A stretch of 21,013 bases of DNA. It comes from a virus. The translations under genes were made by a program, and so were the position numbers. Every line of letters starts with the position of its first letter. The stretch's first letter is position 1. The stretch lies in the IMG/VR virus record IMGVR_UViG_3300030520_000120, positions 1 to 21,013 of that record. One strand, 5' to 3'. This document shows positions 1-21,013 of this stretch, one piece after another. The notes below the pieces were generated by a model. That model did no database searches, had not been told where the DNA came from, and worked only from the letters and a program-made list of their open reading frames with translations.

Positions 1-376
1 AGTAAATGGTGCCATCGTCGCAGCATTTCCTGGGGGTGTTATCGGAGGTCTAGTCGGCAGAATGGCGGTTAACGGTGCTGCAAGTGGTCTCGGAAACGCA
101 GTACAACAGGTGATTACAGATGGTAGCATCAATAAATCGCAAGTCGTAAAGCAAGTAGTTGTCGGAGCTCTCGGCGGTGTCGTTGCGAATTATGCTGGTC
201 TTGGATCGGCTCTAAATTCTGTTAGCAATGGAACGGCAGCTAAGGTCGCAGTGGAGGCAAGTGAAGGTGTGGGGGTAGGTGCTGGCATTGGAGCGACAAC
301 CGGGGGCAATAACTATATCGGTAACGATTCGGGGGGGTTCGGCGGAGCCGAAAGCCCTTGTGGATGTCCCGAATAA
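1..376 (+). CDS. C-terminal end of an Rhs/polymorphic-toxin-like protein (5' truncated by window edge)
   Basis: The reading frame is open from base 2 to the TAA at 374-376, so this is the last ~124 codons of a longer gene starting outside the window. The visible part is rich in Gly, Ala and Val, with GxxxG-like spacing (GGVIGGLVG, VVGALGGVVANYAG) and a phrase of the type GNAVQQVITDG. Such stretches occur in the variable C-terminal tips of Rhs and other polymorphic toxins, just before the stop. The end contains CGC. The base composition is more AT-rich than that of the phage genes that follow. A membrane protein starts 17 bases after the stop, which is the usual place of an immunity gene. Toxin activity is inferred from composition and context; no catalytic motif is seen. 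It could instead be the tail of a large secreted adhesin or a phage fibre-like protein. Confidence 0.5.
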   Translation, partial: VNGAIVAAFPGGVIGGLVGRMAVNGAASGLGNAVQQVITDGSINKSQVVKQVVVGALGGVVANYAGLGSALNSVSNGTAAKVAVEASEGVGVGAGIGATTGGNNYIGNDSGGFGGAESPCGCPE

Positions 377-393
377 GCGAATGGAGAAAAATC

Positions 394-756
394 ATGGTGG
401 GTGGCTTCTATGGCGATAAGTATCCTAAGAAAACTGGAACGACGATCGCAATCTGGGTGACGGGAGCGATATCTTTCGGTTTTTTTGCACTTTTTCTGTT
501 ACTGCATCCAGCAGAAGGTTCAAAAACGAGTAATTGGATATTTGGTGCTTTGGCTGTATTTTCAGGCTTGTCTATTTTCTTATTTCTGGTAGTTGAAACA
601 TGGCAGACACGCAGATTAATCAGATTTAAAGGTGGCCCAGTCATTAATTTTGAAACATCCCAGTTTGGGTATATCGCCTGCTTAATTCTATTCGGATTAA
701 TTAGTATTGTTATCGTGTCATATGGTGCCCATCTGATTCTTTTGGCTATCCGATAA
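394..756 (+). CDS. Small three-helix membrane protein, candidate immunity protein
   Basis: The protein has 120 residues. ATG at 394 is chosen over the earlier in-frame ATG at 358 because GGAG at 383-386 lies 7 bases before it and because 358 would overlap the upstream gene. There are three hydrophobic segments, at about residues 16-38, 48-68 and 91-118. The loop between the second and third is basic and polar (QTRRLIRFKG), and no signal peptide cleavage site is apparent. It follows the truncated toxin-like gene by 17 bases in the same direction and shares its lower GC content, so the two probably form one unit. Inner-membrane immunity proteins typically protect against membrane- or envelope-acting toxins, which suits the Gly-zipper-like toxin end. 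The family is not recognised. A holin is an alternative, but nothing lysis-related is adjacent. Confidence 0.5.
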   Translation: MVGGFYGDKYPKKTGTTIAIWVTGAISFGFFALFLLLHPAEGSKTSNWIFGALAVFSGLSIFLFLVVETWQTRRLIRFKGGPVINFETSQFGYIACLILFGLISIVIVSYGAHLILLAIR

Positions 757-866
757 ATTTCCCTCTATAAAAATTGGCGAGGAAAATTCTGCAAGATTGA
801 TATCCCGTCTTAACTGTGGCGACTAAAATGTTGGTTGCTGGGTAAATGCCGGGCTCCCCCAAAACG

Positions 867-878
867 GTCGTGACCGTA
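867..878 (+). promoter_or_regulatory. Recurrent motif GTCGTGA-N4-A, copy 1 (before portal)
   Basis: GTCGTGA at 867-873 is followed four bases later by A (878). It sits inside a dyad, ACGGTC-GT-GACCGT (864-877), and ends 35 bases before the portal ATG. It is one of six copies in the window. The dyad suggests a protein operator; the function is unknown. Confidence 0.5.
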
Positions 879-883
879 TTGTC

Positions 884-905
884 CCCCTATTCATCATCAG
901 GGGAG
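884..905 (+). promoter_or_regulatory. Portal ribosome binding site, possibly sequestered by a hairpin
   Basis: AGGGGAG (899-905) lies three bases before ATG 909 and decides that start. CCCCT at 884-888 can pair with AGGGG at 899-903 across a 10-base loop. A second upstream stretch, CTCCCC at 854-859, could pair with GGGGAG instead. Two competing arms could tune portal translation. This is an inference from base pairing only. Confidence 0.35.
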
Positions 906-908
906 TCC

Positions 909-2675
909 ATGTACGACCAAGCCACGTTCGTCGCGTTCTACGAAGACGCGCCAGCCGACGAGCGCACCGACGCGTTGGCGGTCCTGCAAAAAGCACACAT
1001 CCCGACCACCTCCGAAATGCTACCGCCGGAATCGGTGCGCGAGTTGATCGCGCAAGCGGAGGCCGCGTATGCGCAAGAGGCGTTTGAAAAGTCGATCAAC
1101 CCGAACCTGGTCCCATACCCGTCGAAGAACGCACGGGAGGGAGAACGCGGCATGCAGTCGGTGATGTTCGACCAGTGGCAAGTCAACGTCCAGGGCGACT
1201 ATTGGGAACGCCCCAGCACCATGAGTTTCGATGCGCTGCGCACGGTGGTCAATCAGGTGCCGGTGCTGAATGCGGTCGTCATGACCCGCGTGCGGCAAGT
1301 CCAGCGCTTCTGCCGGATCGCCGAGCAAGGCAACGATGCGCCCGGCTTCGAGATCCGCCATCGCGACCGCGCCCACCAATTGACAAAGTCGGAGCAGGAA
1401 TCGGTTGGCCTCTTAAATCGCTTCATGTCGAACTGCGGTTGGGAGTTCAAGCCGCGCCGGAGAAAGGCATTGCGGCGCGACGCGTTTGCGCAATTCATGG
1501 CGAAGTCGGTCCGCGATTCGCTGGTGATGGACTCCGCGCCGATGGAACTGGAGTGGAAAAGGAACAAGGCGCTGGGCATCGATGGCTTTTACCCGGTCGA
1601 CGGCGCGACGATCCGGCTTTGCACGGAAGACGGCTACCGGGGCGACGACGAAATCTTCGCCATCCAGTTGGTCGAAGGTCAGGTCTGCACCGCGTATTCG
1701 TTCGAGGATTTGATTTATGAGGCACGCAATCCGCGCTCCGACGTCACGGCGGCCGGCTATGGCCTGTCCGAGACCGAGCTGTTGATTCGCGTGGTGACCG
1801 GCTACCTGAACGCGATGGTCTACAACATCAAGGGTTTCGATTCCAATGCGATACCCAAGGGCATGCTGCACCTGAACGGCAACTACGACGAGCGCGACCT
1901 GAAAGCGTTTAAGCAATACTGGAATGCGATGGTCAAGGGCATCAACAATGCCTGGTCGTTGCCCGTGATGATCTCGAAGGATATGGAATCGAAGGCCAGC
2001 TTCGAGAAATTCGGCGTTGAATTCAACGAAATGTATTTCGCAAAATGGATGACGTTCCTGACGTCGATCATTTGCGCGCTGTACGGCATGTCGCCTTCCG
2101 AGATCAATTTCGACTCGTTCTCCGGCGGCAACAGCTCGCCGCTCTCCGGTTCCGACACCGCCGAAAAGCTGGCGGCGTCCAAGGATTCGGGGCTGCGACC
2201 GTTGATGTCTTATTACGAAAACACCCTGTCCGACTACCTGATTGCCGACTTCTCTGCCGACCTAGTGTTCCGCTGGACCGGCATGGACCCGGAAGACGGC
2301 GACAAGAAACAGGAAATGCGCAAGCTGGTGTTGACGGTCAACGAAGTTCGCGCAGAAGAAGGACATCAAGCGATGAAGGGGCCGCTGGGCGACGCGCCGG
2401 TCAATCCGGCGATGATCCAGCCGTGGCTGCAATTCAATCCGCCGCCGGCGCCGCAAGAACCATCCGAGGAAAAGCCGACCGCGCCGGACGGCACGCCGCT
2501 TGGTCCCGATGGCCGGCCGATCAACGCATCGGGCCATGCCATCGATTCCACGGGCAAGCCGTTGGATCAGGCCGACGACAAGGAAGAGCAATCGCCGTTC
2601 GGCGACGAGAACAAGGAACCGGACTTCGGCAAGGCGTTCGGCCTGCCGCCCATCTATTCGCTCATGGACATGTAA
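909..2675 (+). CDS. Phage portal protein
   Basis: The protein has 588 residues. It should form the dodecameric ring at the capsid vertex through which DNA is packaged and ejected. The central part has the features of HK97/SPP1-type portals: a long helical stretch around YGLSETELLIRVVTGYLNAM, the FxxxGxxxN-like FDSNAIPKGMLHLNG segment, and the conserved YGMSPSEINFDSFSGG loop before the stem/crown helices. ATG 909 is preferred to the in-frame ATG at 846 because of AGGGGAG just upstream. The first ~40 residues are acidic. The C-terminal ~60 residues are Pro-rich and disordered, and include four tandem 7-residue repeats (residues 527-554). Portal usually follows terminase, but here the preceding genes are toxin-like, so terminase is either further left or elsewhere. 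Confidence in the family is high. Confidence 0.92.
   Translation: MYDQATFVAFYEDAPADERTDALAVLQKAHIPTTSEMLPPESVRELIAQAEAAYAQEAFEKSINPNLVPYPSKNAREGERGMQSVMFDQWQVNVQGDYWERPSTMSFDALRTVVNQVPVLNAVVMTRVRQVQRFCRIAEQGNDAPGFEIRHRDRAHQLTKSEQESVGLLNRFMSNCGWEFKPRRRKALRRDAFAQFMAKSVRDSLVMDSAPMELEWKRNKALGIDGFYPVDGATIRLCTEDGYRGDDEIFAIQLVEGQVCTAYSFEDLIYEARNPRSDVTAAGYGLSETELLIRVVTGYLNAMVYNIKGFDSNAIPKGMLHLNGNYDERDLKAFKQYWNAMVKGINNAWSLPVMISKDMESKASFEKFGVEFNEMYFAKWMTFLTSIICALYGMSPSEINFDSFSGGNSSPLSGSDTAEKLAASKDSGLRPLMSYYENTLSDYLIADFSADLVFRWTGMDPEDGDKKQEMRKLVLTVNEVRAEEGHQAMKGPLGDAPVNPAMIQPWLQFNPPPAPQEPSEEKPTAPDGTPLGPDGRPINASGHAIDSTGKPLDQADDKEEQSPFGDENKEPDFGKAFGLPPIYSLMDM
2487..2570 (+). repeat. Four tandem heptapeptide repeats in the portal C-terminus
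   Basis: Residues 527-554 read as four 7-mers: DGTPLGP, DGRPINA, SGHAIDS and TGKPLDQ. The pattern is [D/S/T]-G-x-[P/A]-[L/I]-[G/N/D]-x. Codons differ between units, so the repeat is maintained at protein level rather than being a recent DNA duplication. Confidence 0.75.
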
Positions 2676-2681
2676 AGCAAA

Positions 2682-3071
2682 ATGACGCCGCTCTTTATCA
2701 AGGCCATCAAAGCGCCTGCAAAACCAACGCGGATCGCGAAAGGCGCCGAACCGAAAGAGACCATCCCGGATATAGGCCACTTTCACGATTTATTGGGGTT
2801 GTTGACCAGCCACAAGGCCGGCGGTGATTTCGGGCCTGACAGTGTCGAAGTCGACCACCACGTCGCCTTCAAGGCAGGCGATTTTACCGGATCGGGCAAG
2901 GTCACCTCGACCGGCCGCGACGGGCTATGCGTGACGGATTCGTCCAGGCGTGACCATCGGGTTCACTGGCGCGAAGTCACCGGGCACTTCGCGCCGGAAA
3001 AACAAGAAAAGGCCCCAAAGAAGTCCGCCACGCCAAAAGCCAAAGCAAAACAGGCAGCAGATGGCAAATAG
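2682..3071 (+). CDS. Small basic-tailed phage protein, probable SH3/barrel-like fold
   Basis: The protein has 129 residues and starts 6 bases after the portal stop. Its 3' end overlaps the start of the head morphogenesis gene by 11 bases, so the three genes look translationally linked. The middle (about residues 60-105) has alternating hydrophobic residues: GDFTGSGKVTSTGRDG, then LCVTD, then HRVHWREVTGH. I recognise this pattern from short proteins encoded next to head morphogenesis genes in other phages; it suggests a small beta-barrel. The last 25 residues are very rich in Lys and Ala (KKSATPKAKAKQ), likely a flexible nucleic-acid- or capsid-binding tail. No enzymatic motif is seen. Its role is unknown; a minor head component is likely from position. 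Confidence 0.75.
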   Translation: MTPLFIKAIKAPAKPTRIAKGAEPKETIPDIGHFHDLLGLLTSHKAGGDFGPDSVEVDHHVAFKAGDFTGSGKVTSTGRDGLCVTDSSRRDHRVHWREVTGHFAPEKQEKAPKKSATPKAKAKQAADGK

Positions 3072-4242
3072 ACCTCTGTTGATCGATATCGGCGGATTGT
3101 CGTGCGGTTGCTCCGATCATGCGCTCGAATCGCTCGCCAAAGCCATGTCGGGCGAGGACGACACCGGGCCGGATATGTGGGCGCTCCACGACAATCCGTT
3201 TATCCAGTCGCTGATCGAACTGTTCAGTTCGCGCGGCCTGCTGCGGATCAAGAAGGTGCAGGACGAACTGAACGCATGGCTGGCCGGTAAGCGGCACAAG
3301 CCGGCGACCGCCATCCCGTTGGCCGCGCCCGTTGCTTCGACGTTACGCTGGACGGCAGACGAGCTGGACCTGGTGCGCCTCTATCTCGAAAGCCTGCCAC
3401 CGGCCGATTTCGCGCTTTCTGATTGGGGTTTGCTGGTCGACTATCTGGTGCAGCGCTACCTGCCGGTCAGCGAGTTGCAGACCGAGGCCGAATGGTTCGC
3501 AGTGCGCGCCACGCTAATGGGTAAGGTGCAGGCGAGTCTCGACGGCAAGATAGGCGTGCCCGACGCCGATGCGATCCTGAGCGCGTTGCCGTTGACCGTT
3601 CATTCTGTCCAGCAGTCCTTCGATTTCGGCGGCAACGCGCAAATCAATCAGCTGCTGGAATACGCGCGTCTGCGCGGTTGCGATGCCGTGGTGCAGATCA
3701 CCGAGACGGTACGGCATCGCCTGAAGCGCTTCATCTACGCTTACCAGGAACAAGTCCTGACTGGTGATGCGCCGCCAGCCCACGCGCTACCAACGCAGCT
3801 ATTCGATGAGTTTGGCACGCTTAACCGGGATTGGCGCCGGATCGCCGTCACCGAGGCGGGAGAAAATGCCAACCAGGGGCTGATCGCGTCGCTGGCCCCT
3901 GGCGCAAAGGTACAACGCTGGGAGAGGTACAAAGGCACATGCCCCTACTGCAAGAAGATCAACGGGGCAGTGCTGGAAGTGGTCAGTCCGTCAGCAAAGA
4001 AGAAGAACGGCGCCACCCAGGTATGGGTCGGCAAGACCAATATCGGACGTTCCGGCGCCCCGCGCAAGCGGGTCGGCGACGAATTGATCGAGCGCACTGC
4101 AGCCGAGCGCTGGTGGATTCCGGCGGGAACGGTTCACCCGCATTGCCGGGGGATCTGGCGCGTCTTGCCCGAGGCAAAGCCGACCGCCGACCCGAAGTTC
4201 GCAGCATGGCTATCTGCGGCATTAAATCCGGCCGCGCCGTAA
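3061..4242 (+). CDS. Head morphogenesis protein, Mu gpF-like
   Basis: The protein has 393 residues. ATG 3061 lies inside the end of the previous gene; an earlier in-frame ATG at 2950 would overlap that gene by over 100 bases and is unlikely. The C-terminal third carries the Mu F-like minor-head signature: the RDWRRIAVTEAGENANQ helix (around 255-275), then CPYCKKING (C294, C297), and the terminal VHPHCRGIWRVL (H359, H361, C362). The Cys/His set probably binds a metal. Proteins of this family sit in the procapsid near the portal and are needed for head assembly. The N-terminal two thirds is mostly helical and less conserved, with CGC at residues 16-18. It is the last rightward gene before the leftward cluster; in a simple phage the helicase gene at 6107 would probably follow directly. 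Confidence 0.88.
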   Translation: MANRPLLIDIGGLSCGCSDHALESLAKAMSGEDDTGPDMWALHDNPFIQSLIELFSSRGLLRIKKVQDELNAWLAGKRHKPATAIPLAAPVASTLRWTADELDLVRLYLESLPPADFALSDWGLLVDYLVQRYLPVSELQTEAEWFAVRATLMGKVQASLDGKIGVPDADAILSALPLTVHSVQQSFDFGGNAQINQLLEYARLRGCDAVVQITETVRHRLKRFIYAYQEQVLTGDAPPAHALPTQLFDEFGTLNRDWRRIAVTEAGENANQGLIASLAPGAKVQRWERYKGTCPYCKKINGAVLEVVSPSAKKKNGATQVWVGKTNIGRSGAPRKRVGDELIERTAAERWWIPAGTVHPHCRGIWRVLPEAKPTADPKFAAWLSAALNPAAP

Positions 4243-4257
4243 GTCTAGGATGCGAAA

Positions 4258-4269
4258 CATGTCGACATG
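4258..4269. promoter_or_regulatory. 12-bp perfect palindrome CATGTCGACATG
   Basis: This perfect dyad lies in the 74-bp convergent gap between the head morphogenesis gene and the leftward cluster. Part of it (TGTCGACAT) recurs at 5027-5035 inside the leftward cluster. It may be an operator, or it may be chance; no poly-T tract makes it a terminator. Confidence 0.25.
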
Positions 4270-4316
4270 GCGTTGCCGCTGTTTTTTCGTGGACCTTTCG
4301 TGGAAGTCGTCATCGC

Positions 4317-4697
4317 TCAATAGGGGGCGATCTTTGTGCGGAGCCGATCCAGCAACGCGATCTCCCGCAGGTTCGCGGCGGTTCCGCTTTTCTTGCTCAA
4401 TTCGCCTAACCGCCTCTGCACCGTTTCGACCACCCATGTCTTCTCTTCGGGCGTCAGCCTGACCACGTCTGAGAATGTGGCACTTTCCTCGCGGTACGCC
4501 CTATACCAGTTGTACAGCGTATTTTGCGGTAGCCCCAAGCGTCTTGCCACCACAAAGCAAGGGTCGGTTGCCGAAATCATTTTCACGGCACCGAGCTTGA
4601 ACTTGGCGCTGTACCTTTTGCGCGTCTTTGGTGCGTTGCTTTTCTCTTTCGATACGCGAGACGACGGGTTGGCGACGGATTTTCTACCGGGCGGCAT
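4317..4697 (-). CDS. IS3 OrfA-like HTH protein without a transposase partner
   Basis: The protein has 126 residues. The minus-strand ATG at 4697 is chosen over 4823 because AGGAAAA lies about 9 bases before it. After a basic N-terminus, KRYSAKFKLGAVKM (about 27-40) and VARRLGLPQNTLYNWYRAYRE (about 50-70) match the helix-turn-helix of IS3-family OrfA/HTH_28 proteins, and LTPEE (81-85) follows as in that family. The C-terminal part then differs from the usual leucine zipper: it runs through KKSGTAANLREIALLDRL and ends in KIAPY. There is no OrfB/DDE gene on either side and no terminal inverted repeats were found. I infer a domesticated DNA-binding regulator rather than a live IS. It is the last gene of the leftward cluster. 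Confidence 0.7.
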   Translation of the reverse strand: MPPGRKSVANPSSRVSKEKSNAPKTRKRYSAKFKLGAVKMISATDPCFVVARRLGLPQNTLYNWYRAYREESATFSDVVRLTPEEKTWVVETVQRRLGELSKKSGTAANLREIALLDRLRTKIAPY

Positions 4698-4774
4698 CAG
4701 CAATTTTCCTAGTTGGGGTTGGTTGATTGAAGCGTCAATCGTGGCAGTTGGCATGCGTCTTCGCCCGCGAGCGC

Positions 4775-4972
4775 TTAACGACGGGCGAGCGCGGCGGTGC
4801 GCATCTCCTGACAGGTGAAGCACACCCAGCGCGACGAATTACCGCGCGGAATGACGCTCCCCTTTTCCGCATTGGCAAAGCCCTGGTGGTCGCTGCAGAA
4901 CCTTCGTCCTGTCGCAACCACCGTTGCCGCCGTTACCTCCACGTTGATGGGCGCGCGCTGTTTGTCGGACAT
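4775..4972 (-). CDS. Small putative zinc-binding protein
   Basis: The protein has 65 residues and is not a member of a family I can name. AAAGGA lies about 8 bases before the minus-strand ATG at 4972. Cys26-x2-His29 and Cys51-x2-Cys54 form a plausible treble-clef or zinc-ribbon set (RRFCSDHQ and WVCFTCQ). The protein ends in a short basic helix. It lies between the OrfA-like gene and an 82-residue gene, all leftward, each with its own ribosome binding site, so they are likely cotranscribed from the promoter near 5963. Small zinc proteins in phage regulatory clusters often bind DNA or host enzymes; the actual role here is unknown. Confidence 0.6.
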   Translation of the reverse strand: MSDKQRAPINVEVTAATVVATGRRFCSDHQGFANAEKGSVIPRGNSSRWVCFTCQEMRTAALARR

Positions 4973-5056
4973 GCAGTTTTTCCTTTATTGGTTGCGCGTC
5001 TGCGCGAGTTCATGACGGCGGTCGATTGTCGACATTCTGGCATTGCCATGTTCCGC

Positions 5057-5305
5057 TCACTCTCCGCTTAAATAACGCAGAACCGCTGCCTGCTGCACGT
5101 CGTCGAGCGTTTTCCACAACTCGCGCGTAGTTTGCGTGGCGTCCGGCAGCCACAGATGGCGCTCGCAAGTGGCAAACGCAATCATTGGACGGTCCACCAC
5201 CGATATGCCAGACGCTTTCGGGCCTTTTACTATCGCCTCGCGGATCTTGACGACGGCAAGCCGTATGAGGTCGTCATGCGTCGCTTTGGCAGGTGGCTTT
5301 TTCAT
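5057..5305 (-). CDS. Small unknown protein of the leftward cluster
   Basis: The protein has 82 residues. The minus-strand ATG at 5305 has AAGGA about 6 bases upstream. An in-frame GTG at 5335 overlapping the previous stop is a weaker alternative. The N-terminus is basic (KKPPAK), followed by a helical segment THDDLIRLAVVKIREAIV and a short hydrophobic strand (SVVDRPMIAFATC). The C-terminus, TRELWKTLDDVQQAAVLRYL, is amphipathic. No known domain is recognised. It is preceded by the Cys-rich 69-residue gene with a 26-base gap. A regulatory or anti-host role is possible from context only. Confidence 0.55.
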   Translation of the reverse strand: MKKPPAKATHDDLIRLAVVKIREAIVKGPKASGISVVDRPMIAFATCERHLWLPDATQTTRELWKTLDDVQQAAVLRYLSGE

Positions 5306-5331
5306 GCGGTTCCTTGATGTGCAGATGCACT

Positions 5332-5541
5332 TCACATGCCGGGTAGCGGCATCGTTTCAGCGGGTTTTCTCGCCCAATTGAGGCAGCGGGGGCCGAGGTC
5401 TTTCCGTTTTCCCTCTTCGCAGTGCCAGGGCCGCATGCAATTTTCACACGAACGCCCCGGCGTGGCAAAGCCGATGTCGAAAAAACGGCAGACGCCCGGC
5501 TCTTCGCCGGCAGGCACGGCTGTGGGGGACGATGCAGCCAT
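5332..5541 (-). CDS. Small Cys-rich protein of the leftward cluster
   Basis: The protein has 69 residues. The minus-strand ATG at 5541 is preceded by AAAGGA with about 5 bases spacing. It has five cysteines, at about 18, 32, 35, 41 and 53. They include the pair SCENC and the later WHC and RC, with WH and a run of basic residues between them. This is consistent with one or two structural zinc sites. The longer frame starting at 5586 adds a Ser/Arg-rich stretch with no ribosome binding site and is rejected. It is the second gene after the regulator in the leftward cluster. Function unknown. Confidence 0.55.
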   Translation of the reverse strand: MAASSPTAVPAGEEPGVCRFFDIGFATPGRSCENCMRPWHCEEGKRKDLGPRCLNWARKPAETMPLPGM

Positions 5542-5647
5542 CACGGTCCTTTGGCGCCGCATCGAAGAGCGGCGCGATTCGGTCAACTACGCGAAAGTGT
5601 TATTTTAACGGGGTTTTCCTGGCCTGCGGCATCGATCGCAACGGCTG

Positions 5648-5920
5648 TCAGGCATTCCAGAATTTCCGCGCATTGTCGTCTGGGCGCAGAACCGGAATGT
5701 CCAACACGTCTTTCAATTCGCGGATGCTCATCCCGCTTTCTTCATGTAGACGGAGCAACATCGTGGCACCCACCGGCAGACTGCCGTGGCGGATTTTGGA
5801 AATGACCGGCGGTGCAATTCTCAGGCAGCGGCAAAGTGCCGAGTCGTTCTTCAGTGCCAGTTTGGAAATAATCATATCCAACAAGCGGTTCACGTTTTCG
5901 TTTGGATTCCTCACACCCAC
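5648..5920 (-). CDS. XRE-like helix-turn-helix regulator
   Basis: The protein has 90 residues. The HTH spans about residues 25-60 (LALKNDSALCRCLRI, then PPVISKIRHGSLPVG), of the small Cro/CI-like type common in Burkholderiales genomes and prophages, followed by a short helical C-terminus (SIRELKDVL). The start is taken as GTG 5920. AAGGGA at 5933-5928 is 7 bases before it, and a perfect TATAAT -10 box at 5963-5958 overlaps the alternative ATGs at 5959/5956, which would place those upstream of the transcript start. It is the first gene of the leftward cluster and so probably controls it. It might also act on the rightward genes starting at 6107. The operator is not known. Confidence 0.75.
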   Translation of the reverse strand: MGVRNPNENVNRLLDMIISKLALKNDSALCRCLRIAPPVISKIRHGSLPVGATMLLRLHEESGMSIRELKDVLDIPVLRPDDNARKFWNA

Positions 5921-5957
5921 CGTTATGTCCCTTCGATTAAATTGGCGAATTGGCATC

Positions 5958-5984
5958 ATTATATTGCCCGAGCCGGATTGTAAA
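5958..5984 (-). promoter_or_regulatory. Sigma-70-like promoter of the leftward cluster
   Basis: On the minus strand a perfect TATAAT lies at 5963-5958, with TTTACA (5984-5979) 15 bases upstream as a short-spaced -35. Transcription would begin near 5951, giving a ~30-base leader containing AAGGGA before GTG 5920. The surrounding 30 bases are AT-rich compared with the flanks. Confidence 0.55.
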
Positions 5985-6084
5985 TCAAATCGACCTTTCC
6001 CTCTCCCTGTCAAATCCTGCAGCGTTGGCGACGACGAGATGACTTTCGCGGTAGGCGCGTAGTTTCAGGCAGCAATTCATCTGC

Positions 6085-6096
6085 GTCGTGACGCGA
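6085..6096 (+). promoter_or_regulatory. Recurrent motif GTCGTGA-N4-A, copy 2 (before helicase gene)
   Basis: GTCGTGA (6085-6091) lies within the dyad GCGTC-GT-GACGC and ends 15 bases before ATG 6107, which has no Shine-Dalgarno. A second dyad, CGCGAT-C-ATCGCG, follows directly (6092-6104). Confidence 0.5.
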
Positions 6097-6106
6097 TCAT
6101 CGCGGT

Positions 6107-9100
6107 ATGACCCAGCGCCCGCGCATTGTTCTTTTCTTCTTCAAAGCCGCCTCCATTCCTGAAGGCGCGCACTGGATGACGGTCCACCCGAACGGGCCGG
6201 GAACCAAGGGCCAGCCTGTCTTGGTGCAGCCGGTTTCGCCCGACTCCAAAACGTCCCATGTGATCGGCGGCGCAGGCGGCAAACTCAATTACCTCAAAAT
6301 CACCAGTACCAAATCTGCCGGTGACTATGCCAGGGAATCGGCAGAACGCGCCAAAGCGCGGCGCCAGGCCGACAAGGACCAGCGCATCAAGGATAAAGAG
6401 TTGGGCGTGGCCGATGTCAAAAAAGAAGCCAAGGGCGACGTCGCCGTCAAACGCAAGGCCGCCGAGCAGGCGTTCATCAAGACCGTCGCCGATGCGATGG
6501 GCTGGGACCATGATGCGATCGCTTTCGATCAAAAAGCCCACGAAGGACTGTCGCAGGGAGCGTTAAAAAAGGCCGGCGATCAACACCACCGCGCCACGCT
6601 TTCCGCTGCCAAGGATGCCGTCAACCTGCAGCGCAAGCGCCTGCTGGTCGACGCCGATGCCCGCAAACAGGCATTTACCGGCGAGATGCCGCTGCACACG
6701 GACGACTCCACACAATTGTCGGTGTCCGACCTCGACCCGGTGCGCGCCGATACCGGTATGGGGTTCGACCCGCACTACAAGGACCGTGCCGAGGCCGCCG
6801 GGCTGACGCCTGAAGAGGTCAAGGCGGAAAAAGCCGCTATCGCCGTCCAGGCTGCTTCCGATGCGGTCGAAACGCCGGACGTCGCGGCACCGAAAGGGCC
6901 GAGCGTCGCCGATAAGATCAAAGCAGAGCTCGCAAAGGTCAACGTCGACCGCCCGGATCTGCAGGCCAAAATCGTCGAGGTGCAGCAGGCCGTCGCGTTG
7001 TTGAAGGCGCAAAAGCAGCTTGCAAACATCCACAAGGCGGCGCGCGAGGCCACCTCGGCAATTGACCGCTCGGTCGAGCCCAAGGCCTACGTGCTGGAAC
7101 CAACCGATGCGTCGGACTCCGATATCGAAAAAAGCATCGGCGAAGATCTGCGCACCATTAAAACGGTCGCTTTCCTGGCCGCCGTCAACAAGGCCGATCC
7201 GCAAGGCTCCGAGCTTGAGCATCATGTCGCCGCCGGCGCTTTTAACTCGATCAACGCGATGGCGCTGGCCGCTGGTGGCCATGCGCTGATGGACCGCTCG
7301 GTGGTGGACGTCCTCGGTGCCGCCGCTGCATCCCAAGTGTTAGCGCGCCGACTGCGCGCGGATCTGGGTGACGAAAAAGCCGACGACATTGCCGAAAGCA
7401 TGGGTGACTTCCATTTGCAGCACTACGAGGATCTGTCCGTCTCGGCGCTGGCCGACGTCGCCGAACTGCACGAACAGGCCGCGCAACTTGATTTGGATGG
7501 CTCCGACAACGCCGAGGATTTGCTGCTCAAGGCGGAATTGAACCGCAAGCGCATGAGCGCGCTGGACGACGCGCAAAAAGTGCTGGGGCGCTCGCTGGGG
7601 GAAATGGAGGCCAACGCCGCGATCACCTATGCCTTGCGCGAAAAGGGCCGCAATGCCGTCCAGGTATCCCTTGGCAAGACCCCGCTCGACGCCGCGATTA
7701 AGCAGTTGCGTGCGATCGGGCTGCAAAAGGGAGATTACGCAATCGAAAAAGGCGGCAGCAACGCCTTCGTCACGATCAACGCGTCTGGCATGGATTGTCT
7801 GGCCCGGCCGGTCGATGCAGAAAACGTCGAGCGCATGCGCCGCAACCTCGGGATCATGAACGGCGCCGAAGACGAAGACGGTTGGCTGCCGAAAGGTTTT
7901 GCGAACCGGGCCGATCTGGCGTTAAAACTGCAGCCGGGGGTGGCGGACGCCATGGCGATCCCGTTCGAGCCTGGCACCGATTTGACCGCCTCGCTGAAGG
8001 ACTACATCGGGAGCCGCACGGCTGATGGCGATATGCCGGCCGATATCCTGTCGGATCTGCAATCGGCCGATTTCTTCCAGAAAGTCGGGGCTGCGCGCGC
8101 CACCGAGTACCGGGCGGCGCTCGATCAGGTTGCGCCCAACAAGCATCCGGACGGCAAGCAACTGCAGCGAGCCGAGGATCTATCTCCGCTGTTCAACCAG
8201 TACGCGGATGATTTCGTCGGCACCAGGTGGGGCGGCGAACGGTCGGCATTGAATAGCCAGACGTTCTCCGCGGACGATGTGGCGCAGGACGCCTTGCACC
8301 GGGCGCTGTCTGCGCAGCCCACCGGCGCGTGCGCCTACAAGCAGATCGGCGACTTGAACGACGGTGACATGCGCGCGCTGCGCAACCATTTCTATGCCAA
8401 CGTGGCAAAGGAAAGCCCCGAGCATGCCCAGCTCCGCGCGGATCTGGACAAGAACCAGGCGCAGGAGCCGGAAAAGACCACGGTCGATCTATTTGGTGAC
8501 ACCATGCCCAACCCGGACCACCAGGCATGGGCCTCGGCGCGCGACGAACTGACCACGAAAATCAAGGCTAGCGGCCTGAACTGGCCCGACTACGTCAAGA
8601 CCATGCGCAGTCCGGCCGCTGCCTACTCGGCGATGCAGGATAGCGTGCGTTCCACGGTTTCCGCCGAATTCGCCAAGCACTACAACATCTTAAAACCGGA
8701 CAAGCCGCTCAAGGTCGGACGCACGGTCATTCGCGGCAACTTGAACCATTTGGATGCAGTCGATCCGGCGGCGCGCGAAGCACGGATTCAATCCGAGCGG
8801 GAGCTGATCGATTCCCTGCGCGAACGCCACAACGGCAAATACACGTCAGGTTCCGTGGCGCACAAACTGGACGCCGCCAAGGAGCAAAAGGCCGCATTCG
8901 CGCAGTCGCAAATGGGCTTTTTCAGTTCGGATGAGGCACCGGCCGGATCTGGCGCCGACAAGTCGGAGCCACGTCCGCTCGGGCCAGATGAACGCCACAC
9001 GATTGGCCACGCCGCCGAGAACAGAATCGCCGCTATGATGGGCGTGGTCGGCAAGAACTTTGTTCCTGGTCAACCCGTTAAATTGTTTCACGCCTCGATG

Positions 9101-10663
9101 TCCGGCGGCGACAACGTCAAGCGGCAGCGGGCAATCAAATTCATGAAGGCCAACAAGCGCATGGTCGCCGGGCTTGGCGTCGGTTCGGGTAAGACCGGCA
9201 TCGGCCTGGGGGCATTCGTGGATCTGCATGCCGAGGGCAAGGTGAAAAAAGGCGTCTTTGTGGTGCCGTCGATCGTGCAGGGCCAGTTCGGCTCCGAGGC
9301 GCTACGTTTCCTGGAGGCAGGCAAGTTTAACTGGCATTGCCAACCAGGCGCGTCGCACGCGGAACGGCTCGCCTCCTACAAGGATACGAATACCGATTTC
9401 CACGTTGTCACGCATCAATCGTTCCGCGACGATTTATTAAAAATCGCCGCCAGGCAGGACGGTAGCACGTCGGATGATGTCGCCACCAAGATGGCGGCCA
9501 TGTCAGGAGACGAGCGCCAGGCATTCATGAAGGGCGCGCTTGCCAAGGAAGGCATTGCCTTTGACTTTGCCATGGCCGATGAAGCGCATGGCCTCTTGAA
9601 CCGGGAAGGAAAAGACAACAGCATCATGTCGAATGCGGTACAAAGCGTGACCGATGACGTCGCGTATTACCTGCATGCGTCCGGCGATCCGATCAAGAAC
9701 GACGCCTCGGAAGCCTTTGACTTGCTCGCGAAAATGGACCGCAAGCGCTACAACGACCGCGCGGCGTTCATGCGCCGCTACGGTGGCGATACCAAGTACG
9801 CGCAAGAAGGGCTGCGCCGCGAGCTGGCCCGCCACGCCTATACCGCATCCATCAAACCGGACGTCAACGTCACCAGGCATGAACGGCATGTGGAAATGAC
9901 CCACTCGCAACATGCCGCGCTGGCTGCGGTTGACAGTAATGTCGCCGCCGTCCGGATTGCCAAGATGCAGGGCAAGGTCAACATTCCGGCGCTACAGGCG
10001 CTTTCCCCCGAATCGTTCGCCGGCGCCGATGAATCGCACCATGAGGCGATCGCGCACAGTCTGACCAAAGCGATCGGCGTCATCGCCAATTCGGCCATCA
10101 ACCGTGTGATCAACGCGCACCCGGATTCGGGCAAGTTGAATGACCTTTCAAGTCTGGCGACTGAGTTACATGATCGGCCAGGCGTCGTCTTCGCCCGTTC
10201 GCTGGCGGCGGTCGACCAGATCAAGAGTCGTCTGGAGGGCGAGGGCCATCGCGTGATCGTGGTAACCGGCAAGGATTCGTCCAAGGACAAGGCCGCCAAA
10301 ATCCGCGCGTTCAATCCGGACTCGGGCGAGCGCCGTGCCGACATCGTGATCTGCTCGGACGCGGGCGCGGTCGGCGCTAATCTGCAGAGCGGCAGTTGGT
10401 TGGCGCAGTACGACACGCCCGACACGGCGATGGTCCACAACCAGCGTGCCGGGAGGGTTGCGCGCATCGGCCAGCAGAACGACGTCGACCTGTACGACTT
10501 GATCGCCAATCATCGATTCGAGCGCAACGCTCGCGCTCGGTTGTCGCGCAAGGAAGACTTGCGCCATGTTGTCACCAACCCGCTCGATGGTCTGGACGAC
10601 ACAGGACTCGCTTCCTTCCTGTTCCACAAGCAGCAGGCTTCCGTGCAGGCATCGATGTTCTAG
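6107..10663 (+). CDS. Giant Snf2-type helicase encoded among the head genes, possible virion-delivered antirestriction protein
   Basis: The protein has 1518 residues. An in-frame stop at 6089-6091 rules out an earlier start. The N-terminus has the HWMTVHPNG...GGAGGKLNYLKI segment (about 23-65), which recurs at the start of several proteins encoded after phage head morphogenesis genes. A long helical, Ala/Lys-rich region follows. The C-terminal ~500 residues form an SF2 helicase: Walker A GVGSGKTG (K1029), DEAH at 1158-1161, and motif VI NQRAGRVARIGQQ (Q1446), whose RIGQ ending is typical of Snf2 enzymes. It should use ATP to translocate on DNA. P1 DarB is a comparable large helicase packaged in the virion that protects injected DNA from restriction. 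No methyltransferase motif (NPPY/DPPY) was found, so the parallel is partial. Copurification with the head is an inference. Confidence 0.82.
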   Translation: MTQRPRIVLFFFKAASIPEGAHWMTVHPNGPGTKGQPVLVQPVSPDSKTSHVIGGAGGKLNYLKITSTKSAGDYARESAERAKARRQADKDQRIKDKELGVADVKKEAKGDVAVKRKAAEQAFIKTVADAMGWDHDAIAFDQKAHEGLSQGALKKAGDQHHRATLSAAKDAVNLQRKRLLVDADARKQAFTGEMPLHTDDSTQLSVSDLDPVRADTGMGFDPHYKDRAEAAGLTPEEVKAEKAAIAVQAASDAVETPDVAAPKGPSVADKIKAELAKVNVDRPDLQAKIVEVQQAVALLKAQKQLANIHKAAREATSAIDRSVEPKAYVLEPTDASDSDIEKSIGEDLRTIKTVAFLAAVNKADPQGSELEHHVAAGAFNSINAMALAAGGHALMDRSVVDVLGAAAASQVLARRLRADLGDEKADDIAESMGDFHLQHYEDLSVSALADVAELHEQAAQLDLDGSDNAEDLLLKAELNRKRMSALDDAQKVLGRSLGEMEANAAITYALREKGRNAVQVSLGKTPLDAAIKQLRAIGLQKGDYAIEKGGSNAFVTINASGMDCLARPVDAENVERMRRNLGIMNGAEDEDGWLPKGFANRADLALKLQPGVADAMAIPFEPGTDLTASLKDYIGSRTADGDMPADILSDLQSADFFQKVGAARATEYRAALDQVAPNKHPDGKQLQRAEDLSPLFNQYADDFVGTRWGGERSALNSQTFSADDVAQDALHRALSAQPTGACAYKQIGDLNDGDMRALRNHFYANVAKESPEHAQLRADLDKNQAQEPEKTTVDLFGDTMPNPDHQAWASARDELTTKIKASGLNWPDYVKTMRSPAAAYSAMQDSVRSTVSAEFAKHYNILKPDKPLKVGRTVIRGNLNHLDAVDPAAREARIQSERELIDSLRERHNGKYTSGSVAHKLDAAKEQKAAFAQSQMGFFSSDEAPAGSGADKSEPRPLGPDERHTIGHAAENRIAAMMGVVGKNFVPGQPVKLFHASMSGGDNVKRQRAIKFMKANKRMVAGLGVGSGKTGIGLGAFVDLHAEGKVKKGVFVVPSIVQGQFGSEALRFLEAGKFNWHCQPGASHAERLASYKDTNTDFHVVTHQSFRDDLLKIAARQDGSTSDDVATKMAAMSGDERQAFMKGALAKEGIAFDFAMADEAHGLLNREGKDNSIMSNAVQSVTDDVAYYLHASGDPIKNDASEAFDLLAKMDRKRYNDRAAFMRRYGGDTKYAQEGLRRELARHAYTASIKPDVNVTRHERHVEMTHSQHAALAAVDSNVAAVRIAKMQGKVNIPALQALSPESFAGADESHHEAIAHSLTKAIGVIANSAINRVINAHPDSGKLNDLSSLATELHDRPGVVFARSLAAVDQIKSRLEGEGHRVIVVTGKDSSKDKAAKIRAFNPDSGERRADIVICSDAGAVGANLQSGSWLAQYDTPDTAMVHNQRAGRVARIGQQNDVDLYDLIANHRFERNARARLSRKEDLRHVVTNPLDGLDDTGLASFLFHKQQASVQASMF

Positions 10664-10667
10664 CGGA

Positions 10668-10679
10668 GTCGTGATTGCA
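10668..10679 (+). promoter_or_regulatory. Recurrent motif GTCGTGA-N4-A, copy 3
   Basis: GTCGTGA at 10668-10674 ends 15 bases before ATG 10690, the same spacing as before the helicase gene. It follows the helicase stop (TAG 10661-10663) by four bases. Confidence 0.45.
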
Positions 10680-10689
10680 TCCTTCGGAC

Positions 10690-10944
10690 ATGACTTCATC
10701 GATCGATAAGGTGCGCGCTCTCGCCGCAAAAAACGCAGGACTTTCCCATCATGCCGCCCGCGCACAAGAGAACATCTTTGACGGCGCGGAGAAAGAGTGC
10801 GCTCATCTGACCGCCTTAATCGAAGGTACCAAGCCAGCCGACGTCCTGTGCGACGACAACCAGGCCGATGAATACCAAGGCTGGGTCATGCAGCGCGCCG
10901 CACTCATGCGCTTGCTGGCCGAGCGCACTCCCGCCAGGTCGTGA
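10690..10944 (+). CDS. Small unknown phage protein between helicase and protease genes
   Basis: The protein has 84 residues from ATG 10690. A TTG at 10675 with GGAG six bases upstream would add five residues and cannot be excluded. ATG is favoured because the recurrent motif sits at the same 15-base spacing as at other starts. The sequence is mostly helical and acidic in the second half (CDDNQADEYQGWVMQRAALMRLLAER), with no recognised domain. It ends in TGA within the next copy of the motif, 16 bases before the protease gene, so the genes are tightly packed. A minor head or assembly role is likely only from position. Confidence 0.65.
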   Translation: MTSSIDKVRALAAKNAGLSHHAARAQENIFDGAEKECAHLTALIEGTKPADVLCDDNQADEYQGWVMQRAALMRLLAERTPARS

Positions 10945-10949
10945 CGCCA
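10938..10949 (+). promoter_or_regulatory. Recurrent motif GTCGTGA-N4-A, copy 4 (before protease gene)
   Basis: GTCGTGA (10938-10944) includes the stop of the previous gene and ends 16 bases before ATG 10961. The downstream bases can form the stem CCATAG/CTATGG (10948-10953 with 10959-10964), which contains the start codon. No Shine-Dalgarno is present. Confidence 0.5.
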
Positions 10950-10960
10950 TAGTTTTGGCT

Positions 10961-11917
10961 ATGGAACACCCCTTTTATTCATCGTCCGACCAGGCGCTCC
11001 TGGACGCCTCTCCGAGTTTTCTGAGCATCGGCGATCTGTTCAAGGCGACCCCGGCGATCGAGGGCACGCAGCGCTTTATTTACATGGAAGCGTCGAACGA
11101 ATCGCGCGATCTGCAGGATGAGGTGATTTTACAAAAGGCGTTGCAACAGTCAGCCGACTATTTCCTGAAATTCGGCAATATCGACCTCGACCACTACACG
11201 CAGATCGGACGCCCGAACCCGGCCAAGGGTTATCCGGGCATTCCGAACTATGAGGCGTTCGAGATCGGCCGTCCGGTCGACGTACGCGTCGATGGCAGTC
11301 GCACCTTCGTCAAGGCGCACATCGCCGCCGGTGCCGGTCCTGCCGCCGAGAAAGCCAATTATTTCTGGTCGTCGATCGCCGACCTTGATCCGCCCAAGCG
11401 CTGGTATCCGTCGGTTGGTGGCGCCGTGCTGGAAAAAGCGCTGTCCATCGATCCCAGCACCGGCGCCAAGTTTCCAGTGATTACCAAGGTGCGATGGGGA
11501 AATATCGGCATGAGCCTGACCCCGGTCAATGCCGACGTCCCCGAGGTGTCCTGCGTGCCGATCGGCGTGCTCGCTAAAAGCTGGGGCGCGGCGGGCCTGG
11601 ACTTGCGCAAGTCGCTGGAAGCCGGCGGCCAGGGATCGGACGTCGCCGATTTTACGGGCGGCGCTGCGCTCGGCAAGCAGTCTTTGGACAACGGAGTCCA
11701 GCCGGGCGTGCTCTCGTATTGGGATTTTCGCGACCGCTTCGCGCGCCTGATCCACAGCGGCGACATGAAGACTGGGGATGCATCGAACATGGTCAGGGAG
11801 GCCGGTTCCCGTTTCGGTCTTTCCAGTACAGAGGCCGCCGAGTACGTCGAGCGGTTTCTGGACGATTTGAAACGGGGATTGACGGGTGTAACGACAAAGG
11901 AGAAACAACCAACATGA
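10961..11917 (+). CDS. Capsid maturation (prohead) protease
   Basis: The protein has 318 residues. ATG 10961 is used; the longer frame from 10868 reads through the previous gene out of character. The first ~190 residues have the layout of the herpesvirus-like/HK97 prohead proteases: strand FIYMEASN, then GNIDLDH with the probable catalytic His78, then RWYPSVGG with the probable nucleophile Ser151 in a P-S-V-G context. The segment KVRWGNIGMSLTPVN follows. The enzyme would cut scaffold and capsid protein inside the procapsid. Residues 217-243, beginning Lys-Ser-Leu, closely match residues 30-55 of the major capsid protein; another KS (206-207) lies just before. The C-terminal ~70 residues are helical. 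The stop overlaps the scaffold start (ATGA), as expected for coupled protease and scaffold. Confidence 0.82.
   Translation: MEHPFYSSSDQALLDASPSFLSIGDLFKATPAIEGTQRFIYMEASNESRDLQDEVILQKALQQSADYFLKFGNIDLDHYTQIGRPNPAKGYPGIPNYEAFEIGRPVDVRVDGSRTFVKAHIAAGAGPAAEKANYFWSSIADLDPPKRWYPSVGGAVLEKALSIDPSTGAKFPVITKVRWGNIGMSLTPVNADVPEVSCVPIGVLAKSWGAAGLDLRKSLEAGGQGSDVADFTGGAALGKQSLDNGVQPGVLSYWDFRDRFARLIHSGDMKTGDASNMVREAGSRFGLSSTEAAEYVERFLDDLKRGLTGVTTKEKQPT
11609..11689 (+). repeat. Protease copy of a segment shared with the capsid protein
   Basis: These 27 codons (protease residues 217-243) start KSLEAG and end KQSLD. They match capsid protein residues 30-55 at about 19 of 26 aligned positions with one single-residue gap. 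Only the first 14 bases (TCGCTGGAAGCCGG) are identical in DNA; the rest has synonymous drift. Confidence 0.8.
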
Positions 11918-12642
11918 GCTTTGAACAACTACTGGAAACAATGGGCACTCTTGCCAAGGCGCAGCCTGCGGCGCAGACGACAGTCGAGGGAAACAAGAAG
12001 ATTCAGGCGGCGGCTGCCGAGGGCGAGAACGACGACGATCAAACCAATGCCGACAACAACGGCGGTGGCGACGGACTGGCCGCTGACGGCATCGATGCAA
12101 CCGGCAAAGGCAAGCCGCTGAATAAATCCTTCCTGTTGACGATGGCCGACGGCTCCGAGATGGAAGCCTTCGACGGCACCGACATGCTCAAGTCGTTGAC
12201 CGCGCGCCTGGAAGCGTCCGAAGCCGAGTTGGCCGCCGAGATAGAGCGTGGTCATGCGACCGAAGACAAGGTCTTGAAATCCCTGCAAGCGGCGGTCGGC
12301 TTGATCGCGGCGCAAACGGAAACCCTGAAGACACAGGGCACGATGATCAAGTCCTTGAACGAGCGCGTCGGCGTGCTCTCCGGTATCGGGCGTGGCGTGC
12401 GCTCGGTGCGGGCTGTCACGGACTTGAGCGGCATGGAGTTGAACAAATCGTTGAACAAATCGCTGACCGGCCAAGGCCATGGTCATGGCGAAGCGATGTC
12501 GAATCAGCAAATTCTCGCCAAATCGCTCGGCGCCATGAAGGCGGGGCGCATTTCCGGGCTGGACGCCACCCGTATCGAAGCCTCCATCAACCTGGGCATC
12601 CCGGTGTCCGCCGAGCTGCTGTCTGCAATCTCCGGCAATTAA
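11914..12642 (+). CDS. Probable capsid scaffolding protein
   Basis: The protein has 242 residues from ATG 11914, which overlaps the protease stop by 4 bases (ATGA) and has AAAGGAG about 15 bases upstream. It lies between protease and capsid genes, the standard place for a scaffold. The N-terminal 70 residues are disordered and acidic (GENDDDQTNADNNGGG). Residues ~88-150 are a predicted coiled coil (TARLEASEAELAAEIER...). The C-terminus has a His/Gly patch (GQGHGHG) and a conserved-looking end. Lys-Ser-Leu or Lys-Ser-Phe occurs seven times, with Lys at residues 71, 93, 122, 146, 178, 182 and 203, fairly evenly spaced after residue 70. That would suit a protein to be chopped by the neighbouring protease. 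Two of the sites come from a tandem exact 12-mer (12439-12462). Confidence 0.7.
   Translation: MSFEQLLETMGTLAKAQPAAQTTVEGNKKIQAAAAEGENDDDQTNADNNGGGDGLAADGIDATGKGKPLNKSFLLTMADGSEMEAFDGTDMLKSLTARLEASEAELAAEIERGHATEDKVLKSLQAAVGLIAAQTETLKTQGTMIKSLNERVGVLSGIGRGVRSVRAVTDLSGMELNKSLNKSLTGQGHGHGEAMSNQQILAKSLGAMKAGRISGLDATRIEASINLGIPVSAELLSAISGN
12439..12462 (+). repeat. Tandem 12-bp repeat encoding LNKS-LNKS
   Basis: TTGAACAAATCG occurs twice in tandem within the scaffold gene, duplicating one Lys-Ser site. The codons are identical, so the duplication looks recent. Confidence 0.85.
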
Positions 12643-12665
12643 GCAACCAAGCGAAAGAACCCTTG

Positions 12666-14132
12666 ATGTTTCAAAATCTACTTACCCCAGGCAACGGCTC
12701 GGGCCTGACGACGTCGGGCAGTTTAGGCAACGCCGAATTCGAGGCGCTGCAAAAATCGCTGGAAGCCGGTTACGGCAGCGATATGGCGCAATTGACCGGC
12801 GGCTCGGCCTTGCGCATTCAGTCGCTCGATACCGCGATGCAAGCCACCGTGCAGGACAACAAGCATTTCACCCTGTTCAACAGCCTGGCGAAGCCGCGCG
12901 CGACGGCGGTGCTGGACGAATGGACCGAACAGGCCGACATTGGTGGCATCTTTGGCGGCACGTTTAACACGCAGGATGGCATCGCCGCCGAAACCAACGG
13001 CGATTACGCGCGTATGGTCGGGCAAGTGAAATACATGAGCACCTATCGGAAGATCCCGATGGTGCTGGAGGCGCAGAACAATATCGTCGATGCGGTCTCG
13101 CTGGAAACCACCAACGGCACCAAGCAATTGCTGACCGACATCGAAATCGGTTTGTTTGAGGGCCGCAGCGACGTGACGCCCCTGGCCTTCCCCGGCTTGC
13201 GTCAGCAGATCGAATCGTTGGGCAATCCCGACAACATCATCGATCTTGCCGGCGGCGCATTGGCGTCGGTCGATGCCGTCTCGCAAGCGGCGGAAACTAT
13301 CTATGGCTACGGCTCGTTCGGCACCGCCACTGATATCTTCCTGCCGCCGTCGATCCAGACCGATTTGAACAACAACCTCGATCCGGCGTTCCGCATCGGC
13401 TTGAACGATCAGGCGATCTCGACCGTGCGCGGCACGAACGTGACCGGGATTCAAACCTCGTACGGCAAGATCAGCACGCGCAACGACATTTTTATCCGCG
13501 ACGAGAAACTGAAAAAGCCGTTTGAGACGCGCAACGCCACGTATTTGGCCGTGGCGGTCGCCAACAACAGTTTTAAACCGGGCGGCGTAGCGCTGTCGGT
13601 TCCGGCGGCGGACGCGGCATCGGCTTTCCTGTCCTCGCAAGCCGGCAACTTTTACTATTTTGTGACCGGCATCAATCAGTATGGCGAATCGCAGGGCATC
13701 TTGTCGGCGCAGGTGGCGGTGGCCAGCGGGCAGTCGGTGAATCTGACCATTACGGCATCGGCATCGCAGCAGGAGACCGGCTATGTGATTTACCGCTCGC
13801 GCATGAACGGCTCGAACCAATTGACCGATCTGCGGGAAATGACGCGCGTGCCGTACGTCGCCGGATCGGCCAACACGGTCTTCACCGATCGCAACTGGGA
13901 AATTCCCGGCTCGACTGCGGCGTTCGTGCTGAACCTGTCGCCGTCGGACCACGCGATCGCCTGGCGCCAGTTCATGCCGATGCTGAAAATCCCGATGGCG
14001 GCGACCAATAGCCCGATCATTCCATGGATTCAGATGATCTGCGGCTATTTGCGGGTCACCAAGCGGGCGCAGCACGTCGTCATCAAGAACGTGGTGCCGA
14101 CCGGCGCGAAATGGCAGCCGTTCGGCGGCTGA
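12666..14132 (+). CDS. Major capsid protein
   Basis: The protein has 488 residues. ATG 12666 is preferred to the TTG one codon earlier; the ribosome binding site is weak (GAAAGAA). It follows the scaffold by 23 bases and ends just before a strong terminator. Features fit an HK97-fold coat: a helical N-arm, then about 100-300 with TDIEIGLFEG and FLPPSIQTDL, and a C-terminal AWRQFMPMLKIPMA...WIQMICGYLRVTKRAQHVVIKNV segment. About residues 325-410 look like an inserted beta-sandwich domain of Ig/fibronectin type (FYYFVTGINQYGESQG, VNLTITASA, GYVIYRSRMNG), a common surface decoration. Residues 30-55 are nearly shared with the protease, and K30-S31 is a candidate maturation cut; in HK97 the mature coat starts at a Ser in a comparable context. 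Confidence 0.88.
   Translation: MFQNLLTPGNGSGLTTSGSLGNAEFEALQKSLEAGYGSDMAQLTGGSALRIQSLDTAMQATVQDNKHFTLFNSLAKPRATAVLDEWTEQADIGGIFGGTFNTQDGIAAETNGDYARMVGQVKYMSTYRKIPMVLEAQNNIVDAVSLETTNGTKQLLTDIEIGLFEGRSDVTPLAFPGLRQQIESLGNPDNIIDLAGGALASVDAVSQAAETIYGYGSFGTATDIFLPPSIQTDLNNNLDPAFRIGLNDQAISTVRGTNVTGIQTSYGKISTRNDIFIRDEKLKKPFETRNATYLAVAVANNSFKPGGVALSVPAADAASAFLSSQAGNFYYFVTGINQYGESQGILSAQVAVASGQSVNLTITASASQQETGYVIYRSRMNGSNQLTDLREMTRVPYVAGSANTVFTDRNWEIPGSTAAFVLNLSPSDHAIAWRQFMPMLKIPMAATNSPIIPWIQMICGYLRVTKRAQHVVIKNVVPTGAKWQPFGG
12753..12830 (+). repeat. Capsid protein copy of the segment shared with the protease
   Basis: These 26 codons (capsid residues 30-55) start KSLEAG and end IQSLD, matching protease residues 217-243. 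The segment lies immediately after the proposed K30|S31 maturation site, in the N-terminal arm. Confidence 0.8.
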
Positions 14133-14165
14133 TAAACGATCCGCCAACGACAAGTGCCAACTTCG

Positions 14166-14191
14166 GCCCCGCTGCGGCGGGGCATTTTTTT
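14166..14191 (+). terminator. Rho-independent terminator after the capsid gene
   Basis: GCCCCGC (14166-14172), loop TGCG, GCGGGGC (14177-14183), then A and seven T. This 7-bp all-GC stem with a T tract lies 33 bases after the capsid stop. It separates the abundant capsid transcript from the neck genes. Confidence 0.92.
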
Positions 14192-14223
14192 AACGGTAGA
14201 TAGATAAATAGAGGACATTCACC

Positions 14224-14613
14224 ATGGTAAGAGTCATTTGCACGCATCGGCATGCGTCCGGTTCGATCAACGGTGTGCGCTTCGAGGCGCACACATTGGG
14301 TCGCATTTCGGAGGACATCTCAGAAAAGCAGGCCGAGGGTTTCCTGGCGATCCCCGGTTATGTGAGCGAGGATGGAATCCCCAATAAACAGGTCGAAGCG
14401 CCCCAGGAGCGGCATGCCGATATCGCCAACTTCATGTCGTCCTCGTTTGCCGACCAGCATCAGCAAATGCCGGCAACCCTGCAGGATGCATCGCCAGGCT
14501 GGGAGAAGAGGGAAGCGGATGCCGATGGCGGCGCCGGCCACGAAAAAAGCGCCTCTGCCGCCGGACCCGCCACTATGCCGAAAGCGATCAGCAAGCCGGT
14601 AACCAAAAAATAG
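14224..14613 (+). CDS. Small conserved-type phage protein after the capsid gene
   Basis: The protein has 129 residues. The ATG is preceded by AGAGGA about 8 bases upstream. The first ~50 residues (VRVICTHRHASG, then INGVRFE, then ISEKQAEGFLAIPGY) resemble short proteins found directly after capsid genes in other myophages; they probably form a compact head or neck accessory domain. The rest is low-complexity and hydrophilic, ending in a basic KAISKPVTKK tail. The gene stands alone between the terminator and the cargo gene, so it needs its own promoter or read-through. Function unknown. Confidence 0.72.
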   Translation: MVRVICTHRHASGSINGVRFEAHTLGRISEDISEKQAEGFLAIPGYVSEDGIPNKQVEAPQERHADIANFMSSSFADQHQQMPATLQDASPGWEKREADADGGAGHEKSASAAGPATMPKAISKPVTKK

Positions 14614-14710
14614 GAAGCTGCGCGCATTGACTTCGTGCGTGAATGTGTTGAAATGGGCGCGGGGGAATGTTTTATCAGAAATCTTTTTGATACATGACGA
14701 AAGGAATATT

Positions 14711-15352
14711 GTGAAGGCTTCTACTTTTAGCTTATCTTCCCCACTGCCCTCTCTGCGCCAATGGAAACGTTGGTCGTTGTCAAACCGAATAGCCTCGGTA
14801 GGTTTGTTATTGGCCTTGATTTTCGGTCTGTATTCAATCATTTACCCTTGGGCGAAGTCACCGCCGCCTGCCTCTCATATCGTGAAAGATATTCAGGGAA
14901 TTTGGTATGCGGATTACAGTTACCCGTCTACTGGAGGTACCACACGGGTGCGGGGAACAACAGAATATTTTGCGAATGGCAGTGATAATTTTGTTGGTCA
15001 AATGATTGTCTCCGCAGCAGTGCAGGCCAAGACGGTAGAAGTCGCGTATGACGTGAGCGCAACGAATGCTTGGGAGTCTACCGATAAGGATTTGGTCATC
15101 AAAGTGTTCGATTTCAAATCGGACCCGACTAGGTTGAAATTAGGCGACTTGTCTTACGACATTTCCCAATGGCCGTCTTCAGCCCGTGCGATTCTTCCAC
15201 GGATTGAGGATATCGTTCTCAAGGGGACATCGGAACACTTCACTATCGTTGACTTTGGACAAGACAAGATGCGTTTGCGTGCCAAAGATCCGCGCGGCAA
15301 TCCGTTTGAAATCGTCGCTACCCGTGTCTCCGGTCGCTTTGTTCGAAGTTAG
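14711..15352 (+). CDS. Membrane-anchored periplasmic protein, lysogenic-conversion candidate
   Basis: The protein has 213 residues. GTG 14711 has AAAGGA 6 bases upstream; the frame is open from 14627, but no good start is seen there. A basic N-terminus (RQWKRW) is followed by one hydrophobic helix (about 27-48, SVGLLLALIFGLYSII) and a ~160-residue domain that would be periplasmic. That domain begins IQGIWYADYS and alternates hydrophobic strands (GQMIVSAAV, VEVAYDVSA, DLVIKVFDF), suggesting a lipocalin-like or other beta-barrel fold. Its base composition is lower in GC than the capsid and connector genes around it, and it has no virion homologue I recognise. I infer a moron, possibly for superinfection exclusion. 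Specific function unknown. Confidence 0.62.
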   Translation: MKASTFSLSSPLPSLRQWKRWSLSNRIASVGLLLALIFGLYSIIYPWAKSPPPASHIVKDIQGIWYADYSYPSTGGTTRVRGTTEYFANGSDNFVGQMIVSAAVQAKTVEVAYDVSATNAWESTDKDLVIKVFDFKSDPTRLKLGDLSYDISQWPSSARAILPRIEDIVLKGTSEHFTIVDFGQDKMRLRAKDPRGNPFEIVATRVSGRFVRS

Positions 15353-15466
15353 CGTTTTGCATTGCCGGTACCCGCGTATCTGCAAAATGTGCGCGGGTCG
15401 TTGCTTGAAATAGGGGCGATCACGGCGCCGACGTGCGCAATAGCGCGTCTACATGCACATCAACAT

Positions 15467-15503
15467 CCGGCTGCACGAAAATAGTCCTTTTCGTCGCAGC
15501 CGG
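15467..15503 (+). promoter_or_regulatory. Strong 15-bp stem-loop upstream of the connector gene
   Basis: The left arm 15467-15481 (CCGGCTGCACGAAAA) pairs with 15488-15503 (TTTTCGTCGCAGCCGG), with one bulged base and a 6-base loop. No T tract follows, so it is not a simple terminator. It abuts the fifth copy of the recurrent motif; the last G of the stem is the first base of GTCGTGA. The rest of the 185-bp gap (15353-15537) holds only a weaker hairpin at 15370-15398. Confidence 0.75.
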
Positions 15504-15514
15504 TCGTGAGCTGA
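15503..15514 (+). promoter_or_regulatory. Recurrent motif GTCGTGA-N4-A, copy 5 (before connector)
   Basis: GTCGTGA at 15503-15509 with A at 15514, ending 28 bases before ATG 15538. Unlike the copies at 15-16 bases, this gene also has a good Shine-Dalgarno (GGAGGG at 15527-15532). Confidence 0.45.
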
Positions 15515-15537
15515 CAATCCGCCTACGGAGGGTGTGT

Positions 15538-16365
15538 ATGTCAGCCAGTGTGTTATTCCCCAATCAGAACGAAGCGGTCGCCAATCTGCAGGCATTGCTT
15601 GTGCTTGGTGTCGGCAAATACCTGAACGTCAACGTCCTGATGCCGGCGCAACTGTGGAGCAAGCTGCAAGCAGCGGAGGCGTCGGCACAGCGGCAATTAA
15701 AAGTGTTCTTCGGGCCGACTGAAATCATCCCGGAATGGACGCCGACGCTGCGGCAGACTATCGATGCCTTTGAAGCGGCCGGAACCCCTTACGCGTTCCA
15801 GTCGGCATTCGACTACGACCCCGATGCGTTTCGGGACAATCGCTGGTCGTTCATGCAATTGACCCATACGCCCGTGCAAGCGATCCGTTCGATCTGGTTC
15901 GACGTGCCGTCTCCGTTTTTGATGGGTTTTACGGTGCCGAACGAATGGATACGGCTCGATAGGAAATACGGGCAGTTGCGCTTGATCCCCATCACGTCGG
16001 TGGCATCGCCTCAGATGGCCTATGGCGTGCAGTTGCTGGGCGGGGGTCGCGCGTATCCACTGTCGATCCAGGTCAGCTATCTGGCCGGACTGACGAACGT
16101 CACCGGCGCGGTGGTCTCGTCGTTTGTCGATGCCTGGGACGACTTGCTCGATGTCGTCTACAAAATGGCGATGCTTAAAATCATGCAGGACGCGTTCCTG
16201 CCGTCGTCGAGCTCGATCTCGGCGGACGGTTTGGCGCAGTCGGCCAGCATGGTGATGGCTGATTTCCAGACGACGATCGACGCGATCTTGTTCGGGGCGA
16301 AAGGCTCTAACGGCGGCTTGTATGCGTCGATTCATGGCGCCAGCGGCGTGCTTGCCGTTCTATGA
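15538..16365 (+). CDS. Head-tail connector (adaptor-like) protein
   Basis: The protein has 275 residues. ATG 15538 follows GGAGGG; the upstream frame to 15433 is Ser/Thr/Cys-rich nonsense crossing the hairpin and is rejected. The protein is mainly beta-rich in the middle (FDYDPDAF, LMGFTVPNEWIRLDRKYGQLRLIPI) and helical at the C-terminus (WDDLLDVVYKMAMLKIMQ). It lies after the capsid and before the neck protein, the usual place of the adaptor ring that docks on the portal. The stop overlaps the start of the next gene (ATGATG/TGA), so the two are translationally coupled. The role is inferred from position and general composition, because no sharp motif defines it. Confidence 0.68.
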   Translation: MSASVLFPNQNEAVANLQALLVLGVGKYLNVNVLMPAQLWSKLQAAEASAQRQLKVFFGPTEIIPEWTPTLRQTIDAFEAAGTPYAFQSAFDYDPDAFRDNRWSFMQLTHTPVQAIRSIWFDVPSPFLMGFTVPNEWIRLDRKYGQLRLIPITSVASPQMAYGVQLLGGGRAYPLSIQVSYLAGLTNVTGAVVSSFVDAWDDLLDVVYKMAMLKIMQDAFLPSSSSISADGLAQSASMVMADFQTTIDAILFGAKGSNGGLYASIHGASGVLAVL

Positions 16366-17000
16366 TGCTGTCGCCCGATTCGTTTAATGCATTTTTAGCC
16401 GGGATCGGCCAGCAGTATGTCTGGCGCAAGTCGGCTGCGTGCCCGTGCATCGATTCGCACTCGGGTGCGGCAAAGCCGTCCTGCCCTCTCTGTATCGGCA
16501 AAGGCCGGCAGTGGCAGGCCGGGGTCGATGGGGTCGCCGGCATGTCGGGAGTAAAAACACAGCACGAGTGGGCGCAGTTTGGCGTCTATGAAAGCGGCGA
16601 CGTGGTGGTTACCATCGGCAGCGATCAGCCGATGTATGCGATGGGGCAGTTCGACCGGGTGACGGCGTTGAATGCGACTAATCAATTCTCGCTGGTGCAA
16701 ACGCACGGTTCGCCGGTCGAGCGGCTATTGATGACGGTGGCGTCGATTGACCGTGTTTTTTGGTTGACGTCGGATGGGACGGCTACCGTTGACGGCGGTA
16801 TTCCGGTGGTCGCGGCAAACGGCACGTTGTCATGGCCGAATGGCGGGGAGCCGCCGGCAGGCGCCAAATATACGATATCGGGCGCGAAGTTTCTGGATTA
16901 CTTTTGTTATGGGGATTTCCCGGCCAACCGCAACGCGCAGTCTGGATCGCCGCTTCCCAAGCGGGTGGTTTTGCGTGACTTCGACTTGTTTATGCGCTAA
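16362..17000 (+). CDS. Neck/head-completion protein with a Cys-rich zinc-like N-terminus
   Basis: The protein has 212 residues starting at ATG 16362, overlapping the connector stop. CPCIDSHSG (Cys at about 27 and 29) and SCPLCIGKG (about 41 and 44) form a C-x-C...C-x2-C set followed by Gly, as in small zinc knuckles. This pattern recurs in phage neck proteins encoded between connector and tail completion genes. The remainder is beta-rich (VGIGSD-like turns, QFDRVTALNATNQFSLVQ), ending in a compact RVVLRDFDLFMR. It probably closes the head after packaging and joins the tail. It is followed by the AT-rich cargo gene rather than directly by the tail completion gene. Confidence 0.7.
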   Translation: MMLSPDSFNAFLAGIGQQYVWRKSAACPCIDSHSGAAKPSCPLCIGKGRQWQAGVDGVAGMSGVKTQHEWAQFGVYESGDVVVTIGSDQPMYAMGQFDRVTALNATNQFSLVQTHGSPVERLLMTVASIDRVFWLTSDGTATVDGGIPVVAANGTLSWPNGGEPPAGAKYTISGAKFLDYFCYGDFPANRNAQSGSPLPKRVVLRDFDLFMR

Positions 17001-17012
17001 TGTTTGAATTAA

Positions 17013-17025
17013 CAATTCTGAATTG
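17013..17025. promoter_or_regulatory. Palindrome CAATTC-T-GAATTG before the cargo gene
   Basis: A perfect 6+1+6 dyad in an AT-rich 36-bp gap, just before GAGGGA and the ATG at 17037. It could be an operator for the cargo gene, or it may reflect low-complexity AT sequence. Confidence 0.3.
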
Positions 17026-17036
17026 AGGGAACTTCC

Positions 17037-17786
17037 ATGTCAAAAGCAATCTACTCGGACGATGAACGAAGAGTAATTAAACAGACAGTCGAAGAACTAG
17101 GCAACAAAAAGATGAAAGAAGGTTGCCATGGTTTTAGAGACTACTCAGACAAAACCATTCGTGAGGCAGCAAGACTGCAACTTAACAAGCCAAAAAGTGA
17201 GAACAATGCTGCGATCTCCGTTATTGGCGTCGTGCTTGGGGCGAACAGAAATTGGGAAAAAGTGGTTCGCCCTAATCTGGATTCCCTCAAGGACTCTCAA
17301 AAATACGGAAGCATGACGTTTGAGCAACTCGAAGGACTATTGATTGCCATAAACTTTGAGGGCTTCAAAGAAGTTTGGGGCCACAGAGACGAAAAGAAAT
17401 ACAATACTCTGAAAGAGTTAGTTGCGGCCATTCGCGATTTTGCACAATTGCATCCGGGGTTAAGCGATTTCGATCTGATGTCACAATGGGCCAGAAATGC
17501 AAAATTGGAGAATCGAAGAACCGATATACTGGGCTCCATTCGGAATGTTGGAATCGCAACATTTCAGCATCTTCGACTTACATTCGGAGTGGACACGGTT
17601 AAGCCGGATCAGCGTGTAATGGAAGTTTTGCAACTTGAATTTGGTAAAAAACTTTCCCCTTCAAAAGCGATATTAGAGGTCGAAGAAATTGCTCGCATTG
17701 CGGGTCAAAGCGTAGCTATGATCGATCAGATTTTTGTCAAGTATGGATCGGGTTACCTAAAAAAGAACTCATCTTGCGAAGATTGA
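17037..17786 (+). CDS. HhH-GPD DNA-glycosylase-like protein (cargo gene)
   Basis: The protein has 249 residues. GAGGGAA precedes the ATG. It is clearly more AT-rich than its neighbours, with codons unlike theirs. The C-terminal half has the helix-hairpin-helix plus Asp layout of the HhH-GPD superfamily: IRNVGIATFQHL (N170-V-G172) followed by FGVDTVKPDQRVMEVL with the probable catalytic Asp191. The position of the lyase Lys in endonuclease III is Ala174 here, so a monofunctional (AlkA/MutY-like) base excision enzyme is predicted, if active. No Fe-S Cys cluster follows. The N-terminal ~120 residues are helical and not recognised. It is inserted between two neck genes and convergent with the next gene. 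A defence or modified-base role is inferred only. It could also be a non-catalytic HhH DNA-binding protein. Confidence 0.55.
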   Translation: MSKAIYSDDERRVIKQTVEELGNKKMKEGCHGFRDYSDKTIREAARLQLNKPKSENNAAISVIGVVLGANRNWEKVVRPNLDSLKDSQKYGSMTFEQLEGLLIAINFEGFKEVWGHRDEKKYNTLKELVAAIRDFAQLHPGLSDFDLMSQWARNAKLENRRTDILGSIRNVGIATFQHLRLTFGVDTVKPDQRVMEVLQLEFGKKLSPSKAILEVEEIARIAGQSVAMIDQIFVKYGSGYLKKNSSCED

Positions 17787-17826
17787 TGTGGATTCAGCTT
17801 CTACGAACATTTCATTTCTCCGGACA

Positions 17827-18669
17827 TTAGATCGGTGGCCGCCTAAACACCTCCGCCAGCACAGCGTCAGCCTGCGGTTGCAGTTGATCGGCCACCTTCT
17901 TGGCCAGGAACAACCCAGGTTTGGCTGGCACCACCCAGCCGGTCGACCCTTCCATCATGATCCTGAAGGTCAGATAATTTGATCCGCCGGTCGATTCCTT
18001 CATCCGCACCATGCCTGCGTATTTCTTTTGATCGGCCTTCGATTGCCCGCTCAACATCTGTGGCGTCAGACGATCTCCCCATGCGGTTTGGCTCTTGTTG
18101 ACCATATAGGTCTTGCCGGTTTTATGGTTGGAAAGGTAGTGCGTTTGTTTCGCGGCCACCTGCATTCCTGACTTGGGCGACAGGAGCGTAATTTCCCCGG
18201 ACGGTCGGGTACCGGAACCCGTCACGCTGCTATGCGACAGTTTCAGCGCCAGCTTGCCGACCGCAGGCGGCATCGACGGCGCGTGTGCGTCATTGCCCGG
18301 CGTGTTGTGGCGGATCGGAATCACCAGAAACCGTCGCCCGTCTTTCGTTCTCCGCACCTTGCTGCTGGTGTCGAGCATCTTCTTCAAATCGCGCGCCGGC
18401 CTGCCAGTTTCGATTTCATCGGCGTATTGGTAATCGCTGCTAACCACCGCCGAGAACGGCCCGGTCATGTCGACCTTGATCGAGGCCATGTAGGGTGTTT
18501 TCTCGCCGGTCCATAGCCGGGCGTCGTACACGGCCCGCTGCCAGTTGGCCTGCGCCCGATAGGCGATCGCCTCTACCGCCTGCGTGATCTTCGGCAGCAT
18601 CGCGCCGTTGACGATCTGTTTTACCTCCAGCGCGTTCGGGATGTCGATCGTAAATGTGTATTGCGCCAT
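17827..18669 (-). CDS. Tail completion protein, HK97 gp10-like, on the opposite strand
   Basis: The protein has 280 residues. The minus-strand ATG 18669 has AAGGAGG 6 bases upstream, the best ribosome binding site in the window. The first ~100 residues carry the gp10-like layout: a helix with AIAYRAQANWQRAVYDARLWTG, then YMASIKV, then SSDYQYADEIETGRPARDLKKML. The middle is basic and loop-rich, and the C-terminus returns to a strand and a helix (STGWVVPAKPGLFLAKKVADQL). Such proteins complete the tail end that meets the head. All other virion genes here run rightward, so the opposite orientation is odd. The gene converges with the glycosylase-like gene and diverges from the tail-terminator-like gene, over a 65-bp region holding motif copy 6. 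Confidence 0.78.
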   Translation of the reverse strand: MAQYTFTIDIPNALEVKQIVNGAMLPKITQAVEAIAYRAQANWQRAVYDARLWTGEKTPYMASIKVDMTGPFSAVVSSDYQYADEIETGRPARDLKKMLDTSSKVRRTKDGRRFLVIPIRHNTPGNDAHAPSMPPAVGKLALKLSHSSVTGSGTRPSGEITLLSPKSGMQVAAKQTHYLSNHKTGKTYMVNKSQTAWGDRLTPQMLSGQSKADQKKYAGMVRMKESTGGSNYLTFRIMMEGSTGWVVPAKPGLFLAKKVADQLQPQADAVLAEVFRRPPI

Positions 18670-18696
18670 TTCTTGCCTCCTTGCCCGGATCGTAAT

Positions 18697-18719
18697 GTCA
18701 CGTTTGCCTCGGTCGTGAC
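18697..18719. promoter_or_regulatory. Inverted repeat GTCACG...CGTGAC in the divergent intergenic region
   Basis: GTCACG (18697-18702) and CGTGAC (18714-18719) are separated by 11 bases. They lie between the leftward tail completion gene and the rightward tail-terminator-like gene. The right arm is part of motif copy 6, so one protein might control both directions. Confidence 0.4.
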
Positions 18720-18723
18720 GCCA
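18712..18723 (+). promoter_or_regulatory. Recurrent motif GTCGTGA-N4-A, copy 6
   Basis: GTCGTGA (18712-18718) ends 16 bases before ATG 18735, which has no Shine-Dalgarno. The 13-mer GGTCGTGACGCCA is identical to copy 4 before the protease gene. Confidence 0.5.
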
Positions 18724-18734
18724 GCATAGCGGTC

Positions 18735-19571
18735 ATGATCTCCAATATTCTGCCTGCCGCCGTTGGGAATGCGATCAAGATTTTTCTTGCGCCGCCGGCC
18801 TCGGCCGTCAGTTGGATTCTGCTGCGCAATCTGTCGGGTGCGTTCGCCGGTCAAAACGATCCGAGCGCCGCATTGATTTTCAGCGGCAATGGCGAGACCT
18901 ATTTTCTCGACGCATTCGGCCTCGTCAACGGCACGCGGTACTACTACGGCGTGTTCTATTTCGACGGCGGCGCCTGGACGCCGGGTAACGTCGCGTCCGC
19001 CACGCCCAATGTCAGCTACACCGATCAATCGGTCGACGTTTTAAGCGTCGTGCGCGACCGCCTCGACGTCGGCCTGCAAAATGAAATCACCCTCGGCACC
19101 CTAACGCCTGCTTGCGGCGTGATCGCCGTGCTAAATGCGCCGCCGGTATTTGAAGAGACCAACTGGCCGGTGGTCACCGTGCATGTGACTACCGACGCCA
19201 GCGGCGACCGTGCCATCGGGGAAGTGCTGTTTCCCGATGCCTTCGATCCTGTCACCGGCTTGTGGAGCGAATCGCAGGGCTGGCTCGCACGCGTGCAACT
19301 GACCATCGTCGCCTGGAGCAAGAACCCGGACGAGCGGATCGCGCTGCGCAAAGCCTTGCGCAAGATCGTCATCGGCAACCTGGAAGTGTTCGACAGCGTC
19401 GGGATGCTCAACATTGATTTTTCTCAGCAAGACGTCGACGAACTCGCCGCCTATCCGGCGCCGGTCTACCAGTCGATCTGCACCTTCTCCTGCGAAGCCC
19501 CTGCCGGTGTGGCCGACATGACTGGCCAGTTCACTGACGCCCCACAAACCACCATCACCCCCGTTTTTTAA
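18735..19571 (+). CDS. Tail-terminator-like protein with an N-terminal fibronectin-like domain
   Basis: The protein has 278 residues from ATG 18735. Residues ~10-95 look like a fibronectin type III or similar beta-sandwich: AVSWILLRNLSGAFAGQND, then ALIFSGNGETYFLDAF, then LVNGTRYYYGVFYFDGGAW. After a linker, about 100-278 (DVLSVVRDRLDVGL, WPVVTVHVTTDASGDRAIGE, RALRKALRKIVIGN-like helices) has the length and order of phage tail-terminator proteins, which cap the tail tube and set the joining surface. It sits two genes before the sheath, the usual place. The assignment to terminator is moderate; the sandwich domain is clearer. Regulation may involve the motif 16 bases upstream. Confidence 0.65.
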   Translation: MISNILPAAVGNAIKIFLAPPASAVSWILLRNLSGAFAGQNDPSAALIFSGNGETYFLDAFGLVNGTRYYYGVFYFDGGAWTPGNVASATPNVSYTDQSVDVLSVVRDRLDVGLQNEITLGTLTPACGVIAVLNAPPVFEETNWPVVTVHVTTDASGDRAIGEVLFPDAFDPVTGLWSESQGWLARVQLTIVAWSKNPDERIALRKALRKIVIGNLEVFDSVGMLNIDFSQQDVDELAAYPAPVYQSICTFSCEAPAGVADMTGQFTDAPQTTITPVF

Positions 19572-19580
19572 AGGAATCCC

Positions 19581-19859
19581 GTGCCTGAAGCAACACAGCA
19601 AGTCGCGCCGTTTACCGGAACGCCGGCCAATAAGTCAGCAGCTGCCGCAGCGGCGACACAGAGTCCATCCACCACCCCATCCGAACACGCCATCACGCTG
19701 GTGCAGTTCGGCATCGAATTCTCCAAGAGCGAGAAACGGGTCGAGCTGTTGAACGCCTTCCTCTTTTTGGAAAGCCAAGCCGGTAACGTCAAGGATACCA
19801 AATCGAACTACTTAGCCCGGTTTGCCGCATTCGTCCATCAACCCGTGAATAAAGGGTAA
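19581..19859 (+). CDS. Small protein before the tail sheath
   Basis: The protein has 92 residues, starting at GTG 19581, with AAAGGAAT about 5 bases before. The first ~35 residues are Ala/Thr/Pro-rich and disordered; the remainder is helical (HAITLVQFGIEF, RVELLNAFLFLESQAG, NYLARFAAFVHQ). It begins 9 bases after the previous stop and ends two bases before the sheath start, so the three genes are one unit. I do not recognise a family. A short tail accessory or assembly factor is plausible from position. Confidence 0.65.
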   Translation: MPEATQQVAPFTGTPANKSAAAAAATQSPSTTPSEHAITLVQFGIEFSKSEKRVELLNAFLFLESQAGNVKDTKSNYLARFAAFVHQPVNKG

Positions 19860-19861
19860 CG

Positions 19862-21013
19862 ATGGCAGCAGGCTATTTCTTTAACGGTCGGCTCTGGATT
19901 TCACCGGCCACCATGTCGGCGGTCAACGACGACGCGATGAATCCACAAAGCCTGTCTGTTGGCAATGTGGCTGCCTATATCGGCGAGTCGGTTGGCGGCG
20001 CACCGAATACCCCGTTGGTGTTCGGCAGCCCCGCACAGGCGCAAGCGACCTTGATCAGCGGCGAATTGCTGCAAGCGGTCTTGACCGCGTTCAATCCCAG
20101 CGACGAGACCGGCGGGCCGGCGGAAGTGGTGGCGATCCGCGTCAATCCAGCTATCCAGGCATTCTTGAATTTGAAGGATGCGACCGGCAACCCCAGCATT
20201 AATCTTGCCTCGGCGGACTACGGGCAATACACCGACCAGATCAATGTCTCGGTGTCGGCCGGCTCCACCCAGGGCGTGCATGTGACGACGCAGCTCGGAA
20301 ACGCCGTCTACTCGCAAGACAACCTGTACGCCGCGCCGTTGACGGTGCAGTACACGGGCGCGAACCCGAGCGCCACGATGACGATCAACGACACGACCGT
20401 CACCTTGGATTCCCCGGCGGGTACACCAGTTGCCACGATCAATCTGGCGACATTCCCGACGATAGGGCAACTGGTCGACAACATCAATGCCAACGTCAAT
20501 TTCGCGGCATCGGTCACCGGCGGCTTTACTAATGCTCCGTCATTAAATGGCCTGGATGCGCTTACTGCGCAAGACATCAAGACCGCCCCCTATTCGGCGA
20601 CAGCCACCCTGCAGGCGGTGATCAATTGGATCAATGGCCCGGCGCAATCGCTGGTGGTCGCCACGCGCGCTCCGAACGCTGGCCTGCCGCCCGCACCGAT
20701 CCCGTTGACGTACCTGACTGGCGGCTCGGACGGGCAAACCACCAACGCCAACTGGAGCGACGCGCTTACGACTTTGCAAACCGTTGCGGTCAACTGGATT
20801 ACCCCGGTGGTCTCGGATCTCGGCGTCATTGCGATGACCGATGCCCATGTGCAATACATGTCGACCATTGGCAGGAAAGAGAGGCGGTCGATTTGCGGCA
20901 TGGCAATCGGCACGACCGATGCGGCGGCGATTGCGGCCGCCCTGGGGATCAACAGCGACCGCACTTCATTGATCCATATTGGCTATTACGGCTATGACCT
21001 GACTGGGCAATTG
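19862..21013 (+). CDS. Contractile tail sheath protein (3' end beyond window)
   Basis: 384 codons are visible and the frame is open at the right edge. ATG 19862 follows the previous stop by two bases. The N-terminus SVGNVAAYIGESVGGAPNTPLVFGSPAQAQATLISGE-like region, in which a strand and helix set the bounds of the first sheath domain, is followed by a beta-rich insertion (about 100-230). Then come LTYLTGGSDGQTTNANWSDALTTL and VNWITPVVSDLGVIAMTDAHVQYM, typical of sheath domains of R-type and myophage tails (gpFI/gp18 relatives). It polymerises around the tube and contracts on infection. This gene is the evidence for a myovirus-type tail. The tube gene is expected next, outside the window. Confidence 0.88.
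   Translation, partial: MAAGYFFNGRLWISPATMSAVNDDAMNPQSLSVGNVAAYIGESVGGAPNTPLVFGSPAQAQATLISGELLQAVLTAFNPSDETGGPAEVVAIRVNPAIQAFLNLKDATGNPSINLASADYGQYTDQINVSVSAGSTQGVHVTTQLGNAVYSQDNLYAAPLTVQYTGANPSATMTINDTTVTLDSPAGTPVATINLATFPTIGQLVDNINANVNFAASVTGGFTNAPSLNGLDALTAQDIKTAPYSATATLQAVINWINGPAQSLVVATRAPNAGLPPAPIPLTYLTGGSDGQTTNANWSDALTTLQTVAVNWITPVVSDLGVIAMTDAHVQYMSTIGRKERRSICGMAIGTTDAAAIAAALGINSDRTSLIHIGYYGYDLTGQL

What the first reader, a model, noticed from the sequence alone, without database searches (positions are those of the whole stretch)
11609..12830. The capsid protease and the major capsid protein share a 26-27 residue segment
Protease residues 217-243 and capsid residues 30-55 align at about 19 of 26 positions: KSLEAG, then GSD, then TGG-AL, then QSLD. 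The DNA is identical only over 14 bases, and most of the rest differs by synonymous changes, so the match is kept at protein level. In the capsid protein it forms the N-arm just after a K-S site; in the protease it follows the catalytic domain and another K-S site. It could be a common docking peptide for the procapsid interior, a self-cleavage substrate that mimics the capsid site, or a target for the same scaffold surface.
Basis: seen in the sequence. Interest (0 to 1): 0.66.

Follow-up and report, generated by a model that had tools for sequence, protein, structure and literature searches.

The report
Protease copies capsid protein's N-terminal arm
In this phage and in nearly all its relatives, including SPO1, Staphylococcus phage 812 and Listeria P100, the enzyme that trims the young virus head carries in a flexible tail a near-copy of the first ~27 residues of the mature shell protein, probably a docking tag that loads the enzyme into the head before it cuts itself free.

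Summary
In detail: protease residues 217-243 and major capsid protein (MCP) residues 30-55 match at 19 of 26 positions, with only a 14-base exact DNA match. The pair is not peculiar to this window. In 112 non-redundant protease/MCP pairs from related phages, an HMM built only from MCP N-arms finds the segment in 107 of 109 proteases of the two main clades and in 0 of 2,260 shuffled ones. Thirteen of 16 whole records searched hold exactly two copies, one in each protein. Lineage-specific variants recur in both proteins of one phage (Cumys, A9, L165), and the two segments co-vary beyond overall relatedness, significantly in the Herelleviridae-like clade. In the protease the segment is predicted disordered between the catalytic domain and a three-helix domain, yet is as conserved as the catalytic domain. 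Scaffold K-S/K-A sites lack the motif, so it is unlikely to be needed for cleavage. Best reading: an N-arm mimic that docks the protease inside the procapsid and is cut off by self-cleavage at K|S. Docking itself is untested. No description was found in ten open-access literature searches.

The parts
10961..11917 (+). Head maturation (prohead) protease gene, P0001, 318 aa
   Evidence: phrog_1028 head maturation protease E 6.7e-21; fold matches T4 gp21 and herpesvirus assemblin with Foldseek probability 0.97-1.00 but E about 1e-3
11069..11530 (+). Catalytic domain core, residues 37-190
   Evidence: AlphaFold2 pLDDT mostly 91-98 in this stretch
11576..11581 (+). K206-S207 at the end of the protease domain: putative self-cleavage site
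   Evidence: K206 invariant in 22/22 relatives and 52/52 close relatives; cleavage itself inferred
11609..11689 (+). MCP-N-arm-like segment in the protease tail, K217-D243 (KSLEAGGQGSDVADFTGGAALGKQSLD); it begins with a second K-S site at K217-S218
   Evidence: predicted disordered, residues 215-249 pLDDT <50
11717..11899 (+). C-terminal three-helix domain of the protease, residues 253-313
   Evidence: pLDDT 89-96 in blocks 251-310
11914..12642 (+). Scaffold-like protein gene, P0002, 242 aa, with 9 K-[SA] dipeptides (3.2 expected)
   Evidence: position between protease and MCP as in SPO1 gp3.3; K-[SA] enrichment; no PHROG or Pfam hit
12666..14132 (+). Major capsid protein gene, P0003, 488 aa
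   Evidence: phrog_752 E 2.4e-80; Foldseek best hits SPO1 capsid 9vel E 5.6e-25 and phi812 5lii
12753..12830 (+). MCP N-arm segment, K30-D55 (KSLEAGYGSDMAQLTGGSALRIQSLD); S31 is the expected first residue of the mature protein
   Evidence: deposited chain of Staphylococcus phage 812 MCP (9row) begins exactly at the homologous S25

Best explanation
The segment is a molecular mimic of the mature MCP N-arm, carried on a flexible linker behind the protease's catalytic domain. In the nascent head it occupies the site that an MCP N-arm uses (on a neighbouring MCP or on a scaffold-MCP complex), so that some tens of protease copies are loaded into the procapsid. When the protease switches on it cuts [LVMI]-x-K|[SA] sites in the scaffold, the MCP propeptide and itself. 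Self-cleavage at K206|S207 and/or K217|S218 frees the catalytic domain, and the tail fragment then begins like the mature MCP. Shown here: the shared segment, its family-wide presence, absence from other proteins of the records searched, conservation, predicted disorder, coupling to the partner's N-arm, and mature MCP starting at K|S (phage 812 deposit). Inferred: docking, self-cleavage, copy number, and the order of events.
For: (1) 107 of 109 non-redundant proteases of the two main clades carry it, 0 of 2,260 shuffles; 106 of 112 pairs have SW E<1e-3 and beat 100 shuffles, 103 of them behind the catalytic domain and within the first 80 MCP residues. (2) Exactly two copies in 13 of 16 records searched whole, protease and MCP only. 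(3) Coupling: same-phage P-M identity 0.61/0.71 versus 0.44/0.65 for other phages of the clade; in the Herelleviridae-like clade the protease segment resembles its own MCP (0.61) more than other proteases (0.46); partial Mantel given catalytic domain and MCP body r=0.53, p=0.0005 (all), r=0.44, p=0.0005 (Herelleviridae-like); neighbour swap 26 better versus 12 worse, p=0.017. Private variants are shared in both proteins of Cumys and A9 and L165. (4) Segment information 3.22 bits versus 3.04 catalytic and 2.16 C-terminal helical domain; pLDDT <50. (5) Phage 812 mature MCP chain starts at S25 of K24|S25. (6) Precedent: SPN3US gp245 loses a 64-residue C-terminal propeptide by self-cleavage, and that propeptide was proposed to target the protease into the prohead (PMC7411985). 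(7) The prohead protease is detected by mass spectrometry in Staphylococcus fRuSau02 (PMC5618024) and Listeria CKA15 (PMC12282133) virions, and annotated as particle-associated in fHe-Yen8-01.
Against: No binding or complex prediction was possible. The motif is lost from the protease in L003/L004/L040, close relatives of the window, in Lalka27b and in DAC19, so it is not universally essential. In the Gram-negative-type clade the partial Mantel is not significant (r=0.09, p=0.11), perhaps because segments there vary little. In the Herelleviridae-like clade alone the neighbour swap is not significant (10 versus 6). The window's own copy is diverged and may be decaying.
Confidence: 0.6

Rival explanations
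1. Substrate mimic or autoinhibitor: the segment is the prime side of a cleavage substrate which the protease recognises in both proteins, so the tail is a pseudo-substrate that keeps the enzyme off or times its self-cleavage.
For: In both proteins the segment usually starts at, or lies a few residues after, a K-[SA] dipeptide.
Against: Scaffold K-[SA] sites (246 seen, 116 expected) carry no such motif; the apparent cleavage consensus is confined to P3-P1'; L003/L004/L040 keep the K-S without the motif; in the Gram-negative-type clade the invariant K206 site lies mostly 7-13 residues before the segment.
Confidence: 0.17
2. Shared scaffold-binding peptide: the segment in MCP and protease binds the same surface of the scaffold protein, which gathers both into the core.
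For: Protease, scaffold and MCP genes are adjacent and in the same order in most relatives annotated here; scaffolds commonly load head proteins in other phages (general knowledge).
Against: The segment is retained in the mature MCP after cleavage, and 9vel models 434-445 of 468 SPO1 residues, which suggests a role in the shell itself; the scaffold is presumably destroyed by then. Not tested directly.
Confidence: 0.15
3. Genetic relic: the protease tail captured the MCP 5' end by partial duplication, and occasional intragenomic gene conversion keeps the copies alike without function.
For: Slight overall excess of identical codons (923 versus 854 expected, z 3.3), strongest in a few phages such as L093 and L069.
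Against: No codon excess in the window, SPO1, 812, A9, Touem01 or L165; conservation equal to the catalytic domain in a flexible linker while its flanks drift; found in the proteases of two clades whose segments share only about 0.37 identity.
Confidence: 0.06

Closest known systems
Prohead protease C-terminal propeptide of giant phages (SPN3US gp245, phiKZ gp175)
   Same: Protease with a C-terminal tail, self-cleaved in SPN3US and C-terminally processed in phiKZ; [quoted passage not shown]
   Different: No MCP-like segment is mentioned in the passages read; cleavage is after glutamate, not lysine; the targeting partner is unknown.
HK97 gp4 protease (Duda, Oh and Hendrix 2013, title and citation only; the paper is not held here)
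   Same: Protease encapsidated with the MCP and removed during maturation; the title announces encapsidation domains.
   Different: HK97 gp4/gp5 show no comparable shared segment (score 47; 15 of 300 shuffles reach it).
T4 capsid targeting sequence (CTS) and gp21
   Same: Short cleavable peptide that brings proteins into the prohead and is removed by the head protease (PMC9026906); same protease fold.
   Different: CTS is N-terminal, about 10 residues; gp21/gp23 share no segment (120 of 300 shuffles reach the score).
Encapsulin targeting (cargo-loading) peptides
   Same: Short, mostly C-terminal peptide tethers an enzyme to the inside of an HK97-fold shell (PMC8346489).
   Different: No sequence relation: the consensus SDGSLGIGSLKRS scores no better than shuffles against the segments.
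Herpesvirus assemblin (UL26) protease
   Same: Same protease fold family; general knowledge: its C-terminal scaffold part binds MCP and brings the protease into the procapsid.
   Different: There the targeting part is scaffold sequence, not a copy of an MCP segment (general knowledge, not tested here).

Membership tests
Prohead/head maturation protease (phrog_1028; gp21/assemblin fold) | Profile match and fold | tested here: met
   phrog_1028 E 6.7e-21 over residues 28-247; Foldseek top hits pseudorabies and HSV-2 proteases and T4 gp21, probability 0.97-1.00, E about 1e-3. No Pfam match at E 0.1.
Herelleviridae-type MCP (phrog_752) | Profile match and HK97 fold | tested here: met
   phrog_752 E 2.4e-80; SPO1 capsid 9vel E 5.6e-25.
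Self-cleaved C-terminal targeting propeptide (as in SPN3US gp245) | Tail dispensable for catalysis but needed for encapsidation | not testable with these tools
   Needs bench work; only sequence signs here: invariant K206 site and a disordered segment followed by a helical domain.
Self-cleaved C-terminal targeting propeptide (as in SPN3US gp245) | Self-cleavage at the start of the tail | tested here: inconclusive
   K206-S207 (K invariant in 22 relatives) fits the [LVMI]-x-K-[SA] pattern of scaffold sites; cleavage itself is not shown.
Encapsulin cargo-loading peptide | Sequence consensus SDGSLGIGSLKRS | tested here: not met
   Scores not above shuffles (5.5-75% of shuffles reach the observed mean).
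T4 CTS | N-terminal cleavable peptide of about 10-20 residues on internal proteins | tested here: not met
   The segment lies behind the catalytic domain, residues 217-243 of 318.

The most novel reading that the evidence does not exclude
In the SPO1-like phages and their Gram-negative relatives, the prohead protease is loaded by mimicry of the capsid protein's own N-arm: it takes an N-arm slot in the shell lattice, and maturation cleavage gives protease tail and MCP similar N-termini that compete for or share the site, coupling enzyme release to shell locking.
Probability: 0.4. Interest if true: 0.82.

Novelty: new variant of a known kind. Interest (0 to 1): 0.68.

Why it matters
How tailed phages and herpesviruses place a limited number of protease molecules inside a closed shell is a basic assembly question; [quoted passage not shown] Here is a defined, roughly 27-residue, co-varying peptide in well-studied phages (SPO1, Staphylococcus 812, Listeria P100) that names both a candidate docking sequence and its candidate site. 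If right, it gives a direct test of protease loading and a tag for packing other proteins into these capsids.

Tried and rejected
Encapsulin targeting-peptide resemblance (GSL..SL) was tested and is no better than shuffled consensus. A third copy of the segment elsewhere in the records was sought and not found, and none in the scaffolds of 25 phages. Protease alignment A3 was too diverse for a database scan. A genome-contig scan with the protease found no relative. Gene conversion as the general cause was rejected for most lineages by codon comparison. HK97 and T4 as further cases were rejected; T5 was not available under the accession tried. Duda et al. 2013 could not be read. Ten paper searches found no description of the shared segment; the library holds only open-licence papers, so absence there is weak evidence. 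An apparent missing protease in L119 looks like a helicase-to-scaffold deletion in that record.

Full report
What is there. The window is one IMG/VR virus record. It holds a portal gene (846-2675), a large helicase (6107-10663), a head maturation protease (10961-11917; phrog_1028, E 6.7e-21), a scaffold-like gene (11914-12642) and a major capsid protein gene (12666-14132; phrog_752, E 2.4e-80). The reported match is exact as described: protease K217-D243 (window 11609-11689) against MCP K30-D55 (window 12753-12830), 19 of 26 residues identical, 50 of 78 bases identical, longest exact DNA run 14 bases, 7 of 19 identical residues with the same codon. Aligning the two whole proteins, the best local alignment falls on this segment with score 89; 300 shuffles of the protease reach at most 52.

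Beyond the window. Related phages were taken from annotated phage records, from two scans with the window's own proteins and from two profile scans of viral contigs. Proteases were identified by a profile of the catalytic domain only, cut at K206, so that the tail played no part in the choice. Of 186 loci with both genes, 112 pairs remain after removing proteases over 90% identical. In 106 of 112 the protease x MCP alignment has E<1e-3 and beats 100 shuffles; in 103 it lies behind the protease domain and within the first 80 residues of the MCP. A profile built only from MCP N-arms finds the segment in 43 of 44 Herelleviridae-like proteases and 64 of 65 Gram-negative-type proteases, and in none of 2,260 shuffled proteases; a profile from Herelleviridae-like MCPs alone finds 62 of 65 Gram-negative-type proteases, whereas the reverse profile finds only 17 of 44 Herelleviridae-like ones. 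SPO1 itself has LDKSLEAGYEVDPEKMEGGDVFRKESLD in the protease gp3.2 and LNKALEAGHTVNPLDLEGGGAFRVESLE in the MCP gp6.1; Staphylococcus 812 has KSFLTGHGTSPDTQVDAGALRKEEI and KSFQTGYGITPDTQIDAGALRREIL. In 16 records searched whole with a 36-residue profile, 13 have exactly two matches, protease and MCP; Lalka27b and DAC19 have only the MCP; Cumys, whose segment has an insertion, has none with that profile but scores 122 in the direct alignment.

Losses. Loci L003/L004/L040, close relatives of the window, have LRKSLPANGVTSNRQPL in the protease: K-S kept, motif gone, MCP intact. L140 is degenerate. Thermus phage Lalka27b and Bacteroides phage DAC19 lack it. The window's own protease copy is unusual for its clade. 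So the trait is old and widespread but can be lost.

Coupling of the two copies. Over 28 columns, protease and MCP segments of one phage are 61% (Herelleviridae-like) and 71% (Gram-negative type) identical, against 44% and 65% for mismatched phages of the same clade; in the Herelleviridae-like clade the protease segment is closer to its own MCP than to other proteases of the clade (61% versus 46%). Across clades all comparisons are near 37-40%. A partial Mantel test given distances of the catalytic domain and of the MCP body gives r=0.53 (p=0.0005) overall, 0.44 (p=0.0005) in the Herelleviridae-like clade and 0.09 (p=0.11) in the Gram-negative-type clade; swapping partners between nearest relatives makes the match worse in 26 pairs and better in 12 (p=0.017). 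Mantel permutations do not remove all effect of relatedness. Clear single cases are Thermus phage Cumys (TAGDPHALD..GL.GVPAIR.ESLE in both proteins), Brochothrix A9 (HGGTDQ in both) and L165 (TTGHE.NP.EQ in both). Codons argue against general DNA-level copying: identical residues use the same codon 923 times against 854 expected, the excess being strongest in a few phages, and absent in the window, SPO1, 812, A9, Touem01 and L165.

Anatomy. AlphaFold2 with 52 aligned relatives gives a confident catalytic domain (about 37-190), a low-confidence stretch 202-249 that holds K206-S207 and the segment, and a confident three-helix domain 253-313. The segment carries 3.22 bits per column, the catalytic domain 3.04, the helical domain 2.16. 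A stretch that is predicted disordered alone yet this conserved is what a binding peptide looks like; that step is inference. In the MCP model the segment is also low-confidence, residues 24-53.

Cleavage sites. Scaffolds of 25 phages hold 246 K-[SA] dipeptides against 116 expected, with hydrophobic residues at P3, while MCP bodies hold 68 against 84 expected. The deposited MCP of phage 812 (9row, 9rox, 9roz) begins exactly at S25, behind K24. One SPO1 MCP chain in 9vel has 445 modelled residues, which equals 468 minus 23, as if the chain began after K23; that is an inference from a length. No scaffold site carries the downstream motif, so the motif is probably not what the protease reads when it cuts.

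Mechanism. The tail segment most likely docks the protease where an MCP N-arm docks, and self-cleavage at K206|S207 and/or K217|S218 frees the enzyme. A C-terminal tail that targets and is self-cleaved is proposed for SPN3US gp245 (PMC7411985; PMC5694885). Protease is detected in virions of Staphylococcus fRuSau02 and Listeria CKA15. The docking partner, MCP or scaffold, was not tested.

What is known. The protease is an ordinary member of the gp21/assemblin fold and the MCP an ordinary SPO1-like HK97-fold protein. HK97 and T4 show no such shared segment. Ten searches of an open-licence library found no description of it; work in journals not held could have described it.

Verdict. A real, old and family-wide feature; its existence is secure, its function inferred. 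New variant of a known kind: a protease-targeting tail that is a copy of the capsid protein's N-arm.

Noticed in passing
4317-4823, minus strand: ORF with a transposase helix-turn-helix domain (PF01527, E 5.2e-12; phrog transposase hits) between the portal-side genes and the helicase, suggesting an insertion sequence or its remnant in a phage structural region.
   Followed up: partly
L003/L004/L040 (including IMGVR_UViG_3300049255_000117): Close relative of the window has lost the N-arm-like motif from the protease tail while keeping the K-S site and an intact MCP N-arm.
   Followed up: partly
protease residues 253-313 (window 11717-11899): Confidently predicted three-helix domain at the end of the protease, of unknown role; the Foldseek search with the whole model named no counterpart for it.
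   Followed up: partly
L119 (IMGVR_UViG_2846458514_000001): Protease gene missing; the helicase frame appears fused to the scaffold C-terminus, as by a deletion, in an otherwise similar region.
   Followed up: no
17037-17786, plus strand: 249-residue ORF among tail genes with no Pfam or PHROG match; possibly a cargo gene.
   Followed up: no
L027 (Bacteroides phage DAC19), MCP: Very divergent MCP keeps a recognisable N-arm motif (profile E 0.001) but its protease has none.
   Followed up: no

What the first reader, a model, noticed from the sequence alone, without database searches (positions are those of the whole stretch)
17037..17786. AT-rich HhH-GPD glycosylase-like gene embedded between neck genes
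The gene has foreign composition and interrupts an otherwise standard order of neck genes. Its HhH (N170-V-G172) and Asp191 fit the superfamily, with Ala at the lyase-Lys position, which predicts a monofunctional glycosylase. DNA glycosylases have been reported as antiphage proteins that excise modified bases, so a prophage moron of this type could exclude rival phages with modified DNA.
Basis: partly seen in the sequence, partly recalled or inferred. Interest (0 to 1): 0.55.

Follow-up and report, generated by a model that had tools for sequence, protein, structure and literature searches.

The report
Phage cargo gene resembling DNA-repair glycosylases
A tailed phage carries, inserted between two genes at a spot where most related phages have nothing and some carry other mobile genes, a foreign-looking gene whose protein is predicted to have the fold and catalytic aspartate of enzymes that cut damaged or modified bases out of DNA, but which base it removes and why the phage keeps it are not known.

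Summary
ORF 17037-17786 (249 aa, GC 43%, GC3 42% against 0.70-0.80 in most large neighbours) lies in an 826-bp insert between two convergent genes. In related phages these usually abut or overlap (37 of 44 convergent loci, not dereplicated). The other inserted loci carry GIY-YIG homing endonucleases, an antitoxin-domain ORF or an unknown ORF, so this is a recurrent cargo site.

The protein is an HhH-GPD-fold DNA glycosylase by a confident model (pLDDT 88.9; MagIII, EndoIII and MjOgg at Z 14-15), with independent profile support. Asp191 aligns with EndoIII Asp138 and Ala174 with the lyase Lys120. It matched no Pfam, NCBIfam or PHROGs family at E<=1. The only close relatives found are two proteins of bacteria that read TGA as glycine; one lies beside an Mrr nuclease and AbiEii.

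Distant relatives, with the Lys, are often encoded beside QueC on prophage contigs and a plasmid. A monofunctional glycosylase acting in conflict with other DNA is my best reading. The antiphage role is inferred, not shown, and the known antiphage glycosylases (Brig1/3) belong to another superfamily. Lesion repair is the main rival.

The parts
17001..17826 (.). 826-bp insert at the convergent junction of orf16362 and the minus-strand gene 17827-18669
   Evidence: Relatives have a gap of at most 1 bp here in 37 of 44 convergent loci
17025..17029 (+). GAGGG, probable ribosome-binding site 7 nt before the ATG
   Evidence: read from the sequence
17037..17786 (+). HhH-GPD-fold DNA glycosylase-like protein, 249 aa (P0001)
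   Evidence: AF2 model pLDDT 88.9, pTM 0.85; VIA-align Z 15.0 to MagIII, 14.6 to EndoIII, 14.3 to MjOgg; reciprocal HMM
17127..17144 (+). codons 31-36, HG(F/Y)xDY motif shared with the two close relatives P0002 and P0006, absent from the distant proteins aligned
   Evidence: alignments A3 and A8; role unknown
17529..17582 (+). codons 165-182, helix-hairpin-helix; Ala174 (17556-17558) at the lyase-Lys position
   Evidence: hhalign to E. coli EndoIII
17607..17609 (+). codon 191, putative catalytic Asp in KPDQRV
   Evidence: invariant in the 13 sequences of A8 and the 6 of A4; aligns with EndoIII Asp138
17724..17750 (+). codons 230-238, DQ(I/M)FVKYGS C-terminal motif of the subfamily
   Evidence: alignment A3
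16362..17000 (+). upstream flank: virion structural protein (phrog_1004)
17827..18669 (-). downstream flank: conserved convergent gene of unknown function (phrog_16819)

Best explanation
The gene is an acquired cargo gene of a tailed phage. It encodes a monofunctional HhH-GPD DNA glycosylase of a small, unnamed subfamily near OGG2/EndoIII/MagIII. Proposed mechanism: the helix-hairpin-helix grips the DNA backbone, a damaged or modified base is flipped out, Asp191 drives cleavage of its glycosidic bond, and an abasic site is left, because Ala174 replaces the Schiff-base lysine and the enzyme should not nick. Shown: insertion at a variable site also used by homing endonucleases; the residues by alignment; the fold by prediction. 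Inferred: catalysis. Inferred more weakly: that the substrate lies in competing or incoming DNA, so that the gene serves inter-phage or phage-host conflict.
For: Fold: pLDDT 88.9; all 50 entries listed by VIA-align are HhH-GPD proteins, Z 11.4-15.0. Profiles: an HMM of 14 distant OGG-like proteins finds P0002 at 1.8e-15, P0006 at 5.5e-12 and P0001 at 0.0014, above all 9729 decoys (best decoy 0.3); a six-sequence alignment holding the gene finds 8-oxoguanine glycosylase 9o00 at 2.1e-5, SsOgg 3fhg at 1.2e-4 and EndoIII at 0.0015 among PDB sequences. Residues. Insertion. Site reuse: L016 (= L061) has GIY-YIG plus NUMOD3, and the inserts of L063 (identical in L068) and L074 are 40-49% identical to it and each other. 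Conflict context: P0006 beside Mrr_cat (1.2e-30) and AbiEii (9.1e-19); PADLOC OGG profile 3.5e-6 for P0002 and 2.6e-4 for P0006.
Against: P0001 alone matches no Pfam, NCBIfam or PHROGs family at E<=1 and PADLOC OGG only at 0.014. A profile of the three close members alone finds no glycosylase in PDB sequences. The confident model rests on an alignment in which 9 of 11 rows are 13-21% identical; with only two close sequences the model was poor (pLDDT 47.7). No Foldseek match reaches E 0.001, and the aligner's note warns that helical models can reach Z about 13-14 by common arrangement. The other close relative (P0002) lies near smpB and a glycyl-tRNA-synthetase-like ORF (my reading), not a defence island. 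No promoter-like site of its own was found. There is no substrate evidence.
Confidence: 0.5

Rival explanations
1. It is a lesion-repair glycosylase that protects the phage genome or the lysogen from oxidised, alkylated or deaminated bases.
For: Its structural neighbours are mostly repair enzymes. One close relative lies near housekeeping genes. Viruses encode such proteins: Foldseek against viral models lists Endonuclease III of Halogranum tailed virus 1 and methyladenine glycosylases of giant viruses (best E 2e-3), and phage PaBG has a uracil glycosylase domain (PMC7412058, passages).
Against: Sporadic presence: 0 of 30 related phage records matched the A4 profile (no positive control rang in that search). 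It sits at a cargo site shared with homing endonucleases. One relative is in a nuclease/AbiE neighbourhood.
Confidence: 0.3
2. It is a hitchhiker or part of a homing system: an abasic-site maker that came with, or replaced, a homing endonuclease at this junction, and whose breaks promote its own gene conversion.
For: The same junction holds GIY-YIG-type homing endonucleases in 4 of 7 inserted loci, two of the four nearly identical.
Against: No second gene is apparent in the window's 826-bp insert. Another non-nuclease insert occurs (MbcA/ParS antitoxin domain). No homing glycosylase is known to me (recall, not searched).
Confidence: 0.1
3. It kept the fold but lost catalysis and acts as a DNA-binding or regulatory protein.
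For: The lyase Lys is absent and the N-terminal extension is lineage-specific.
Against: Asp191 and the KPDQRV surround are invariant in all three subfamily members, and monofunctional HhH-GPD enzymes lack that Lys anyway (established knowledge).
Confidence: 0.08
4. It is not an HhH-GPD protein; the motif match is chance.
For: Single-sequence searches are silent, the three-member profile finds no glycosylase and the two-sequence model was poor.
Confidence: 0.02

Closest known systems
OGG2-type 8-oxoguanine glycosylase-lyases (MjOgg 3knt, SsOgg 3fhg; the class name is recalled)
   Same: Fold (Z 14.3 and 13.5), HhH, catalytic Asp register, sequence-profile hit
   Different: Lyase Lys replaced by Ala174; lineage-specific N-terminal HG(F/Y)xDY stretch; substrate unknown
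H. pylori MagIII 3-methyladenine glycosylase (1pu7) and EndoIII (1p59)
   Same: Fold, Z 15.0 and 14.6; Asp191 aligns with E. coli EndoIII Asp138
   Different: 15 and 18% identity; no Lys120 equivalent. An Fe-S cluster was not tested.
OGG-like proteins beside QueC on prophage contigs and a plasmid; PADLOC OGG profile PDLC00910 (recalled, not checked, to be a type IV CBASS accessory)
   Same: Homology
   Different: They have GPKT with Lys and, in 12 of 18 loci, an upstream small ORF, deoxyribosyltransferase and QueC. The window has no QueC or deoxyribosyltransferase hit, an N-terminal extension they lack, and no Lys.
Viral HhH-GPD proteins, e.g. Endonuclease III of Halogranum tailed virus 1 (BFVD R4T712)
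   Same: Fold match (Foldseek E 0.024, probability 1.00)
   Different: 14% identity over the alignment; no sequence-level link found
Brig1/Brig3 antiphage glycosylases
   Same: Proposed outcome: abasic sites in target DNA, primarily monofunctional
   Different: They are related to uracil DNA glycosylases (PMC11078745, PMC13160076, passages); this is an almost all-helical HhH-GPD model

Membership tests
HhH-GPD DNA glycosylase superfamily | HhH-GPD fold | tested here: met
   Model pLDDT 88.9; MagIII Z 15.0, rmsd 3.2, 198 aligned; EndoIII Z 14.6, rmsd 2.5, 181 aligned. The model depends on a distant alignment; best Foldseek E is 1.2e-3.
HhH-GPD DNA glycosylase superfamily | HhH hairpin followed by the loop with catalytic Asp | tested here: met
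   NVG(170-172) ... KPD191 aligns to EndoIII GVG ... VD138, probability 83% with the full alignment, 4% with the three-member one, same register
HhH-GPD DNA glycosylase superfamily | Asp191 placed inside the base pocket | tested here: inconclusive
HhH-GPD DNA glycosylase superfamily | Base excision activity | not testable with these tools
   needs an assay
OGG1/OGG2/EndoIII bifunctional glycosylase-lyases | Schiff-base Lys in the HhH | tested here: not met
   Ala174 in P0001 and Ala in both close relatives
QueC-associated / CBASS-type OGG-like proteins | GPKT Lys and neighbouring QueC | tested here: not met
   Ala174; no QueC or deoxyribosyltransferase hit in the window at E 1e-4
Brig-type antiphage glycosylases | Uracil-DNA-glycosylase fold (alpha/beta, established knowledge) | tested here: not met
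   The model is helical with only two single-residue strand/bridge positions and matches HhH-GPD; Brig relationship per PMC11078745 passages
Phage moron | Extra gene of foreign composition at a site empty in relatives | tested here: met
   GC 43%; 37 of 44 convergent loci empty
Phage moron | Own promoter and terminator, expressed in the lysogen | tested here: inconclusive
   No + strand sigma-70-like site found upstream; the consensus scan is weak evidence and expression is not testable here

The most novel reading that the evidence does not exclude
A probably temperate phage carries an HhH-GPD-type antiphage glycosylase, the first to my knowledge: a new monofunctional subfamily, moved between phages through a homing-endonuclease site, that excises modified bases from rival phage DNA; this would be a defence mechanism convergent with the unrelated Brig enzymes.
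Probability: 0.2. Interest if true: 0.75.

Novelty: new variant of a known kind. Interest (0 to 1): 0.42.

Why it matters
If the conflict role holds, base-excision immunity arose independently in a second glycosylase fold and travels on phages, and this subfamily's substrate would point to a DNA modification used by phages. Even if it is ordinary repair, the finding defines a glycosylase subfamily that the window protein's searches of Pfam, NCBIfam and PHROGs did not match at E<=1, and a reusable cargo site in the head-tail region of a clade of phages whose longest records are about 80-98 kb.

Tried and rejected
Chance motif: rejected by the reciprocal HMM test against 9729 decoys and by the fold. 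Brig family: rejected by fold. Member of a QueC/CBASS operon: rejected, no QueC hit in the window. Recent transfer from a TGA=Gly bacterium: disfavoured, because none of the 17 Gly codons of P0001 is TGA whereas 6 of 11 Gly of P0002 are. Wider distribution: no match to P0001 at E<=0.01 in 50,697 phage or 72,556 plasmid records; P0002 found three plasmid records at E<=1 and no phage; P0006 found no plasmid. By profile, 2 of 353 genomes of one class matched, one of them already known, and 1 of 286 of the phylum, the known one. Genomes of other phyla could not be searched by profile; the one genome-contig scan uses exact peptide patterns and finds close relatives only. A profile of the three close members found no glycosylase in PDB sequences. 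First structure prediction (2 sequences, pLDDT 47.7) was not used. Literature: the rows listed by the searches (capped lists; titles and starts of abstracts) showed no HhH-GPD antiphage glycosylase; I looked up passages in six papers (PMC13160076, PMC13329287, PMC13279940, PMC11078745, PMC7412058, PMC10448857) and read none in full; PMC13279940 returned no passage. PMC5336643 (actinophages) holds the term HhH-GPD and was not opened. In one search the GC3 values of the adaptor, the sheath and the 14712 ORF were computed in a wrong frame and are not used.

Full report
What is there. The window is a 21-kb virus record. ORF 17037-17786 encodes 249 aa. Its GC is 43.1% with GC3 42.4%; portal, helicase, protease, scaffold, capsid, orf16362 and the 17827-18669 gene have GC3 0.70-0.80, some smaller ORFs 0.62-0.69. 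0.25% of 750-bp windows are as AT-rich; outside the insert the lowest is 44.5%, at the left end of the window. A GAGGG ribosome-binding site precedes the ATG. A second contig, L001, carries the region with 1 mismatch in 5457 bases.

Where it sits. The upstream gene (16362-17000) matches phrog_1004, a virion structural protein (1.3e-30), and the downstream minus-strand gene phrog_16819, of unknown function (1.1e-55). In Pseudomonas phage Touem01 and Morganella phage Mecenats66, which have annotated tail sheaths, the two genes overlap by 4 and 14 bases with nothing between. The larger survey covers 51 loci: 49 from the scan plus these two phages. In 44 the two genes are convergent: 37 have a gap of at most 1 bp and 7 have an insert; 4 have both genes on one strand and 3 show only the downstream gene. 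The set is not dereplicated and contains the window's own virus (L009). The other six inserted loci are: L061, L063, L068 and L074, whose insert ORFs are related (40-49% identity among the three distinct ones; the L063 and L068 inserts are identical), with GIY-YIG and NUMOD3 shown by Pfam for the L061 contig (as L016); L064 (contig of L017), with an 86-aa ORF holding an antitoxin Xre/MbcA/ParS C-terminal domain (2.9e-16); and L054 (contig of L010, the closest relative), with a 327-aa ORF without a Pfam family (its GIY-YIG-like look is my reading). So this is a recurrent cargo site. Gene exchange around homing endonuclease genes in phages is described in PMC10448857 (search listing and passages).

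What it is. Single-sequence searches are silent (Pfam, NCBIfam, PHROGs at E<=1; PDB sequences, one unrelated chain at 0.44); PADLOC OGG is marginal (0.014). Two close relatives were found: P0002 (38% identity; L003, an uncultured-bacterium bin) and P0006 (42%; L008, genome G319 of the same class). Both read TGA as glycine, from which I infer Gracilibacteria-type Patescibacteria; no tool named the group. Distant relatives were found on three plasmids through P0002 (E 3e-4, 1e-3 and 0.5) and on 15 viral contigs. An alignment of six sequences finds, among PDB sequences, 8-oxoguanine glycosylase 9o00 (2.1e-5), SsOgg (1.2e-4), EndoIII (0.0015) and MutY (0.038), the first unrelated chain being TcaR at 0.041. 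The distant proteins alone find MagIII at 7.1e-5 and 9o00 at 2.7e-4; the three close members alone find no glycosylase. To avoid circularity I built an HMM from 14 distant proteins only: it scores P0002 1.8e-15, P0006 5.5e-12 and P0001 0.0014; the best of 9729 decoys scores 0.3. The reverse profile (three close members) finds 12 of the 14 distant proteins at or below 0.0011, the other two at 0.02 and 0.27, best decoy 1.9.

Structure. With two sequences the model was poor (pLDDT 47.7). With 11 sequences it is confident (pLDDT 88.9, pTM 0.85). The 50 VIA-align entries listed are all HhH-GPD proteins: MagIII Z 15.0, EndoIII 14.6, MjOgg 14.3, MutY 12.8, the fiftieth 11.4; 180 of 996 chains have Z of 8 or more. 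The tool notes that helical models can reach about 13-14 without relationship. Foldseek E-values are modest (best 1.2e-3, probability 1.00, none at or below 0.001). Nine of the 11 alignment rows are 13-21% identical to the query, so the fold partly rests on the homology that one search supports independently. Viral HhH-GPD proteins are not new: Foldseek lists Endonuclease III of Halogranum tailed virus 1 and glycosylases of giant viruses.

Active site. hhalign to E. coli EndoIII aligns Ala174 with Lys120 and Asp191 with Asp138, probability 83% with the full alignment but only 4% with the three-member one, in the same register. The three subfamily members share Ala at the lyase position, KPDQRV, HG(F/Y)xDY near the N terminus and DQ(I/M)FVKYGS near the C terminus. 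The distant group has GPKT with Lys. Monofunctional base excision follows from established knowledge of the superfamily, not from a test.

Role. For conflict: P0006 lies on one strand with an Mrr_cat nuclease gene and AbiEii; distant relatives lie in a module with QueC in 12 of 18 loci, not dereplicated, some of the other six being cut by contig ends; the insert site is a cargo site; 10 of 15 related records carry a tyrosine integrase. Against: P0002 lies near smpB and a glycyl-tRNA-synthetase-like ORF, P0001 has no promoter-like site upstream, it is co-directional with the head genes and 36 bp behind orf16362, which suggests late lytic expression, and nothing identifies a substrate. Brig1 and Brig3, the reported antiphage glycosylases, are related to uracil DNA glycosylases (passages), so they are precedent for outcome, not for this fold.

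Verdict. New subfamily of a known superfamily at a cargo site: a new variant of a known kind.

Noticed in passing
L038:5537-8537, L005:3544-6525 and 10 further loci: A conserved module, small ORF (about 125-130 aa) / nucleoside deoxyribosyltransferase with PfkB-like part / QueC / OGG-like glycosylase with the lyase Lys, on viral contigs and a Cupriavidus plasmid: all four parts found in 12 of 18 OGG-like loci, not dereplicated. PMC13329287 (passage) notes a QueC-PfkB pairing; the term glycosylase does not occur in its main text.
   Followed up: partly
window 14627-15352: A second AT-rich ORF (GC about 0.49; transmembrane-looking by eye) between orf14224 and the adaptor gene; no relative in the phage loci compared.
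   Followed up: partly
window 6107-10663: A 1518-aa helicase (phrog_62, 1.5e-144) sits inside the head gene block between portal and protease; Mecenats66 has a helicase at the same place. DarB-like antirestriction is a recalled parallel.
   Followed up: no
L010:6897-7880: The closest relative phage has a different AT-rich 327-aa ORF at the same junction, without a Pfam family.
   Followed up: partly
L017:6858-7118: An 86-aa ORF with an Xre/MbcA/ParS antitoxin C-terminal domain sits at the same junction in a 281-bp insert; a partner toxin was not searched for elsewhere.
   Followed up: no
window 17827-18669: This gene of unknown function is convergent with its upstream neighbour in 44 of 48 scorable loci, the window's own virus included: an odd conserved arrangement in this phage clade.
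   Followed up: no
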